This document shows positions 1-64,000 of a DNA stretch of 64,000 nucleotides, piece by piece. The stretch covers positions 62,001 through 126,000 of the forward strand of contig NZ_JRLV01000010.1 of NCBI RefSeq assembly GCF_000769915.1. Direction: 5' to 3'. The DNA comes from Flavobacterium beibuense F44-8 (lineage in GTDB: Bacteria > Bacteroidota > Bacteroidia > Flavobacteriales > Flavobacteriaceae). Positions within the stretch are counted from its first letter, which is position 1. Every line of letters starts with the position of its first letter. The notes beneath the pieces were generated by a model. It had not been told where the DNA came from, searched no databases, and saw only the letters and a list, made by a program, of their open reading frames with translations. The position numbers and the translations under genes are program-made.

Positions 1-112
1 TTTCCCTCATGGCGAAATGTTAAACAATATTTTGAGAAAAATTGGGTTTATAGAGGTGAAGAACAGACCACAAACAATGGGTGTGGCTACAATTTATTCC
101 GCTTCAAAGTAA
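1..112 (+). CDS. ubiE: Demethylmenaquinone methyltransferase UbiE, C-terminal end (partial)
   Basis: Only the last 36 codons are in the window, read from base 2 to the TAA ending at base 112. The peptide ends in GVATIYSASK, and this tail with the preceding QTMGVATIY matches the C terminus of bacterial UbiE/MenG methyltransferases, which methylate demethylmenaquinone to menaquinone using S-adenosylmethionine. The gene is cut by the left edge, so the SAM-binding motifs cannot be checked. It lies 4 bases before porT on the same strand; the ubiE-porT order is a familiar flavobacterial arrangement, which supports both calls. The identification rests on a short tail plus context. Confidence 0.8.
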   Translation, partial: FPHGEMLNNILRKIGFIEVKNRPQTMGVATIYSASK

Positions 113-116
113 TACA

Positions 117-818
117 ATGAAAAGATATTTAATATACCTTATCCTTATATGTGGTATGCAAGGCCATGCCCAGCTTAAAATATTTGGTAAAGACCCAATT
201 ATACACCTTGAGAACTTTGACAAGCAAAGAGTTCACTGGGGGTACTTTTTAGGCTTTAACAGCTATGGCTTTAAAATGGATTATATTGATGATCCGGTAA
301 CCGATATTGTAGTAAAACAAACCACCGGATTTAACGTAGGGCTTGTAGGAAACCTAAGGATTATGGAGCATCTGGACCTTCGTTTTGAACCGGGACTGTA
401 CTACACTCAAAGGGATCTTACTTATCCTGACATTGAACGCCAGAGCGACGCTTTAAGACAGGCAAAATCGACTTATATTCATTTCCCGTTATTACTTAAA
501 TTTTCTGCAAAAAGAACAGGTAACATAAAACCATACCTTGTGGGAGGTTTTTCAAGAACATTAAACCTTTCAAGTAACGCTTCGTCTCTTGACGACAACT
601 ACTCAGGAACTTTCAGGATGAAAAAATGGACCACCAACTATGAAGTAGGATTTGGTATTGATTTATACCTGGAGTACTTTAAGTTTTCACCATCCATTAG
701 GGGAGTATTTGGGCTTAACGACGAGCTTATTCGCGACAACAACCCAGACAGCCCATGGACAGGAAACATAAACTCCATGAAAACAAGGGCCATTTTAATC
801 AACTTTACTTTCCACTAA
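117..818 (+). CDS. porT: PorT-family type IX secretion system outer-membrane protein
   Basis: The protein has 233 residues from the ATG at 117; an in-frame ATG at 81 lies inside ubiE and is unlikely. Residues 1-18 form a signal peptide ending GHA before Q. The rest is a small beta-barrel-type sequence with alternating aromatic strands (for example GVNVGLVGNLRI-like and GLYYTQRD segments) and a final strand ending INFTFH, as expected of an outer-membrane barrel. PorT (SprT in F. johnsoniae) is needed for type IX secretion in Bacteroidota. The gene follows ubiE by 4 bases, so the two are probably co-transcribed, and its 3' end overlaps the convergent RNA methyltransferase by 14 bases. The call rests on sequence character plus the ubiE-porT synteny. 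Confidence 0.85.
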   Translation: MKRYLIYLILICGMQGHAQLKIFGKDPIIHLENFDKQRVHWGYFLGFNSYGFKMDYIDDPVTDIVVKQTTGFNVGLVGNLRIMEHLDLRFEPGLYYTQRDLTYPDIERQSDALRQAKSTYIHFPLLLKFSAKRTGNIKPYLVGGFSRTLNLSSNASSLDDNYSGTFRMKKWTTNYEVGFGIDLYLEYFKFSPSIRGVFGLNDELIRDNNPDSPWTGNINSMKTRAILINFTFH

Positions 819-1545
819 AAGAGCGCCTAAATTCGCTTAGTATTATCGCGGTAGCTGTAGCTACATTAAGGCTTTCGGTTTTTTGTATTGCACCAAAACG
901 CGGTATGGCAATTTTATCGGTTACGGTTTGCTCAACAGCTGTTGATATTCCGTTTGCCTCGTTCCCAAAAACGACAATACCGTTTTCAGGAAGTTGCTGA
1001 GTATAAATATTTTCACCATCCATAAAAGTACCATATACCGGCAGTGACGTATTTTTAAGATATTCTTCTAAATCAGTATAAACAACTTTCACCCTGCTTA
1101 TGGACCCCATTGTAGCCTGCACCACCTTTGGATTGTAGACATCCACACAACCTTTAGAGCATACTAAGTGGGTTACACCAAACCAGTCACACATCCTTAT
1201 AATGGTACCTAAATTCCCCGGATCACGCACCTCATCTAGTGCAACTATAAGTCCGCCGTCAGGCAATATCTCATTTTCGTCAGGTATTAAAAAAACAGCC
1301 AAACAGGTGTTTTGTGTAGTAAGCGCACTAATTTTTTTCAGTTCGGCATCAGTCACCTCTATCCTTTTGGATTGAGGTATTGTATTAAAATCGTTTTGCG
1401 TAGTAAACAACTGATGTAATTCAAAATACGAGTTCAATAGCTCTTCCACCACTTTAACACCTTCGGCAATAAACATTTTATGCTCCTTTCGGTATTTTTT
1501 TTGCTGTAAACCCGTTATTGTCTTAATTTGGTTTTTACTAACCAT
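805..1545 (-). CDS. SpoU/TrmH-family RNA 2'-O-methyltransferase
   Basis: This 246-residue protein has an N-terminal substrate-binding region (about residues 15-90) and a C-terminal SPOUT (trefoil-knot) domain. The three SpoU motifs are visible: ALDEVRDPGNLGTIIR (about 102-117), VVFGNEANGIS (about 191-201) and IPRFGAIQKTESLNVATA (about 213-230). Such enzymes transfer a methyl group from SAM to the 2'-OH of a nucleotide in 23S rRNA or tRNA; the exact target cannot be read from sequence. It is transcribed toward porT and overlaps it by 14 bases, and its start is divergent from the TamL-like gene. A TATTTTTG element on the minus strand at 1608-1601 could be its -7 promoter box. Confidence 0.93.
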   Translation of the reverse strand: MVSKNQIKTITGLQQKKYRKEHKMFIAEGVKVVEELLNSYFELHQLFTTQNDFNTIPQSKRIEVTDAELKKISALTTQNTCLAVFLIPDENEILPDGGLIVALDEVRDPGNLGTIIRMCDWFGVTHLVCSKGCVDVYNPKVVQATMGSISRVKVVYTDLEEYLKNTSLPVYGTFMDGENIYTQQLPENGIVVFGNEANGISTAVEQTVTDKIAIPRFGAIQKTESLNVATATAIILSEFRRSFSGK

Positions 1546-1561
1546 AAAAAATGTATTTTTG
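1528..1561 (+). promoter_or_regulatory. Flavobacterial promoter of the TamL-like gene
   Basis: A TTTG at 1527-1530 is followed 23 bases later by TATTTTTG at 1554-1561, fitting the Bacteroidota TTTG/TAnnTTTG pattern. It lies inside the longest open frame, so translation must begin downstream, at the TTG at 1585. Confidence 0.6.
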
Positions 1562-1584
1562 AATTACGATTTAGAGCCCTGCCC

Positions 1585-4155
1585 TTGAGAAATAAGATAA
1601 CAAAAATAGCACTTATTATATTAACCGCTTCTGTTTTATTTTCATGTTCCCTAACTAAAAGGGTTCCTGATGATAAACAGTTATTGCGTGAAACCGATAT
1701 AACCGTAAACGACAAGAAAGTAAATGATGAGGATGTAACCAATCAGCTATATCAGTTACCCAACAGCGATGTACTTGGACTTAACATCAGGCTGCACATG
1801 TATAACTGGGCAACTCCTAACCCCGATTCATCATATCAGGCATGGCTGGACAGGAAACCTAACCGTCGCAAAAGATACACTGCCTTACTTTCAGACAAGC
1901 AGGTTCAACGCTTAGGACAGTCATTTTTGGTTGCCGGAATGAGTAGTTTTCTTAAAAATGTTGGTGAACCTCCTGTTATTGTAGATGAAAAACGCACACA
2001 AAGATCGGCTTCGAGATTAAGAGCCCACTATTTCAGACAAGGATATTTCCGCACCAAAGTAGATTACAAAATTGACAGCATAGGTGAGAAAAAAGCAAAA
2101 GTAAGCTACACAGTAGACACCGGAAAACCTTACATAGTAGACTCTATATCTACCCAAATCGCAACTCCGGTTCTGGACTCACTTTACCAAACCACAAAAG
2201 CAAAATCACTTATCAAAAAAGGGAAACAGTACAACCAAAATGATTTTTCGGGAGAACGCGACAGGATTACAAACTATTTCCTTAACCATGGGGTTTATAA
2301 TTTCCAGCCTAACTATGTTTCCTATAATATAGACACAATCGGGACGGGATATAAAGCAAACGTAGAACTTTTAGTCACCGATGAGCTTATAAGAACACAG
2401 GATTCCACCTATACAAGACCATTTAAAATATACACCGTTAAGGAGGTTAATATATACACCGAAAACCCAAATGGTGAAGAAAACCCCGTTATAGATAGCA
2501 CTACCTATAAAGGGTTTAACATATACAGTAACGGAAAACTTAACTACAGGCCAAAAGCTTTGACCGACCCTGTATTTATTACTCCGGGCAGTACCTATGC
2601 CGATTTTAGACGTACGCTTACTTACAGATACCTTTCTAACCTTAGTGTATTTTACTATCCTAAAATAATTTATGAGGTAGACCCAAATGATCCTAAAGGA
2701 ACATCGCTTATTACAAACATATACCTTAAGCCTAAATCAAAGTTTGACCTTTCTACCAGTGTAGACTTTAATCACTCTAACATTCAGGATTTTGGTATAC
2801 AGGGTAACATTACCTTATCTGCCAGAAATGTTTTTAGAGGAGCCGAGGTATTAAGTATCAGTACAAGAGGCAACATCGGTTCTTCAAGAGACCAGGCTAT
2901 TAAAGACCGCTCATTCTTCAACATCCTTGAATATGGTGCCGATTTGAGACTGACCTTCCCGCGTATATTTTTCCCTATCAATACCGACAGGGTAATACGT
3001 AAGGAAATGATACCATCTACTACAATGAGTTTTGGTATAAGCAGGCAGCAAAACATCGGTTTAGATAAAGAGAGTTTTACAGGAATATTAAACTACAACT
3101 GGACACCTAAAAGAAACGTTACTGCAAAACTGGACCTTCTTAATATTCAATACATTCGTAATGTAAATCCGCAAAATTATTTTAACGTATACCAATCGTC
3201 TTACTCACGATTAAATGGTTACGCACTGCAATACCAGTCGCAAGTTGACCCTGATTATTTCACGACCAATCCGGACACAGGAGCAGAAGAGCTAATTATA
3301 GAATCTGGAACCAATGGTTTTATAAACGACGTTAAAAATGAAAGTGTAACCGTAAGTGAAGAAGACTACAAAAGCATTAACAGCCTTGAGGAAAGAAGAC
3401 AAAGACTTACAGAGAACAACCTGATATTTGCTTCAAACTTTACTTATACCACAAGTACAAAAGAGAATCTTTTAGACAATACCTTTTTCATCTTTAAAAC
3501 CAAACTGGAAACGGCAGGTAACTTCCTTACACTACTTTCCAGATTACAGGGTGATAAAAACATGAATGAAAACGGAAGAAGAACGTTTGTAAATGTGGAA
3601 TACTCGCAATATGTAAAAACAGAATTCGACTTTATAAAACACTTTGACCTAAGGCGTGGAAAAGTACTTGCCATGAGAGCCTTTTTTGGTATCGCCATTC
3701 CTTACGGCAACTCCAACTCAATTCCGTTTACACGAAGTTACTTTGGTGGTGGGTCTAACGATAACAGAGCATGGCAATCCTACAGTCTTGGACCGGGACG
3801 AAGCGGAAGCCCTAACGACTTTAACGAAGCTAACTTCAAAATGGCTTACAGTGCCGAGTTGCGCTTTAATATATTCGGGCAGTTAAACGGCGCCGTGTTT
3901 GGCGATGTAGGTAACATTTGGAATGTTTTTGATAATGAGGAAGACGAAGACTACACCTTTAACGGTATTCAATCCTTCCGTGACCTGGCTTTTGGTTCGG
4001 GTTTTGGATTTAGATATGATTTTAATTTCTTTGTAGTCCGCCTTGACCTAGGTTTCAAAACATACAACCCGGGCAGGGAGGTAAACGACAGGTGGTTTAA
4101 AGAATATAATTTCTCCCACTCTGTTCTAAATGTCGGAATTAATTATCCGTTCTAA
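1585..4155 (+). CDS. tamL: TamL-like outer-membrane lipoprotein (BamA/TamA family)
   Basis: From a UUG start at 1585 the protein has 856 residues. Residues 1-20 form a lipoprotein signal ending LFS before Cys21, followed by SLTKRVPDDKQLL, the typical mature start of the Bacteroidota TamA-like lipoprotein family. POTRA-like repeats occupy about residues 75-340 (for example RLRAHYFRQGYFRTKVDY), and a Bac_surface_Ag (D15) barrel fills the C-terminal half, ending in the strand VLNVGINYPF. The family is related to BamA/TamA and is thought to help insert or export outer-membrane proteins. The longest frame begins at 1528, but that codon is part of the promoter and would bury the lipobox. No tamB-like partner gene is in the window. 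Confidence 0.85.
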   Translation: MRNKITKIALIILTASVLFSCSLTKRVPDDKQLLRETDITVNDKKVNDEDVTNQLYQLPNSDVLGLNIRLHMYNWATPNPDSSYQAWLDRKPNRRKRYTALLSDKQVQRLGQSFLVAGMSSFLKNVGEPPVIVDEKRTQRSASRLRAHYFRQGYFRTKVDYKIDSIGEKKAKVSYTVDTGKPYIVDSISTQIATPVLDSLYQTTKAKSLIKKGKQYNQNDFSGERDRITNYFLNHGVYNFQPNYVSYNIDTIGTGYKANVELLVTDELIRTQDSTYTRPFKIYTVKEVNIYTENPNGEENPVIDSTTYKGFNIYSNGKLNYRPKALTDPVFITPGSTYADFRRTLTYRYLSNLSVFYYPKIIYEVDPNDPKGTSLITNIYLKPKSKFDLSTSVDFNHSNIQDFGIQGNITLSARNVFRGAEVLSISTRGNIGSSRDQAIKDRSFFNILEYGADLRLTFPRIFFPINTDRVIRKEMIPSTTMSFGISRQQNIGLDKESFTGILNYNWTPKRNVTAKLDLLNIQYIRNVNPQNYFNVYQSSYSRLNGYALQYQSQVDPDYFTTNPDTGAEELIIESGTNGFINDVKNESVTVSEEDYKSINSLEERRQRLTENNLIFASNFTYTTSTKENLLDNTFFIFKTKLETAGNFLTLLSRLQGDKNMNENGRRTFVNVEYSQYVKTEFDFIKHFDLRRGKVLAMRAFFGIAIPYGNSNSIPFTRSYFGGGSNDNRAWQSYSLGPGRSGSPNDFNEANFKMAYSAELRFNIFGQLNGAVFGDVGNIWNVFDNEEDEDYTFNGIQSFRDLAFGSGFGFRYDFNFFVVRLDLGFKTYNPGREVNDRWFKEYNFSHSVLNVGINYPF

Positions 4156-4167
4156 ATTTAAAAATAC

Positions 4168-4175
4168 TATTTTTG
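4168..4175 (+). promoter_or_regulatory. -7 promoter element upstream of fbaA
   Basis: TATTTTTG matches TAnnTTTG and lies 28 bases before the fbaA ATG. No clear TTTG is seen at the expected upstream distance, so fbaA expression probably depends on this element plus an imperfect -33 region. Confidence 0.5.
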
Positions 4176-4203
4176 TAAATTAATTTTAAAAATCTATAAA
4201 TAA

Positions 4204-5271
4204 ATGGCTCATAATATTAAACCCGGGGTTGCAACCGGAGATCAGGTTCAGGAGATCTTTCAGTACGCTAAAGAAAAAGGATTTGCTCTACCGGCAGTAA
4301 ACGTAACGGGATCAAGCACAATAAACGGAGTACTTGAAACAGCTGCAAAATTAAATGCACCGGTAATCATTCAGTTCTCTAACGGCGGTTCGTCTTACAA
4401 TGCAGGTAAAGGATTATCTAACGACGGTCAGAAATCTGCTATTTTAGGTGCTATTGCAGGAGCAAAACATATACATACACTTGCAGAAGCTTATGGAGCT
4501 ACTGTTATATTACACACAGACCACTGTGCTAAAAACTTACTACCTTGGATAGACGGTTTACTTGATGCTAGTGAAGAGCACTTCAAAGCTACAGGAAAAC
4601 CACTTTTCAGCTCTCACATGATTGACTTATCAGAAGAGCCTCTTGAGGAAAACATAGAAATTTCTAAAAAATACCTTGAGAGAATGAGTAAAATGGGCAT
4701 GACCCTTGAAATCGAATTAGGTATTACAGGAGGTGAAGAAGACGGAGTAGACAACTCTGACGTAGACAGCTCTAAACTATACACTCAGCCGGAAGAAGTA
4801 GCTTATGCTTATGAAGAACTAAGCAAAGTTTCTAACAGATTCACTGTAGCGGCTGCTTTTGGTAACGTACACGGTGTATACAAACCGGGCAACGTAAAAC
4901 TTACACCAAAAATCCTTAAAAACTCTCAGGATTACATTCAGGAGAAATACAACACAGGTGTTAACCCTGTAGATTTTGTTTTCCACGGTGGTTCAGGTTC
5001 TACACTTGAAGAAATCAGGGAAGCAATTACTTATGGTGTAATCAAAATGAACATTGACACTGACCTTCAGTTTGCATTTACAGAAGGTATCCGTGATTAT
5101 GTTTCTAAAAACATTGAATATCTTAAAACTCAAATAGGTAACCCTGAGGGAGCCGACTCTCCAAACAAAAAATACTACGATCCAAGAAAATGGATGCGTG
5201 AAGGAGAACTTACCTTTAACGCAAGGCTTGCAAAAGCTTTTGAAGACCTGAACAACGTTAATACCCTATAA
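4204..5271 (+). CDS. fbaA: Class II fructose-bisphosphate aldolase
   Basis: At 355 residues the protein matches class IIA aldolases, cytoplasmic zinc enzymes that cleave fructose 1,6-bisphosphate to dihydroxyacetone phosphate and glyceraldehyde 3-phosphate (and run in reverse in gluconeogenesis). Metal-binding and catalytic motifs are present: VILHTDHCAKN (catalytic Asp and a zinc His, about residues 101-111), the Glu-containing ELGITGGEEDGVDN, AFGNVHGVYKPGN (zinc His) and DFVFHGGSGS (zinc His and phosphate-binding loop). It starts at the ATG at 4204 behind its own promoter element and precedes accD by 35 bases, so the two may share a transcript. Nothing unusual is seen. Confidence 0.96.
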   Translation: MAHNIKPGVATGDQVQEIFQYAKEKGFALPAVNVTGSSTINGVLETAAKLNAPVIIQFSNGGSSYNAGKGLSNDGQKSAILGAIAGAKHIHTLAEAYGATVILHTDHCAKNLLPWIDGLLDASEEHFKATGKPLFSSHMIDLSEEPLEENIEISKKYLERMSKMGMTLEIELGITGGEEDGVDNSDVDSSKLYTQPEEVAYAYEELSKVSNRFTVAAAFGNVHGVYKPGNVKLTPKILKNSQDYIQEKYNTGVNPVDFVFHGGSGSTLEEIREAITYGVIKMNIDTDLQFAFTEGIRDYVSKNIEYLKTQIGNPEGADSPNKKYYDPRKWMREGELTFNARLAKAFEDLNNVNTL

Positions 5272-5306
5272 TAATTAGGGCCGTATAACTAACTAATATT
5301 TGTAAA

Positions 5307-6161
5307 ATGGCTTGGTTTAAAAGAACGGAAAAAGGAATACAAACACCAACCGAGAACAAGAAGGATGTACCTAAAGGATTATGGTACAAATCACCAACCG
5401 GTAAAATTGTTGATGCCGAAGAACTGGCAAAAAACTTTTATGTAAGCCCTGAAGACGGATACCACGTTAGGATAGGCAGTAAGGAATATTTTGAAATACT
5501 GTTTGACAATAACGAGTATGAAGAACTTGATGCCGATATGACATCAAAGGATCCTCTTAAGTTTGTGGACACCAAAAAGTATGGCGATCGTTTAAAAGAC
5601 GCGCAGGAAAAAACAAAACTTAAAGATGCCGTTAGAACCGGAGTAGGAAAATCTAAAGGAAAAGACATCGTTATAGCATGTATGGATTTCGCTTTCATCG
5701 GCGGATCTATGGGAGCTGTGGTAGGTGAAAAAATTGCACGTGCAATCGACCACTCTATCAAAAACAGGATTCCATTCCTTATGATATCTAAATCTGGTGG
5801 AGCAAGAATGATGGAGGCTGCTTATTCACTTATGCAGCTTGCTAAAACATCGGCTAAACTTGCTCAGCTTGCAGATGCTAAAATCCCTTACATCTCTCTA
5901 TGTACTGACCCTACAACAGGTGGTACAACTGCATCATACGCGATGCTTGGAGATGTAAACATTTCAGAACCGGGAGCTCTTATCGGGTTTGCAGGTCCGC
6001 GTGTAGTAAAAGACACTACAGGTAAAGACCTACCTGAAGGATTCCAAACTGCAGAGTTTGTATTAGAACACGGTTTCCTTGACTTTATCACCCCTCGTAG
6101 AGAGCTTAAAGACAAGATTAACCTGTACCTTGACCTTATTCAAAATCAACCGGTACGATAA
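5307..6161 (+). CDS. accD: Acetyl-CoA carboxylase carboxyltransferase subunit beta
   Basis: The 284-residue protein has the crotonase-like carboxyltransferase fold: [20 protein letters not shown] (about residues 152-171) and [15 protein letters not shown] (about 197-211) followed by [14 protein letters not shown]. With AccA it moves the carboxyl group from carboxybiotin to acetyl-CoA, giving malonyl-CoA for fatty-acid synthesis. Oddly, the N-terminal zinc ribbon seen in E. coli AccD has lost all four cysteines: the region reads [13 protein letters not shown] and [13 protein letters not shown] where CxxC pairs are expected. The segment keeps its length and neighbouring residues, so this is substitution, not truncation. 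A strong bidirectional terminator follows directly. accA is not in the window. Confidence 0.95.
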
Positions 6162-6171
6162 ATAAACAAAT

Positions 6172-6204
6172 AAAAAAAGCCCCTGCAATGCAGGGGCTTT
6201 TTTT
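6172..6204. terminator. Bidirectional intrinsic terminator between accD and the permease gene
   Basis: A perfect stem (AAAAAAAGCCCCTGC pairing with GCAGGGGCTTTTTTT around an AAT loop) has a T-run on both strands. It sits between the convergent accD and MacB-type permease genes and should stop transcription from both sides. Confidence 0.93.
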
Positions 6205-6221
6205 ATTTGTTTATACTTTAA

Positions 6222-7472
6222 TTACATTCCACTTCTGATAGCCTCTACAGGATCTAACCTTGACGCCGAAACCGCAGGCATTATTCCCGAAACAAGACCA
6301 ATAGCTACCGATATACCTACACCCCAAATAATATTGGCTGCACTTAAAACAAACTCAAAGTCAAACACCTTGGTTAAAACAGCCGCTATTACCCATACGA
6401 GCGCCATACCTACCAGTCCGCCAATTACGCAAAGTATAATAGCTTCAAACAAAAACTGAAGCAATATAAATTTCCTTTTTGCACCAAGCGCTTTTTGAAT
6501 ACCTATAAGATTAGTCCTTTCTTTAACTGAAACAAACATAATATTAGCAATACCAAATCCGCCAACAATAATGGAGAAAAAGGCTATTATACCGCCACCA
6601 AGGTTTAGGTTAAACACAATATCATCAATAAAATCAGTAAACCCCGAAAGGATATCAATCATAAAATTATCAATCTCACCAGCTTTTATACCCCTGTAAC
6701 TTCTTAACTTATAAGCCACCTCTGCCTTTACTTCTTCCCCGGTATAACCAGCCTTTGGTTTTATGATAATTATAGGCGTCATAAAATCATTATGATCACC
6801 ATATTTGCGACGTAAAAAGTTAACCGGAAGAAATACAGCCGTATCATTATTTTCGCCAAAGCTCCCCTGCCCCTGTTTGTTTAAAACACCTATCACGGTA
6901 AATTTCTGACCATACATTCTTATTTTCCTACCTACAGGATCAGCAGCTCCAAACAAAGCATCGGCCACTTCATAACCAATTACGATAACCGGCGTACCGG
7001 AAACCGATTCGGCCTCATTATAAAAACGCCCGTTAGATATATCCAGCTTCTGTATATCGGTAAACTCATACGACACCGGAACAACATTTATATCACTAAC
7101 CGATTTGTCGTTGTATTTCACTACTTCCCTATTGGTAAAAATCTGGTACGCCAGCTTATCAGCCATTGTTACCGATTCTTTCAGGTACTGATACTCGGCA
7201 TAAGTAACATCAGGAAACTGATCTCTTTTCCACCTTGGCACATTACTGGGCGCAAAAGAAAATCTTTTTAAATACATGGTATTCCTGTCCACACTGCTAA
7301 GCTGCTCTTTTATTTGCCTGTCCATAGAATCTACAGCCGCCCAAACAGCAATGATAGAAAATATACCTATAGTAACTCCCAGCAGCGATAAAAAGGTACG
7401 CAGCTTATTGTTTCTAAGTGCATTTAGGGCAAATCCGAGGCTTTCTCTAAGCAAACGCAGGTATAACAGCAT
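6222..7472 (-). CDS. MacB/FtsX-type ABC transporter permease
   Basis: The 416-residue protein has the MacB topology: a first membrane helix near residues 24-45 (TFLSLLGVTIGIFSIIAVWA), a periplasmic MacB-PCD domain of about 220 residues, then three helices at about 290-405 forming the FtsX domain, with ERTNLIGIQKALGAKRKFI as the cytoplasmic coupling segment. Such permeases work with a separate ATPase as mechanotransmission pumps moving lipoproteins, peptides or small molecules across the envelope. No ATPase or adaptor lies next to it: it faces the accD terminator and is divergent from purH. It is therefore an orphan permease; substrate unknown. Confidence 0.85.
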   Translation of the reverse strand: MLLYLRLLRESLGFALNALRNNKLRTFLSLLGVTIGIFSIIAVWAAVDSMDRQIKEQLSSVDRNTMYLKRFSFAPSNVPRWKRDQFPDVTYAEYQYLKESVTMADKLAYQIFTNREVVKYNDKSVSDINVVPVSYEFTDIQKLDISNGRFYNEAESVSGTPVIVIGYEVADALFGAADPVGRKIRMYGQKFTVIGVLNKQGQGSFGENNDTAVFLPVNFLRRKYGDHNDFMTPIIIIKPKAGYTGEEVKAEVAYKLRSYRGIKAGEIDNFMIDILSGFTDFIDDIVFNLNLGGGIIAFFSIIVGGFGIANIMFVSVKERTNLIGIQKALGAKRKFILLQFLFEAIILCVIGGLVGMALVWVIAAVLTKVFDFEFVLSAANIIWGVGISVAIGLVSGIMPAVSASRLDPVEAIRSGM

Positions 7473-7575
7473 AACATTTTTTATTGAGTTGTGTAAAATT
7501 CAATATTTTTTTCGCAAAATCCTAAAAACTAAAAACATTAAAATAAAAAAAACATAAAATTATATGTTATATCTC

Positions 7576-7607
7576 TTTGAATGTTAGCCATACAATAACT
7601 ACTTTTG
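7576..7607 (+). promoter_or_regulatory. Consensus flavobacterial promoter of purH
   Basis: TTTG at 7576-7579, a 20-base spacer and TACTTTTG at 7600-7607 form an almost ideal Bacteroidota sigma-A promoter. The purH ATG follows 22 bases later, leaving a leader of roughly 15 nucleotides. Confidence 0.8.
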
Positions 7608-7629
7608 CACCTTTAGAACACGCATCAAA

Positions 7630-9156
7630 ATGAGCACAGTAAAAAACATTTCATCGGCCCTTATCTCAGTATTCGATAAAGACGGCTTAGAACCTATTGT
7701 TAGGAAACTACACGAAAATTCAGTAACCATCTATTCTACCGGAGGAACAGAATCTTTTATCAAAGATTTAGGCATACCGGTTGTAGCTGTTGAAGACGTA
7801 ACTTCTTACCCTTCAATACTTGGAGGACGAGTAAAAACATTACACCCAAAAGTATTTGGAGGTATTCTTAACCGTCAGGATAACGAGTCGGACGTACAGC
7901 AGATGAAAGAATTCGATATCCCGCAAATTGACCTGGTTATCGTTGACCTGTATCCTTTTGAAAAAACTGTAGCATCAGGAGCTCCTGAAGCCGACATTAT
8001 AGAGAAAATCGATATTGGTGGTATTTCACTTATCCGTGCTGCTGCAAAAAACTTTAAAGACACAGTTATTGTTGCCTCTGTAGATGAGTACAGCCTGTTT
8101 TTAGATATGATTACTAAAAACAACTGCGGTACTACAATTGAGGAAAGAAGACTACTTGCTACAAAAGCATTCCATGTTTCTTCAAACTACGATACTGCTA
8201 TATTTAATTACTTTAATACAGACGATACTTACTACAAAGAGAGTATTGCTAACGGACAGGTACTTCGTTATGGCGAAAACCCTCACCAAAAAGGTTTCTT
8301 CTTTGGCGAGTTTAACAAAATGTTCAGCAAACTTCACGGTAAGGAATTATCATACAACAACCTTCTTGATGTAGATGCTGCCGTTAACCTAATGCAGGAA
8401 TTTAAAAACGACGACCCTACGTTTGCTATACTTAAACACAACAATGCTTGTGGTTTAGCAACAAGAAGCAATGTAAAAGACGCTTATCTTGACGCTCTTG
8501 CAGGCGACCCTACTTCTGCCTTTGGAGGTGTACTTATCTCTAATGCAAAAATAGACAAGGCTGCTGCCGATGAGATAAACCAGCTTTTCTGTGAGGTTGT
8601 TATCGCTCCGGCTTATGACAACGACGCTCTTGAGGTGCTTCAGGAAAAGAAAAACAGAATTATTTTAATTCAAAACGAAGTGGAACTACCTGCTAAACAG
8701 GTTAGAACATGCTTAAACGGATTATTAGTTCAGGATAAAGACAATATTACAGACAATAAAGAGCATTTAAATACCGTTACAGTAACTTCACCTACTGAGC
8801 AGGAAGTGGAAGACCTGCTGTTTGCTTCAAAAATCTGTAAGCATACAAAATCCAATACCATCGTTTTTGCTAAAAACAAACAGTTGTTTGCCAGCGGTAC
8901 CGGACAAACGTCTCGTGTAGATGCTTTAAGACAGGCTGTAGAAAAAGCAAATTCATTTAACTTTGACCTTAACGGAGCTGTAATGGCAAGTGATGCGTTT
9001 TTCCCTTTCCCGGATTGCGTTGAACTAGCTAAGCAGGCAGGAATCACCGCTGTAATACAGCCTGGAGGTTCAATTAAAGACGAACTAAGTATAAACTACT
9101 GCAATGAAAACAATGTTGCAATGGTATTTACAGGAACACGTCATTTTAAACATTAA
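7630..9156 (+). CDS. purH: Bifunctional AICAR transformylase/IMP cyclohydrolase
   Basis: PurH (508 residues) performs the last two steps of de novo purine synthesis: formylation of AICAR with 10-formyl-tetrahydrofolate, then ring closure to IMP. The MGS-like cyclohydrolase domain covers about residues 1-150 (STGGTESFIKDLGIPV, SYPSILGGRVKTLHPKVFGG, DIGGISLIRAAAKNF). The transformylase domain follows, with RYGENPHQKG and the catalytic Lys-His pair in FAILKHNNACGLA (about 262-274), and ends in the conserved VMASDAFFPFPDCVE, IQPGGSIKDE and MVFTGTRHFKH. Length is normal for the family. It has its own consensus promoter and is followed by mreB after 59 bases. Confidence 0.97.
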   Translation: MSTVKNISSALISVFDKDGLEPIVRKLHENSVTIYSTGGTESFIKDLGIPVVAVEDVTSYPSILGGRVKTLHPKVFGGILNRQDNESDVQQMKEFDIPQIDLVIVDLYPFEKTVASGAPEADIIEKIDIGGISLIRAAAKNFKDTVIVASVDEYSLFLDMITKNNCGTTIEERRLLATKAFHVSSNYDTAIFNYFNTDDTYYKESIANGQVLRYGENPHQKGFFFGEFNKMFSKLHGKELSYNNLLDVDAAVNLMQEFKNDDPTFAILKHNNACGLATRSNVKDAYLDALAGDPTSAFGGVLISNAKIDKAAADEINQLFCEVVIAPAYDNDALEVLQEKKNRIILIQNEVELPAKQVRTCLNGLLVQDKDNITDNKEHLNTVTVTSPTEQEVEDLLFASKICKHTKSNTIVFAKNKQLFASGTGQTSRVDALRQAVEKANSFNFDLNGAVMASDAFFPFPDCVELAKQAGITAVIQPGGSIKDELSINYCNENNVAMVFTGTRHFKH

Positions 9157-9161
9157 TTTGT

Positions 9162-9169
9162 TATTTTTG
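9162..9169 (+). promoter_or_regulatory. -7 promoter element upstream of mreB
   Basis: TATTTTTG fits TAnnTTTG and lies 46 bases before the mreB start, just after the purH stop. It gives the mre operon a likely promoter of its own. Confidence 0.5.
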
Positions 9170-9215
9170 TTTGTGCATCTAATTTTAAATAAACTAAACC
9201 CTGAGGAATTAAAGT

Positions 9216-10244
9216 ATGGGATTTTTTGATTTCATGACCGAGGATATTGCGATTGACCTTGGTACCGCAAACACCCTGATTATACATAATGACAAAGTTG
9301 TTATTGACAGCCCGTCGATAGTAGCACGGAACCGTGTTACCGGTAAAATAATAGCCGTTGGTAAGGAAGCCAATATGATGCAGGGTAAAACCCATGAAAA
9401 TATCAAAACCATACGTCCGCTTAAAGACGGGGTTATTGCAGACTTTGCTGCATCGGAAGAAATGATAAAAATGTTTATCAAAAGTATTCCGGCTTTAAAA
9501 AAGAAACTGTTTCAACCGGCCCTTCGCATGGTTATCTGTATCCCTTCGGGTATTACCGAAGTGGAGATGCGTGCAGTAAAAGAATCTGCCGAAAGGGTAA
9601 ACGGTAAAGAAGTATACCTAATCCACGAACCTATGGCTGCGGCCATAGGTATTGGTGTGGACATCATGCAGCCTAAAGGTAACATGATTGTAGATATAGG
9701 TGGTGGTACTACCGAGATTGCTGTTATAGCACTGGGTGGTATTGTATGTGACAAATCGGTTAAGATTGCGGGTGACGTTTTCACTAACGATATTGTTTAT
9801 TACATGAGAACCCAGCATAACCTTTTTGTTGGTGAGACAACTGCCGAAAAAATTAAAATCCAGATTGGTGCCGCCCTTGAAGACTTAGAGTCTCCACCGG
9901 AGGAAATGTCTGTTCAGGGTCGTGACCTTTTAACAGGTAAACCAAAACAGGTTGATGTTTCATACCGTGAAATCGCCAAAGCCCTTGATAAGTCTATTCA
10001 ACGTATTGAGGACGCTGTTATGGAAACCTTATCACAAACCCCTCCGGAGCTTGCTGCCGATATTTACAATACCGGTATTTACCTTGCAGGTGGTGGTTCG
10101 ATGTTAAGAGGACTTGACAAGCGTATATCACAAAAAACAGACCTACCGGTTTACATCGCCGAAGACCCTTTAAGAGCGGTTGTACGCGGTACCGGAATGG
10201 CACTTAAAAACATCGAGAAATTCAGGAGCATACTTATCAAATAA
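9216..10244 (+). CDS. mreB: Rod-shape-determining actin-like protein MreB
   Basis: At 342 residues this is a standard MreB, a bacterial actin that polymerises under the inner membrane and guides lateral wall synthesis. ATPase motifs are intact: IDLGTANTLIIHNDK (phosphate 1, about residues 13-27), MIVDIGGGTTEIAVIALGG (phosphate 2, about 158-176) and IYLAGGGSMLRGLDKRI (adenosine, about 287-303). A short N-terminal GFFDFMTEDI precedes the first motif and could contact the membrane. It heads the five-gene cluster mreB-mreC-mreD-mrdA-rodA, whose later genes overlap, implying one transcript and coordinated amounts. Confidence 0.97.
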   Translation: MGFFDFMTEDIAIDLGTANTLIIHNDKVVIDSPSIVARNRVTGKIIAVGKEANMMQGKTHENIKTIRPLKDGVIADFAASEEMIKMFIKSIPALKKKLFQPALRMVICIPSGITEVEMRAVKESAERVNGKEVYLIHEPMAAAIGIGVDIMQPKGNMIVDIGGGTTEIAVIALGGIVCDKSVKIAGDVFTNDIVYYMRTQHNLFVGETTAEKIKIQIGAALEDLESPPEEMSVQGRDLLTGKPKQVDVSYREIAKALDKSIQRIEDAVMETLSQTPPELAADIYNTGIYLAGGGSMLRGLDKRISQKTDLPVYIAEDPLRAVVRGTGMALKNIEKFRSILIK

Positions 10245-10257
10245 ACAGCAATAGTTC

Positions 10258-11082
10258 ATGCAGCAAATATTTAATTTTATATTTAAAAACAGTATCTTAT
10301 TACTGTTTTTGCTGCTTTTAGGCATATCGTTATCGCTGGTATTTCAGTCTCACTACTACCACAGGAGCAGAGCTGTTACATCGGCTAACGCTATATCGGG
10401 CTATACCTACGAAAAAATAAATGACGTAGAGCAGTATTTTAGCCTTAAAGAACAAAATGATAAGCTTGCTACCGAAAATGCCACATTAAAACAATTGCTG
10501 TACAACAGTCAGGACACTATTAATATTCCTGCTGTACAGAAACCACAGGGACTGGATAATTTTACCGTTATACAGTCTAAAGTTATCTCCAACTCTTACA
10601 ACAATCAAGAAAACTACCTTACGATTAATAGCGGTACTAACGACGGCGTTAAACCGGATATGGGCGTTGTAAGCAGCTTAGGTGTTGTAGGTATAATAGA
10701 GAATACATCAAAAAATTACGCTACGGTAATCAGTATACTAAACTTAAAGTTTAAACTGGATGCCAAGATTAAAGGCAGTAACTACTTTGGGACCCTGAAA
10801 TGGGATGCAAAAAATGCAGGTTACGCCCTACTTACTGAAGTACCAAGACTGGCATCTGTAAAAAAAGGTGACACTATTGTAACCGGAGGACGATCGGTAA
10901 TATTCCCGGAAAACATTCCGATAGGAAAAATTGAAAATATTTTCAGGGACACCAAAACAAATTATTACACCCTAAATGTTAGACTGTTTAACGACATGAC
11001 TAACCTTGACCATGTATACATTATAGAAAATAAAGACTTACAGGAAATAAGAGACCTGGAAGCCCGTACCGGAGATGAATAG
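10258..11082 (+). CDS. mreC: Rod shape-determining protein MreC
   Basis: MreC (274 residues) has one N-terminal membrane helix (about residues 11-29), a short coiled coil (about 55-80, EQYFSLKEQNDKLATENATLKQ-like heptads) and a periplasmic beta-rich domain with the family hallmarks INSGTNDGVKPDMGVVSSLGVVG and VKKGDTIVTGGRSVIFPENIPIG-like segments. It links MreB filaments to PBP2 and RodA in the periplasm. The gene starts 13 bases after mreB and overlaps mreD by 8 bases, so translation of the two is probably coupled. Confidence 0.95.
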   Translation: MQQIFNFIFKNSILLLFLLLLGISLSLVFQSHYYHRSRAVTSANAISGYTYEKINDVEQYFSLKEQNDKLATENATLKQLLYNSQDTINIPAVQKPQGLDNFTVIQSKVISNSYNNQENYLTINSGTNDGVKPDMGVVSSLGVVGIIENTSKNYATVISILNLKFKLDAKIKGSNYFGTLKWDAKNAGYALLTEVPRLASVKKGDTIVTGGRSVIFPENIPIGKIENIFRDTKTNYYTLNVRLFNDMTNLDHVYIIENKDLQEIRDLEARTGDE

Positions 11083-11578
11083 TACACTTATAGGCAACAT
11101 ATCACGATTTGTTCTTTTAATGGCAGCACAAATTCTTGTTTTTAACAAGATGGAACTGTTTGGCTATACCGCATTTCCGTATATATTATACATCCTTTTA
11201 TACCCTGTTAACGGCAACAAAGCTTTATTACTTATCACTGCCTTCTTTTTAGGGCTAACTCAGGATATCTTTTTAAACACATCAGGACCACATGCCGCTG
11301 CCTGTGTTTGCTTAGCCTATTTCAGGCCTGCTTTTTTCAGATTCTCATTCGGTATCAGTTACGAATATCAAACTATACGGATAAATGACCGCCTTACGCC
11401 CGAACGTTTTTCATTTATTCTGATTTCAGTTGTAACACACCATTTAATTTTATATCTTTTGGAGTTATTAAGGTTTTCTCTTATCATAGACACCCTGATA
11501 AGAACGGTTGCAACTACTGCATTCACCTTGATTCTTAGTATTACCATAATTTATTTAATTAAGCCGGGCAAACAATGA
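11075..11578 (+). CDS. mreD: Rod shape-determining protein MreD
   Basis: A 167-residue integral membrane protein with about five predicted helices, including FVLLMAAQILVFNKMELFGY, LLLITAFFLGLTQDIF and a C-terminal TVATTAFTLILSITIIYLI. MreD sequences are poorly conserved, so the call leans on length, topology and position between mreC and mrdA, where it overlaps both (8 bases with mreC, 4 bases, ATGA, with mrdA). The protein belongs to the Rod elongation complex and helps control PBP2 activity. Confidence 0.9.
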   Translation: MNSTLIGNISRFVLLMAAQILVFNKMELFGYTAFPYILYILLYPVNGNKALLLITAFFLGLTQDIFLNTSGPHAAACVCLAYFRPAFFRFSFGISYEYQTIRINDRLTPERFSFILISVVTHHLILYLLELLRFSLIIDTLIRTVATTAFTLILSITIIYLIKPGKQ

Positions 11579-13425
11579 GAAAGATTTTACTGCCAGCCAT
11601 AATTATAGCTGCAGCGCTACTGATAACAGTCAGACTTTATTATCTACAAATACTTGACGACTCCTACATTGAGGCATCAGACAACAATGCCGTTAAAATA
11701 AAATACGAATACCCTGAGCGCGGTTACATATACGACCGTAACGGAGAGCTACTGGTAGCTAACCAACCTTCATACGACATTATGGTTACACCTAATGAAA
11801 TGAAGGATACAGATACGCTTGAAATATGCAGTCTTTTAAGTATCACCAAAGAAGAATTTATACGAAAAGTTGAAAAGGCAAAAGTATACAGCCCAAGGCT
11901 ACCCTCTATCTTTTTAGCTCAGCTGAACAAAAAAGAGTTTGCCGCTTTTCAGGAAAAAATACGTCGCTTTAAAGGTTTTGATATCGTTAAGCGTTCACTA
12001 AGAGATTATCAGGTAAACGAAGCAGCCAATGTTTTTGGCTACATCCAGCAGGTTAATGATTATATCATTCAAAAAAATCCATATTACAAGAGCGGTGACC
12101 TTATAGGCAGACAGGGAGTTGAAGAAATGTATGAGGATGTACTTAGAGGTGTAAAAGGTGTAAAACGCATACAGAGAGACCGTTTTGGAAGAGAAATAGG
12201 TCCTTTTAAGGAAGGCATGTATGACACTATTGCCGTAAAAGGAAAAGACATCACATTAACCCTTGATGCCGAACTACAAAAATATGGCGAATCACTAATG
12301 TTTGAAAAGCGGGGCGGTATTGTTGCTATCGAACCAAAAACCGGCGAAATACTGGCATTGGTTACCGCTCCCTCTTACGACCCTGCTATACTTGTAGGAC
12401 GCAAACGTTCAGAGAACTACACCAAATTATCAAGAGACACAATAGGTGTACCCTTATTTGACCGCGGACTTTTAGCCGAGTATCCTCCCGGATCTCCGTT
12501 TAAAATTCTTACCGGACTTATAGGACTACAGGAAGAGGTAATTGACGAGAATACTACCTTTATTTGCCACCATGGTTTCTTTTATGGCCGCGGCGCTTTT
12601 ATGAAATGTCACGATAGCGGTCCGTCAAAACTGCATAACGGTATATACAACTCCTGTAACACTTACTTTGCCAGCACTTACAAACTGACTATAGATAAAT
12701 ACGACAAACCTAAAGACGGTATGGATGCCTGGAGCAACCATTTAAAGAGTTTTGGGCTTGGTAACTTTTTAGGGTATGACCTGCCACCGGGAAGAAGAGG
12801 ATTAATACCCGATGGTGATTACTACAACCGTTACTACCCTAATGGCGGTTGGAGAAGCACAACCACGATATCAAATGCTATTGGACAGGGTGAGATTAAA
12901 ATGACGCCTATCCAGCTGGCAAACATGATGGCTACCGTTGCTAACGAGGGTTATTATTACACTCCTCATATCATCAAAAGCATTCAGGATGGTAAAATTG
13001 ACGAGAAGTTTACCACCAAGCATGAAACCACTATCAACAAAGAGCATTTTAAACCGGTTATAGATGGGCTATATGATGTGTATAATTTAGGTACAGCAAA
13101 AAGCCTTCGTGTTGAAGGCATAGAGATTTGTGGTAAAACAGGTACAGCCGAGAACTATGCCAAAATAAACGGTAAAAGGGTAAAACTACAGGATCACTCG
13201 GTATTCGTAGCATTTGCTCCAAGGCATGATCCAAAAATCGCTATTGCCGTATTTATTGAAAACGGATATTGGGGAGCGCGTTGGGCAGGACCTATTGCCA
13301 GCCTTATGATAGAAAAATACCTTAAAGGCGAAATAACACGTAAGGATTTAGAAACAAAAATGCTTACACAGGGCCTTAAAGAGGAATATGATAAAGTTAT
13401 AAACGGATATTATAATAACAAGTAA
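11575..13425 (+). CDS. mrdA: Penicillin-binding protein 2 (elongation transpeptidase)
   Basis: A class B penicillin-binding protein of 616 residues. A membrane anchor (about residues 5-22) is followed by the PBP dimerisation/pedestal domain (RGYIYDRNGELLVANQPSYD, about 54-73) and the transpeptidase domain. All three active-site motifs are present: SPFK with the acyl-enzyme Ser at residue 307, SCN at 360 and KTG at 521. The enzyme cross-links peptidoglycan during lateral growth and is the target of mecillinam-type beta-lactams. It overlaps mreD by 4 bases and rodA by 1 base (TAATG), a layout that keeps the synthase pair PBP2/RodA in balance. Confidence 0.96.
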   Translation: MRKILLPAIIIAAALLITVRLYYLQILDDSYIEASDNNAVKIKYEYPERGYIYDRNGELLVANQPSYDIMVTPNEMKDTDTLEICSLLSITKEEFIRKVEKAKVYSPRLPSIFLAQLNKKEFAAFQEKIRRFKGFDIVKRSLRDYQVNEAANVFGYIQQVNDYIIQKNPYYKSGDLIGRQGVEEMYEDVLRGVKGVKRIQRDRFGREIGPFKEGMYDTIAVKGKDITLTLDAELQKYGESLMFEKRGGIVAIEPKTGEILALVTAPSYDPAILVGRKRSENYTKLSRDTIGVPLFDRGLLAEYPPGSPFKILTGLIGLQEEVIDENTTFICHHGFFYGRGAFMKCHDSGPSKLHNGIYNSCNTYFASTYKLTIDKYDKPKDGMDAWSNHLKSFGLGNFLGYDLPPGRRGLIPDGDYYNRYYPNGGWRSTTTISNAIGQGEIKMTPIQLANMMATVANEGYYYTPHIIKSIQDGKIDEKFTTKHETTINKEHFKPVIDGLYDVYNLGTAKSLRVEGIEICGKTGTAENYAKINGKRVKLQDHSVFVAFAPRHDPKIAIAVFIENGYWGARWAGPIASLMIEKYLKGEITRKDLETKMLTQGLKEEYDKVINGYYNNK

Positions 13426-14681
13426 TGAGAAATCAGAGTGTAATTAATAATGTTGACTGGCCTTTAATTTTCCTATATACCGCATTGGTATTACTGGGCT
13501 GGATGACTATATACTCTGCTTCCTTACCAACAAACCCGGGTTCTATTTTTGACCTGAGTGAGATTTATGGTAAGCAAATGCTTTTCATAATGATGTGTAT
13601 CCCTTTGATAAGCGTGATACTTATGCTCGATGCTAAAGTTTACGAGAAGTACTCCCTCATATTTTACATTCTATCACTCATACTACTTGCCGGACTCTTT
13701 GTTGCCGGTAAAACCATAAAGGGGCAAACCAACTGGTATGCCTTTGGAGGCTTTAGCATACAACCTTCAGAATTTGCCAAGATAGCCACTTCGCTTATAC
13801 TTTCTAAATACCTGAGTGATGTACAAATAAACCTAAAGACGACCAACAATCAAATGGTAGCCTTTGGTATCCTTGCAATGCCGGTACTACTTATCATGAT
13901 GCAGCCAGATGCGGGTAGTGCCATGATATTTTTATCACTAGCTTTTGTACTGCACCGTGAAGGTTTACCGTCGTGGTATTTATGGACAGGCTTTTTTGCA
14001 ATACTGTTATTCCTTCTAGCATTACTTATAAAACTACAGTTCCTGGTGGTTTATATTATTGCCGGAATTATTATCCACTATGTACTGAACAGAAAAAACA
14101 AAAGAAACATATTCATCTACGTTATCACATTAATAGCAATGATAGGTTTTACCTTCTCGGTAGATTATGTTTTTAACAACGTACTGGAAGAACACCAAAA
14201 GGATCGTATTAATGTACTTTTTGATAAAAATGTAAATATTCAGGCAGAGGGTTACAACCTAAACCAATCAATGATTGCTATTGGATCGGGTTCGTGGACA
14301 GGTAAAGGATACTTAGAAGGAACACAAACAAAAGGTAAGTTTGTACCCGAACAACATACTGATTATATTTTTACTACAGTAGGTGAAGAATGGGGCTTTG
14401 CAGGTTCAATGGTTGTAATAGTATTATTCGTAACTCTATTACTACGCATACTATATCTCGCAGAAAGGCAAAAATCGCGCTTTAGCCGAACGTATGGTTA
14501 TTGTGTGGCAGCATTGCTGTTTACACACTTTTTCGTTAATATAGCGATGCTTATAAAGCTTTTCCCAACTATCGGGGTACCGCTTCCGTTTTTCTCTTAT
14601 GGAGGATCAAGCCTGTTTGCTTTTACTACCCTGCTTTTTATTTTTATAAAACTGGATGCCAATAAGGTTAATGAGTGGTAG
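13425..14681 (+). CDS. rodA: RodA, SEDS-family peptidoglycan glycosyltransferase
   Basis: The 418-residue protein has about ten membrane helices typical of SEDS glycosyltransferases, which polymerise lipid II into glycan strands. Conserved pieces include TNWYAFGGFSIQPSEFAKI (about residues 101-119), the QPDAGSAM segment with the catalytic-type Asp (about 160-167), and the C-terminal GVPLPFFSYGGSSL (about 385-398). It overlaps mrdA by one base and is the last gene of the operon; it faces the OppC-type permease across only 8 bases, with no convincing terminator hairpin in the gap. Confidence 0.96.
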   Translation: MRNQSVINNVDWPLIFLYTALVLLGWMTIYSASLPTNPGSIFDLSEIYGKQMLFIMMCIPLISVILMLDAKVYEKYSLIFYILSLILLAGLFVAGKTIKGQTNWYAFGGFSIQPSEFAKIATSLILSKYLSDVQINLKTTNNQMVAFGILAMPVLLIMMQPDAGSAMIFLSLAFVLHREGLPSWYLWTGFFAILLFLLALLIKLQFLVVYIIAGIIIHYVLNRKNKRNIFIYVITLIAMIGFTFSVDYVFNNVLEEHQKDRINVLFDKNVNIQAEGYNLNQSMIAIGSGSWTGKGYLEGTQTKGKFVPEQHTDYIFTTVGEEWGFAGSMVVIVLFVTLLLRILYLAERQKSRFSRTYGYCVAALLFTHFFVNIAMLIKLFPTIGVPLPFFSYGGSSLFAFTTLLFIFIKLDANKVNEW

Positions 14682-14689
14682 TTATTATT

Positions 14690-15799
14690 CTACTCTGCTT
14701 TAACATCGAGAGCATCCCTTAAGGCATTACCTACCATCATAAAGGCAAGTACCAATAATAACATGGCTATACCCGGCGCTAATGCCAAATAGGGTTTTCC
14801 TAAAATAATATAATTGTAGTGATCCTTAATCATACCTCCCCAGCTTGGCACGGGCGGCTGTGCTCCCAGTCCTAAAAAGCTAAGTCCGCTTTCCACCAGA
14901 ATTGCCGAGGCAAAATTGGCCGCCGATATCACTATAACCGGAGCCATACTATTAGGCAGTATATGATTAAATATTATCCTGATATTGTTATACCCTAAAG
15001 CCCTTGCAGCCGTTACAAACTGCATTTGTTTGATACTCATAACCTGCCCCCTAACCACACGGGCAACCTCTACCCACATAGTGAGTCCTACAGCTACAAA
15101 AACCTGCCAGAATCCTTTTCCTAAAGCCAAAGTGATAGCTATTACTAAAAGTAGCGTAGGTATAGACCAGATTATATTTACCAGCCACATTACAAAAGCA
15201 TCTACCTTACCGCCAAAAAACCCGGCAATGGCACCAAAAAATATCCCTACAATAAGTGAGATAAATACGGCTACGAAACCAATAGCAATAGAAACACGTG
15301 AGCCAACAATAAGCCTGCTTAATAAATCCCTTCCCTGACTATCAGTCCCCAGTATAAACTTTTGTTCCTTAATAAAGTCTGTCTTAATAGTTTCGGGATC
15401 AGTTGTACCAAATACCGTAAGCGGAACTGATTTAGTAACTGCTAAATCAGGGTCGTTAGCATATTCGGTATAAGTAAGGCTGTCACTGTTTATTTCATAA
15501 CCAAGTATAGGCACTTTAGGCTGAACAAATTCTTTCCCTGTAAAATAATCAGACAGGTGTGTTTCCTCTGTTTTACCCGGCACAGGAAGCGTTAGCATTT
15601 CTACTTTAAACCCCGGCGACTTAGAATGAATAGACAAATCCCCCCAGTTAGCATTTTTGGTATTATCGGGCGCAAACACATAGGCAAACACAGCAATAAA
15701 TACCAAAATCAAAATGAATGATAAACTTAAAACGCCCCAAAAGTTCTTTTTAAACTTTTGGAGCGCTAAGATTGTGAGGGATTGATTATTTCTACTCAT
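14690..15799 (-). CDS. OppC/DppC-type ABC transporter permease
   Basis: A 369-residue inner-membrane permease. After a first helix (about residues 18-42) comes an unusually long periplasmic stretch of roughly 105 residues, then FILGTDSQGRDLLSRL (about 148-163) and five further helices with the ATPase-coupling EAA loop ARALGYNNIRIIFNHILPN. These features place it with the OppC half of peptide/nickel importers, which normally carry only a short linker before the GTDxxGRD motif. Its usual partners (OppB permease, ATPases, binding protein) are not adjacent; it lies 5 bases after the tail-specific protease gene and is probably co-transcribed with it. The link to proteolysis is suggestive only. Confidence 0.9.
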   Translation of the reverse strand: MSRNNQSLTILALQKFKKNFWGVLSLSFILILVFIAVFAYVFAPDNTKNANWGDLSIHSKSPGFKVEMLTLPVPGKTEETHLSDYFTGKEFVQPKVPILGYEINSDSLTYTEYANDPDLAVTKSVPLTVFGTTDPETIKTDFIKEQKFILGTDSQGRDLLSRLIVGSRVSIAIGFVAVFISLIVGIFFGAIAGFFGGKVDAFVMWLVNIIWSIPTLLLVIAITLALGKGFWQVFVAVGLTMWVEVARVVRGQVMSIKQMQFVTAARALGYNNIRIIFNHILPNSMAPVIVISAANFASAILVESGLSFLGLGAQPPVPSWGGMIKDHYNYIILGKPYLALAPGIAMLLLVLAFMMVGNALRDALDVKAE

Positions 15800-15804
15800 T
15801 AAAA

Positions 15805-18003
15805 CTATCTTGTTTTAATAGGTTTTTCTTTCTTGTTAAGTGTAACCGCTGTTTTAGCCGATTTATCCTGCATGTCACCAAGTACATTTATTGCTTCTTC
15901 AACATAAACATCTTTAGCCAGGCTCTCATACCATATTTCCTTTTTCTCTGCAAAGGCAGGGTCTTTATCAAAAATCGCCTGTTCGTATGGAAGCGGTTTA
16001 AATTCAAGTCCGTTTTTGTAATCAGAGATAGCTTTAAACTTCTTGGTAATATCTTCGGTCTTTTTAAGCTCTGCCTTAAACTTATCAATATTCAGGTCAA
16101 ACTGATTGTCGTCTTTTTTAGCATCAATCCACTTTGCATTTTCGTCAATAAGTTTAAACTGGTCATTTTTAGAAATCCTGTCGTTACTTTTAGCAATAAC
16201 TAAATCGTAGTTACTTTTAAACGGCTTAAATGAAGCTGCATCTATTTTATCCCAAGGCATAGCCGTTTCACTATCACGCTCACCCATTTGCAGATAAGCA
16301 TACCTGTCCGGCATTACAATATCACTGTAAACACCTTCTCTTTGGGTAGAACCACCATTAATTCTGTAAAACTTCTGCGTAGTGGTTTTAAGCGCACCAA
16401 GATCGCCCATTGAGTTACCTCTTACAAACTGGTTAAGATCTATTACATTTTGTACTGTACCCTTACCATACGTATGTCTGCTACCCAGTATTAATCCGCG
16501 GTTATAATCCTGAATTGCTGCTGCAAAAATCTCTGAAGCAGAAGCTGAGAAATTGTTCACTAAAACTACAAGCGGTCCGTCCCACTCTACTTTAGTTCCT
16601 TTATCCTCTAATACTTCTTTATTCTTGTTAGATGATTTTACCTGAACAACAGGTCCTTCAGGCACAAATAAACCTGTCATATCTACAACAGTTCTAAGTG
16701 AACCTCCACCGTTATTTCTTAAATCGATAACAATACCGTCTACTCCATATTCTCTTAATCTGATAACCTCCTGCTTAACATCTTTAGCAGCATCACGGTT
16801 ATCTTTATTTTCAAAATCAATGTAGAACTTAGGCAAGTTAATGATACCGTATTTTTTTCCGTCTTTCTCTACAACGCTCGATTTGGCATAGGTCTCTTCA
16901 ATCTCTACAACCTCTCTCACTATAGGAATAACATCAATACTACCGTCTACTTTTTTAACGGTTAAGCGAACCTCAGTTCCTTTAGGACCTTTAATTTTCT
17001 TAACCACATCATCAAGGCGCATACCTGCAATATCAACAGGCTCTTCTTCACCCTGAGCTACTTTCATAATAAGATCACCCTGCTCAAGCTCTTTCCCTCT
17101 CCACGCAGGTCCGCCCGGAATAAGTTCAGATATTTCTACATAATCACTTTTCTTTTGCAGCCTGGCACCAATACCTTCAATAGAACCTCTCATACTGGTA
17201 TCAAACTTCTCCTTATCATCGGGAGCAAAGTAGAATGTGTGCGGATCAAACCTCTCTACAATAGAGTTAAGATATATACTAAACCACTCATCACGGGTAA
17301 GATCGTCAATAAACTCAAAGTATTGGTCTAATGATTTACGACTTGATTCGCGCGCCTCTTTTTCCAGCTCTTCAAAAGATTTCATTTCAGGCTTATCAGC
17401 TTTCTCTTTTTCTTCAGCCGACTTCTTGTTGTAAGTCTCAAGATTTTTCTCCTGCACTTTTTGCTTATCTGTTATAGATGAAAGTACAGATAGCTTAAGT
17501 TGTTTTTCCCAACGTAACTTTAGTTCATCTTTAGATTTAGCATATGGCTTATGCTCATAATCGGCATCAAAAGTTTCATCAATACTGTAATCAAAAGGTT
17601 TATCCAATATATCTTTATAAATATCTTCAGACTCTTTTAATCGCTGGATCAATTTAGTGTACGTAAGATCAAAAAAGGTAAGATCCTGAGTATTGATCAT
17701 ATCATCTATCTGAGTTTCATATTTAGCAAACTCATCAATATCTGATTGTAAGAAAAAACGTTTTGAAGGATCAAGTCCTTCAATGTAGTCTTTGTATACT
17801 CCTTTAGAGAAATCGTCGTTAATAGCAGCCGGATCATAATGCCCTTTTTCAATAACAAACGTTATAAGTTCCAGTAAAAGTTTGTCCTTATCTGGGTCAG
17901 ATTCTTTTTTTCCGGGGATAAAACTAAGTAGTGCCACCGCAAGCACGGCAACAAACATCAGTATTTTATAGTTTCTTTTCATAAATTCCAAAATAGCTTT
18001 CAT
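15805..18003 (-). CDS. prc: Carboxy-terminal (tail-specific) processing protease
   Basis: A 732-residue S41-family protease of the Prc/Tsp type. It begins with a short cytoplasmic stretch and a membrane helix (about residues 13-29), then a long N-terminal domain, a PDZ domain (about 285-350, IPGGPAWRGKELEQGDLI) and the catalytic core. The Ser/Lys dyad region is visible as NNFSASASEIFAAAIQDY and HTYGKGTVQ. Such enzymes trim or degrade periplasmic proteins from their C termini. A C-terminal domain of about 150 Lys-rich residues completes the Prc architecture. An in-frame ATG seven codons later would give MKRNYKILMF as the start and is an equally good signal-anchor start. The gene is divergent from surE. 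Confidence 0.93.
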   Translation of the reverse strand: MKAILEFMKRNYKILMFVAVLAVALLSFIPGKKESDPDKDKLLLELITFVIEKGHYDPAAINDDFSKGVYKDYIEGLDPSKRFFLQSDIDEFAKYETQIDDMINTQDLTFFDLTYTKLIQRLKESEDIYKDILDKPFDYSIDETFDADYEHKPYAKSKDELKLRWEKQLKLSVLSSITDKQKVQEKNLETYNKKSAEEKEKADKPEMKSFEELEKEARESSRKSLDQYFEFIDDLTRDEWFSIYLNSIVERFDPHTFYFAPDDKEKFDTSMRGSIEGIGARLQKKSDYVEISELIPGGPAWRGKELEQGDLIMKVAQGEEEPVDIAGMRLDDVVKKIKGPKGTEVRLTVKKVDGSIDVIPIVREVVEIEETYAKSSVVEKDGKKYGIINLPKFYIDFENKDNRDAAKDVKQEVIRLREYGVDGIVIDLRNNGGGSLRTVVDMTGLFVPEGPVVQVKSSNKNKEVLEDKGTKVEWDGPLVVLVNNFSASASEIFAAAIQDYNRGLILGSRHTYGKGTVQNVIDLNQFVRGNSMGDLGALKTTTQKFYRINGGSTQREGVYSDIVMPDRYAYLQMGERDSETAMPWDKIDAASFKPFKSNYDLVIAKSNDRISKNDQFKLIDENAKWIDAKKDDNQFDLNIDKFKAELKKTEDITKKFKAISDYKNGLEFKPLPYEQAIFDKDPAFAEKKEIWYESLAKDVYVEEAINVLGDMQDKSAKTAVTLNKKEKPIKTR

Positions 18004-18140
18004 TATATAATCTGTATAAAAAAGCGTGCCAAAAATTCAAACGGCATGAGTTAACATCAATAAAAATAAAGGGCACGAAAGCAAAAATGCTTATTTTAGC
18101 TAACGTAAAAGTACAATACTTATTTTGATTTTACTAAAGC

Positions 18141-18923
18141 ATGAAGAAAAAACCGCTAATACTGGTTACCAACGATGACGGTATTTCCGCACCCGGAATA
18201 AGGGCATTAATATCGGTAATGAAAACCATAGGTGATGTTGTGGTAGTGGCACCCGACAGCCCACAATCTGCCACAGGTCACGCCATAACAATAAACAGCA
18301 CACTGTCTATCAACAAAATAAACATTGATCCGGATGTTGACAGCGAATACAGCTGCTCTGGCACCCCGGTTGATTGTGTGAAGTTTGCCGTAAACGAAAT
18401 ACTGGACCGAAAACCAGACTTATGTGTATCGGGTATTAACCACGGATCTAATTCATCCATAAACGTAATATATTCAGGAACACTAAGTGCCGCGGTAGAA
18501 GCAGGTATTGAAGGCATTCCTGCCATAGGTTTTTCATTACTGGATTACAATTGGAACGCAGACTTTGAACCTGCTAAATCGTTTATTAAAAAAATAACCC
18601 TACAGGTACTTGCAAACGGATTACCGGACGGCGTTATTCTTAATGTAAATTTCCCTAAACTAAAGGAAAACGAAATTAAGGGTATCAAAATATGCCGACA
18701 GGCAAAAGCCATGTGGATGGAGGAGTTTGACAAAAGACAAAACCCTCAGGGGCGTGATTATTACTGGCTAACCGGAAAATTTGTAAATCTCGACAATGGT
18801 GAAGACACTGACGAATGGGCTTTAGAAAAAGGCTACATATCCATAGTACCGGTTCAGTTTGACCTAACTGCACACCATGCCATACAACAATTAAACTCGT
18901 GGAAATTAAATGAAAACAAGTAA
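18141..18923 (+). CDS. surE: 5'/3'-nucleotidase SurE
   Basis: SurE (260 residues) is a cytoplasmic metal-dependent phosphatase acting on nucleoside monophosphates. The metal-binding Asp pair is in LVTNDDGISAPG (about residues 7-18), the second active-site segment is SGTPVDCVKFA, and the Asn-containing motif is SGINHGSNSSINVIYSGT (about 94-111). Length is normal. It is divergent from the prc gene and overlaps the next small membrane-protein gene by 14 bases, with lpxB further on. Confidence 0.95.
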   Translation: MKKKPLILVTNDDGISAPGIRALISVMKTIGDVVVVAPDSPQSATGHAITINSTLSINKINIDPDVDSEYSCSGTPVDCVKFAVNEILDRKPDLCVSGINHGSNSSINVIYSGTLSAAVEAGIEGIPAIGFSLLDYNWNADFEPAKSFIKKITLQVLANGLPDGVILNVNFPKLKENEIKGIKICRQAKAMWMEEFDKRQNPQGRDYYWLTGKFVNLDNGEDTDEWALEKGYISIVPVQFDLTAHHAIQQLNSWKLNENK

Positions 18924-19200
18924 ATACATACAGGCAGCTATAGGTATAATTATTGGCTTTGCTATTGCCTCACTAGGTATATTTTTATACCTGAAATATG
19001 TGGAATCTACTACAGGGAGTAACCTAAACGATACTATCACTGCGATTAAGTCGCAGGGCGTAATGGGTAAAGTAATTACCATTGGCGCAATACCTAACCT
19101 GCTTATATTTTTCCTCTTGCTACGATTAAAAAGAGATATGATGGCATGGGGCATAATAATTGCTACAGCAATTTTAACTTTAATTACAGTATTTGTATAA
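18910..19200 (+). CDS. Small three-helix membrane protein, unknown function
   Basis: Ninety-six residues with three predicted membrane helices (about 8-30, 54-72 and 77-95) and a Lys/Arg-containing loop RLKRDM between the last two, placing the short central loop on the cytoplasmic side. I do not recognise a family beyond hypothetical flavobacterial membrane proteins. The ATG is inside the end of surE (14-base overlap), which argues for a real, translationally coupled gene rather than a chance frame. It sits between surE and lpxB. Confidence 0.75.
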   Translation: MKTSKYIQAAIGIIIGFAIASLGIFLYLKYVESTTGSNLNDTITAIKSQGVMGKVITIGAIPNLLIFFLLLRLKRDMMAWGIIIATAILTLITVFV

Positions 19201-19228
19201 AGAAGGCTGATTAAATTAAGTACTTTTG
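19193..19228 (+). promoter_or_regulatory. Candidate promoter of lpxB
   Basis: TACTTTTG at 19221-19228 is a good -7 element 17 bases before the lpxB ATG. A TTTG at 19192-19195 lies 25 bases further upstream, somewhat longer than the usual spacing. Confidence 0.55.
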
Positions 19229-19245
19229 ACCTATAAACACTAAGC

Positions 19246-20367
19246 ATGAAATATTACATTATAGCCGGTGAAGCATCGGGAGACCTGCATGGTTCCAACC
19301 TTATGAAAGAACTGCACAAACAGGACCCGGAAGCAAACATACGCTTTTGGGGAGGTGACCTTATGCAGCAGGCAGGCGGAACGCTGGTTAAGCATTATCG
19401 TGAGCTGGCATTTATGGGGTTTGCAGAAGTTGTAGCCAACCTGCGTACTATTTTAGGTAATATTAAATTTTGCAAGGAAGACATACTGACTTTTAATCCT
19501 GATGTAATTATTTTTATAGACTATCCCGGTTTTAACATGCGCATAGCCAAATGGGCAAAAGAACTGGAAATTAAAACACATTATTACATTTCCCCACAAA
19601 TATGGGCCTGGAAAGAAAACAGGATCAAAGCCATTAAGAGAGATGTAGACCATATGTATATCATACTTCCTTTTGAAAAGGATTTTTATGAAAACAAGCA
19701 TCAGTTTGCCGTTGAGTTTGTAGGACACCCACTAATTGACGCCATACACAACCGCAAACCAACCGACATCGAAAGTTTTAAAAAAGAGCACAACCTTGAT
19801 GAGAAACCTGTTATTGCACTTTTACCGGGTAGCCGTAAGCAGGAAATCTCAAAACTGCTTAGTGAAATGCTTTCCATAGTGAAGGATTTCCCCGACTATC
19901 AGTTTGTAATTGCCGGAGCTCCGTCTCAGGATTATGAGTTCTACCAGCAATTCCTTAAAAACAGTAATGTTCATTTTATAAGTAACAAAACTTACGATCT
20001 GTTAAGCATAGCCTATGCCGCTTTGGTAACATCGGGCACCGCTACACTGGAAACGGCCCTATTTAAAGTACCTGAAGTAGTATGTTATAAAGGCAGTTGG
20101 ATATCTTACCAGATAGCCAAACGTATTATAACTCTTAAATTCATTTCACTGGTTAATCTTATTATGGATCGTGAGGTAGTCAAGGAGCTTATACAGGGAG
20201 AATGCAACCGTAAGAATATCAAAAAAGAGCTACAAAAAATATTAGACCCAAAACACCGAAAGAAAGTACTTGCTGACTACGACTTACTGGAACAGAAGCT
20301 GGGCGGTGAAGGTGCTAGCCAAAAAACAGCTCAACGAATAATTAAGCATTTGAACGAAGGAAAATAA
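19246..20367 (+). CDS. lpxB: Lipid-A-disaccharide synthase
   Basis: LpxB (373 residues) is a GT19 glycosyltransferase that joins UDP-2,3-diacylglucosamine and lipid X to make the lipid A disaccharide at the inner membrane. The N-terminal IIAGEASGDLHGSNLMKEL (about residues 4-22), FIDYPGFNMRIAKWAK, YYISPQIWAWKENRIK, FVGHPLID and ALLPGSRKQEI are all family signatures, as is the C-terminal VTSGTATLETALF. Length is typical. It has its own -7 element and is followed by the C40 peptidase gene. Confidence 0.97.
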   Translation: MKYYIIAGEASGDLHGSNLMKELHKQDPEANIRFWGGDLMQQAGGTLVKHYRELAFMGFAEVVANLRTILGNIKFCKEDILTFNPDVIIFIDYPGFNMRIAKWAKELEIKTHYYISPQIWAWKENRIKAIKRDVDHMYIILPFEKDFYENKHQFAVEFVGHPLIDAIHNRKPTDIESFKKEHNLDEKPVIALLPGSRKQEISKLLSEMLSIVKDFPDYQFVIAGAPSQDYEFYQQFLKNSNVHFISNKTYDLLSIAYAALVTSGTATLETALFKVPEVVCYKGSWISYQIAKRIITLKFISLVNLIMDREVVKELIQGECNRKNIKKELQKILDPKHRKKVLADYDLLEQKLGGEGASQKTAQRIIKHLNEGK

Positions 20368-20431
20368 AACACATATTTTTATTTTTATATTTGTGTATAG
20401 CACAACTGCAATAATAACAAAATAACCGATT

Positions 20432-21145
20432 TTGAAAAAATTAGTATCCATATCTGTTTTCCTGTTACTAGCGCTTTCCTGGAAAGCTTCGGGACAGATT
20501 ATAACATCTAAGGAAGAGGCTGTGGAGAAAGGATTATATTCTTACAGTGAAGTACCCGGAAGCCTCGACATTACATCGGGCAACAGCGGAAACCAAAGTA
20601 GTGAGACTGAAGAAAAATCAAAGAAAAAGAGAAAGCGCAGGAACAAAAAAAATGAGTCGGCAAACGAACTGGCTACACAACCTGTATCCGTTACTAAAAC
20701 AGAAATTGAACTGGACGAAAATGATTATGGTTTTGTTTCTGACTTCACCATGGATAATTATACCCAAATCCAGATTGTAAATAATGCCATGGATTTTGAA
20801 GGTGTACGTTACAGAACAGGCGGAACTACAAAAGACGGTATGGACTGCTCAGGACTAGTATTCACAACCTTTAAAATTTTTGACATTTCTCTACCCAGAA
20901 GCTCTTACGAACAGGCAAAAGTTGGCGAAGAAATTAAAATAACTGAAGTGAAACCAGGTGACCTGCTTTTCTTTAAAACTAACCGCCGTAAAAAAACTAT
21001 TAATCACGTAGGACTGGTTACATCTGTAGAAAACGGCGAAATCCTGTTTATACATTCAACACTTAGTTTAGGTGTTACTGTTTCTTCCATGAGTGAAGAG
21101 TATTACACAAAAAGTTTTGCTCAGGCGAACAGAATACTAAACTAA
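20432..21145 (+). CDS. Exported NlpC/P60 (C40) family peptidase
   Basis: A 237-residue protein starting at a UUG codon. Residues 1-21 are a signal peptide (ending WKASG before Q); a low-complexity Lys/Arg-rich linker follows (about 55-75, KKKRKRRNKKN), and an NlpC/P60 domain fills about 115-237. The catalytic Cys is in KDGMDCSGLVF (Cys139), the catalytic His in NHVGLV (His192), and a third polar residue in FIHSTLSLGV. Such enzymes hydrolyse the D-Glu-to-diamino-acid bond in peptidoglycan stem peptides. The basic linker could bind anionic surfaces. It follows lpxB and precedes comEC. Confidence 0.9.
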   Translation: MKKLVSISVFLLLALSWKASGQIITSKEEAVEKGLYSYSEVPGSLDITSGNSGNQSSETEEKSKKKRKRRNKKNESANELATQPVSVTKTEIELDENDYGFVSDFTMDNYTQIQIVNNAMDFEGVRYRTGGTTKDGMDCSGLVFTTFKIFDISLPRSSYEQAKVGEEIKITEVKPGDLLFFKTNRRKKTINHVGLVTSVENGEILFIHSTLSLGVTVSSMSEEYYTKSFAQANRILN

Positions 21146-21174
21146 CATCTCCCTTTTACAAAACTAACTTTTAC

Positions 21175-21182
21175 TATCTTTG
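21175..21182 (+). promoter_or_regulatory. -7 promoter element overlapping the longest comEC frame
   Basis: TATCTTTG fits TAnnTTTG and overlaps the UUG codon at 21180 that opens the longest frame. Transcription would start near 21190, which favours the ATG at 21204 as the translated start. Confidence 0.5.
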
Positions 21183-21203
21183 GACAACACCTTACCTAAA
21201 GAT

Positions 21204-23195
21204 ATGATAATAGCATTACTAACCCTGTTTTTTGCAGTAGGCATTATTGCCGGCTATTACATAAACCCATATTTAGGTTTAGCATTATCTTTTTCGGCAG
21301 TTGCCTTATTACTTTTCCTTCTCATGTACAGGAAAAGTAAAAACAAATTAATACAAAAACCGTACTTTTCAATAAGTACATGGCTGTTAACTTTTAGCCT
21401 CGGGATACTTTCTTACACTATACACAACGCTCCCAATCAAAAATCTCATTACTCTCACTATTTAACCGACAATGCAATTATTGAAGGCACTATAACCCAT
21501 CGATTGAAACCTACCGAATTTTCTGAAAGGTATTATTTTGACGTAAGCAGAGTAAATCACTATAAAACCAAAGGCAGAATATTAATTAGCTCAAAAAATA
21601 AAAAATTCAGACCGGGAGATAAACTAATCATTACAGAATCACCAAAACCTATAAACAAACCTCTTAACCCCTATCAGTTTGATTATACCGCTTACATGGA
21701 AAAACAGAATGTTTTCCATCAATTAAACCTGAATAAGAATTATATACTCACCGGTCAAATCAAGAGCTTCAATTATTATCTTGACTACACAAGAAACAAA
21801 CTGACAGAAAGTTTCAACGAAAACACTTTCGCCCCAAAAGAAATTTCTCTACTAAAGGCTTTACTACTGGGACAACGGCAGGACCTGAGTAAAGAAACAA
21901 CAGAGACATTTGCTTCGGCAGGAGCTATACATATACTGGCTATATCAGGACTACATATTGCAATTTTGTTTTTCCTGCTTAATCTGTTACTAAAACCGTT
22001 AGACCGATTATCAAAAAGAGGCAAAACAATAAAGTTGATATTATTACTACTATTACTTTCGGGGTTCGCCATACTTTCGGGTTTATCACCATCGGTAGTA
22101 AGGGCTGTCATCATGTTTAGTTTTATAAGTATTGGTCAATATCTAAACCGAAACAGTAGCATGATGAATTCAGTCGCCATATCTATGCTACTTATACTCC
22201 TGTTCAGCCCCAAACAGCTTTTTGATGTAGGTTTTCAGTTAAGTTATACAGCAGTTATTGCCATTATTGCCTTAAGACCTGTTTACAAAAACATAAGGCT
22301 TTCCAAATACAGAGTTATAAACTATTTTACCGATATAGCCATTATATCAGTCATAGCACAAATAAGCACCCTCCCGCTATGCCTTTATTATTTTAAACAA
22401 ATCCCATTACTATCTGTCGTTACCAATATTATTGTTGTTCCGCTAACCGGATTACTATTAACCTTTGGGGTACTGACATTACTATTCAACTTTATTAGTC
22501 CATACTTAGCGCATGTAACAGGAACAATCTTAAAATGGCTTATACAAATCCTTAATCGTTATACCGAATGGATTGCCGGATTTGAGGTTTTTAATATTAA
22601 AGACATTACATTCCCTTTGTTACTTTCAATTACCCTAACATTAGTAATCACTGTATTTGGTATATGGTTAAGAAAGCCAACTTTTAAAACCACAATAGTT
22701 GTATTAAGTTGTTTTTCTCTCTTTCAAATTAGCTATTTGAGTTATAAAACCTACATGAATGACAAAAGTGAACTGATTGTATTTAACAACTATAATGAAT
22801 CGGTTATCACTATAAAAGACCGTAACAGATTAACTATTTACTGTAAAGACACTGTCGCATACCCTACAAAAACAATTAAACCCTACCTAACAGCCACTTT
22901 TAACCCCAAACTTACACTTACCCAACTCAACGCATTATTATGGTTTAAAGGGCAAAAAATAGCTGTTTTAGACCCCAACACTATTTATCCCGAAAATCTG
23001 AATCCGGATATAATACTATTGAGCCACTCACCTAAAGTAAATCTTGAAAAAATAATTATTGAAATGAAGCCGAAAGTAATAATTGCCGACGGTACCAATT
23101 ACAGGAATTTAATACAACACTGGAAAGCTACCTGCCATAAACAAAATATCCTTTTCCATGCTACTGCAGAAAAAGGATATTATAAACTTGAATAA
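21204..23195 (+). CDS. comEC: ComEC/Rec2-family DNA-uptake membrane protein
   Basis: From the ATG at 21204 the protein has 663 residues. The N-terminal region (about 10-210) contains membrane helices and a DUF4131-like soluble domain; the Competence domain follows with LLKALLLGQRQDLSKET and the hallmark AGAIHILAISGLHIAILF (about 245-262), then about ten helices. The C-terminal 150 residues resemble the metallo-beta-lactamase half of ComEC, but the HxHxDH metal motif is missing; only a vestigial DIILLSHSPKVNLEKI is seen. ComEC forms the inner-membrane channel for transforming DNA. I chose the start because the -7 box overlaps the upstream UUG. Confidence 0.9.
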   Translation: MIIALLTLFFAVGIIAGYYINPYLGLALSFSAVALLLFLLMYRKSKNKLIQKPYFSISTWLLTFSLGILSYTIHNAPNQKSHYSHYLTDNAIIEGTITHRLKPTEFSERYYFDVSRVNHYKTKGRILISSKNKKFRPGDKLIITESPKPINKPLNPYQFDYTAYMEKQNVFHQLNLNKNYILTGQIKSFNYYLDYTRNKLTESFNENTFAPKEISLLKALLLGQRQDLSKETTETFASAGAIHILAISGLHIAILFFLLNLLLKPLDRLSKRGKTIKLILLLLLLSGFAILSGLSPSVVRAVIMFSFISIGQYLNRNSSMMNSVAISMLLILLFSPKQLFDVGFQLSYTAVIAIIALRPVYKNIRLSKYRVINYFTDIAIISVIAQISTLPLCLYYFKQIPLLSVVTNIIVVPLTGLLLTFGVLTLLFNFISPYLAHVTGTILKWLIQILNRYTEWIAGFEVFNIKDITFPLLLSITLTLVITVFGIWLRKPTFKTTIVVLSCFSLFQISYLSYKTYMNDKSELIVFNNYNESVITIKDRNRLTIYCKDTVAYPTKTIKPYLTATFNPKLTLTQLNALLWFKGQKIAVLDPNTIYPENLNPDIILLSHSPKVNLEKIIIEMKPKVIIADGTNYRNLIQHWKATCHKQNILFHATAEKGYYKLE

Positions 23196-23214
23196 ATAAT
23201 TAATCACTAAAAAA

Positions 23215-23244
23215 ATCCCTTTTCACCAAAACGGGAAAGGGGAT
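23215..23244. terminator. Possible bidirectional hairpin between comEC and thioredoxin genes
   Basis: ATCCCTTTTC pairs with GAAAGGGGAT (one G-T wobble) around a loop of about ten bases, with A-rich sequence on one side and T-rich sequence a little further on the other. It lies between convergent genes. The U-run is not directly adjacent, so the call is tentative. Confidence 0.45.
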
Positions 23245-23257
23245 AATATCTTTAATT

Positions 23258-23737
23258 TTATTTTTTTTGTGTTTTACCGTGGTCTAATATTGCATTAGCA
23301 CCTTCAAGCCAAGCTGAAGCTCCGCCTCTAACATAGCCTGTTTTACCAAGCTGTTTCAGCACAGGTTTTTTATCTTCACCCTTTTGCACATCTACAAACC
23401 ATACGGTAGGATATCCCTGCACAGCAAACGATCTTGCCAGTGAAGCATTTTGTTGCTTCAGTTCGGCAGACTGCGCTGTTCTTTTAGGAAAGTCAAGCTC
23501 TACAAGAATAACATTGTCTTTAGCCCATTTTGCAAAATCTTCTGTTTTAAGCACTTCTTTTTGCAAACGCATACACCAACCGCACCAATCACTTCCGGTA
23601 AAAAACAACAATAAAGGCTTCTTGTTTTTTTGTGAAAGCTCCATAGCTTTATTCATATCAGTATGCCATTCAAGCTCCTGAGCCTGCATGGTAATTGAAC
23701 CCAGTACAATAAAAAGCGTTAAGAGTATTTTTTTCAT
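23258..23737 (-). CDS. Exported thioredoxin-fold protein (CGWC)
   Basis: A 159-residue protein with a signal peptide (residues 1-19, ending TMQAQ) and a thioredoxin_7-type domain. The redox motif is FTGSDWCGWCMRLQKEV (about 47-63), and YPTVWFVDVQ carries the cis-proline. It should act in the periplasm as a thiol reductase or oxidase. It is a close paralogue in layout of the upstream neighbour (34-base gap), and both lie downstream of the POT/DPP IV genes on the same strand. Partner proteins are unknown. Confidence 0.9.
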   Translation of the reverse strand: MKKILLTLFIVLGSITMQAQELEWHTDMNKAMELSQKNKKPLLLFFTGSDWCGWCMRLQKEVLKTEDFAKWAKDNVILVELDFPKRTAQSAELKQQNASLARSFAVQGYPTVWFVDVQKGEDKKPVLKQLGKTGYVRGGASAWLEGANAILDHGKTQKK

Positions 23738-23771
23738 GAGCTATATATTATCCGGTAACAACCGGAGTTAA

Positions 23772-24233
23772 TTATTCTTCTTTTAAAGCAGTAAGCAATT
23801 GATCGGGAGTTTGTAAACCAACAATGGTGTTTATAATCTCCCCTTTTTTATCAAAAACCATCATAGTAGGATATGCCCTTATACTTAAAAGCTTTGCGAA
23901 TTCATGATTGGAATTTCTTCCTTTACGTCCTTCTACAAAACCAGGGTTAGCATATTTTTTACCTTTATAGTTCACCTCAGAGTTACCTTCGGCATTAAAC
24001 TTAACTGCATAATAATTTTTACTTATGTAATCTACTACTGCAGGGTCATGAAAAGTGTGTTTATCCAGTATTTTACATGGACCGCACCAATCAGTATACA
24101 CATCCATAAAAATAGGCTTAGCTTCCTTTTTCTGAGCCGCCAGTGCCTCATCCATAGACATCCATTTTATTTCCTGAGCCTGTACAGCTACAGCACTTAA
24201 AGCCACAAATAGTATTAAAAGTATTTTTTTCAT
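23772..24233 (-). CDS. Exported thioredoxin-family protein (CGPC)
   Basis: A 153-residue protein with a signal peptide (residues 1-19, ending AVQAQ) and a thioredoxin domain containing VYTDWCGPCKILDKHTFHD (about 44-62), the classic CGPC active site, and a cis-proline in RAYPTMMVFDKKG. It probably reduces periplasmic disulfides. The signal peptide strongly resembles that of the adjacent CGWC protein, suggesting an old tandem duplication followed by active-site divergence. Confidence 0.92.
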   Translation of the reverse strand: MKKILLILFVALSAVAVQAQEIKWMSMDEALAAQKKEAKPIFMDVYTDWCGPCKILDKHTFHDPAVVDYISKNYYAVKFNAEGNSEVNYKGKKYANPGFVEGRKGRNSNHEFAKLLSIRAYPTMMVFDKKGEIINTIVGLQTPDQLLTALKEE

Positions 24234-24276
24234 AAGTATTTATTTTTACGATTGGGTCCCAAAAACAGTGCCGAAG

Positions 24277-26142
24277 TTATTTAACCCCGTGCATAAGTTT
24301 TTTGATAGGCTTATTTAACAAAATTGCCACAACACCTACAATAATAGCAAGTACCATAATTATCATAAAGAATGTACCTATACCTTTTTCATTAGCTATA
24401 TCAGTAGAGTTTTCACCTATTATACCCGCAACTTTATTTGCAATGGCAATAGCTAAATACCAAACACCAAACATAAAAGCAATCATACGTCCAGGCACTA
24501 ATTTACTAACATAGGAAAGTCCTACAGGAGAAATACAAAGTTCACCCATAGTATGGAACAAGTACACAAAAACTAACCAGTACATTCCTACTGAAGCAGA
24601 TGCAGCGCCTGGTTCAATATTCCTACCTCCATATGCAATAAAGCCCATACCAAGACCTAATAAAATCATACCTATACCAAACTTGGCATTAGCAGAAGGA
24701 TTAAATTTACTTTCCCACCATTTTGAGAATAACGGAGCCAAAGTAATAATAAACAATGAGTTTAATACATTAAACCATGTAGCAGGTATCTCAGTTAATT
24801 TTTCGGTTACCTTATCAATTTTTAATGCTTCAAGTGTCCTATCTGAAAGATGAAGATAACCAGCTGAATAGAAATCTTTTGTAAGCATCCATATTGTAAT
24901 AATCCAAATGATAACAAAACTTAGGCTTAAGAAAATATTTGCTAAAGCATAATTTTTAAATGTTTGTTTAAACAACTTAAACAACACCCAAGTTATGATA
25001 GCCAAAGGAACAACCGCAATTAGCGTATTAACAACTAAAAATACAAGACTAGCCCCTCCTGTTAAAATACGATCAGTATAATCTCTTGCAAAAATTGTTA
25101 AAGTACCCGGCGCCTGTTCAAAAACCACAAAAAAGCAAAAGGTTAATGCTGCAAAAAACGTTACAGCAAGTAACTTCTGACGGGTAATAGTTGAGTACTG
25201 ACTTAATCTGTAAGCAAGTAAACCAAAAAACAATAATAAAGCGGTAATAATAGCTATATTAGATAAATCGTGACCCCCTATACTTAAAAAATTAACCGAG
25301 CCCTCAGATATTTTAGATGCAGGATCATTTATTACCCACACCAAGCCCAAAATACTACAAATTGCAATTACAGCTAACTGCCACCCTGTAAACGGAACTT
25401 TTTTATCCTCATTATTCTTATTTACTTCTTTTTCTTCTAATACCGTTGTATTAATTTCTGAAGCATCAGAGTTAGCAAGAGCAATTTCATCAGCCTTTTT
25501 TGGCTTCAGCCCAATATCTCCAAATATTCTTTGAGAAAAATAAAACTGTAAAAGTCCAAAAAGCATAAAAATACCTGCAAGACCAAAACCTATACTCCAT
25601 CCAACTTTTTCTCCTAAATACCCACACAAAAGGATACCAAAGAAAGCACCAGCATTAACACCCATATAGAAAATAGTGTATGCACCATCTTTTTTCTCAG
25701 GCTTATCTTTATACATTTCAGAGATTATAGATGTCATATTAGGTTTAAAAAATCCAGTACCAAAAATAAGTAATGTTAAACCTAAGTAGATAAAAAACGG
25801 CGTTTCTATAGCCATACTGGCATGACCCAAAGTCATTAAAAAAGCCCCAACAACTACAGCCCATCTGTAACCTATTAATTTATCAGCAAAATAACCTCCC
25901 AACATTGTTGAAAGGTAAACTAGAGCTGTATATGAACCAAACAAAGCATATGCATGCTCCTGTGGCCAACCCCATCCAGGATGAGATCCTGTTATTGAAG
26001 CTGTTAAAAACATTACTAATAATGCTCGCATACCGTAATATGAAAAACGTTCCCACATTTCGGTAAAAAACAATACAAATAATCCTGCCGGGTGGCCTAA
26101 TACATTTGTTTTAAAAAAGTCATTCGTTGTTGTCGTAGACAT
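24277..26142 (-). CDS. POT-family proton-coupled oligopeptide transporter (longer paralogue)
   Basis: A 621-residue inner-membrane transporter of the POT/PTR2 family with 12 or more helices. The proton-coupling ExxER motif is present in FFTEMWERFSYYGMRALLVM (about residues 26-45), followed by GGYFADKLIGYRWAVVVG and the PTR2 signature FYMGVNAGAFFGILLCGYLGE. A cytoplasmic loop of about 45 residues (about 215-260, Lys/Glu-rich) separates the two halves. The family imports di- and tripeptides using the proton gradient. It is 28 bases downstream of a second POT gene and belongs to the DPP IV cluster. Confidence 0.93.
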   Translation of the reverse strand: MSTTTTNDFFKTNVLGHPAGLFVLFFTEMWERFSYYGMRALLVMFLTASITGSHPGWGWPQEHAYALFGSYTALVYLSTMLGGYFADKLIGYRWAVVVGAFLMTLGHASMAIETPFFIYLGLTLLIFGTGFFKPNMTSIISEMYKDKPEKKDGAYTIFYMGVNAGAFFGILLCGYLGEKVGWSIGFGLAGIFMLFGLLQFYFSQRIFGDIGLKPKKADEIALANSDASEINTTVLEEKEVNKNNEDKKVPFTGWQLAVIAICSILGLVWVINDPASKISEGSVNFLSIGGHDLSNIAIITALLLFFGLLAYRLSQYSTITRQKLLAVTFFAALTFCFFVVFEQAPGTLTIFARDYTDRILTGGASLVFLVVNTLIAVVPLAIITWVLFKLFKQTFKNYALANIFLSLSFVIIWIITIWMLTKDFYSAGYLHLSDRTLEALKIDKVTEKLTEIPATWFNVLNSLFIITLAPLFSKWWESKFNPSANAKFGIGMILLGLGMGFIAYGGRNIEPGAASASVGMYWLVFVYLFHTMGELCISPVGLSYVSKLVPGRMIAFMFGVWYLAIAIANKVAGIIGENSTDIANEKGIGTFFMIIMVLAIIVGVVAILLNKPIKKLMHGVK

Positions 26143-26170
26143 ATTAAATATATTAATTCCTAAATAAATT

Positions 26171-27802
26171 CTATTTTACATCCTGCATTAGCTTTCTTAC
26201 AATTGGTGATATTGCGATTAATACCACACCTGCTATTGCTGCATAAATTGCTAACTGTAAATAACCGTCGGTATAAGTTACCAGTTTTTGCTGTAGTGAA
26301 TCTCCTTCACCAGCCTGAGAAAGACCGGCTCCAAGGATACCTGCCACATATTGACCATATGCACTTGCAAGGAACCACATACCCATCATTACACCCTGTA
26401 GCCTTTGTGGAGACAGTTTTGTCATGATAGATAAACCTATAGGCGATAAACAAAGCTCGCCAAAGGTAATTACAAAATAAGCTAAAACAAAAACATCTAA
26501 GCTTGCAATTCCTGAGCCTGCAACTACTTCAAAGAATCTTGTAGTATAAAACGTATAAAAACCGCCTGCAAGGAAAAGGAAACCTAAGCCAAACTTAATA
26601 ACTGTATTAGGCTCTATTTTCTTTTTAGCCATAGCAATCCATACAAGACCTACTATTGGTGCAAATACAATTACAAATATTGAGTTGGCTGCATTATTCA
26701 CCCCGTTTGGATCAAGGGTAAATAAGCCCAGCACTTCATTATTAAGGTTTTTAGCAGCAAAAATACTTAACGACCCTCCACTCTGCTCAAAAAATGCCCA
26801 AAAGACAATAGAGAACAAAATGAATACAAGTGCAGCTATAAGCTTTTTACTCTCTTCCCAAGAGTGTTTTGTCATTTCGTAAATAAGATATACTAATGTA
26901 CATGGCCCTATTATATACATAAACCAGTCAGTATACTCGGTCTTGGCAACCATAGTCATAATAACAGGGATAAGAGCAAGTGTACCTAAGTACACCACAT
27001 ACTCATACCACGCTTTACCTGATTTAACTGTAGTTTTTACTGTAGTAGCCTCAGGCTGTACTGTACCTACACCATCAATTTCAGGAATATCTTCAATCGT
27101 ATCATTATTCTTTCTTAAAGGAGAAAGACCGATAGGGCCTAATGTTTTCTGAGTAAAAATAAATGTTACTAAACTAATAGTCATTACAACACCTGCAAGA
27201 CCAAAAGCCACATTCCAGGTTTTATCGGCAGGAATAAGGCTTGTAAACAATTGCCCTTTACCTATTGCAATACATGCATACCCTCCTAAAAGGGCACCAA
27301 TGTTAATACCCGAATAAAATAATGAGAAACCAGCATCCCTTCTAGGGTCACCTTTTTTATAAAGCGAACCTACCATAGTAGAAATATTTGGTTTAAAGAA
27401 ACCGGTACCAATTACAGTAAAACTAATACCTAAAAAGAAGTTCTTCTCCGGAAACGGGTCAAATGCCAAAATAAGGCTACCAATAATCATTAAGATACCA
27501 CCCCAGAAAAGCGATTTACGAAAACCTAAAATCTTATCGGCAAACAATCCGCCTATAAAGGTAAAGGCGTAAACAAAGGCCTGTGTTGCCCCATACTGAA
27601 GGTTAGCCTGACTTTCCTGCATGTGCTCTCCGTTTTCCAGTATAAGATGGGTAATCATAAAGTAGGTTAAAACCCCTCTCATCCCGTAGAAGCAAAAACG
27701 CTCCCACATTTCAGAGAAAAATAAGCCCCATAGTTGTTTTGGATATTTCCCTTCAAAACCCTGAATATCTTCCAGAGTTGCCGTTTTAGTAATAGTACTC
27801 AT
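26171..27802 (-). CDS. POT-family proton-coupled oligopeptide transporter
   Basis: A 543-residue paralogue of the downstream transporter. The ExxER motif is in LFFSEMWERFCFYGMRGVLT (about residues 28-47); GGLFADKILGFRKSLFWGG and the PTR2 signature FYSGINIGALLGGYACIAIGK follow. It imports short peptides with protons. Its start codon overlaps the DPP IV stop by one base (TAATG), so a peptidase that releases dipeptides is translationally linked to a dipeptide importer, a persuasive functional pairing. Confidence 0.94.
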   Translation of the reverse strand: MSTITKTATLEDIQGFEGKYPKQLWGLFFSEMWERFCFYGMRGVLTYFMITHLILENGEHMQESQANLQYGATQAFVYAFTFIGGLFADKILGFRKSLFWGGILMIIGSLILAFDPFPEKNFFLGISFTVIGTGFFKPNISTMVGSLYKKGDPRRDAGFSLFYSGINIGALLGGYACIAIGKGQLFTSLIPADKTWNVAFGLAGVVMTISLVTFIFTQKTLGPIGLSPLRKNNDTIEDIPEIDGVGTVQPEATTVKTTVKSGKAWYEYVVYLGTLALIPVIMTMVAKTEYTDWFMYIIGPCTLVYLIYEMTKHSWEESKKLIAALVFILFSIVFWAFFEQSGGSLSIFAAKNLNNEVLGLFTLDPNGVNNAANSIFVIVFAPIVGLVWIAMAKKKIEPNTVIKFGLGFLFLAGGFYTFYTTRFFEVVAGSGIASLDVFVLAYFVITFGELCLSPIGLSIMTKLSPQRLQGVMMGMWFLASAYGQYVAGILGAGLSQAGEGDSLQQKLVTYTDGYLQLAIYAAIAGVVLIAISPIVRKLMQDVK

Positions 27803-29967
27803 TATAGTTTCTCTTTAATAAAGTTGGTCATTTTTGTAAATAACTGAAGGCGGGTTGCGCCTCCGTAAATCCCGTGATTCTTATCAGGATAAATAGCCCA
27901 GTCAAACTGTTTGTTAGCCTGAATTAAAGCCTCTACCATAAGCATGGTATTCTGTACATGCACATTATCATCGGCAGTACCATGAATAAGCAGGTAAGAA
28001 CCTTCCAGCTTGCCTACATGACTTATCGGAGAATTATCATCATACCCAGATGCGTTTTCCTGTGGTGTTTGCATATATCTTTCGGTATATACCGAGTCAT
28101 AAAGACGCCAGTTTGTTACCGGGGCAACAGCTATTGCCATTTTAAACACATCATTTCCTTTCAAAATACAGTTAGACGACATGAAGCCCCCAAAACTCCA
28201 GCCAAATATACCTATTCTTGACGCATCTACATAATCATAGCGCCCTAATACTTTTGCAGCATCAATTTGATCTTCCACTTCATACTTTCCAAGTTCCTTA
28301 TAAGTTACCTTTTTAAAGTCGGCACCTTTAAAGCCTGTTCCCCTACCATCAACACAAGCTACAATATAACCTTGTTGTGCAAGCATTAAGAACCAATAGT
28401 CATTATAACTATTCCATTTGTTAGCCACTTCCTGAGAACCCGGACCGCTATATTGATACATGAACAGCGGATATTTTTTTGAAGAATCAAAGTTTGCCGG
28501 TTTAATCATCCAGGCATTAAGCTCATGCCCTTTATCTGTTTTAATGGTAGTAAACTCTTTTGTTGGAAGATTATAATTTACCAATCTGTCCTTAAGCGCA
28601 TTATTATTAGCTATTTCTTTCACCTCTTTACCATTCTTGGCATTCAATAAAGCATAAGAAGTTGGCTCCTGAGCACTTGAAAAACTATTAATAAAGTATT
28701 CGAAATTAGGACTGAATGTAGCATTGTTAGTCCCTGTTTTTTGTGTAAGTCTTGTTTTGTTCTTCCCTGTTAATGCGATTCTGTACACATCACGGTTAAC
28801 GGAACCGTTTTCTACCGATTGGTAAAAAATATTCCCTGTTTTTTTATCAAAACCATAGTAAGCTGTTACTTCCCAATCACCCTTTGTTACCTGACGGATA
28901 AGCTTACCCGATTTATCGTAGTGGTAAATATGATTAAATCCGTCTTTCTCACTGGTCCATATAAAACTGTTATCGTTAAGGAAAGTTAGATTATCAGTAA
29001 TATCAACATAAGCCTTATCTGTTTCATGAAGCACTGGTGTAACCTTACCCGAATTTCCGTTTACAAAAACAAGGTTAAGGTCATTTTGATGCCTGTTGAT
29101 TAACTGAACGCTTAGCGTTTGCTCATCATTAGTCCATTTAATTCTTGGAATATAGTAAGCATCTATATTAGTAAAAGCTATTTTTTGTGTAGTATTATTT
29201 TTTACATCATAAATATGAAGAGACACTTTAGAGTTGTTCTCCCCTGCTTTAGGATATTTAAATGAATATTGCTGAGGATAAAGTCCGCCCTGGTAAATAT
29301 CCATCGAGAATTCCGGCACTTCGCTTTCATCAAAACGGATGTAAGCAATTTTATCTCCGGCAGCATTCCAGTCATAAGCTCTTACAAAAGCAAACTCCTC
29401 TTCATAAACCCAGTCGGTAATACCGTTTATCACAGCATTTTTTACTCCGTCGGTCGTGATTTGTTTTGTAGCTCCTGTAGCCATATCATAAACATACAGG
29501 TTATTATTGTAGCCATAGGCTATTTTAGAATTATCGGCAGAGAAGGTAGGCTCCTGAACTTTATTATCACTAAGCCTTACCAGTTTTTTGGAAGCAATGT
29601 CATAAATAAAGTAATCGGCTACAAATGAATGCCTGAAAATTTGTTCTGAATTAACTGCTATCAGCACTTTTTTCTCATCCGGACTAAAAGTATAACTATC
29701 TATACCATCAAGCTCACTAAAATCTTTTGAGCTGATAATAGTAGTCACTTTTTCCAGTGTAGCAAAATCATACAAATCGATTTGCCCGCTACCCCAACCA
29801 CCGTTTAATACAGTATATTGGTTAGTGTTTTTCATGGCTTCCAGCGAATACATTCCCTGTGTTCTGAATGCTCCGCCCCAAATCTCTTCGAGGGTTATTT
29901 TTTGCTGACCGAGAACCGGCAGGCTTAACAGTAAAAATAAGTAAAGTGAGTTTTTGATATTTTTCAT
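27802..29967 (-). CDS. Dipeptidyl-peptidase IV (S9B prolyl oligopeptidase family)
   Basis: A 721-residue exported serine peptidase with a signal peptide (residues 1-20, ending VLGQ), an eight-bladed beta-propeller domain (about 40-480) and a C-terminal alpha/beta hydrolase domain. The DPP IV Glu pair that binds the free N terminus of substrates is visible in DWVYEEEFAF. The nucleophile is Ser591 in GWSFGGFMS; the catalytic Asp is in HGTADDNVHVQN and the His in DKNHGIYGG. It removes Xaa-Pro or Xaa-Ala dipeptides from peptides in the periplasm. It heads the minus-strand cluster with two POT transporters and two thioredoxins. Confidence 0.95.
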   Translation of the reverse strand: MKNIKNSLYLFLLLSLPVLGQQKITLEEIWGGAFRTQGMYSLEAMKNTNQYTVLNGGWGSGQIDLYDFATLEKVTTIISSKDFSELDGIDSYTFSPDEKKVLIAVNSEQIFRHSFVADYFIYDIASKKLVRLSDNKVQEPTFSADNSKIAYGYNNNLYVYDMATGATKQITTDGVKNAVINGITDWVYEEEFAFVRAYDWNAAGDKIAYIRFDESEVPEFSMDIYQGGLYPQQYSFKYPKAGENNSKVSLHIYDVKNNTTQKIAFTNIDAYYIPRIKWTNDEQTLSVQLINRHQNDLNLVFVNGNSGKVTPVLHETDKAYVDITDNLTFLNDNSFIWTSEKDGFNHIYHYDKSGKLIRQVTKGDWEVTAYYGFDKKTGNIFYQSVENGSVNRDVYRIALTGKNKTRLTQKTGTNNATFSPNFEYFINSFSSAQEPTSYALLNAKNGKEVKEIANNNALKDRLVNYNLPTKEFTTIKTDKGHELNAWMIKPANFDSSKKYPLFMYQYSGPGSQEVANKWNSYNDYWFLMLAQQGYIVACVDGRGTGFKGADFKKVTYKELGKYEVEDQIDAAKVLGRYDYVDASRIGIFGWSFGGFMSSNCILKGNDVFKMAIAVAPVTNWRLYDSVYTERYMQTPQENASGYDDNSPISHVGKLEGSYLLIHGTADDNVHVQNTMLMVEALIQANKQFDWAIYPDKNHGIYGGATRLQLFTKMTNFIKEKL

Positions 29968-30106
29968 TTCATACTTGGTAAAAAACTTCCAATTTTAGTA
30001 AAATTTTATGAGATAACCCTGCTTTTTTTTGTTAAATGAAATTTTACCGCATATTCACTAACAATATCGCACCTATACTTTTTTAGTATTTACACATGTT
30101 AAAACG

Positions 30107-30114
30107 TATCTTTG
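30107..30114 (+). promoter_or_regulatory. -7 promoter element of the HMG-CoA reductase gene
   Basis: TATCTTTG fits TAnnTTTG. It falls inside the longest reading frame (which opens at 30096), so the real start must be downstream; the ATG at 30144 lies 29 bases after the element. Confidence 0.6.
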
Positions 30115-30143
30115 CAACCTGTAATTACTTTAAGACACTGAAA

Positions 30144-31493
30144 ATGAGCAAGGCTATAGCTGGTTTTTCAAAACTGACTAAACAAGAAAAAATTAACTGG
30201 ATTGCAAATGAATATTTTACCAATCCAGCGGTGGCAGTTTCACTATTAAAAAAATACTGGAACAATGACGAAAACCTGCAAAAACTACACGACGAGTTTA
30301 TAGAAAACACTATTACCAATTTCTATCTTCCGTTAGGGGTTTGCCCAAACTTCAATATCAATGGCAGGGAATATACCATACCAATGGCTATTGAAGAAAG
30401 TTCGGTAGTAGCAGCGGCATCAAAGGCTGCAAAATTTTGGGCACAGCGTGGTGGTTTTAAAACCATGATACTGGGTACTGAAAAAATAGGCCAGGTTCAT
30501 TTTATATATAAAGGAGACAAACAAAAGTTAATAGCCTTTTTCAATACAATAAAACCTAAGTTCTTTAGCGAAACCGAAAGTATTACCAAAAACATGCAAA
30601 AGCGTGGCGGCGGTATTACAGATATCGAACTAAGAGATAAAACCGAATCGTTAGACAATTACTACCAGCTTCATGCTACTTTTGAGACTAAAGACAGTAT
30701 GGGGGCTAACTTTATAAACTCCTGCCTGGAGCAGTTTTCTAAAACACTTAAAAGCGAAGCATTACAGTATACCGATTTTACCGAAGAAGAAAAAAATATC
30801 GAAACGGTAATGAGCATACTTTCCAACTATGTTCCTAACTGCGTTGTAAGAGCAGAGGTTTCATGCCCGGTAGCCGATTTAAACGAAGGAAACAATATAG
30901 ACCCTCAGGAATTTGCCGAAAAATTTGTTACAGCTGTTAAAATAGCCGAGATAGAACCTTTTAGAGCCGTTACCCACAACAAAGGGGTAATGAACGGTAT
31001 TGACGCTGTAGTTGTAGCAACTGGTAATGACTTTAGAGCTGTTGAAGCAGGAGTTCATGCTTATGCATCAAAAAACGGCACATATAGCAGCCTATCACAC
31101 GCTAAAATAGAAAACGGTATTTTCACTTTTTGGATGGATGTACCTTTAGCTTTAGGAACCGTAGGCGGACTTACAACACTACACCCGTTGGTTAAGTTTT
31201 CACTGGAGATGCTGGGCAACCCAACAGCAAAAGAACTGATGCAAATTGTAGCTGCAGCCGGACTCGCACAAAACTTTGCTGCCCTGCGATCGCTTACAAC
31301 TACCGGAATTCAGCAGGGTCATATGAAAATGCACCTGATGAACATACTAAACCAACTGGAAGCTAACGAAAGTGAAAAACTACAAACCGTTAAACATTTT
31401 GAACAGAACACCGTGACTCATGCCGCAGTGGTAGACTTTATAAAAGATTTACGTAAAGCAACAGCAAGCAACATTGAAACAGACATTTTATAG
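30144..31493 (+). CDS. mvaA: Class II (degradative-type) hydroxymethylglutaryl-CoA reductase
   Basis: A 449-residue cytoplasmic enzyme of the class II HMG-CoA reductase family. Signatures include the substrate-binding ENTITNFYLPLGVCPNF (about residues 53-69), MAIEESSVVAAASKAAKFW, MGANFINSCLEQF and AVVVATGNDFRAVEAGVHAY, with the catalytic His likely in QQGHMKMHLM. In Bacteroidota this class is thought to work in the biosynthetic direction, making mevalonate for isoprenoids; the name degradative refers to the Pseudomonas prototype. It overlaps the following GHMP kinase gene by 20 bases, supporting a shared mevalonate pathway role. I moved the start inward because of the internal -7 element. Confidence 0.93.
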   Translation: MSKAIAGFSKLTKQEKINWIANEYFTNPAVAVSLLKKYWNNDENLQKLHDEFIENTITNFYLPLGVCPNFNINGREYTIPMAIEESSVVAAASKAAKFWAQRGGFKTMILGTEKIGQVHFIYKGDKQKLIAFFNTIKPKFFSETESITKNMQKRGGGITDIELRDKTESLDNYYQLHATFETKDSMGANFINSCLEQFSKTLKSEALQYTDFTEEEKNIETVMSILSNYVPNCVVRAEVSCPVADLNEGNNIDPQEFAEKFVTAVKIAEIEPFRAVTHNKGVMNGIDAVVVATGNDFRAVEAGVHAYASKNGTYSSLSHAKIENGIFTFWMDVPLALGTVGGLTTLHPLVKFSLEMLGNPTAKELMQIVAAAGLAQNFAALRSLTTTGIQQGHMKMHLMNILNQLEANESEKLQTVKHFEQNTVTHAAVVDFIKDLRKATASNIETDIL

Positions 31494-32391
31494 TAACGGA
31501 AAACTTTTAATAACCGGCGAATATACCGTACTTGATGGCGCAGATGCTTTCGCCCTGCCTACCAAATACGGTCAGTACCTCCATGTGAATGAAGCGGAAA
31601 CCCAATTGGTTAACTGGACAAGTTTTGATGCTGATAAAAGCATATGGTTTGAAGACACTTTATCCTTCAGCGATATAAAAGCAGGTAAAACAGAAAGTAT
31701 TAATCCTGTTACTCAAACACTGGTAAAAATACTGCACACGGCAAACAGTATGAATCCGGAAATGCTATCGGACTCAAAAGGGTTTAATGTAGTTACAGAA
31801 TTAACTTTCCCAAGACACTGGGGACTTGGAACGTCATCTACACTTATAAACAACATTGCACAATGGTTTACCATTGACGCTTTTATTTTGCTAAAAAATA
31901 GTTTTAGTGGTAGTGGATATGATATTGCCTGCGCTCAAAATAACGCCCCTATAATTTACAACATAGGCAGCCCGACACCAACTGTAAAGAGCGTAAGTTT
32001 TAACCCGGAGTTCTCTAACAGTATTTATTTTGTTTACCTAAACCAAAAACAAAACAGCCGTAGTGCTATTGCAGCTTACAATGAAAAGAAAAGCAATATA
32101 GCCACCACTACAGTTAGCCAAATAAACAGCATTACACAGGAACTACTAAACACAAACAACATTGAGCGATTTATGGAGCTACTGGACAAACATACAGCCA
32201 TAATGAGTGATGTACTGGAAACAACTCCTGTTAAAGAAGAATTATTTCCCGACTTTACAGGAAGTGTAAAGAGCCTAGGAGCATGGGGAGGTGACTTTGT
32301 ATTAGCCGTATCTAAAAACAGCGACACAGCCGCTTATTTTAAACAGAAAGGCTATCCTGTAGTCATACCTTACAAAGACATGATATTATAA
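31474..32391 (+). CDS. GYDIA-type GHMP kinase (mevalonate-pathway kinase relative)
   Basis: A 305-residue GHMP-superfamily protein using a UUG start inside the end of mvaA. The N-terminal GKLLITGEYTVLDGADAFALP (about residues 9-29), the ATP-binding glycine/serine loop HWGLGTSSTLINN (about 112-124) and GSGYDIACAQNNAPIIYN (about 148-165) show the fold. The GYDIA signature defines a flavobacterial kinase family. Its 20-base overlap with HMG-CoA reductase suggests phosphorylation of mevalonate or a phosphomevalonate, but the exact substrate cannot be set from sequence. A strong terminator follows at once. Confidence 0.87.
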   Translation: MKQTFYSNGKLLITGEYTVLDGADAFALPTKYGQYLHVNEAETQLVNWTSFDADKSIWFEDTLSFSDIKAGKTESINPVTQTLVKILHTANSMNPEMLSDSKGFNVVTELTFPRHWGLGTSSTLINNIAQWFTIDAFILLKNSFSGSGYDIACAQNNAPIIYNIGSPTPTVKSVSFNPEFSNSIYFVYLNQKQNSRSAIAAYNEKKSNIATTTVSQINSITQELLNTNNIERFMELLDKHTAIMSDVLETTPVKEELFPDFTGSVKSLGAWGGDFVLAVSKNSDTAAYFKQKGYPVVIPYKDMIL

Positions 32392-32393
32392 AT

Positions 32394-32424
32394 AAAAAAT
32401 CCCGCTTTAATAGCGGGATTTTTT
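32394..32424. terminator. Bidirectional intrinsic terminator between GHMP kinase and ppiD genes
   Basis: AAAAAATCCCGCT pairs perfectly with AGCGGGATTTTTT around a TTAAT loop, giving U-runs on both strands between two convergent genes. Confidence 0.92.
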
Positions 32425-32444
32425 ATTTATATATGTTTGTGAAA

Positions 32445-34547
32445 TTACATTTTCACTCTGTTGTCTTCGATATCAGCATTCTCTTTAAGAGCAGTGCTTA
32501 TTCTTGAAGCAGCAGCAGTTTTCTCCTGCTTTTCAACCCTTGCTAAATAAGAGTTATAGTTAGGAAGCTCAGCCGCTTTCTCTACAGTTTTTGTAGCAAT
32601 TTTAAATACACCTGACTTACCTACTATAAGACCTGATGTTTTACCAGCCTCAAGAGCAAAAGCAGAACCTACTATTTTTGGCTCAACTCCAACTGTTGGA
32701 ACCATAGCAGAACCCATTGTTACATTTTCTGCAGTACTAACCTTAGAACCTGACGCTTGTGAAACGGCCTCAAGAGTATCACCAGTCATTTTTCCTTTTA
32801 TTTGTTCAGCTTTTTTCTCATTTCTGATTATCGGAGCAATAACAAGTCTAGCCTCTTCAACCGGCATTAACCCAGATTCGTTTACATCTTTAAGTCTTGC
32901 AATCACATACCCGTCAGACACATCAAATCTCTTAACAGCTCCAGCTTCAGAATCTTTAGAGAAAGCCCAAAGAACAATACCTCTTTGCGAACCTAATCCC
33001 TGAATACTCTCATCACTTGGAAGTAGTTTAGCAACATTAACAACATTTAGATTAGCCGCTTTAGCAACTTCTTCAAATGGTTTTTCTGTTGCATCAAGTT
33101 CAAACTGAGAAGCTTTAGCATAAGTTTGGTCTCCTGTTTTATCACTTGGAAGAATCTCTAAAGCTATAGTAGCAACTCTTACAGCCTCATATTTCGCATC
33201 TACTTTAATAACGTGGTAACCAAAATCAGTTTCTACAACTGCAGTTTTACCTACAGGATTATTAAAAATGAACTCATCAAAAGCAGGAACCATTTGTCCC
33301 GGAGTGATGTTATCATAAGTACCACCGTTATTTTTAGATCCCGGATCATCACTGTTTTGAGCAGCAAGCACTCCGAATTTAGATGCATCAGCATTTATTT
33401 GTTTTAATAAATCATCAGCTTTTGCTTTTGCTTCCTCTTTTGTAAGCTCTACAGTTGGGGCAGCTCTCATAGCACCTTTGTATGCAATAAGTATATGGCT
33501 TGCTTTAACGCTACCTCCATCTTTCTTATCTAGCATTCTGGTTACTTTATAATAACCACCTTCTACATAAGGACCAAAAACTTCACCTTTAGCTAAGTCA
33601 AAAATATCATCTGCATGATCTTTAGGAAGGTTCTTTTTAACTACATAAGTAGAATCATATTTGATATCTGAATTTGCATTAACAAAATCAGGAACCTCTT
33701 CAAGTTTCATATCTTTAAAACCTGGAAGGGTATCATTTTTACCGTCTCTGTATTCTACTCTTGAATTTAGAAGAGAGTTTATTCTTTCTCTAATCTCAAG
33801 CTCATCTTCAGCAGAAGCTTTATCTTCTATCTTAACATATTCAATAGAACGTGTAGGCTGAGATTTATATTTTTTCTCGTTCTTTTTCATGTAAGCAATG
33901 ATTTCATCATCTGAGACTGTAATCTCATCATCATTGATACTTGAGAAAGGAACATAAACATAATCAAAAGTAACTTTGTTATTTTCTGCCTCATATCTGG
34001 CTTTAGCATCATTGTTTGTTGCTACATAACCCGACTTAACCATGGCAGTATATATTTGCCTCATAGCAGTAGTCTCTGCAACAGGTGTATTAGCCTCCAT
34101 TAATCCCCACATTTGTGGATCTGTGGTTTTGATGTTCACAAGAAACTCATTGAACTTAGCTTTATCAAACTGACCTGCAGCATTAAGAAACTGAGGGTTT
34201 TGAGCAAACTGAGGAGCTTGAGCAAATATGTTAATAACATGATCTTTACCTACTCTTAATCCCGCCTGTTCAAATCTTTCACCAAAAAGGATTCTGTCTA
34301 CTTCTTCGCTCCAAACCGCATTAGATGCCTGAGTTGGAGATATCCCCGGCTGTCTTCTTTCCAGATTATTTACTTTCTCTAAAAATTCCTGTACAGGTAT
34401 ATCGGTACCATTAACACTACCTATGTTTCTGGTAACTCCAAACCCGCCGCTTTTGATAACATCACCTATCACAAAAGCGAAAAGACAAAAGCCAATAACA
34501 AGTATCAGTATAAGCGAACGCTCCCTAATTTTTGATAAAACTGCCAT
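32445..34547 (-). CDS. PpiD/SurA-type periplasmic peptidyl-prolyl isomerase
   Basis: A 700-residue membrane-anchored chaperone. One helix (about residues 11-31, SLILILVIGFCLFAFVIGDV) anchors an N-terminal SurA_N-like domain (about 35-190) and a parvulin rotamase domain (about 340-450, VKASHILIAYKG ... FGVLAAQNSDDPGSKNNGG ... VVETDFGYHVIKV). The C-terminal part resembles the second PpiD core lobe. It should assist folding of proteins leaving the Sec translocon and headed for the outer membrane. It is the last gene of a minus-strand envelope block and ends at a shared bidirectional terminator. Confidence 0.93.
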   Translation of the reverse strand: MAVLSKIRERSLILILVIGFCLFAFVIGDVIKSGGFGVTRNIGSVNGTDIPVQEFLEKVNNLERRQPGISPTQASNAVWSEEVDRILFGERFEQAGLRVGKDHVINIFAQAPQFAQNPQFLNAAGQFDKAKFNEFLVNIKTTDPQMWGLMEANTPVAETTAMRQIYTAMVKSGYVATNNDAKARYEAENNKVTFDYVYVPFSSINDDEITVSDDEIIAYMKKNEKKYKSQPTRSIEYVKIEDKASAEDELEIRERINSLLNSRVEYRDGKNDTLPGFKDMKLEEVPDFVNANSDIKYDSTYVVKKNLPKDHADDIFDLAKGEVFGPYVEGGYYKVTRMLDKKDGGSVKASHILIAYKGAMRAAPTVELTKEEAKAKADDLLKQINADASKFGVLAAQNSDDPGSKNNGGTYDNITPGQMVPAFDEFIFNNPVGKTAVVETDFGYHVIKVDAKYEAVRVATIALEILPSDKTGDQTYAKASQFELDATEKPFEEVAKAANLNVVNVAKLLPSDESIQGLGSQRGIVLWAFSKDSEAGAVKRFDVSDGYVIARLKDVNESGLMPVEEARLVIAPIIRNEKKAEQIKGKMTGDTLEAVSQASGSKVSTAENVTMGSAMVPTVGVEPKIVGSAFALEAGKTSGLIVGKSGVFKIATKTVEKAAELPNYNSYLARVEKQEKTAAASRISTALKENADIEDNRVKM

Positions 34548-34648
34548 TTTTAATGTTGTTAAATTTTATTTCAGTGGGCGAAAATACAATTATCTATTTA
34601 ATAATAAAAGTCGTTAAGTTATATTTTCGGATTAAAATGTTAATTTTT

Positions 34649-35908
34649 TTATTTCTGCTGCAACGGAACAAACTTAATAAGCTCAATCTTCTTATTTGAC
34701 GCCATTTCTATAAGAATTTCGAAATCATCAAACTTTACACGTTCCCCGGTTTTAGGAATCTCTTTAGTGTTATAAACCACAAAGCCTCCCAGTGTGGAAT
34801 AGGAATCACTCTCCGGAATTTCCAACCCATACTCTTCATTAACATACTCTACATCAAGCCTTGCCGAGAAAAGATAAACTCCATCCCCCAGTTCTTTTTC
34901 TATTAACTCTTCCTCATCATCATGCTCATCCTCTATCTCACCAAAAAGCTCTTCAATAATATCCTCAATGGTAACAATACCCGATGTACCTCCGTACTCA
35001 TCTATCACCACAGCCAGACTTTTTCTTTTCTTGGTAAGTATATTTAAAAGCTCTTTTATATAAATTGTACCGGGAACATATTCGGCAGCTATCATCATTT
35101 GCCCTACAGTTTTCGGCTTCTTAAAAAGCTCAAACGAATGTATATAGCCTATGATATTATCCAAAGACTCACGATATACTATCATTTTAGAATACCCGGT
35201 ATCTACAAACAGATCTTTAAGTTCCTGCACAGTATCGTTTATCTCTACCGCTACAATTTCGGTTCGTGGCGTCATGATATCCCTGGCTTTGAGATCAGAA
35301 AATTCGAGAGCATTTTGGAATATCTGAATTTCAGAATCAACCTCTTCCTGCTCTTCCACACCGTTCATTTGCTCAGTAATATAATGCCCAAGCTCACCAC
35401 GACTAAAGTACCCCTGCTGTTTATCACCACTTGTACGAAATACTTTTATCAGAATAAAGTCAGACACATGAATAACAAATTTTGAAGCCCACGAAAAGAC
35501 ACAGTAAAAAGCATAGGCAGGTAATGCAAAAAGCTTAATTAGCTTATTGGCATACACCTGAAAAAATACTTTTGGAATAAACTCGGCCGTAAGAAGTATT
35601 ATAAAAGCCGATATAATGATTTGAAGTAATATAGCCGAAGCCAGTGAAAAGTGCATTGGAGCAAGCCACCCCATTACAACTCCCCCCATGTAGTAACCGT
35701 AAACCACAAGACAAATACTGTTACCCACCAACATAGAGGTAATAAAACGTGCCGGTTTTTCGGTAAGTTTGGTAAGTATCCTAGAGAGAAAAGAAGTTTG
35801 CTTTCTCTCTACACCAAGGTAAATTTTATTTGACGACACATAGGCTATCTCCATTCCCGAAAAAAAAGCGGAAAGCAATAGGCATACTATGATAATTGTC
35901 GCTTCCAT
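34649..35908 (-). CDS. CNNM/CorC (DUF21-CBS) family membrane protein
   Basis: A 419-residue protein with an N-terminal DUF21 (CNNM) membrane domain (about 1-190, opening LLLSAFFSGMEIAYVS), a tandem CBS pair (about 205-330, IMTPRTEIVAVEIND and SLAVVIDEYGGTSGIVTIED) and a C-terminal CorC_HlyC domain (about 340-415). Such proteins are linked to magnesium/cobalt efflux or metal homeostasis; the old label hemolysin is misleading. It lies between the small membrane protein/LptC genes and ppiD. GldE of gliding bacteria belongs to the same superfamily, but no gldD neighbour is seen, so I do not assign that name. Confidence 0.9.
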   Translation of the reverse strand: MEATIIIVCLLLSAFFSGMEIAYVSSNKIYLGVERKQTSFLSRILTKLTEKPARFITSMLVGNSICLVVYGYYMGGVVMGWLAPMHFSLASAILLQIIISAFIILLTAEFIPKVFFQVYANKLIKLFALPAYAFYCVFSWASKFVIHVSDFILIKVFRTSGDKQQGYFSRGELGHYITEQMNGVEEQEEVDSEIQIFQNALEFSDLKARDIMTPRTEIVAVEINDTVQELKDLFVDTGYSKMIVYRESLDNIIGYIHSFELFKKPKTVGQMMIAAEYVPGTIYIKELLNILTKKRKSLAVVIDEYGGTSGIVTIEDIIEELFGEIEDEHDDEEELIEKELGDGVYLFSARLDVEYVNEEYGLEIPESDSYSTLGGFVVYNTKEIPKTGERVKFDDFEILIEMASNKKIELIKFVPLQQK

Positions 35909-35921
35909 AAGCGTTTACTGT

Positions 35922-36104
35922 TTATCTCCTGTTTTGAAACTTTTTGATTTGGCTTTTCCTGAAGAAAAACATAAAAATACAAACGGCAACAATCGCAAAT
36001 GACATATATGGCGCCTCACCTGCCTGTATTCTCATAATACCATCATACACAAAAAAAGCGGCCACTACAAGATAAAGATATGCTGTAAACTTAAAAATTC
36101 CCAT
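35922..36104 (-). CDS. Small two-helix membrane protein
   Basis: Sixty residues with two predicted helices (about 5-24 and 34-49) and a basic C terminus RKSQIKKFQNRR, which should face the cytoplasm. I do not recognise a named family. It is spaced 9 bases after lptC and 13 bases before the CorC-like gene on the same strand, so it is likely translated as part of that operon. Confidence 0.7.
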   Translation of the reverse strand: MGIFKFTAYLYLVVAAFFVYDGIMRIQAGEAPYMSFAIVAVCIFMFFFRKSQIKKFQNRR

Positions 36105-36113
36105 TTGTTATAA

Positions 36114-36671
36114 TTATTCAATATTATCTACATTTCCTTCACCGGAGTTCTGTTGTGCATTAATAATGCTGAAATCCTTATTGAAGTCTATACCCGGACC
36201 TTCATAATAACGTCCGTCCTCATCTGTAAATTTAAAATTTTTCTCGGTATAAAACCACTCATTTTTCTGATCGTAGTAAAGCTGCTGTGTTTCCAGCCTT
36301 TTCCCGTCATGCGAAGTAATCTTTACATTACCCTGCAAATCTATCAGCTGTGTTTTATTGTAACTAATAGCATAGTCTGACTCAATAAAGGTTTTATTCC
36401 CGTTTTCATCCAGCATAGTTACATGAACCCCCTTGGGAAACTCATTGAAACCATAATCAAGATTAGAAAAATCAAGCATTAACGGACTCTCAAGTATTGC
36501 CTTAAGCTCTCCTGAATCGGTATATTTTAAATTTATATCTTCAGATTGACCTGCCGGCGAAAAAGCCACAGCATTCATCATCTGAACATCTTTCAGATTA
36601 CTTTCGCAGGAAGCAAGCACTACCGCTAAAAGACCCATACAAATAAAAGCTTTACTTTTTAAAAGCATCAT
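36114..36671 (-). CDS. lptC: LPS export protein LptC
   Basis: A 185-residue lipoprotein-like LptC. The signal (about residues 1-21) ends VVLAS before Cys22, so unlike the transmembrane-anchored E. coli protein it may be a lipoprotein. The OstA-like beta-jellyroll follows: SPLMLDFSNLDYGFNEFPKG, IESDYAISYNKTQLIDLQG and NVKITSHDGKRLETQQLYYD are typical repeats. LptC receives lipopolysaccharide from the LptBFG transporter and passes it to LptA. It overlaps the upstream TPR gene by one base and precedes a small membrane-protein gene. Confidence 0.88.
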   Translation of the reverse strand: MMLLKSKAFICMGLLAVVLASCESNLKDVQMMNAVAFSPAGQSEDINLKYTDSGELKAILESPLMLDFSNLDYGFNEFPKGVHVTMLDENGNKTFIESDYAISYNKTQLIDLQGNVKITSHDGKRLETQQLYYDQKNEWFYTEKNFKFTDEDGRYYEGPGIDFNKDFSIINAQQNSGEGNVDNIE

Positions 36672-38050
36672 TATTTCACTTTTGGAATAGTAACTGTTTC
36701 ATTAATCCAGCAACCATAAACAATTTCGTCGCCTTTTCTTTTTCCGGCTTCTTTCACCTCATCACGAGTAGGCAGTCTTTTCTCATAATTCTCAATCATG
36801 GAAGCAACAGTGCCTTTATACTTAACATCAGCCTCTTCAGCCTTCTTTACAGTATCAATAGCAAGCCAAAGCAAAGCTTTCCTTTCAAAATCAGTAATAT
36901 TACACTCTTTTGTTACCGAAGCATACATCTCAGCAAGGAAAATATAAGCTCGGGCTTTTTTAGGATTAGCCTTAACCGTTTTCAAAATATATTCTTTGGC
37001 TCTTGCCTTATCTGAATTTCTTAATATTCCGGCAACTTTATAATACACCTCAGCCTTTTGATCAACATCAGTTTCAAGTTGTGCCGACTTATCAAAGTAT
37101 TCTGCAGCACCGTCAACGTTATTTTTCCTAAGCTCAATAGTACCCATATTAAAAGCCGATTGAGCAGAAGGTTTTAACTTATATAAAGCTGTAGCGCCTT
37201 TTGTTAATACTTCCGACTCATAACATCTGTTTAGAAACATCACATTAACAAGAGCCTCAAGCCAGTCGCTGTTTTCTTTGTTCTTTTCAAAATTAGCAGT
37301 GTAATATTCTTCCAGCCCTTTGCAACTAAAATGCTTTGACGATTGCCTGTCTACATTCTCCCCCACAGCGGTAAGCACGTCAATATCTTTATTTGCCCTT
37401 CCCAAAAAGTCTTTCTCTTCCTGAGTAAGTGGCTCGGTCTCTTCTTTTAGCTTTAACTGATTTTGCCTATCGGCAATTCTGTTTTTTGCATACATTACCT
37501 GAGTGGAAATAGCCCCAAATTTTTCGGTAAAATCAGTTAGCGTAATTTCCTGTCCGGCTTCAAAACGTTTAAGATAAGTATTATAATAAGCCTCTATAGC
37601 TTTGTAATCAGTATAATCATGCGGTTGCAATACAAAAGCAGCATCAAGCGCTTTAAAAACCTCCTTCTCATCTGCCAGCCTGTAATCGCTTTGTATTAAA
37701 GCCTTATTGATATCATTGCTGTTCTTAGCTTTCGGGAAGTTTTTATTATGCAACTGATACACTCCAAAAATACTATCGGCAAATTGCTGTCTTAACTCTT
37801 TAGTTTGAGCCGATTCAATCTTATACACTAAAGCAGTTTCCGCCAGTATGTATAGTTTTTCGTCAACATTAGGGCATTTTTTCACAAGCCCTTTAAACTC
37901 CTGCAATGCATCATCATATTTTTCAGCTTTTACAGTTTGCTCAAAAGCAGCAATTTGCTCTTCACATTTTGAAGTTTGCTGCGCTACAGCTGTAAAAACC
38001 GAAGCGATAAATAAAAAAGCTGTTAGATTTTTCTTTATCATAAATGACAC
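36671..38050 (-). CDS. Exported tetratricopeptide-repeat protein
   Basis: A 459-residue protein with a signal peptide (about residues 1-23, ending TAVAQ) and helical repeats. Clear TPR-like units occur at about 295-400 (PSAQSAFNMGTIELRKNNVD, GAAEYFDKSAQLETDVDQKA, AEVYYKVAGILRNSDKARAK, ARAYIFLAEMYAS), and weaker ones earlier. A long coiled central segment is Glu/Lys-rich. It likely scaffolds protein contacts in the periplasm. Its stop overlaps the lptC start, and the FadL-like porin lies 11 bases upstream, suggesting a role in envelope assembly that cannot be specified. Confidence 0.85.
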   Translation of the reverse strand: MSFMIKKNLTAFLFIASVFTAVAQQTSKCEEQIAAFEQTVKAEKYDDALQEFKGLVKKCPNVDEKLYILAETALVYKIESAQTKELRQQFADSIFGVYQLHNKNFPKAKNSNDINKALIQSDYRLADEKEVFKALDAAFVLQPHDYTDYKAIEAYYNTYLKRFEAGQEITLTDFTEKFGAISTQVMYAKNRIADRQNQLKLKEETEPLTQEEKDFLGRANKDIDVLTAVGENVDRQSSKHFSCKGLEEYYTANFEKNKENSDWLEALVNVMFLNRCYESEVLTKGATALYKLKPSAQSAFNMGTIELRKNNVDGAAEYFDKSAQLETDVDQKAEVYYKVAGILRNSDKARAKEYILKTVKANPKKARAYIFLAEMYASVTKECNITDFERKALLWLAIDTVKKAEEADVKYKGTVASMIENYEKRLPTRDEVKEAGKRKGDEIVYGCWINETVTIPKVK

Positions 38051-38061
38051 ATTTTTAAGGA

Positions 38062-39327
38062 TTAGTTAAACTTACGCTTAACAAACCATTTTTCGTTAAA
38101 CGATAACCCAACATGCAGGTTAAAATAATTTTCCTGTATTAGTCCGGCGTTAGTAGTACCACGCTTGCCATACTCAAAACCTATGTTAAGGTTAGACCCG
38201 CCAATACCACTTCCAAGCGGCAAACCTAAACCGAAGCTTACACCAAGATCGGTTATATCTTCACCATTTAAAACAAGACCGGTATTTTCATACCTCACAC
38301 CTGCCCTGTAAGTAACCCTGCTCAAATAACTGGTAAACGAATTGTACTTAGGAATAAAATACCCTCCTAACGACATTCTGTATGAACTTTGGAATGAAGC
38401 ATCAGATACGTTATCAAACCTATTACCAAGTTCGTTACTTTCCTGAGCAGTATATTCTGCACCTACAAACCATTTTCTCTCTACACCAAATCCTGTACCA
38501 ATACTATATGCTGAAGGTAATTTTACCTTTTCATCAAAGCTAGATTCATCAAGCGCATCCATAATCGTTTCTGCCCCACTATTAGCATAAGAAACTACCG
38601 CTATATTACGTGTTACCGAACTATTTAACGTAGCAGAAGGCGCGTAAGTCGCAGCAGCATACCATGTAAGACCATTTTCAAAACGGGTTTGATATGTAGC
38701 ACCTAAATTAAATGATGCACCACCATAGTGGGAATCGTTACTCTCTCTTGTAGGATATTGCACATCTGAAACAGCTATTATAGATTTTGTTTCAATATTA
38801 CCAAAGTTGTACTGGATTTCTGCACCAACACTAAGCTTTGGAGTAATAGCATAAGAAGCCGCTCCATACACACGGTTCAATCCGCCCTTACCGTTAAACC
38901 TTCTGTATCTCTCTAAACCATCACCGTCTACAGATGAATTATCCAGCTTATACCCTACCGAAGTAAGCGGCATTAAACCAAAGCCCACCCCAAATTTATT
39001 ATTTACAGGAACCCCTATTGCAATATAATTAAACGTAGTTCTATTAGCTTTTTCACTAGCTTCATCTGTTTTTAAAGTGGTAGCCGAAGTATTGGCCCCA
39101 ACTGTAAAAGTGGTGAATTTTAAAGCTGCATAACCCGAAGGGTTTTGAAGATTAACGTGAATACTATCTCTTAGTATCCCTACGCCTCCCATACTTATAT
39201 TCTCTACAGTACCTTTAAACTTTCTGTCACCCAGGCCGTAGTATGAATATGGTGACGAATTACTCTCTTGTGAAAATATTACCCCCGAAGAAAGAAGGAA
39301 TATACCTGCGATTATCTTTTTAATCAT
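38062..39327 (-). CDS. FadL/OmpP1-like outer-membrane beta-barrel protein
   Basis: A 421-residue protein with a signal peptide (about residues 1-19, ending GVIFSQ) and a barrel of long alternating strands. The opening NSSPYSYYGLGDRKFKGTVE and NISMGGVGILRDSIHVNLQN resemble the N-terminal hatch of Bacteroidota OmpP1/FadL-type proteins, where the mature N terminus plugs the pore. The final strands end FNLHVGLSFNEKWFVKRKFN. The substrate (fatty acids or other hydrophobic compounds) is not evident. It overlaps coaX by 8 bases, which is an unusual pairing for an outer-membrane protein. Confidence 0.82.
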   Translation of the reverse strand: MIKKIIAGIFLLSSGVIFSQESNSSPYSYYGLGDRKFKGTVENISMGGVGILRDSIHVNLQNPSGYAALKFTTFTVGANTSATTLKTDEASEKANRTTFNYIAIGVPVNNKFGVGFGLMPLTSVGYKLDNSSVDGDGLERYRRFNGKGGLNRVYGAASYAITPKLSVGAEIQYNFGNIETKSIIAVSDVQYPTRESNDSHYGGASFNLGATYQTRFENGLTWYAAATYAPSATLNSSVTRNIAVVSYANSGAETIMDALDESSFDEKVKLPSAYSIGTGFGVERKWFVGAEYTAQESNELGNRFDNVSDASFQSSYRMSLGGYFIPKYNSFTSYLSRVTYRAGVRYENTGLVLNGEDITDLGVSFGLGLPLGSGIGGSNLNIGFEYGKRGTTNAGLIQENYFNLHVGLSFNEKWFVKRKFN

Positions 39328-40054
39328 TGTTGGTTTTATATATATACAAATTGTTCAAACTTTCCAGTAGAAAATTTGAATTGGCAAATATGGTGTTTTT
39401 TAATCTTTTAGCCAAAAATTCAGCATCTCCTCCTGTTAATATAACCGTTAAATCTTCATAGTCCCTACTATAGTCTTTTATAAACCCCTCAATTTCATGC
39501 AAAAAACCATTCACAGCTCCCGAATGCATTGAGCCCGAAGTAGAGTTTCCAATATAGTTTATCGGCTCTTCAGGATATAACAACGGAAGTTTAGCGGTAA
39601 AATTATGCATGGCATCATAGCGCATTTGTAATCCGGGAGCAATAGCACCTCCAAGGTAGTGATTGTTCCTGTCTATAAAATCGTAGGTTATACAGGTTCC
39701 GGCATCGAGCACCAGTCTGTTTTTATCAGGATATTGCAGTACGGCACCTGTTGCTAGCACCATCCTGTCTATACCTAAAGTAGCCGGAGTGGCATATTTA
39801 TTTATAAACGGAAACAAAAAAGTATGATTCACTACCTCAACACGGGTATGTTTTTGAAGTAGGCTTATTACTTCTTTTTCCTTTTCTCCTACCGAAGAGA
39901 GGATGGAAACCTCAATTTTTTCATATTGATGAAAAATTTTTTTAATTTTTTTTTCGGCCTCGTTTTTCTCAAAAACAAATTTCTCTTTTAAGGCATTTAC
40001 CTCAAACACAGCGGCTTTAATTTTTGTATTTCCTATATCTACGGCTAAAAGCAT
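39320..40054 (-). CDS. coaX: Type III pantothenate kinase
   Basis: From the ATG at 40054 the protein has 244 residues. It belongs to the ASKHA-fold type III enzymes that phosphorylate pantothenate, the first step of coenzyme A synthesis. The phosphate loop is AVDIGNTKIKAAVFE (about residues 4-18), the pantothenate region TPATLGIDRMVLATGA (about 92-107), and the second phosphate motif VLDAGTCITYDFI with YLGGAIAPGLQMRYDAMH. An upstream in-frame ATG at 40084 lies before the -7 element and is rejected as the start. It heads the minus-strand envelope block and overlaps the FadL-like gene by 8 bases. Confidence 0.95.
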   Translation of the reverse strand: MLLAVDIGNTKIKAAVFEVNALKEKFVFEKNEAEKKIKKIFHQYEKIEVSILSSVGEKEKEVISLLQKHTRVEVVNHTFLFPFINKYATPATLGIDRMVLATGAVLQYPDKNRLVLDAGTCITYDFIDRNNHYLGGAIAPGLQMRYDAMHNFTAKLPLLYPEEPINYIGNSTSGSMHSGAVNGFLHEIEGFIKDYSRDYEDLTVILTGGDAEFLAKRLKNTIFANSNFLLESLNNLYIYKTNND

Positions 40055-40073
40055 TTTCCTTTTGTTAGTGCAG

Positions 40074-40081
40074 CAAAGATA
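40074..40081 (-). promoter_or_regulatory. -7 promoter element of coaX
   Basis: On the minus strand TATCTTTG fits TAnnTTTG. It lies 20 bases upstream of the ATG at 40054 and downstream of the longer-frame start at 40084, fixing the start and giving the promoter of the coaX-to-ppiD block. Confidence 0.6.
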
Positions 40082-40106
40082 CAAATTGATTTTTTTTGAT
40101 TTTTGT

Positions 40107-40137
40107 TTTGGATAATATAAAAATGGTTCTATATTTG
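40107..40137 (+). promoter_or_regulatory. Consensus promoter of tRNA-Phe
   Basis: TTTG at 40107-40110, a 19-base spacer and TATATTTG at 40130-40137 form a textbook Bacteroidota promoter 16 bases before the mature tRNA. Confidence 0.8.
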
Positions 40138-40153
40138 CACCCGCAATGACAAC

Positions 40154-40226
40154 GGTACCTTAGCTCAGTTGGTAGAGCAATGGACTGAAAATCCATGTGT
40201 CCCTGGTTCGATTCCTGGAGGTACCA
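40154..40226 (+). tRNA. tRNA-Phe (anticodon GAA)
   Basis: A 73-base cloverleaf. The acceptor stem pairs GGTACCT (40154-40160) with AGGTACC (40219-40225), and the discriminator is A at 40226. The D arm contains AGCTCAGTTGGTAGAGC, the anticodon loop CTGAAAA carries GAA at 40187-40189 between ATGGA and TCCAT, and the T arm contains GGTTCGATTCC. The 3' CCA is not encoded. A strong terminator follows after 7 bases, so the gene is a stand-alone transcription unit. Confidence 0.98.
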
Positions 40227-40233
40227 CAAACAA

Positions 40234-40266
40234 AAAAGCCGATTTACAAAATGTAAATCGGCTTTT
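40234..40266. terminator. Intrinsic terminator after tRNA-Phe
   Basis: AAAAGCCGATTTAC pairs perfectly with GTAAATCGGCTTTT around AAAAT, followed by more Ts. It ends the tRNA transcript and, with A-runs on the other side, probably also the minus-strand lysine-rich protein gene. Confidence 0.9.
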
Positions 40267-40291
40267 GTTTTTTATGTAAAACCTGTACTGA

Positions 40292-40525
40292 TTATTTGTA
40301 TTTCTTGTTAAAAGCATCACTACGCTTTTCATTTTTCACTTCAGGCTGTTTTTGTACCGGTGGTGTAGAGGTTAACTGCCCGTTCTTATCAACATAGACA
40401 AACATATCTTCCAGGCTTTTCCCTTTATTGTTGTTTGTTTTCCTGTCCTCCCTCTTTAATTCTTTTTCTTTTTTCTTTTTAATCTTCTTTTTGATATTCT
40501 CTTTTTTTGTAAATGAGTCTGGCAT
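40292..40525 (-). CDS. Lysine-rich small protein resembling the extension of flavobacterial cold-shock proteins
   Basis: A 77-residue, strongly basic protein (about residues 7-35 are nearly all Lys, Glu, Arg and Asn) followed by NKGKSLEDMFVYVDKNGQL and STPP. As I recall them, this pattern (basic helix, then a LEDM-YVD-NG-TPP segment) matches the N-terminal extension that precedes the cold-shock domain in some flavobacterial proteins. Here there is no nucleic-acid-binding cold-shock domain; the protein simply ends DAFNKKYK. It may bind RNA or ribosomes through its charge. It lies on the same strand as the RRM gene, separated by a hairpin, in a small RNA-related neighbourhood next to tRNA-Phe. 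Confidence 0.75.
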   Translation of the reverse strand: MPDSFTKKENIKKKIKKKKEKELKREDRKTNNNKGKSLEDMFVYVDKNGQLTSTPPVQKQPEVKNEKRSDAFNKKYK

Positions 40526-40612
40526 AAATGTTATTTAGTTTTTAATTTATATTTACTTGTTTGTATTTGGCTATAAAAGCCAATGTAATATTCTAAGCAC
40601 GCCTTGAAACAG

Positions 40613-40655
40613 AAAAACTAAGGATAATACATAAAATGTGCTACCCTTAGTTTTT
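40613..40655. terminator. Hairpin between the RRM gene and the lysine-rich protein gene
   Basis: AAAAACTAAGG pairs perfectly with CCTTAGTTTTT around a 21-base loop. On the minus strand it follows the RRM stop by about 18 bases and ends in a short U-run, so it probably ends (fully or partly) RRM transcription before the lysine-rich gene. Confidence 0.7.
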
Positions 40656-40672
40656 TTTTAGTCAGGTTAGCT

Positions 40673-40963
40673 CTAGTAACTTCTTTTATTGAACTTAAAG
40701 TTCCCTCCTCCCGAATGGGAAGGCTTTTTACGGGCTTCGTTAACAACTATCGTACTGGATTCAAAAACAGTTGCATTAAGCTCATCAATAGCTTTCTCTC
40801 CTTCTTTTTTACTACTCATTTCAACAAAACCAAATCCTTTGGAAAAACCGGTAAGACTGTCTGTTATAATTTTCGCTGTTTCGACCTCGCCATAAGTTGC
40901 GAATAGGTCGCGTAATTTGGTTTCTGAAGTCTCCTGACTCAGATTCCCTACATAAATGTTCAT
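40673..40963 (-). CDS. RRM-domain RNA-binding protein
   Basis: A 96-residue single-RRM protein. RNP2 is MNIYVGNL (residues 1-8) and RNP1 is KGFGFVEM (about 43-50), with the aromatic residues that stack on RNA bases intact. A short glycine-containing basic tail, SGGGNFKFNKRSY, follows. Similar small RRM proteins in cyanobacteria and Bacteroidota are often cold-induced and bind single-stranded RNA. It has a long upstream untranslated region on the minus strand and sits beside a cold-shock-extension-like gene. Confidence 0.93.
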   Translation of the reverse strand: MNIYVGNLSQETSETKLRDLFATYGEVETAKIITDSLTGFSKGFGFVEMSSKKEGEKAIDELNATVFESSTIVVNEARKKPSHSGGGNFKFNKRSY

Positions 40964-41266
40964 GATAAAATTTGTTTAGATTAGAAAAGTGGCAACTGAA
41001 ACGCCGGGCTGAAGAGAAAGTGTAAACAAATTGCAGATCAGAAAAAGCTCAGGCAGAAAACCAATATCGGTAAAGGTAAGCATAATAATTTCATTTACAC
41101 CATTTTATTGTAAAAATCACACAAAACAGCACTTATATATCACTACATAAGAGTTAAGAAAAAACATAATAATAAATACTTCATTTTTTAAGACTAAAAC
41201 CAAAGAAAAAGCCTACAACATTTTTAAACCGATTGCGTTATTCATTACACAATCAAACCAACAGTA
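40964..41266. other. 303-base intergenic region between the divergent RRM and DoxX-like genes
   Basis: No coding sequence is evident. On the minus strand TACCTTTA at 41078-41071 is one mismatch from a -7 box and would give the RRM transcript a leader of about 100 bases containing a locally GC-rich patch near 41010-41020. The half next to the DoxX-like gene is very A/T-rich, and I see no clear TAnnTTTG element for that gene. Confidence 0.4.
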
Positions 41267-42523
41267 ATGAATAATTCAAACACCTTATCTCAAGCGCCAT
41301 GGAATGGCTTCACTAAATTTCTTTTCAGGTTTTTCTTTGCTTATTGCACCTTTTCAATACTACCCATAATAGGGAACACCCTGTTTAACATCACTAACGA
41401 ATTAATTAGTCCGCTACTGGACATTGAAATTGTTAGACACCTCAGCGGTAGTGGAGACACCCTGTATGACTATTCCAAACTAGCCTTCATACTTATCCTT
41501 GCACTAATAGTAGCATTAATTTGGACACTTATTGACCGTAAAAGCAAAGAATACAAACTTACACTTTACTGGCAGGAAACCTACATCCGTTATTACTTAG
41601 GTGCTTTTATGCTGGTGTACGGATTCTCTAAAGTTATCAAAACCCAGTTTGGATATCCTTCACTTAGTGCCCTGCTATCACCTTTAGGTAATAAATCACC
41701 TATGGGGCTGGCATGGACATTCATGGGATATTCTGACACCTACACTATATTTTCAGGTTTATGTGAAGTAGCAGGCGGCTTACTTTTAATGTACCGTAAA
41801 ACACGAACACTGGGAGCCGTTGTATGTTTTGGCGTAATGCTAAACGTGTTTCTAATGAACATGTCTTATGATATACCGGTAAAACTATTCTCTTTTGAAT
41901 TGCTACTCCTTTCCGCTTTCCTTATAGGGCTCGATTATAAAAGACTTGTAAATGTATTTATCCTGAATAAACCCGTAAGTGCACAACTTAACCGAAACCC
42001 ATTTAAACCAAAATGGGCAAATCTTACTACACAGATATTAAAAGGGATAGCTATTATAGCAGCAGTGTCGCTTATGATTTACAGAGGGGTAGAATCGCAA
42101 GTACAATATGGAGATATCGCCCCTAAACCACCCATGTATGGAATTTATGAGGTAGAAAACTTTATCATAAACAACGACACCCTTCCACCTATGCTTACTG
42201 ACACCATAAGGTGGCGCTATGTTGTTTTAGACAAATGGGATTCAGGTAATATTTTTAAAATGCATACAAAAGGATACAACAGCAGGATATATTTCAGATC
42301 AAAAGCCGATACCATTAACAAACATATTTCATTTTTAAGCTATAAAGATTCTATAGAAATAGGTAAGTTTAAATACTACAAAACCGATAGTATTCATTAT
42401 GCCTTTGAGGGCATTTATAAAAATGACACTATAAAATTAAATACTCTGCGTACAGATGAGAACGACTACCTGCTTATGAACAGAGGGTTCCATTGGATAA
42501 ACGAATATCCGTATAACAGATAA
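41267..42523 (+). CDS. DoxX-like membrane protein with a C-terminal beta-rich domain
   Basis: A 418-residue protein with about seven predicted helices in residues 15-275 (for example FLFRFFFAYCTFSILPIIGN, LAFILILALIVALIWTLI, YYLGAFMLVYGFSKVIKTQF). The central part, from YLGAFMLVYGFSKV through SGLCEVAGGLLLMYRKTRTLGAVVCF, resembles the DoxX family. About 140 residues after the last helix are soluble, rich in aromatic and charged residues, and probably beta-stranded (YVVLDKWDSGNIFKMHTKGY, FEGIYKNDTIKLNTLR), perhaps lipocalin-like. Function is unknown. It is divergent from the RRM gene and ends at a terminator before the porin gene. Confidence 0.75.
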   Translation: MNNSNTLSQAPWNGFTKFLFRFFFAYCTFSILPIIGNTLFNITNELISPLLDIEIVRHLSGSGDTLYDYSKLAFILILALIVALIWTLIDRKSKEYKLTLYWQETYIRYYLGAFMLVYGFSKVIKTQFGYPSLSALLSPLGNKSPMGLAWTFMGYSDTYTIFSGLCEVAGGLLLMYRKTRTLGAVVCFGVMLNVFLMNMSYDIPVKLFSFELLLLSAFLIGLDYKRLVNVFILNKPVSAQLNRNPFKPKWANLTTQILKGIAIIAAVSLMIYRGVESQVQYGDIAPKPPMYGIYEVENFIINNDTLPPMLTDTIRWRYVVLDKWDSGNIFKMHTKGYNSRIYFRSKADTINKHISFLSYKDSIEIGKFKYYKTDSIHYAFEGIYKNDTIKLNTLRTDENDYLLMNRGFHWINEYPYNR

Positions 42524-42548
42524 ATAATCATTATCGATATTAAAACAC

Positions 42549-42580
42549 AAAAGCCTCTGAAAATCAGAGGCTTTTTTTTT
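42549..42580 (+). terminator. Intrinsic terminator after the DoxX-like gene
   Basis: AAAAGCCTCTG pairs with CAGAGGCTTTT around AAAAT, followed by a run of Ts. It separates the DoxX-like gene from the porin gene. Confidence 0.92.
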
Positions 42581-42614
42581 GTAAATTAGTTATACCCAAC
42601 TGAAGACCAACCCA

Positions 42615-43805
42615 ATGAACAAAATATTACCTTACCTGCTTTTGCTCCTCCATTTATCGGTATTTTCACAAACCGAGAAAGATTCCTCTTCCGTTGTAAA
42701 AGTACATTACGGACACAAAGGTTTTGAACTCACTACAGCAAACGACCGTTTTGAGATGCAGATAAGGGCGCGACTACAATTTAGAGCAGCTACACCGGGT
42801 GACCAGAATCCGTTAACCTATGATGATTTTCAAACCGACAACAAAACGGTTTTTAAAATAAACAGGGCGCGACTCAAGGTAGGCGGGCATGCTTATGAAT
42901 CATGGCTTAAATATTATTTTGAATACGAACTCTCACAAAGCAACCTGCTTGACTTTAGGGTAATGTTAGAAAAGTGGGACTTTTTAAGTTTTAAGGCTGG
43001 GCAATGGAAAGTGGAGTTTTCCCGTGAACGATTTATTAGTAGTGGTGAACAGCAAATGGTAGACCGCTCCCTTATAAACCGCGAATTCACAATGGACAGA
43101 CAGCAGGGTATTGAGGTTTACGGACACCTGAAAGGCAAAGGTATAATTGACTTTAATTACTGGGTCGCTGCACTTACCGGAACAGGGCGCGGTAATACTG
43201 CTAACGATGATAATAACCTTATGTATTTCGGGCGATTGCAATGGAATTTTTTAGGGCGTGAGGTAGGATTCGAAAGCAGTGATTTGGAGTTTCATGAAAA
43301 ACCTGCTGCTATAATCGCTTTTTCAGCAGCCACAAACCGTAGTCCTTACACGCGTTTCTCACAGGCAGGTGGTGGTTACATAACCGGATTTGAAGACGGT
43401 CTTGACGGACAGTACAGGGTAAACCAAAACAATTTAGAAACAGCTTTTGTATACCGCGGATTTTCGGGACAGGCCGAATGGCATCATAAAAATATTTTTG
43501 ACAAACTTAATGGAGACCAAAAAACCCAAATGAGGGGATATTACTTTCAGGGCGGGTACTTTTTTCATTACCTGCTGGACTGGTTTCCTAAAAAAATGGA
43601 GATTGCCGCCCGATATGCCGAATATAAACCAAACATTGATTTAGCGCAAAACCTGGAGACAGAAACCTCTATTGCGTGTAACTGGTTTTTCCATGGGCAC
43701 GCGTGCAAACTCACAGGCGAAGGATCGTATTTCAGTTATCATGACAAAAGTCTTCCTTATGAAGGCGGATGGCGCTTTAGGCTTCAGCTAGATATTTCTT
43801 TTTAA
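42615..43805 (+). CDS. Phosphate-selective-type porin (OprO/OprP family)
   Basis: A 396-residue outer-membrane protein with a signal peptide (about residues 1-18, ending SVFSQ) and a barrel. ANDRFEMQIRARLQFRAA (about 42-59), FKINRARLKVGGHAYESWLKYYFEYEL, LSFKAGQWKVEFSRERFISS and REVGFESSDLEF resemble the OprO/P porin family, which passes phosphate, polyphosphate or other anions. Family members differ in ion preference, so the substrate is open. It is preceded by a terminator and lies 2.2 kb upstream of the phosphoesterase locus, with one flavoprotein gene between. Confidence 0.85.
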   Translation: MNKILPYLLLLLHLSVFSQTEKDSSSVVKVHYGHKGFELTTANDRFEMQIRARLQFRAATPGDQNPLTYDDFQTDNKTVFKINRARLKVGGHAYESWLKYYFEYELSQSNLLDFRVMLEKWDFLSFKAGQWKVEFSRERFISSGEQQMVDRSLINREFTMDRQQGIEVYGHLKGKGIIDFNYWVAALTGTGRGNTANDDNNLMYFGRLQWNFLGREVGFESSDLEFHEKPAAIIAFSAATNRSPYTRFSQAGGGYITGFEDGLDGQYRVNQNNLETAFVYRGFSGQAEWHHKNIFDKLNGDQKTQMRGYYFQGGYFFHYLLDWFPKKMEIAARYAEYKPNIDLAQNLETETSIACNWFFHGHACKLTGEGSYFSYHDKSLPYEGGWRFRLQLDISF

Positions 43806-43846
43806 TATTTCTGTCCGTTTATATTTTCTGTAACTAGGCTATACTT

Positions 43847-43854
43847 TACTTTTG
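43847..43854 (+). promoter_or_regulatory. -7 promoter element of the flavoprotein gene
   Basis: TACTTTTG fits TAnnTTTG and lies 25 bases before the ATG at 43880. No clear -33 TTTG is seen. Confidence 0.5.
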
Positions 43855-43879
43855 CAAAGTATCGAGCTAAAAAACAATT

Positions 43880-44971
43880 ATGGATAATTTTGAGTTTAAA
43901 GATTTATGGACACAAACCATAAAAGAACATGCAGCACAATCAGAACAAAACGGTAAACTGCATCATGAAATCCTTAACCTCATCCATTCCCAAAACTGGT
44001 TTAACATTTATGCACCGAAAGTATATGGCGGACTGGAAAAACCATTACCCGAAATACTGCGACTGGAAGAACAGATTGCAAAAGCCGACGGCAGTACCGG
44101 ATGGACCGTTACCCTATGCAGCGGAGCAGCATGGTTTGCTGCATTTTTAGACCCTGATTTAGCAAAAGAGGTATTCAGTAACCCAAAAGCCTGCCTGGCA
44201 GGAAGCGGTGCTGCAACAGGAACAGCAACCGTTACCCCAAACGGATATAGCATTAACGGTAGCTGGAAACATGCCAGCGGAGCATTGCACGCCACTCATT
44301 TCACCATGAACTGCATGATTAAAAACAATGATGGATCTGCAGTTTTTAATAATGATAATGAAGAACTCGTACTTTCCTTCCTTCTTAAAAAAGAAGAAGT
44401 GACCATAGTACCTAACTGGCCTTCTATGGGAATGGTAGCATCGGGCAGTCATAGCTTTACGGTAAATAATATTGAAGTCCCTGCAAACCGAAGCTTTACT
44501 ATAAACGGAAGCCCTAAAACAGCTGCTCCCTACCTCAACTATCCTTTCCTGCAATTAGCCGAAGCCACACTGGCTGTAAACTTTTTAGGAATGGCATCAC
44601 ATTTTATTGAATTGGTTAAAGATTTGTTTTACAACAGGTCGGGTATGGAACGTTTCACCCCTGAACAGAAATCTTATTTTGAAAACGAATTCATAAAAGC
44701 AAAATCACAACTTCAAAATGATTCACAGCAATTTTATGAAGTAGTAGACCTATCATGGGAGAACTACATAAAACAAGATACTATCCCTAACGATATACTG
44801 AAGCAGGTATCACATTACAGCAGAACTTTAGCACATACTGCCCGAAAAGTAACCGATACCCTTTACCCTTACTGCGGACTGGAAGCTGCCAAAACCGAAT
44901 CGGAACTTAATCGTGTATGGAGGGACTTACATACGGCAAGTCAGCATTCGTTACTCACTTTCCCGTTTTAA
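43880..44971 (+). CDS. Acyl-CoA-dehydrogenase-fold flavoprotein, possibly a flavin-dependent monooxygenase
   Basis: A 363-residue protein with the acyl-CoA dehydrogenase layout: helical N domain (about residues 1-110, YAPKVYGGLEKPLPEILRLEEQIAKADGSTGW), beta domain (about 115-215, GYSINGSWKHASGALHATHF) and C-terminal helices. The C terminus contains LNRVWRDLHTASQHSLL, like the RDxxxxxxH segment of HpaB/DszC/HsaA-type flavin-dependent monooxygenases (Acyl-CoA_dh_2), and no obvious catalytic Glu of true dehydrogenases is seen. It may therefore hydroxylate a small molecule using reduced flavin from a partner reductase; that partner is not in the window. It stands alone between the porin and the sigma-factor gene. 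Confidence 0.75.
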   Translation: MDNFEFKDLWTQTIKEHAAQSEQNGKLHHEILNLIHSQNWFNIYAPKVYGGLEKPLPEILRLEEQIAKADGSTGWTVTLCSGAAWFAAFLDPDLAKEVFSNPKACLAGSGAATGTATVTPNGYSINGSWKHASGALHATHFTMNCMIKNNDGSAVFNNDNEELVLSFLLKKEEVTIVPNWPSMGMVASGSHSFTVNNIEVPANRSFTINGSPKTAAPYLNYPFLQLAEATLAVNFLGMASHFIELVKDLFYNRSGMERFTPEQKSYFENEFIKAKSQLQNDSQQFYEVVDLSWENYIKQDTIPNDILKQVSHYSRTLAHTARKVTDTLYPYCGLEAAKTESELNRVWRDLHTASQHSLLTFPF

Positions 44972-45077
44972 AACCGTCTAAAACCTCATCAATTTAAACA
45001 TTATATAACACAAACTTAAAATAAATCTCTGGTAGGTTTTACAGGATTGTCATTCATTTGCCTATGCTGTTTTTACC

Positions 45078-45656
45078 ATGAGAGAAAAGCTTACTTCATT
45101 ACCAGACAATGAATTACAAAACCTTTTAAAACAAGGGAATGAGGCGGCTTTTGGTGTTATTTTTGACCGCTACTGGAAAAAACTCTACAACTACGCCCAC
45201 AAGATTTATCGTGACGAAGAAATTTGCCAGGATATCGTTCAGGAAATTTTCATCAGTCTTTGGAACAATGCTTCTTCCTCAAACATATTAAATCTTGAAG
45301 CCTACCTTATGCGTTCGGTAAAATACAGGGTAGCAAACCATATCAGAGGATTAAAATTCACTCAGGAACATATTGATGTGTTACAGGATATTCCGACTCC
45401 GGCAAAAACAACTGCCGATATCGAGTATCAGGAATTTGAAAAAGGCATCCTTACCGAGATTGAAAAACTTTCACCAAAATGTCGTGAAGTTTTCCTTTTA
45501 AGCCGTTTTGAAAACTACACCAATAGCGAAATTGCAAAAAAACTTGATTTATCGGTACATACCGTAGAAAAGCACATAAGCAACGCTATTAAACACTTAC
45601 GCAACAACTTAGACAATTACCAGCTGGCTATAGTTGTTATCTCATTGTTTCTTTAA
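45078..45656 (+). CDS. FecI-like ECF RNA polymerase sigma factor
   Basis: A 192-residue ECF sigma factor. Region 2 spans about residues 25-95 (FDRYWKKLYNYAHKIYRDEE, ICQDIVQEIFISLWNN) and region 4 about 120-175, with the helix-turn-helix IAKKLDLSVHTVEKHISNAIKHLRNN. The long region-2/4 linker and the RPF/STN-linked context match the Bacteroidota FecI-like group that is released when a TonB-dependent receptor senses substrate. It lies 99 bases upstream of a FecR gene, then SusC, SusD and two phosphoesterases, so it probably drives that locus. Confidence 0.93.
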   Translation: MREKLTSLPDNELQNLLKQGNEAAFGVIFDRYWKKLYNYAHKIYRDEEICQDIVQEIFISLWNNASSSNILNLEAYLMRSVKYRVANHIRGLKFTQEHIDVLQDIPTPAKTTADIEYQEFEKGILTEIEKLSPKCREVFLLSRFENYTNSEIAKKLDLSVHTVEKHISNAIKHLRNNLDNYQLAIVVISLFL

Positions 45657-45755
45657 TGTTACGGCTTAGCCTCATTTTTTAAGAAAACATTAAACGTAAT
45701 TTTCTTACTACTTGTTTGGGTCAAAAAATGTGACTTAAAGGTAAAAGCAAGTATT

Positions 45756-46688
45756 TTGAAAGAAGAAGATTTTATCGTTTTAACCCAAAAGTATGCATCA
45801 GGCAACTGTACTGAAGAAGAAAAGACTGCCGTTGAAGCTTACTTTGAAAAAATGCAAAAAACCACTAATGATATCCCTGAGCATATTCTTGACTCAAAAA
45901 GGGATAATATTTACAACTCTATAAGCAAAGCTATAAAACCTGTAAAGGTTATTCCTTTATGGAAAAAGGCCATGAGGGTTGCCGCTGCCCTGTTTATAGT
46001 AGCCGGACTTGCTTTTTGCTACACGCTTATTAATAAAGAGATACCTACTGTTACCGAGTTTGCCGCTAAAGGGGAGAAGAAAGAAGTTCTGCTGAATGAT
46101 GGCAGCGTGGTAGTACTTAACTCCAACAGTAGCATAAGCTACCCTGAAGAATTTGGAAAAACCAGAGAAGTTACTCTGGAAGGTGAAGCTTACTTTAAAG
46201 TATTCCGTAACCCGCAACAGCCTTTTATAGTTCAAACTCACAAGGTAGACATAAAAGTACTGGGAACCTCATTCAACATTAATGCTTACGACACCCTAAA
46301 CACTAAAGTAAGTGTACTTACCGGAAAAGTACAGGTAACCGATGGTGCCGGAAAAAAAGTATTCCTTATTAAAAACGAACAGGCAGAATATACCACCCAT
46401 AATGAATTTGTGCTTTTTAAAGAGAACAGCAGCGATGGTATTGCCTGGACTAAAAACATAATAATACTTAAAGACAATACGCTTGCCGAAACTGCCAGAA
46501 TACTTGAAAACTGGTACAATGTGACTATAAAATTTGAAGACAGCAGCCTTGAAAACCTTACCATAACCGGTAAGTATAAAAACGAGAAGCTGGAAAATAT
46601 ACTTGAAAGTATCGCCTTCCTTAAAGAAGTAAAAATCGATTATTTAACTAAAAACCAAATTATTATAAGAAGAAATACTCACCATTAA
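45756..46688 (+). CDS. FecR-family anti-sigma factor
   Basis: A 310-residue protein starting at a UUG. The N-terminal cytoplasmic anti-sigma region covers about residues 1-70, a single helix follows (about 71-89, VAAALFIVAGLAFCYTLI), then the periplasmic FecR domain (about 105-205, KKEVLLNDGSVVVLNSNSSI and EVTLEGEAYFKVFRNPQQPF) and a C-terminal DUF4974-like STN-related domain (about 235-305, LAETARILENWYNVTIKFED). It should hold the sigma factor inactive until the STN domain of the neighbouring SusC signals. No ATG is available near the start, which supports UUG. Confidence 0.92.
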   Translation: MKEEDFIVLTQKYASGNCTEEEKTAVEAYFEKMQKTTNDIPEHILDSKRDNIYNSISKAIKPVKVIPLWKKAMRVAAALFIVAGLAFCYTLINKEIPTVTEFAAKGEKKEVLLNDGSVVVLNSNSSISYPEEFGKTREVTLEGEAYFKVFRNPQQPFIVQTHKVDIKVLGTSFNINAYDTLNTKVSVLTGKVQVTDGAGKKVFLIKNEQAEYTTHNEFVLFKENSSDGIAWTKNIIILKDNTLAETARILENWYNVTIKFEDSSLENLTITGKYKNEKLENILESIAFLKEVKIDYLTKNQIIIRRNTHH

Positions 46689-46702
46689 CCAAAACAAAAA
46701 AA

Positions 46703-46728
46703 CCCGCGTCTGCTGCAACAGAAACGGG
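46703..46728 (+). promoter_or_regulatory. Leader hairpin between the FecR and SusC genes
   Basis: CCCG and TCTG pair with CAGA and CGGG around a CTGCAA loop, with a 2-by-2 internal bulge. It lies 54 bases before the SusC start and lacks a U-run, so it may protect the susCD mRNA 5' end or be a processing site rather than a terminator. Confidence 0.4.
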
Positions 46729-46781
46729 CCACTTACTTAAAACAAAGACTACAAACAAAATCAAATTTATAGCCTATAGTA

Positions 46782-49700
46782 ATGGATACTAAACTACAAT
46801 TTTTTTTGAATCGAATATCAAACAAATTATTTTATTTGTTTTGCACCATCCTCATGGCTGCAACCACTTTTGCTGCTCCGGTAAAAGGACAGCCAACAGG
46901 TAAGCAAATTAACCTAGACCTTAAAAATGCCTCAATTACAGAAGTTTTTTCTGCTATTGAAAACGAAACGGAATTCACTTTCGTTTTTGACGAAAAAATA
47001 TCTCAAGCTAACCAGCGCCTAACCATCAAAGCAGTTAACGAAAGTGTTGAAGATGTTTTAAATAAAATCACCATTAAAACAGGTTTCCTGTTCAAAAAAA
47101 TAAACAACACCATCACTGTTACTAAAAACCAGCAGGAAATAATCCGTGGTAAGGTAATAGATGAAGACGGACTTTCATTACCGGGTGCTTCGGTACTGGA
47201 AAAAGGAACCAACAACAGTGTAGTAACCGATATGGACGGTAACTTTACCATTACCACTTCGGCAGGTGCTACCCTTGCAGTGTCATTCATCGGTTTTGAA
47301 ACCGTAGAAGTAAAAGCAAACCCTTCTAAAGAACTTATTATTACACTTTCCCTAAAATCAAACGAGCTTAATGAGGTAGTAGTAACAGCTCTTGGTATTA
47401 AAAGGGAAGAAAAACGTTTAGGTTTCGCACAACAAACCATTAAAACAGATCAGCTTGAAACTACAACTCCAAACAACTGGTCATCTGCCTTAAAAGGTAA
47501 AGTAGCCGGTTTAAATATAGTATCATCAGGATCAGGACCACTTAACTCACAACAAATTGTATTAAGAGGAAACAGATCGCTTGTTACCGAAAACAACTAT
47601 GCTCTTATAGTAGTAGACGGTGTGCCGATGAATCAGGAGATGACAACATCTGGATCATCATCAGCCTATATGGGTCAGGACTCCCCTATTGACTATGGTA
47701 ACGGTATATCTGAACTTAACCTTGACGATATAGAAACCGTAACCGTACTTAAAGGCGCAGGTGCAACAGCACTTTATGGTAGCCGTGCAGCAAACGGTGC
47801 ATTAATCATTACAACAAAATCGGGTAAAAAGAACAAAGGTTTAGGTATTACTTATACGACAGGCGCTACTTTTGATGTAATACAAAGATGGCCGGACTGG
47901 CAGTATAAATACGGCCAGGGCACAGGAAACTCTTTTGGCGCAGACGGAAACCCATATTACTCTTACGGAAGCTCTGAAGACGGAGGTAGTACCGGTGGTA
48001 CAAGTAGTGCATGGGGACCTGAGTTTAACGGTCAGTTATTTTACCAGTACGACCCAACACTTGAAGGCCAGTCGGCAGAAAGACAATTATGGCAGCCATA
48101 CAAAGATAACCGTAAAGATTTCTGGAGAACAGGTGTAACGTACAACAACAACCTTTCTATTCAGGGAGGTGACGAGAAAGGTTCTATGCGATTCTCTTTA
48201 GGTCACCAAAAAAATGAGTGGATTATGCCTAACACAGGTTTCGAAAGAATATCTGCTGCCGTGAATGCCAATTATCAGGTTTCAGAAAGAATTAAACTGG
48301 GAACATCTGTTAACTTTAATAACAGAACCAGTGACAACCTCCCTTCTACAGGGTACAATAACGGATCTATCGCCTACTTCATGATTTTCCAAAACCCTAA
48401 CGTAGACCTTGACTGGTACCGTAGCATATGGCAACAGGGACAGGAAAATATCCAGCAGGTACACCCTTTCAGTTCGTACATAGACAACCCATATCTTATA
48501 GCTTATGAAGCTACTAACTCACTGGATAATGACCAGATAGTAGGTAACATTTTTGCTAACATTAACCTGGCTACTAATCTTGACTTAATGCTTAGATCGG
48601 CTATTAATACTTACAGTCAGCACAGGGAGCAAAGAAGACCTTACAGCATTAACCGTTATGCAAAAGGTTTCTTTAAAACACAAAATGTATATAAGCAGGA
48701 AGTTAATACTGATTTCTTACTATCATACAAAAACAACATAAGCAGCTCTATTGCTTTCTCAGGTTCTGTAGGTGGTAACCTTAAAAATTATAAATACAGA
48801 AATACTGAAGCAGAGGTTGAAGGCCTTGTGGTACCGGATGTTTACAAATTAACTAACGGTATTAATGCCCCTCTAATCAGGGCAAGAGATGCTTTTGAAA
48901 AAGTAAATTCACTTTACGGTTTAATGTCTTTTTCTTACAAAGACCAGATATTTATTGACCTTACAGGACGTAACGACTGGTCAAGCACCCTTCCGGCTGC
49001 TAACAACTCGTTCTTCTATCCTTCAGCTAACTCGAGCTTTATACTGTCGGAAATGTTCAACATGCCTAAAACTATCGATTACTTAAAATACCGTTTCTCT
49101 TTTGCTCAGGTAGGTAACGATACCGGACCTTACAAAACGCAGAAATACTACGACCAGAGTGATTTTGCGAGTTCGGCTGTAGCTCCTGTATTATTATTTA
49201 ACGACCACTTTAAACCGGAAATTACCACCAGCTTTGAAACCGGTTTTGAGTTGTATATGCTTAAAAAGCGTATTAATCTTGATGCTACTGTTTATGAGAG
49301 CAACACCAAAAACCAGATTATTGAAGTACCTATGGATTACAGTACAGGTTACAACAGAGCCGTACTTAATGCAGGTAAAGTAAGAAACCGTGGTATAGAG
49401 TTACTATTAGGCGGTAAAATATTTGACAATCCAAAATTCAAATGGGCTGCTAACCTTAACTGGTCCCGCAACTGGAACAAAGTACTTTCGTTAGCCGAAG
49501 GCATTCAGGATCAGCAGGTAATTGGTGAAGGTGGTACTGCATCTGTAATTGCTCGTGTAGGCGGTACAACTACTGCAATTTACGGTTATGGTTTTGTACG
49601 TTCTGACGACGGACAGATTGTTTATGACAATGCTGGTTTGCCTGCTTACCCGGATGAGATACAATACATAGGCGATGCAAGCCCTAAATGGAAAGCCGGT

Positions 49701-50219
49701 TTAACAAACGTATTCACTGTTGGTGATTTCACTGCCAGTGTAACGGTTGACGGACAGTATGGTGGTATTATTTACTCTCAAACGCACCACAAGTCTATGG
49801 AGCAGGGTAAACTTACCTCAACATATTATGGTAGAGAAGAAGGGTTTATTGTAGGTGACGGTGTTGTTCAAAACGGCGACGGTACTTACTCTCCAAACAC
49901 TACACAGGTTAAACCTGCCGACTGGTATAAGAGATACTACCGCAGGGCTAATATTGAGTCAAACTCATTTGACGCTTCATACCTGAAACTTCGTGAGGTG
50001 AGCCTTGGATATAACTTCCCAAAAACGTGGTTAAAAAATACAGGACTTAACTCAGTTCAGCTTTCAGTATTCGGTAGGGACCTGGCAGTAGTTTCAGACT
50101 TCCCAATATATGATCCGGAAACTGCAGCACTTAACGGTAACGTAATGCTACAGGGTATAGAAATGGGGCAAATGCCTTCGCCTGCAACTTATGGTTTTAA
50201 CTTAAAAGTGAATTTTTAA
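46782..50219 (+). CDS. SusC/RagA-type TonB-dependent receptor with an STN signalling domain
   Basis: An 1145-residue outer-membrane receptor. After a signal sequence (about residues 1-36) come an STN domain (about 45-113, KQINLDLKNASITEVFSAIE), a CarboxypepD_reg-like domain (about 118-200, GKVIDEDGLSLPGASVLEKG), the plug (about 210-345, LKGKVAGLNIVSSGSGPLNS and TVLKGAGATALYGSRAANGA) and a 22-strand-type barrel ending YGFNLKVNF. The STN domain is present only in receptors that signal to FecR, which fits the two genes upstream. With SusD it should form a lidded importer powered by TonB. Confidence 0.95.
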   Translation: MDTKLQFFLNRISNKLFYLFCTILMAATTFAAPVKGQPTGKQINLDLKNASITEVFSAIENETEFTFVFDEKISQANQRLTIKAVNESVEDVLNKITIKTGFLFKKINNTITVTKNQQEIIRGKVIDEDGLSLPGASVLEKGTNNSVVTDMDGNFTITTSAGATLAVSFIGFETVEVKANPSKELIITLSLKSNELNEVVVTALGIKREEKRLGFAQQTIKTDQLETTTPNNWSSALKGKVAGLNIVSSGSGPLNSQQIVLRGNRSLVTENNYALIVVDGVPMNQEMTTSGSSSAYMGQDSPIDYGNGISELNLDDIETVTVLKGAGATALYGSRAANGALIITTKSGKKNKGLGITYTTGATFDVIQRWPDWQYKYGQGTGNSFGADGNPYYSYGSSEDGGSTGGTSSAWGPEFNGQLFYQYDPTLEGQSAERQLWQPYKDNRKDFWRTGVTYNNNLSIQGGDEKGSMRFSLGHQKNEWIMPNTGFERISAAVNANYQVSERIKLGTSVNFNNRTSDNLPSTGYNNGSIAYFMIFQNPNVDLDWYRSIWQQGQENIQQVHPFSSYIDNPYLIAYEATNSLDNDQIVGNIFANINLATNLDLMLRSAINTYSQHREQRRPYSINRYAKGFFKTQNVYKQEVNTDFLLSYKNNISSSIAFSGSVGGNLKNYKYRNTEAEVEGLVVPDVYKLTNGINAPLIRARDAFEKVNSLYGLMSFSYKDQIFIDLTGRNDWSSTLPAANNSFFYPSANSSFILSEMFNMPKTIDYLKYRFSFAQVGNDTGPYKTQKYYDQSDFASSAVAPVLLFNDHFKPEITTSFETGFELYMLKKRINLDATVYESNTKNQIIEVPMDYSTGYNRAVLNAGKVRNRGIELLLGGKIFDNPKFKWAANLNWSRNWNKVLSLAEGIQDQQVIGEGGTASVIARVGGTTTAIYGYGFVRSDDGQIVYDNAGLPAYPDEIQYIGDASPKWKAGLTNVFTVGDFTASVTVDGQYGGIIYSQTHHKSMEQGKLTSTYYGREEGFIVGDGVVQNGDGTYSPNTTQVKPADWYKRYYRRANIESNSFDASYLKLREVSLGYNFPKTWLKNTGLNSVQLSVFGRDLAVVSDFPIYDPETAALNGNVMLQGIEMGQMPSPATYGFNLKVNF

Positions 50220-50231
50220 TCTGATTTGAAA

Positions 50232-51662
50232 ATGAAAAAGATAACTTATATAGCCGCCTGCTTATCGCTGTTTATGCTTAACACAGCCTGTACAGGTGAT
50301 TTTGAAGAAATAAACGAAGATCCAAACCGAATAGCACAAATTAGTCCGGGTACACTTATTAACCCTATCATTTATGGTATGGCAAGTCACAATGCATCAC
50401 GCAGTGCCAGTACTAATTTTGACCTTATGCAGGTTACCCTGCCTTTCCCAAGTGTATCGGGAGGCTTACATCGTTATGACGTTAGTCCTAATATAGGTAA
50501 CTCGTCATGGAATACATCCTACAAGTGGCTGGCAAACATACGTGAAATGCGTATGGCTGCCGAAGCTTCGGGAGACAACAACTACCTGGCAGCTGCCTTA
50601 ACGCTTAATGCATGGGTATACTCAAACCTAACAGACCAGTTTGGACCTGTACCTATGACTGAGGCAGTAAGAGCCGAAGACGGTATACTTTACCCTGCAT
50701 ACGACAGTCAGGAACTTATTTATGAAACCATACTTAGCGACCTGGAAACGGCAAACCAACTATATGATACCGATATGGGTATGATATATGCAAGCGACAT
50801 CCTTTTTAATAATGATGTTGAGAAATGGAAAAAATTCACCAACTCATTACACATGAGACTTTTATTAAGAATCTCAAACCGTACTGAAACGAATGCTTTC
50901 CAAAAGCTTACAACAATGATAAACAACCCTGAAGAATATCCTGTATTTGAAAGCAATGCTGAGTCGGCTATACTACAGGTAACAGGCGTAGGTGCAAACG
51001 TATCGCCTTGGGGAAGACCTCAGGATTTTAGGCTTAACGTAAAAATGGCATCATTCTTTATTGACAATCTTAACGACTGGAACGACCCAAGAAGACCGCT
51101 TATCGCTACAACAGGTACTGATCTTGACAATAACAACATTGGCTATATAGGTATCCCCAGCGGTTATGACGGACCGGATTCTCAGTTTGAATATAATGCC
51201 TCTACCTTACAGATACTACAGGTTACTAACCCAATGCAAATTTTTATTCTTCCTTATTCTGAAGTAGAATTCATTAAGGCAGAAGTTGCGCAAAGAGGAT
51301 TTACAGGTGATGCCGAAGAGCATTATAACAAAGGTGTTAAAGCAGCTATAGAGCAGGTTAAAGCCACTATGCCCGAAGATTACTTTGATAATACAGCAGT
51401 ACAGTATGACGGCACACTGGAACAGATAATGCTTCAAAAATACTATGCCCTGTATTTTGTAGACTACCAGCAATGGTTTGAGTTTAGAAGAACCGGCTTA
51501 CCAGAGCTTCCTACCACTCCTGCAATGCTTAACAACGGTATAATGCCATCAAGGTTCCCTTATCCTTCAGACCAGCAGGTATACAACCTTTCAAACTACC
51601 AGGCTGCTGTACAAATGATAGGTGAAGACGACATCAACACCAAAGTTTGGTGGGATAATTAA
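50232..51662 (+). CDS. SusD/RagB-family substrate-binding lipoprotein
   Basis: From the ATG at 50232 the protein has 476 residues; a UUG two codons upstream opens the longest frame but adds only two residues. The signal ends LNTA before Cys20, and the mature protein begins TGDFEEINEDPN. The body is alpha-helical with TPR-like segments (WNTSYKWLANIREMRMAAEA, YLAAALTLNAWVYSNLTDQFGPVPMTEA, WKKFTNSLHMRLLLRISN), typical of the SusD-like_2 family. It caps the SusC barrel and binds the substrate at the cell surface. It lies 12 bases after susC. Confidence 0.93.
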   Translation: MKKITYIAACLSLFMLNTACTGDFEEINEDPNRIAQISPGTLINPIIYGMASHNASRSASTNFDLMQVTLPFPSVSGGLHRYDVSPNIGNSSWNTSYKWLANIREMRMAAEASGDNNYLAAALTLNAWVYSNLTDQFGPVPMTEAVRAEDGILYPAYDSQELIYETILSDLETANQLYDTDMGMIYASDILFNNDVEKWKKFTNSLHMRLLLRISNRTETNAFQKLTTMINNPEEYPVFESNAESAILQVTGVGANVSPWGRPQDFRLNVKMASFFIDNLNDWNDPRRPLIATTGTDLDNNNIGYIGIPSGYDGPDSQFEYNASTLQILQVTNPMQIFILPYSEVEFIKAEVAQRGFTGDAEEHYNKGVKAAIEQVKATMPEDYFDNTAVQYDGTLEQIMLQKYYALYFVDYQQWFEFRRTGLPELPTTPAMLNNGIMPSRFPYPSDQQVYNLSNYQAAVQMIGEDDINTKVWWDN

Positions 51663-51677
51663 TAGATTCAACTAAAA

Positions 51678-53252
51678 ATGAAAAAACACATTATTACAAC
51701 AGGTATGCTGCTTTTTGCAGCATACCTTTCTGCCCAAACCGTTACAGGGACAGTATATAACGATATTAACCAAAACGGTAAAAAAGAAAGAAAAGAAAAA
51801 GGCGTTGCCAATGTTGCCGTTACTAACGGACGTGATGTAGTACTTACCGATAAAAAGGGTAATTATGAACTTAGCATTAGCGATGATGCTATAATATCGG
51901 TAATAAAACCGGCAGGGTATAATGTTCCTGTTAACAATGACAACCTTCCTCAGTTTTTTTACATCCACAAACCACAGGGTTCTCCTAAAGCAAAATTTGA
52001 TGGTGTTACACCAACAGGAAAACTACCTAAATCGGTAGATTTTGCACTAACGACTGCTAAGGAAACCGAAGATTTCACTGCGCTTGTTTTTGGCGATCCG
52101 CAACCATACAATCTTGAAGAGATTGACTTTTATGCAAGAGGTATTGTTGCCGATGTCCAGGACACAAAAGGTGTTGTTTTCGGACTTAGTATGGGTGACC
52201 TTGTAGGTAACGACCTTAGCCTTTTTAATCCATACATTCAGGCTACAAAAAAAGTAGGATTACCTTGGTACAATGTACTGGGTAATCACGATTTGAATTT
52301 TGACGCCGAAAATGATAACCTTGCCGACGAGACCTATGAGGCTCACTTTGGCCCTGCCAACTATGCATTCAACTATGGTAAGGTTCACTTTATAGTGCTG
52401 GATAACGTTATGTACCCTGATCCAAGAGATGCAAAAGGTTACTGGGGTGGTTTTAGGGAAGACCAACTTGAATTCCTTGAAAACGACCTGAAGTTTGTAC
52501 CTAAAGACCATCTTATTGTACTGGCATTCCATATCCCAATTAGCGAACCGGAAGCAAATGATGATTCTTTCCGCGATGAAGACCGTAACAGGATGTTCCG
52601 TGCGTTAAAAGATTATCCTTATACCCTTTCCCTTTCGGCTCACACGCATTTACAGCGTCAGGATTTCTTCAATAAAGAAGACGGATGGTTACAGGACAAA
52701 CCTCATCACCATTATAATATCGGTACAACTTCGGGCGACTGGTATTCGGGTAAACTGGATGAAAAAGGAATCCCTATTTCTGTAATGAGAGATGGTACAC
52801 CAAAAGGTTATGCTTTTATCCACTTTAACGGTAACCAATACAGCATTGAATATAAAGCTGCCGGAAAAGCCAAAGAACATCAAATGGAGGTATTTGCCCC
52901 TAAGGTTATTGCTAAAGGAAAAAGAACAAAAGCAGGTGTTTTTGTAAACTTCTTTATGGGTGGTAAAAATGACAAAATTGAATACCGTGTAGACAATGGT
53001 AAGTGGGAGCAAATGCATCACGTTGAAGCGCAGGATCCGTCGTATGTGGAACTGGTTTACGAATGGGACCTAGCGGAAGAACTCATGGCAGGAAGACGTT
53101 CGTCAGATCCGGTTATCAGTACGCACGTATGGAGAGGTAGTCTTCCGGCTAACCTTGAAACCGGTGAGCATAAAATTGAAATAAAAGCTACCGATATGTT
53201 TGGTAAGGTACACACAGCCGTAAAAAGCTACCGAATAGAAATGCCTAAATAA
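51678..53252 (+). CDS. Exported calcineurin-type metallophosphoesterase
   Basis: A 524-residue protein with a signal peptide (residues 1-19, ending YLSAQ), an N-terminal SdrD_B/Metallophos_N-like beta domain (about 20-110, VYNDINQNGKKERKEKGVAN), a catalytic domain (about 130-370) and a C-terminal Metallophos_C domain. Metal ligands are visible in FGDPQPYN, LSMGDLVGND, VLGNHDLNFD, AFHIPIS and SAHTHLQRQ. It hydrolyses phosphoester bonds in the periplasm or at the surface; its true substrate is unknown. It lies directly after susD and two bases before the GDPD gene. Confidence 0.92.
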   Translation: MKKHIITTGMLLFAAYLSAQTVTGTVYNDINQNGKKERKEKGVANVAVTNGRDVVLTDKKGNYELSISDDAIISVIKPAGYNVPVNNDNLPQFFYIHKPQGSPKAKFDGVTPTGKLPKSVDFALTTAKETEDFTALVFGDPQPYNLEEIDFYARGIVADVQDTKGVVFGLSMGDLVGNDLSLFNPYIQATKKVGLPWYNVLGNHDLNFDAENDNLADETYEAHFGPANYAFNYGKVHFIVLDNVMYPDPRDAKGYWGGFREDQLEFLENDLKFVPKDHLIVLAFHIPISEPEANDDSFRDEDRNRMFRALKDYPYTLSLSAHTHLQRQDFFNKEDGWLQDKPHHHYNIGTTSGDWYSGKLDEKGIPISVMRDGTPKGYAFIHFNGNQYSIEYKAAGKAKEHQMEVFAPKVIAKGKRTKAGVFVNFFMGGKNDKIEYRVDNGKWEQMHHVEAQDPSYVELVYEWDLAEELMAGRRSSDPVISTHVWRGSLPANLETGEHKIEIKATDMFGKVHTAVKSYRIEMPK

Positions 53253-53254
53253 TT

Positions 53255-54172
53255 ATGAAATATAATAAAGCCTATTTAGTTTTCGCAATGGCAGGAGCAA
53301 TAATTTCCTGTAAAAACGAAAGCAAGAAAGTACAGGAAACTGTTGAGCAACCTAATATCACTATAGAGGTACAGGGACACAGGGGTGACAGGGGTAATTT
53401 CCCCGAAAACACCATACCTGCCTTTTTAAGTGCCGTTAAAAAAGGAGCAGATGTGGTAGAGCTTGATGTGGTAATCTCTAAAGATGGTAAAGTAGTGGTT
53501 TCACACGAACCTTTTATGTCGTCATTATATGTTACCACTCCGGCAGGAGATTCTATTGCAAAGGAAACCGAACGCAGTTATAACCTGCATGAAATGACCT
53601 ACGACAGCATTAAGAAGTTTGACACGGGCTCTAAAGGAAATAAAAACTTTACCCAACAACAAAAAATGCATACCTACAAGCCATTACTTGAAGAAGTGAT
53701 AGACAGCGTAGAAAACTATGTAAAGGCAAATAATAGTAAACCTGTATATTATAATATCGAAATCAAGTCGGAGGAAAAAGAGTATGGTATCAGTCAACCA
53801 CATCCAGCTGTTTTTGTAGATATGGTAATGCAGATACTTACTAAAAAAGCGATAATAGGCAAAATGAACATTCAGTCATTTGACCCTGCTATCCTTAATG
53901 AAATGCATAAAAAATATCCTCAGGTAACCCTAGCTTACCTTACCGCAAAACCGGGCATAGAGAGCAACCTGTTGCAAATGGATTTTACACCATCTATTTA
54001 CAGCCCTAACTATAAGTTGGTAAACGAGGCTTTCATAGACTCTTTAAGACAGAAAAACATGCGCGTTATTCCGTGGACGGTGAATAACGATGAAGACATA
54101 AACCGCATGATACAGCTTAAAGTAGACGGTATTATTACCGATTATCCTGAGAGAGTACTTAGCAAGTTATAA
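53255..54172 (+). CDS. Exported glycerophosphodiester phosphodiesterase (GlpQ-type) lipoprotein
   Basis: A 305-residue lipoprotein (lipobox near residue 19, AIIS before Cys) with a GDPD TIM barrel. Catalytic pieces are QGHRGDRGNFPENTIPAF (His and Glu, about 40-57), VVELDVVISKDGKVVVSHEP (metal Glu/Asp and the second His, about 68-87), NIEIKSEE and the C-terminal IPWTVNNDEDINRMIQLKVD with IITDYPE. It splits glycerophosphodiesters into glycerol 3-phosphate and an alcohol. It is the last gene of the locus and precedes a terminator. Confidence 0.93.
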   Translation: MKYNKAYLVFAMAGAIISCKNESKKVQETVEQPNITIEVQGHRGDRGNFPENTIPAFLSAVKKGADVVELDVVISKDGKVVVSHEPFMSSLYVTTPAGDSIAKETERSYNLHEMTYDSIKKFDTGSKGNKNFTQQQKMHTYKPLLEEVIDSVENYVKANNSKPVYYNIEIKSEEKEYGISQPHPAVFVDMVMQILTKKAIIGKMNIQSFDPAILNEMHKKYPQVTLAYLTAKPGIESNLLQMDFTPSIYSPNYKLVNEAFIDSLRQKNMRVIPWTVNNDEDINRMIQLKVDGIITDYPERVLSKL

Positions 54173-54196
54173 AAATCGTTTCGTTGTGTTTAATTG

Positions 54197-54243
54197 AAAA
54201 AACCCTCAAAGGCATTGCCGGCGAGGGTTTTTTACTATATATA
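54197..54243. terminator. Bidirectional terminator after the GDPD gene
   Basis: AAAAAACCCTC pairs with GAGGGTTTTTT, and inside it GGC pairs with GCC around ATT. It closes the phosphoesterase locus and also faces the convergent peroxiredoxin-like gene. Confidence 0.9.
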
Positions 54244-54258
54244 AAATTAGGTTGATAC

Positions 54259-54945
54259 TTATGGCAAATGGTCCACAATTTCCTCAACACTTGCTCTTTC
54301 TCTATAGTTAGGATTAAAGTGTCTATACACTATTTTACCGCCTTTATCAATAACAAACGTTGCCGGAACCGGTAACACAGCCTCACCTGTAGCATTAGTT
54401 TCCGCTACCGATGCGCTTAATTTTTCCTTAATCATATCCTGATAGCTGTCGGTTACTTTAAAATCTACATCAAAAGCACGCATTATGCTTCCGTCAGCGT
54501 CAGATATGGTAGTGAAATCAGTTTTCGTTTGTTCTTTGGTTTTGGCTACATTCTCATAGGTTTCGGGTGTAATAATAACCAGCTTAGCACCTTTATCTTC
54601 AATCTCCTTAGCTCTTTCGGCAAACTCAGTTAAGTGCCTGCTGCATACCGGGCACCAGTAAGCACGGTAAAACAATACCACAACAGGTTGTTTTTCATAC
54701 AGGCTTTGCAGTGTAACCGTTTTATTATCGGCAGTAGTCATGGCAATTTCCGGAGCCATATCCCCTACTTTAAGCCCTTTTGGCAAATCGGTAGTATCCA
54801 TTCCAAAATCGGCATAAGCAATAGTGTCTTTTACAGGTTCAGCCTGTTCTGTTGCTACAGTAGGTTCATCAACTGTTTCTTTGTTTTCATTTTTACAGGC
54901 AGTTACCGCGCTAAGCAGTAATAAGGATGCCACAATTTTTTTCAT
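54259..54945 (-). CDS. Peroxiredoxin-like (AhpC/TSA) lipoprotein
   Basis: A 228-residue lipoprotein with a signal ending SAVTA before Cys17 (CKNENKETVDEP). The thioredoxin-fold domain (about 60-220) carries YRAYWCPVCSRHLTEFA, with the CxxC-like pair where peroxiredoxin-type lipoproteins have their active cysteines, then IKEKLSASVAETNATGEAVLPVPATFV and KIVYRHFNP. It should act in the periplasm as a thiol reductase or hydroperoxide-scavenging protein. It stands alone, convergent on the phosphoesterase locus. Confidence 0.88.
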   Translation of the reverse strand: MKKIVASLLLLSAVTACKNENKETVDEPTVATEQAEPVKDTIAYADFGMDTTDLPKGLKVGDMAPEIAMTTADNKTVTLQSLYEKQPVVVLFYRAYWCPVCSRHLTEFAERAKEIEDKGAKLVIITPETYENVAKTKEQTKTDFTTISDADGSIMRAFDVDFKVTDSYQDMIKEKLSASVAETNATGEAVLPVPATFVIDKGGKIVYRHFNPNYRERASVEEIVDHLP

Positions 54946-55200
54946 AATGTTTTTAGGTTTCTTAATACAGTTTAATAATTATGCCTACTTGCGAAAACAA
55001 ATTAGATGCAGTTAGACAGATAAAACATTTCACAAAAAATTTGCCACTTTACTCTTCTCATTAAAATCTTTTAACTGAAAGCAAAAAAGTAACTGGTAGA
55101 AAAACATATGATTTTACCTCTCAACAAGTGTTTGAGTTTTCTTAAAACACATTGTCTCCCGTTCAAAAATCCTTAATTTTACAGCTTTTACAAGCAGCCT

Positions 55201-57222
55201 ATGAACGAACTTCACTTTGAAACAAGTCCGTATTTACTACAACACGCCAATAACCCTATACATTGGAAAGCATGGAACGACCATGCTCTGGCAAAAGCCC
55301 GAGATGAAAATAAGCTCATCATACTAAGTGTAGGATATTCGGCCTGTCACTGGTGCCATGTAATGGAACATGAAAGTTTTGAGGACAGCGAAGTGGCCAA
55401 AGTAATGAACAGCCATTTTGTATCGATTAAAGTGGACCGTGAAGAAAGACCAGATGTTGATGCCGTTTACATGAAAGCCGTACAGGTAATGACCGGGCAG
55501 GGAGGCTGGCCCATGAATGTGGTTTTACTACCCGATGGCAGGCCGGTTTGGGGAGGTACCTATTTCAAAAAAGAAAACTGGATTGCATCACTGGAGCAAC
55601 TGCATCAACTCTATGCAACCGATCCTAACAGAGTAACCGAATATGCCGGAAAGCTGATTGAAGGCTTACAGGCTATGAGCCTTATTAATACAAATGAAGA
55701 GGAGCACATACCTGAACCCAATGCAATAAGACCACTGGTAGAAAAATGGTCTAAAAGTTTTGATTGGGATTTTGGCGGTTATGCCCGTGCTCCTAAATTT
55801 ATGATGCCTAACAATTACCTGTTCCTGCAACGCTATGGGTATCAGGCACAATCAGAAGACCTGCTTAATTTTACCGACCTTACCCTTACCCGCATGGCAT
55901 ATGGCGGATTGTTTGACACTATAGGCGGTGGATTTTCAAGATACTCGGTAGACATGAAATGGCATGTACCCCATTTCGAAAAAATGCTTTATGACAACGG
56001 ACAATTAATGAGCCTGTATGCCGAAGCCTACAAACGTACCAAAAATCCTTTATATAAAGAAGTTATAGAGAAAACCCATCGTTTTATTAGCGACGAACTT
56101 ACTACAGCAAACGGTGCCTTTTACAGCGCACTGGATGCCGACAGTCCCGATAACGACGGACATAGTGAAGAAGGTGCTTTTTATGTATGGGAACAACAGG
56201 AACTTCAGCAATTACTAAAAGATGATTTTACTGCCTTTGCAAAGGTTTTCAATATAAACGATTTCGGGCACTGGGAAGAAGGAAAGTATGTACTTATACA
56301 AAAGGAGCCTCTTGAAAAACTGGCAAAAGAACTAGGCTATACCCAAGAAGAGCTTAGCAGTAAAAAGAAGAAATGGGAAAATATATTATTCCACCAGAGG
56401 GAGAAAAGAACCAAACCCGGACTTGACGACAAGATACTTACCTCATGGAATGCCATTATGCTAAAAGGATATGCAGATGCTTATAAAGCACTGGGAGAAG
56501 AACAATATCTGGATGCCGCACGTAAAAATGCATTATTTATAACCGAGTACCTTTGGGATCCTGACGGATTTTTATGGCGTACTTACAAAGACGGGAAAGC
56601 AAAAATTGAAGCCTTTTTAGAAGATTATGCCCATGTGGCAGATGCTTTTATAAGTCTGTACCAGGCTACGCTTGATGAGAAATGGCTGCTTTATGCCAAA
56701 CAACTAACCGACTATACACTGGAGAATTTTTATGACGAACAGAAAATGTTCTTCGCCTATAATTCACAAAAGGCAGAACAGCTTATAACACCGCATTATG
56801 AAACCGAAGATAATGTAATCCCGGCATCAAATTCGGTTATGGCAAATGTGCTGTATAAACTAAGTGTAATTTTCGACAACAATTACTACGAAAAAACAGC
56901 ACTGCAAATGCTGCACAACATGATCCCTAATATGGATTATCCTTCTGCTTTTTCTAACTGGCTTAACCTGTGGCTGGATCTTTCGGCAGATAATAAGGAA
57001 CTGGCGGTATGCGGTACAGAGGCAACAACGTCAATTAAAACTATAAACAGTGAATACCTGCCACATGTACTGATAGCAGGAAGTACTGGCGAAAGTAGTA
57101 TACCTATACTCAAAAACCGCTTTGTGAAAGACAAACAGCTCTTTTATATTTGCAAAAATAAAACCTGCGAACTCCCGCATACCTCAATAAGTGAAACTCT
57201 AAATAATTTAAAAATAAAATAG
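55201..57222 (+). CDS. DUF255 thioredoxin-domain protein (YyaL/SPATA20 family)
   Basis: A 673-residue cytoplasmic protein. The N-terminal thioredoxin-like domain (about residues 1-165) opens FETSPYLLQHANNPIHWKAW and contains YSACHWCHVMEHESFED (CxxC active-site type) and TGQGGWPMNVVLLPDGRPVW; the long C-terminal part is an (alpha/alpha)6-barrel like glycosidase/epimerase folds (FYSALDADSPDNDGHSEEGA, LTSWNAIMLKGYADAYKALG). The function is not established. It lies 2 bases before mscS on the same strand. A TTG-N19-TAATTTTA array at 55152-55181 is one mismatch from a promoter. Confidence 0.92.
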   Translation: MNELHFETSPYLLQHANNPIHWKAWNDHALAKARDENKLIILSVGYSACHWCHVMEHESFEDSEVAKVMNSHFVSIKVDREERPDVDAVYMKAVQVMTGQGGWPMNVVLLPDGRPVWGGTYFKKENWIASLEQLHQLYATDPNRVTEYAGKLIEGLQAMSLINTNEEEHIPEPNAIRPLVEKWSKSFDWDFGGYARAPKFMMPNNYLFLQRYGYQAQSEDLLNFTDLTLTRMAYGGLFDTIGGGFSRYSVDMKWHVPHFEKMLYDNGQLMSLYAEAYKRTKNPLYKEVIEKTHRFISDELTTANGAFYSALDADSPDNDGHSEEGAFYVWEQQELQQLLKDDFTAFAKVFNINDFGHWEEGKYVLIQKEPLEKLAKELGYTQEELSSKKKKWENILFHQREKRTKPGLDDKILTSWNAIMLKGYADAYKALGEEQYLDAARKNALFITEYLWDPDGFLWRTYKDGKAKIEAFLEDYAHVADAFISLYQATLDEKWLLYAKQLTDYTLENFYDEQKMFFAYNSQKAEQLITPHYETEDNVIPASNSVMANVLYKLSVIFDNNYYEKTALQMLHNMIPNMDYPSAFSNWLNLWLDLSADNKELAVCGTEATTSIKTINSEYLPHVLIAGSTGESSIPILKNRFVKDKQLFYICKNKTCELPHTSISETLNNLKIK

Positions 57223-57224
57223 AA

Positions 57225-58061
57225 ATGAAAAATTTTGAATCATATTATGACTGGTTTGTAAACTTAGTACTAGAGTATACTCCTAAAATCCTCGTAGCAT
57301 TAGGTATACTTATAGGTGGTTTAATAGCCATTAAACTTATTAGAGCTATTATAGTAAAAGTAATGAAGAAAAGGGATATGGACCCCACTGCGGTACGCTT
57401 CCTTTTAGATATTCTTACCTGGGCATTAAGAGTAATGCTTTTTATTACAGTAATTGGCGAGCTCGGCGTACAAACTTCTTCATTTGTAGCCATACTGGGT
57501 GCTGCCGGTTTAGCCATAGGTTTATCACTACAGGGATCACTATCCAACTTTGCAGGCGGATTACTTATTATAATATTCAAGCCTTTTAGGGTTGGAGATT
57601 ATATAGAGGCACAGGGTGAAGGTGGTACCGTGAACGAAATCCAGATTTTTGCAACCAAACTTACTACCCCAAGCAATCAGGTTATTTACATTCCAAACGG
57701 ATCACTTTCTAACGGTAACATTAAAAACTATTCAAAAGAATTAACACGTCGTGGTGAAATTATAGTTGGTGCCGGATATGGCAGTAACATGAAACACGTA
57801 AAAGATGTACTGACTAAAATTGTTGCCGAAGAACCTAAAATATTAGAGGAACCAGCTCCTATTATCAGGGTAAAAGAACTTGCAGACAATTCGGTTAACT
57901 TCCAGATACTGGCTTGGGCCAAAAATGAGGATTACTGGCAAATGCTTTCTGATGTTCAGGAAAATGTAAAATTAATGTTCGATCAGGAGAAGATAGAAAT
58001 ACCTTTCCCTCAAAGAGATATTGTTATAAGAAACCTGGATACAAAAAATCTGCCTTCTTAA
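57225..58061 (+). CDS. MscS-family small-conductance mechanosensitive channel
   Basis: A 278-residue inner-membrane channel. Helices occur at about residues 17-38, 57-80 and 88-112, the last being the pore helix with glycine/alanine packing (GAAGLAIGLSLQGSLSNFAGG), followed by the MscS beta domain (about 130-190, FKPFRVGDYIEAQGEGGTVN and IPNGSLSNGNIKNYS) and the C-terminal cage. It opens on membrane tension to release solutes during osmotic downshock. It follows the DUF255 gene by two bases and ends at a hairpin terminator. Confidence 0.94.
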   Translation: MKNFESYYDWFVNLVLEYTPKILVALGILIGGLIAIKLIRAIIVKVMKKRDMDPTAVRFLLDILTWALRVMLFITVIGELGVQTSSFVAILGAAGLAIGLSLQGSLSNFAGGLLIIIFKPFRVGDYIEAQGEGGTVNEIQIFATKLTTPSNQVIYIPNGSLSNGNIKNYSKELTRRGEIIVGAGYGSNMKHVKDVLTKIVAEEPKILEEPAPIIRVKELADNSVNFQILAWAKNEDYWQMLSDVQENVKLMFDQEKIEIPFPQRDIVIRNLDTKNLPS

Positions 58062-58105
58062 ATAATATATTAAAACATAATGCGTTAAAAAAACGCAGGG
58101 TTTGT

Positions 58106-58132
58106 AAAACGGCACATTTGTTGCCGTTTTTT
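58106..58132 (+). terminator. Intrinsic terminator after mscS
   Basis: AAAACGGCA pairs with TGCCGTTTT around CATTTGT and is followed by TT, a compact stem and U-run 45 bases after the mscS stop. Confidence 0.75.
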
Positions 58133-58157
58133 AACATAAAAACCTAGCTATATTACC

Positions 58158-58165
58158 TATTTTTG
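58158..58165 (+). promoter_or_regulatory. -7 promoter element of the exported orphan gene
   Basis: TATTTTTG fits TAnnTTTG, 20 bases before the ATG at 58186. No convincing -33 TTTG is seen. Confidence 0.5.
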
Positions 58166-58185
58166 AGCATAAAAAAACTATAAAA

Positions 58186-58863
58186 ATGAAATTAACTAAA
58201 TTACTTGTAATCCCATTCCTATTTTCATGTGCTTTGTTAAGTGCCCAACAAACCACATATAATTACAACGACGGACAGATTGGTGCTATTTACACCAAAA
58301 AAACTGAAGCTGAGACTGCACAGGGGTCTCAATATTATAATGAGAAATTCATGCCTGCAAGTGTTGACAGCTCTAAAGATATTTCTATGGTAAGATACAA
58401 CGCTTACAATGATGAAATTGAAGTAGAGATTAATGATGAAGTGATGGTTCTTAAACCAGCAAACAACCAGATTGTACAGCTAAAAGGAAATGGTCTTAGT
58501 TACGAATATCTTCAGTACACAGATAAAGAAGGCACAAGTAAACAACGCTACCTTATCACTGTAAATAAAAGCGACAAAGTAAGTATTTACAAAGAAGAAA
58601 GCATTTACCTACAGCCGGAAGAACATCCTACAAGCGGATACGGAAGATATAAAGCTCCACAGTTCAGAAAAAATGACATTGAGTACTACATTCAGTTTAA
58701 CAACGGAGAAATAGTACACATGTCTACTAAGAAAAAAGATGTTTTAAGCCTTGTACCAGGTAAAGAAAAAGAGATCAAAGCCTTTATTAAGGAAAATAAA
58801 ATCTCTACTGATGAGGACGAAGACCTAAAGCAACTTGCAAACTATCTTGGCACTCTTATCTAA
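58186..58863 (+). CDS. Exported protein of unknown function
   Basis: A 225-residue protein with a signal peptide (residues 1-20, ending LLSAQ). The mature part begins TTYNYNDGQIGAIY and shows alternating charged and hydrophobic stretches suggesting beta-strands (VRYNAYNDEIEVEINDEVMVL, ISMV, YLQYTDKEGTSKQRYLITV), then a Lys/Glu-rich helical C terminus (PGKEKEIKAFIKENKISTDED). I do not recognise the family. It has its own promoter, and a hairpin inside the convergent tsaB gene may be its terminator. It is probably periplasmic or surface-attached; function unknown. Confidence 0.8.
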   Translation: MKLTKLLVIPFLFSCALLSAQQTTYNYNDGQIGAIYTKKTEAETAQGSQYYNEKFMPASVDSSKDISMVRYNAYNDEIEVEINDEVMVLKPANNQIVQLKGNGLSYEYLQYTDKEGTSKQRYLITVNKSDKVSIYKEESIYLQPEEHPTSGYGRYKAPQFRKNDIEYYIQFNNGEIVHMSTKKKDVLSLVPGKEKEIKAFIKENKISTDEDEDLKQLANYLGTLI

Positions 58864-58868
58864 GATTA

Positions 58869-59531
58869 TTATTTATTTACAATAAAGTCTTTTAAATAAA
58901 AAGGCTCGAAATAAGCGACATCTACAGTGTCGCTTATTTTGTATTTATTATACGCTATACTGCACATTTGTTTAGCCGAGGGAAACAATGCCTCGTCATG
59001 ATAAACAAATTTATCATCTGTTAGTACTTCTTTACACTTAGCAGCCCCATCACCTAAAAGATGAACTTTTCCGCTAAGCTCAGTAAATAATTCTTCAGTT
59101 ATTATTTCAGCTTTGGTCTCCCTTAGCTTATTGTAGTTACTGTCAAAAATGGCTGTATAAGCTTCCATTCTTCTGGCATCAATCATAGGTAAGAGATATT
59201 CACCTTCTCCAACCTCAATATTCCTCGCCAACACCTCCAGAGTATCTACCGCTATTAACGGAATACCTAAAGCATAACAAAACCCTTTAGCTGCCGAAAC
59301 ACCTATACGTAATCCGGTATAAGACCCCGGCCCCATACTTATGGCTATTGCATTTAAGTCTTTAATTTCCTTATTGGCCTCAGCCATACACTCTTCAATA
59401 AAAACATGCAATTTTTCGGCGTGCAGGTATCCCTGGGCCGCTATTTCTCTTACTGCAATCACCTCTCCGTTTAAAGACAAAGCTACAGAACAGTTTCTGG
59501 TAGCTGTTTCAATATTAAGTATTAAAGCCAT
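58869..59531 (-). CDS. tsaB: tRNA threonylcarbamoyladenosine biosynthesis protein TsaB
   Basis: A 220-residue ASKHA-fold protein. The N-terminal ILNIETATRNCSVALSLNGE (about residues 4-23), LNAIAISMGPGSYTGLRIG (about 60-78) and AAKGFCYALGIPLIAVDTLE are family signatures. TsaB binds TsaD and TsaE to make the t6A modification at position 37 of ANN-reading tRNAs. TsaD and TsaE are not in the window. It lies 26 bases downstream of the adaptor gene and is probably co-transcribed with the TolC/adaptor pair, and its 3' end carries a perfect inverted repeat. Confidence 0.93.
   Translation of the reverse strand: MALILNIETATRNCSVALSLNGEVIAVREIAAQGYLHAEKLHVFIEECMAEANKEIKDLNAIAISMGPGSYTGLRIGVSAAKGFCYALGIPLIAVDTLEVLARNIEVGEGEYLLPMIDARRMEAYTAIFDSNYNKLRETKAEIITEELFTELSGKVHLLGDGAAKCKEVLTDDKFVYHDEALFPSAKQMCSIAYNKYKISDTVDVAYFEPFYLKDFIVNK
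58909..58939 (+). terminator. Perfect inverted repeat inside tsaB, possible terminator for the convergent gene
   Basis: AAATAAGCGACA pairs perfectly with TGTCGCTTATTT around a seven-base loop, followed by T on the plus strand. It lies 46 bases past the orphan gene's stop but within tsaB coding sequence, so it can stop plus-strand transcription while encoding TsaB residues on the other strand. Confidence 0.6.
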
Positions 59532-59557
59532 TTCTATCTCCTGCCTTCTGTATAAAA

Positions 59558-60853
59558 TTACTTTTTAGATGTATCCTGTTTAACCCTTACCATGTCATTT
59601 GGGTTAAGTTCTTTAGAAACTAACGTATAAGGCCCTGTAATCACTTCATCACCTTTTTCAAGCCCACTTACTACCTCTATGTTAGTATCGTCCTGTATAC
59701 CCGTTTTAATAGGCTTAAGAACAGCTTTACCTCCCTGGTTTATAAATACACATTCAAAACGTTCATCCAGTTTACCTGTTTTTTGCTCTTTTTCCTTGCG
59801 CTCCATTTCGGCAATAACATCTTTTTTAGCCGATGTGGTATCTGTTTTTATCACTACGGCACTAATAGGCACTGCAAGTATATTTTCCTTACGCTGGGTA
59901 ATAATTTCAACTGTAGCGGTCATTCCAGGCCTGAAAGGTGAGTAATTAGATGCCTTACCTTCAGTCATATCTTCATACGACTCTTTAAGTATCCTTACTT
60001 TTACTTTAAAGTTAGTAACCTGATCGGCAGTAAGATCACTACTTGCCGAATTTGATATACTGGTTACAACACCTTTAAATTTTCTTTTTAAGTAAGCATC
60101 TACCTCAATATCTGCTTCATCTCCTATTTCAACCTTAACAATATCATTCTCGTTAACATCAACTTCCACCTCCATGTTATTAAGGTTTGCTACCCTTAAA
60201 ATTTCGGTACCTGCCATTTGCTGAGTCCCTACAACACGCTCACCCAGTTCGGCATCCAGTTTAGATATGGTACCGTCTACAGGTGAATATATGGTTGTTC
60301 TGTTTAAGTTATCGCGTGCTTCGCTAACTGTAGCATTAGCACTTTGTACATTAAAGTAAGCCGATTGCTTTGCAGCAACTGCCACCTCATAAGCCGAAAC
60401 GATTTTATCCCACTCTGATTTAGATATTACTCCCTTATCATAAAGTGACCTGTTTCTGTTATAATTTGCCTCTGCTTCCTTTAACTGTGCTTCAGACTGG
60501 CTTAGCCCTGCCTTAGCGGTAGATAATGCAGCTGCACTCCTGTTAACACCCGACTCATATAAATCAGGATTAATCCTAACCAGTAAATCACCTTTTTTTA
60601 TGGCCTGCCCTTCTTTTATAGGCAGTTCAATTATCTCACCCGAAACCTCAGAAGATATTTTAACTTCCACCTCTGGCTGTACTTTTCCTGTAGCCGAAAC
60701 TGTTTCGGTAAGTGTTATAGCTTCCACTTTTGCAGTTTCAACCTCTTTACCTTCTTCTCCTTTACCTATAACTCCTTTTTGCTTTAAAACAATAAGTAGT
60801 ACTACAACAGCAGCAGCAGCTCCTAATAAATAATATAATGACTTTTTAGACAT
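59558..60853 (-). CDS. Periplasmic efflux adaptor (RND/MacA-type, HlyD family)
   Basis: A 431-residue membrane-fusion protein. A short N-terminal helix (about residues 7-24) anchors it; then follow an adaptor barrel-sandwich half (about 50-80, SATGKVQPEVEVKISSEVSG), a long alpha-hairpin (about 97-180, AGLSQSEAQLKEAEANYNRN), the second half (TIYSPVDGTISKLDAELGE) and beta-barrel and MPN domains. Such proteins bridge an inner-membrane pump to TolC. It follows the TolC gene by six bases, but no RND or ABC pump gene lies beside the pair, and the next gene is tsaB. Confidence 0.93.
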   Translation of the reverse strand: MSKKSLYYLLGAAAAVVVLLIVLKQKGVIGKGEEGKEVETAKVEAITLTETVSATGKVQPEVEVKISSEVSGEIIELPIKEGQAIKKGDLLVRINPDLYESGVNRSAAALSTAKAGLSQSEAQLKEAEANYNRNRSLYDKGVISKSEWDKIVSAYEVAVAAKQSAYFNVQSANATVSEARDNLNRTTIYSPVDGTISKLDAELGERVVGTQQMAGTEILRVANLNNMEVEVDVNENDIVKVEIGDEADIEVDAYLKRKFKGVVTSISNSASSDLTADQVTNFKVKVRILKESYEDMTEGKASNYSPFRPGMTATVEIITQRKENILAVPISAVVIKTDTTSAKKDVIAEMERKEKEQKTGKLDERFECVFINQGGKAVLKPIKTGIQDDTNIEVVSGLEKGDEVITGPYTLVSKELNPNDMVRVKQDTSKK

Positions 60854-60859
60854 AAGGTT

Positions 60860-62224
60860 TTAGTTTTGAGTAATTGGTATACCGAAATAGAATTCTAATA
60901 TCTTAACTTTAAATATATAATCGTACTTAGTTCTAAGCACTTCACTTTGTGCGTTAGCCGAAAGTGTTTGAGCCTGATTAAGATCAAAAACATTAATAAG
61001 TCCCACTTCATAGCGTTCTTTAGCATAAATAAGCGCTTCCTTTCTGGCATTTGCCGCCGATACGGCTGCCTCATACGCTTTTTGCGCTCCCTGTACATCT
61101 GTATAAGCCGTGTACACGTTACGCTGTAAATCCAGCTCTTCCCTTTCAAAAGCCAATTTAGAACGCTCTAGGGCTATTTTAGATTTCCTCACACTATTAC
61201 GGGTAGAAAAACCATTGAATATTGGAATGTTCAACTGAAAACCGAAAGAATGCCCTTTATTATCCCAAAACTGATTCCAGAATGGCGGTGGTGTAATACT
61301 CACTACCTGTCCGTTTTCAAAAGAGGAATAATCAGCATAGGTAACCCTTGTATTCAGGTTATAAAAGCCGGTAAGTGTAGGCTGGTATGCAGCACGGGCA
61401 ATTTTCACATCCTGCTCGGCCACTCCAAGGTTCGCCTGGGCTATTTTGATTTCCGTACGCAGTTCTCTTGCCTTATCATATACCTGCATAGGGGTATTAA
61501 GCATTACCTCACTTTCAGTTAGGTCATACTCCTCATCTGCTATATCAAATTTCCAAAACTCCTCCAGTTGTAACAGCTGTGCAAGGCTAAGTTTAGAAAT
61601 AAGCAATTGGTTTTCTGACTGTATTACCTTTTGTCTGTCGGCTGCAACAGTAGCCTCAATATCTAAAAGATCACCTCTTGGCACCATACCTCCTTCAACA
61701 AGATCGGCAGTACGGTTTTTCTGTTCCAAATCAACTTTTAGCTGTTCCTGCTGTACTTTTAAATTCTCTTTATTAAACAGTATCTCAAGAAATGCATTAG
61801 CTACATTCAGCGAAATATCTTCTTTCATTTTAACCAATTGATACTGGCTTGCTACCAGTGCCATTTTTTGCCTGCGGTACTGTTTTTGGTTTAAAAGTCC
61901 TTTGTACAGGTCAATACTGGCACTCGCACCGGCATTAGTAAACTGGGTAGTTTGCTGTTCAAGTATACCGGTAATACTTTGAGTTAAACCTATATTCCAA
62001 AAATGGCTGGCATTAACATTAACACTCGGCATAAAGTTCCCTGAAGCATCACTTTTATTAACTGCTGCTAACTGGACATCAAGACCGGCTTCCCTTATCG
62101 AAATGTTTTTTTCCAAAGCATAATTCACACACTCCTCAAGCGTCCATTTCTTTTCCTGAGAAAAGGAAACGAAAGCCGAAAATAAAAAAAACAATAAAAA
62201 AGTTATTCGTAGGTTGGTTTTCAT
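60860..62224 (-). CDS. tolC: TolC-family outer-membrane efflux protein
   Basis: From the ATG at 62224 the protein has 454 residues with a signal peptide (residues 1-23, ending FVSFSQ) and two OEP domains. Repeats that form the tunnel are visible, such as AALVASQYQLVKMKEDISLN and NVYTAYTDVQGAQKAYEAAV with the matching DLNQAQTL segment. Length is normal. The upstream in-frame ATG at 62248 overlaps a -7 element and is rejected. It is transcribed with the adaptor and probably tsaB. Confidence 0.92.
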   Translation of the reverse strand: MKTNLRITFLLFFLFSAFVSFSQEKKWTLEECVNYALEKNISIREAGLDVQLAAVNKSDASGNFMPSVNVNASHFWNIGLTQSITGILEQQTTQFTNAGASASIDLYKGLLNQKQYRRQKMALVASQYQLVKMKEDISLNVANAFLEILFNKENLKVQQEQLKVDLEQKNRTADLVEGGMVPRGDLLDIEATVAADRQKVIQSENQLLISKLSLAQLLQLEEFWKFDIADEEYDLTESEVMLNTPMQVYDKARELRTEIKIAQANLGVAEQDVKIARAAYQPTLTGFYNLNTRVTYADYSSFENGQVVSITPPPFWNQFWDNKGHSFGFQLNIPIFNGFSTRNSVRKSKIALERSKLAFEREELDLQRNVYTAYTDVQGAQKAYEAAVSAANARKEALIYAKERYEVGLINVFDLNQAQTLSANAQSEVLRTKYDYIFKVKILEFYFGIPITQN

Positions 62225-62245
62225 AGCGTAAAAATACGGGTTTGA

Positions 62246-62253
62246 CAAAGGTA
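62246..62253 (-). promoter_or_regulatory. -7 promoter element of tolC
   Basis: On the minus strand TACCTTTG fits TAnnTTTG. It lies 22 bases upstream of the ATG at 62224 and overlaps the ATG at 62248, fixing the start choice. Confidence 0.6.
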
Positions 62254-62362
62254 TTTATTTTATTTAAAGTAAATAGCCTTATACTCTATACTTTTAGTCG
62301 ACAAGATATTGTAAATGTTACAAATTAACTCTTAAATTAGCCAAAAAAAAGCCGCACACTTA

Positions 62363-63751
62363 ATGAAAAAGTTACTCGTGTTTAGCCTGTTAGCCTTTAT
62401 ACTCACAGCCTGTTCCACAACAAAACACATACAGGCATTAAAGCCCGAACCTTCAAAAAACACTCCAACGGTTTATGAAACCACAACATCATTTATAAAC
62501 CTGCCCGTAACTATATCCCTGAGCGACATTGAAAGTCAGCTCAACAAATTTTTCACCGGACTTATTTATGAAGACAATGATATTAACGATGATGATATCG
62601 CCCTGAAAATATGGAAAACCGCTCCCATAAAATTTACCGATGAAAACGGAAAACTAAAATCCAGAGTACCCATAAAAATAAATGCCAAAGTAAAATATGG
62701 CACATCGGCACTTGGTATAAACATTGAAGACACCAGAGAGTTTGATCTTAACGCCATTGTAACAATGGAGAGTAGAGTAGGATTAACCAATTGGGAGCTT
62801 AAAACCGATACCAGCCTGGAAAAAATTAAATGGCAGGAAAGTCCAACCACAACTATTGCCGGACAAAAAGTAGCTATAACCTACCTTATAAACCCTGCGG
62901 TAAAACTCTTTAAATCTAAAATTGAAGAGATGCTGGACAATGCTATTAAAGAAGCTACCAATTTTAAACCGAACGTGCTGGATGCACTGGATAAAATAAG
63001 CACCCCGTTCCTCTCTAACGAACAATATGAAGCATGGTTTAAACTCAACCCAATAGAACTTTATGTGACCGATGCTGTTTTGAAAAACAAACAAATCACT
63101 ATGGACATGGGACTTAAATGTACCATGCAAACCATGATAGGACAAAAGCCGGTCAATACTTTTAACAAAGATAAGGTTGCACTGAAGGCGGTAAGCAAAA
63201 TGCCTGATAAGGTTAATGTGGTAGTAGCCGGAATATCAACCTATGAGAGCGCTTCAAAAATTATAACTAAAAACTTTAAAGGACAGGAATTTGGCTCAGG
63301 CAGCCAGAAGGTAACCGTAAATAATGTTGACCTATGGCATAAGGACGGAAAAATGATAATAGCCCTAAACATGTCGGGGAGTATTAACGGAACTATTTAC
63401 CTTTCTGGATATCCAAGTTATAATGCCACAACACAGGAAATTTATTTTGACAGGCTGGATTATGTTTTGGACACAAAAAGTGTTTTAATAAAAACCGCAA
63501 ACTGGCTAGCGGAAAAAACAGTATTATTGAAAATACAGGAGAACTGCCGATACACTATAACCGAAAACCTAAATGAAGGCGAACGAAGCCTTGCCCCATA
63601 CCTGGACAATTATTCACCGATGCCGGGAATTTTTGTAAACGGAAAACTAAACGGTTTTGAGTTTGATAAAATCGTGCTTACAGACAGTGCCATTATAGCC
63701 TTTATCAAAACTTCGGGCAATATGAATATAAAAATAGACGGCATGAAGTAG
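62363..63751 (+). CDS. DUF4403-family lipoprotein
   Basis: A 462-residue lipoprotein with lipobox FILTA before Cys17 (CSTTKHIQALKPEP). The rest shows tandem long beta/alpha halves typical of DUF4403 (SFINLPVTISLSDIESQLNKFF, IKINAKVKYGTSALGINIED and the second-half IALNMSGSINGTIYLSGYPS), a family some structural studies compare with lipid-binding BPI/SMP-type folds. It is likely anchored to the outer membrane facing the periplasm, perhaps in lipid handling. Its stop codon lies in the loop of its own terminator. It is divergent from tolC. Confidence 0.87.
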   Translation: MKKLLVFSLLAFILTACSTTKHIQALKPEPSKNTPTVYETTTSFINLPVTISLSDIESQLNKFFTGLIYEDNDINDDDIALKIWKTAPIKFTDENGKLKSRVPIKINAKVKYGTSALGINIEDTREFDLNAIVTMESRVGLTNWELKTDTSLEKIKWQESPTTTIAGQKVAITYLINPAVKLFKSKIEEMLDNAIKEATNFKPNVLDALDKISTPFLSNEQYEAWFKLNPIELYVTDAVLKNKQITMDMGLKCTMQTMIGQKPVNTFNKDKVALKAVSKMPDKVNVVVAGISTYESASKIITKNFKGQEFGSGSQKVTVNNVDLWHKDGKMIIALNMSGSINGTIYLSGYPSYNATTQEIYFDRLDYVLDTKSVLIKTANWLAEKTVLLKIQENCRYTITENLNEGERSLAPYLDNYSPMPGIFVNGKLNGFEFDKIVLTDSAIIAFIKTSGNMNIKIDGMK

Positions 63752-63764
63752 CCGTCTATTTTAT
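63733..63764. terminator. Intrinsic terminator overlapping the DUF4403 stop
   Basis: AATAGACGGC pairs perfectly with GCCGTCTATT around ATGAAGTA; the TAG stop at 63749-63751 sits at the loop edge. It is followed by TTATTATTACT and separates the convergent small membrane-protein gene. Confidence 0.75.
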
Positions 63765-63766
63765 TA

Positions 63767-64000
63767 TTACTCTGCCTTAGCAACTTTCTTTTTCCTGAGT
63801 TTATAAACTGCAAATCCTACAAGACCTACAAGTATGTAGGGAAATGCCATGAGGTATACTATACCGTCGTTAACCGCTTCGGGCTTTATACCACTGTCAC
63901 TACTTTCTAAAGCTGCCCTACACATTGCACATTGTGCCTGCACATCAACAGAAAGAAACACCACCACAAGTAGCAGCACATATTTTTTAAGTCCGTTATT
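63767..64000 (-). CDS. Small CxxC membrane protein, N terminus cut by the window edge
   Basis: The frame stays open to the last base of the window, so about 77 residues are visible and the start lies outside. A GTG codon at 63979 could begin translation, but the upstream residues NNGLKKY continue a signal sequence (KKYVLLLVVVFLSVDVQAQ), so the true start is probably further right. After the cleavage site come QCAMCRAALESSDSG, a CxxC pair, then AEAVNDGIVYLMAFPYILVGLVGFAVYKLRKKK, a C-terminal helix with a basic end. The family is widespread in flavobacteria but of unknown function; the CxxC suggests metal or redox use. Confidence 0.75.
   Translation of the reverse strand, partial: NNGLKKYVLLLVVVFLSVDVQAQCAMCRAALESSDSGIKPEAVNDGIVYLMAFPYILVGLVGFAVYKLRKKKVAKAE

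Follow-up and report, generated by a model that had tools for sequence, protein, structure and literature searches.

The window analysed here, a 64-kb stretch of the genome of Flavobacterium beibuense F44-8, contains a compact row of six genes on the plus strand, followed by a terminator:

45078 to 45656, plus strand: ECF sigma factor (TIGR02985, over its cut-off; PF04542, PF08281)
45756 to 46688, plus strand: FecR anti-sigma factor with a TTG start (PF04773 and FecR_C PF16344)
46782 to 50219, plus strand: SusC TonB-dependent transporter with an STN signalling domain (TIGR04056, plug PF07715, STN PF07660)
50226 to 51662, plus strand: SusD-like_2 surface lipoprotein (PF12771, E 4.8e-151; N-terminus comparison)
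51678 to 53252, plus strand: exported metallophosphoesterase, MPE (MetallophosN PF16371, Metallophos PF00149, MetallophosC PF16370)
53255 to 54172, plus strand: GDPD lipoprotein, probably periplasmic (PF03009)
54197 to 54233, no strand assigned: terminator, possibly bidirectional (fold with A and T flanks, -18.7 kcal/mol, z -2.75)

All six open reading frames were found where the initial annotation had placed them, separated by gaps of 99, 93, 6, 15 and 2 nt, and its order of genes ahead of a terminator was borne out by the reading frames, the domain matches and folding. No in-frame ATG lies near the start of FecR, whose reading begins at TTG 45756. The SusD protein gave a weak match to PF14322, under the Pfam family cut-off; comparison of N-termini revealed TGDFEE directly behind its lipid cysteine, an export signal that indicates surface placement (PMC5080379). 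The downstream hairpin was not picked up by a scan for consensus terminators but is evident on folding, and it could act on both strands. The domain matches include all the parts of a FecI/FecR signalling operon, namely an ECF sigma factor, a FecR with FecR_C, and STN on the transporter. As had been claimed before, no glycoside hydrolase family in Pfam or NCBIfam matched any of the six proteins; the SusCD pair adjoins phosphoesterases rather than the glycan-active enzymes that mark a polysaccharide utilisation locus.

The catalytic residues of both enzymes are intact. MPE carries the metal-ligand motifs of dinuclear metallophosphoesterases (GD, GNH, H, HxH), with D174, N203, H204, H285, H322 and H324 conserved in all 47 sequences. 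Its predicted structure is confident (pLDDT 94), and the solved folds that match it best by Foldseek are purple acid phosphatase and Rv0805, neither of which informs the substrate; a phmmer search of the PDB with MPE gave no match. Although the catalytic fold and the metal ligands are shared with these two proteins, identity is only 12-17% among the top matches, MPE has extra N and C domains, and its first motif is of the D-x-Q type (D-P-Q, with D140 and Q142 in 43/47 sequences). For GDPD the closest solved structure is 3ch0 (E 5.8e-62). Its residues H42, H84, E69, D71 and E169, which we take to be the catalytic histidine pair and the metal-binding acidic residues, are intact in 14/14 sequences.

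The initial annotation had proposed a search for co-occurrence of the six genes across flavobacterial genomes, and this upheld the grouping. Among 199 sampled Flavobacteriaceae genomes, 13 contain an MPE ortholog (identity of at least 50%); GDPD is the next gene in nine of these, and all six genes lie in the same order in six. The six-gene association is thus beyond chance in Flavobacteriaceae. In some relatives the SusCD pair has been exchanged, and GDPD is replaced by Exo_endo_phos in two loci (L036 and L103) and by the AP superfamily in two others (L047 and L264).

Plant-associated Bacteroidetes have been described as prominent mobilisers of organic phosphorus, and PUSI-IV of Flavobacterium johnsoniae are presented in the main text of PMC8115612 as SusCD loci that scavenge phosphoesters, so the kind is known. 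As described there, PUS loci resemble ours in having SusCD beside phosphoesterases and genes for ECF sigma factors, FecR or both. The likeness extends to the metallophosphoesterase (PF00149) of PUSI, which is accompanied by a phospholipase C-like phosphodiesterase; PUSI is however characterised by a PF14322/PF07980 SusD and a PF16670 enzyme, in contrast to PF12771 and PF03009 here, where the enzymes are a MetallophosN/C MPE and a GDPD. The locus is a variant of the known PUS-type loci, with another SusD class and another enzyme pair. Table 1 of PMC8115612 reports that low phosphate induces the ECF/FecR genes of PUS loci; such induction, measured there, is predicted for the locus here. The main text of that paper makes no mention of a PHO box.

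Upstream of the ECF gene lie a candidate control element and a predicted promoter box:

45004 to 45021, plus strand: PHO-box-like direct repeat TATAACA-CAAA-CTTAAAA (7+4+7, 18 nt), found in 14/14 related upstream regions
45053 to 45060, plus strand: -7 box TTCATTTG of the predicted ECF-FecR promoter, at a fixed 35-nt spacing from the repeat

The repeat lies 74 nt upstream of the ECF start codon, and its distance of 35 nt to the TTTG of the promoter is the same in 14/14 training loci (leave-one-out p 0.005 for each of the 14 upstream regions). With the -7 box at -12 to -5 (PMC9723704), transcription would start near 45065. Both the form and the placement fit the published PHO box, an 18-nt element upstream of a promoter in which a 4-nt spacer separates two 7-nt direct repeats (PMC4415409). 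It is the only site scoring at least 17 in the window, although scores of 16-18 are reached at unrelated places too. The repeat also occurs in L033, L053 and L270, loci that the training set did not include, and, in the genome analysed here, by a purple acid phosphatase gene and by a gene divergent from a PiT/PhoU_div pair. In Salegentibacter flavus it lies beside a gene for a PhoB-like regulator, and one further site is upstream of htpG. The ECF genes of L269 (a SusCD-GDPD locus) and L273 have no site, and those of L271 and L274 have weak ones. A looser site pattern alone is hardly enriched in the genome (12 matches versus 8 in controls). We had expected a genus-wide PHO box; among 24 other Flavobacterium genomes, 23 lack the strict repeat, which rules this out.

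The junction between FecR and susC appears to encode, on the opposite strand, a small RNA:

46696 to 46784, minus strand: predicted cis-antisense RNA of about 89 nt with two hairpins, opposite the susC leader (covariation, fold)
46703 to 46728, minus strand: its terminator hairpin, followed by a minus-strand T run at 46696-46702 (fold, T runs)
46789 to 46796, minus strand: its -7 box TAGTTTAG, inside susC codons 3-5 (found in 16/21 loci)

The predicted RNA folds at -27.4 kcal/mol (z -3.86) and shows covariation in 15 of its 20 base pairs. At the place of the -7 box, 16/21 loci match five or six of the six letters of TAnnTTTG. At the junction every Rfam family stayed below its gathering score; the near-matches, among them BTnc201, BTnc049 and PyrR, fell far under theirs and were discarded as chance. 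Judged by position, predicted size, promoter box and terminator, the RNA would resemble the DonS cis-antisense RNAs of Bacteroides: it would be antisense to the susC start, start from a promoter of its own and end in a 3' terminator, with a predicted length of 74-108 nt over 20 loci, against the 78-128 nt given for DonS in PMC7366714 and PMC11697453. It differs in its Flavobacteriaceae host and in its phosphoester operon.

Some of this evidence can be read in other ways. The SusCD pair might import a phosphorylated glycan or glycoconjugate for carbon, with the phosphoesterases only stripping substituents and the glycosidases located elsewhere. Glycans are indeed the usual cargo of SusCD pairs, GH2 and sulfatase genes come after the MPE-GDPD pair in an Algibacter locus (L043), and a BACON lipoprotein is added in the loci of Tamlana, Algibacter and Seonamhaeicola. 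We nevertheless consider a glycan cargo unlikely, given that the block here has no glycosidase, that GDPD is exchanged for phosphoesterase families in relatives and that a PHO-box-like site is present. Similarly, the repeat could be the site of another regulator of the OmpR family, responding to a signal other than phosphate such as envelope stress. Regulators of this family generally bind tandem repeats, the repeat is not genus-wide, and in Salegentibacter flavus the regulator encoded near the site scores under the PhoB family cut-off. This alternative seems doubtful to us, since the repeat matches the published 7+4+7 PHO box (PMC4415409) exactly in form and three of the four well-placed sites outside ECF genes are phosphate-related, htpG being the fourth.

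The hairpin between FecR and susC could likewise belong to the plus strand, as a structure in the mRNA leader and with no antisense RNA at all. The terminator hairpin is nearly palindromic and folds on that strand as well, and the codons overlapped by the -7 box may be kept for the protein. The two strands behave very differently, however: the 5' hairpin reaches z <= -2 on the minus strand in 16/20 loci and on the plus strand in 0/20, T runs follow the terminator hairpin in 21/22 loci on the minus strand versus 3/22 on the plus strand, and the minus-strand -7 box is rightly placed in 16/21. On the T-run and 5'-hairpin comparisons we dropped a plus-strand terminator or leader, which we regard as very unlikely, in favour of the predicted minus-strand RNA opposite the susC leader.

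We therefore favour a SusCD operon that senses its substrate and serves the uptake of organic phosphate, with phosphate starvation as its probable gate, and give this reading a probability of roughly 0.6. In FecIR systems, the STN domain relays substrate binding to FecR, and FecR then releases the ECF sigma factor. The parts here are those of such cell-surface signalling, except that a SusD-lidded SusC serves as the transporter and that the ECF-FecR pair is seemingly under a second control. Under low phosphate, a PhoB-type response regulator would bind 45004-45021 and switch on ECF-FecR, as the conserved site suggests. Substrate binding by SusCD would then signal through the STN of SusC to FecR, and the freed sigma factor would transcribe susC, susD, MPE and GDPD. 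The imported phosphodiester would most likely be a glycerophosphodiester from deacylated phospholipid, from which periplasmic GDPD would yield glycerol 3-phosphate, and MPE would free phosphate from this or a related ester. Finally, a housekeeping-type promoter inside the susC start may drive the 89-nt DonS-like RNA, which would cover the susC leader and silence leaky mRNA until the ECF sigma factor makes mRNA in excess.

This reading draws on gene content, intact catalytic residues, kept order and GDPD swaps for phosphoesterase families; on the antisense covariation, strand-specific folding, promoter box and terminator; and on the repeat at fixed spacing and beside phosphate genes and on the low-phosphate induction reported for the analogous PUS loci (PMC8115612, Table 1). 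Against it stand the repeat's presence in just one of 24 other Flavobacterium genomes and its site at htpG, the missing or weak sites at four ECF genes, the below-cut-off regulator, the scores of 16-18 elsewhere, and the GH2 and sulfatase neighbour among Tamlana-type relatives. The signal-controlled phosphoester system proposed at the outset is supported in part: the PHO-box-like element and the enzyme swaps speak for it independently, but it is known in kind and one group of relatives lies beside glycan genes; its control appears richer than first read, in that both a low-phosphate gate and an antisense RNA are predicted. For teichoic acid, then offered as a substrate, we met no evidence.

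At about even odds, the locus belongs to a wider pattern: a Flavobacteriaceae family of structured two-hairpin cis-antisense RNAs, with promoters within the first susC codons, would act as a gate on some of the SusCD operons under FecI/FecR control. Within the phosphoester branch, the ECF-FecR pair would be driven by a PHO-type operator, so that import would require substrate as well as low phosphate, at a threshold set by the antisense RNA. Exchange of the SusCD body or of the enzymes would leave the operator in place, and where ECF/FecR is absent it would lie directly before susC or an enzyme gene. The phosphate-starvation switch and the small antisense RNA, both of them likely control signals, could hold the cluster off until needed. 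If true, this would equip flavobacteria with a logic gate open to testing, in which the import of organic phosphate across the outer membrane depends on low phosphate, on substrate and on an antisense threshold; part of the Flavobacteriaceae would gain a candidate PHO operator, and DonS-type antisense control would reach beyond Bacteroides and beyond glycans.

Family-scan matches to model R1 that scored no more than about 36 bits were rejected, since the 20 regions inspected proved mostly to be ordinary terminators. We also considered GACTACAAA with TATAGCC as an ECF promoter and dropped the pair because the spacing varies by eye; in the window, the two motifs form base pairs with one another on the minus strand.

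What this operon adds to published systems is regulatory: a candidate PHO operator before the ECF gene and a predicted structured antisense RNA at susC. The boldest reading, that a family of such antisense RNAs gates a subset of the FecI/FecR-controlled SusCD operons of Flavobacteriaceae and that a PHO-type operator drives the ECF-FecR pair in the phosphoester branch, has in our judgment about an even chance of being right (roughly 0.5). The operon's function, substrate and expression we infer. All six open reading frames lie where the initial annotation had placed them, with gaps of 99, 93, 6, 15 and 2 nt, and carry the Pfam and NCBIfam names ECF sigma, FecR, SusC with STN, SusD-like_2, MetallophosN/Metallophos/MetallophosC and GDPD; the terminator called at the operon end is likewise present, flanked by A and T.

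Features of the locus
45004..45021, plus strand: PHO-box-like site, a 7+4+7 direct repeat 35 nt before the TTTG of the predicted ECF promoter
46696..46784, minus strand: predicted two-hairpin antisense RNA opposite the susC leader
51678-53252: exported metallophosphoesterase (MPE)
53255-54172: GDPD lipoprotein
54197-54233: terminator

Loci that combine a SusCD pair with phosphoesterases and ECF/FecR genes have been described as PUS systems, strongly induced on phosphate depletion in F. johnsoniae (PMC8115612); the window locus is a variant of these, differing in its SusD class and its pair of enzymes. Literature searches on the gene set found no paper on exactly this combination. The genome (3.8 Mb) holds one MetallophosC, two GDPD and five PF12771 matches, three of these five weak. 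Directly upstream of the operon on the same strand (42615-44971) lie a Porin_O_P gene (phosphate-selective porin family, PF07396) and an acyl-CoA dehydrogenase-like gene, before which no PHO-box-like site scoring at least 15 was found.

The residues with catalytic roles in these families are intact in GDPD (H42, H84, E69, D71 and E169, in 14/14) and in MPE (D174, N203, H204, H285, H322 and H324, in 47/47). The first metal motif of metallophosphoesterases is usually D-x-H, unlike that of the window MPE (residues 138-145), which is D-P-Q, with D140 and Q142 kept in 43/47 aligned sequences. By inspection, the MPE signal peptide is of the ordinary type. In the GDPD lipoproteins C-K is the usual start and an acidic stretch of the SusD kind is missing; they therefore probably face the periplasm. 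The window SusD has TGDFEE behind its lipid cysteine, with similar T-x-D-F-E residues in most orthologs of its class, close to the SDDFE reported as a predicted surface signal in F. johnsoniae (PMC5080379).

The window-type locus occurs in a minority of Flavobacteriaceae. In F. rakeshii, the closest named relative found, the complete block is present at 94-98% identity. An MPE match of any strength turned up in 38 of 199 sampled Flavobacteriaceae genomes and reached at least 50% identity in 13; GDPD directly follows MPE in 9 of these 13, and six (G000, which is the genome studied here, G121, G144, G111, G117 and G053) have the complete six-gene order. FecR was the one gene not detected in G013, G153 and G173 carry a second MPE upstream, and no GDPD match was found within the stretches fetched from G030, G094, G040 and G196. 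MPE and GDPD are neighbors in 13 of 73 named loci, many of them on short contigs, and all six genes are present in F. rakeshii, F. flevense, Gillisia limnaea, Mesonia hippocampi and Mesonia K7, where three opposite-strand ORFs separate ECF from FecR. Gillisia limnaea also has a second, degenerate copy (L265:1782-6145), consisting of the site, ECF, FecR, SusC and MPE fragments, and then GDPD. In more remote relatives of the MPE (Planctomycetes, Balneolaceae and others), a nearby SusCD or GDPD match is usually absent.

Two Salegentibacter loci (L035 and L037) retain ECF, FecR, MPE and GDPD with a different SusCD pair, the SusD being PF07980/PF14322 in L035, the one whose family was tested; SusCD is also swapped in L038, where ECF/FecR were not detected. 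Exo_endo_phos occupies the GDPD position in L036 and L103, and an AP-superfamily enzyme stands behind MPE in L047 and as the sole enzyme after SusCD in L264. In Seonamhaeicola, Algibacter and Tamlana (L042, L043, L044, L045) a different SusCD pair is followed by a BACON lipoprotein and by two MPE genes in tandem, the additional MPE being larger and one of the two measuring about 660 aa; the Algibacter locus continues with GH2 and sulfatase genes. The SusCD operon at L178:78-7451 lacks an MPE yet has GDPD, ECF, FecR and the hairpin; no PHO-box-like site was found in it.

The hairpin between fecR and susC recurs with compensatory changes (both sides changed in 9/11 pairs), with a covariation of 0.448 versus 0.105 when shuffled (0/500; 14 sequences, 13 distinct). 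No Rfam family reached its gathering score at the junction. On the minus strand a T run (at least 5 T of 8) comes after the hairpin in 21/22 loci, the sole exception, L041, being a stem cut short by the detection script; on the plus strand this holds in 3/22. On the minus strand, at susC ATG+7 to +14, a TAnnTTTG-type box matches in 5 or all 6 of its 6 letters in 16/21 loci (L032 left out), with a mean score of 4.67 against 3.57 at the next best offset and 2.10 (sd 0.62) over all offsets; no clear consensus for a -33 element was seen upstream. A family search returned 29 FecR loci, 5 without a following ORF, and among the 24 junctions so sampled the box reaches at least 5 letters only in L215, itself one of these operons. 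Part of the box may reflect inherited SusC N-terminal residues, but it is kept in L035, L037, L103 and L177 despite differing SusC proteins.

Given the published -7 position (-12 to -5; PMC9723704), the RNA would run from 46784 to about 46696, a length of 89 nt, with a predicted fold of -27.4 kcal/mol (z -3.86). In 20/20 loci the minus-strand fold is the more stable of the two, and the 5' hairpin alone reaches z <= -2 in 16/20 on the minus strand and 0/20 on the plus, because its G-U pairs turn into A-C on the other strand. In an alignment of 15 loci, both sides changed in 15/20 pairs, 93.9% of cells pair, and covariation is 0.482 versus 0.236 (0/500). The predicted RNA would match the anatomy of Bacteroides DonS, reported as cis-antisense RNAs of 78-128 nt opposite susC genes, lowering susC expression (PMC7366714, PMC11697453). 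A transcriptome of F. psychrophilum lists antisense RNAs, put forward there as a basis for work of this kind (PMC9723704); no earlier report of such an antisense RNA in flavobacteria was found in open-licence literature, one query being narrowly worded.

A minus-strand terminator hairpin, judged by eye, is present in 8/24 sampled junctions, and in the seven tested further the 5' part has z of -1.7 to -3.2 on the minus strand versus -1.35 to 1.12 on the plus. No hairpin was found in the large class with 'MRTFIFLF'-type SusC starts (L193-L207), which divides the FecR-SusC junctions into two or more regulatory classes. In the genome studied here, a further FecR-SusC junction (L139:1148-1225) has an antisense-RNA-like element with the same layout; the predicted RNA is thus not confined to phosphoester loci.

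In the region before the ECF gene we noticed the direct repeat CTTAACC-N4-CTTAAAM; the published PHO box is an 18-nt 7+4+7 element (PMC4415409). Scoring the repeat together with the TTTG of the flavobacterial -7 box, fixed 35 nt apart, we found both in 14/14 upstream regions (the window, L034, L035, L037, L080, L041, L105, L109, L108, L112, L113, L106, L266 and L264; L032, nearly identical to the window, was excluded). Leave-one-out p is 0.005 for every region, the lowest value that 200 shuffles allow; the sites had been chosen with a consensus of this very set, a bias that leave-one-out scoring offsets only in part. Two of eight control upstreams were too short, five gave p 0.10-0.63 (one just 87 nt), and the remaining one, L114, whose genome carries an MPE, gave a borderline result (score 11.5, p 0.005). 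The window has one site scoring at least 17. Outside the training set, sites occur in L270 (21.1), L033 (23.0, immediately before susC) and L053 (20.9, immediately before an MPE), and weak ones in L271 (12.1) and L274, the L114 locus (11.5); the ECF genes of L269, L273 and L272, the second FecR-SusC operon of this genome, have none. L103 (16.4) and L036 (16.9), also outside the set, have sites before susC, and comparable scores arise without such a gene start nearby in L046 (17.6), L051 (17.2) and L174 (17.3). These two sites therefore rest on position, and their scoring no higher than unrelated places weakens the boldest reading.

The strict repeat occurs 15 times in this genome versus 7 for the control, and 3/15 have TTTG at the right distance. 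Across 22 genomes that carry related loci the pattern was hit 14 times versus 5 for controls, 5 of the 14 at places new to the analysis.

Sites with strict repeat and TTTG in this genome, and the five new places elsewhere
Site 1: ECF gene of the six-gene operon
Site 2: purple acid phosphatase with T9SS tail
Site 3: ORF matching CitMHS below threshold; PhoU_div and PiT lie divergently
L264: ECF-FecR-SusCD-AP operon
L265: degenerate second copy, Gillisia
L266: ECF gene of the Mesonia K7 operon
L267, Salegentibacter flavus: lipoprotein and TonB receptor; a PhoB-like regulator lies divergently
htpG: site before this gene

Among 24 other Flavobacterium genomes the strict site occurs in only one, where its sequence is that of the F. 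flevense ortholog (the control gave 4 hits over the 25 genomes), and the PhoB-like regulator by the L267 site lies under its family cut-off (217.6 of 296.2 bits). Both the rarity of the site and the sub-cut-off regulator count against the PHO-operator reading. In the genome studied here (L130:3305-11241, on G000:C1), a second PF12771 SusCD pair stands divergent to a purple acid phosphatase of 913 aa that carries a T9SS tail, and the interval between them has two PHO-box-like sites, scoring 25.3 and 17.8.
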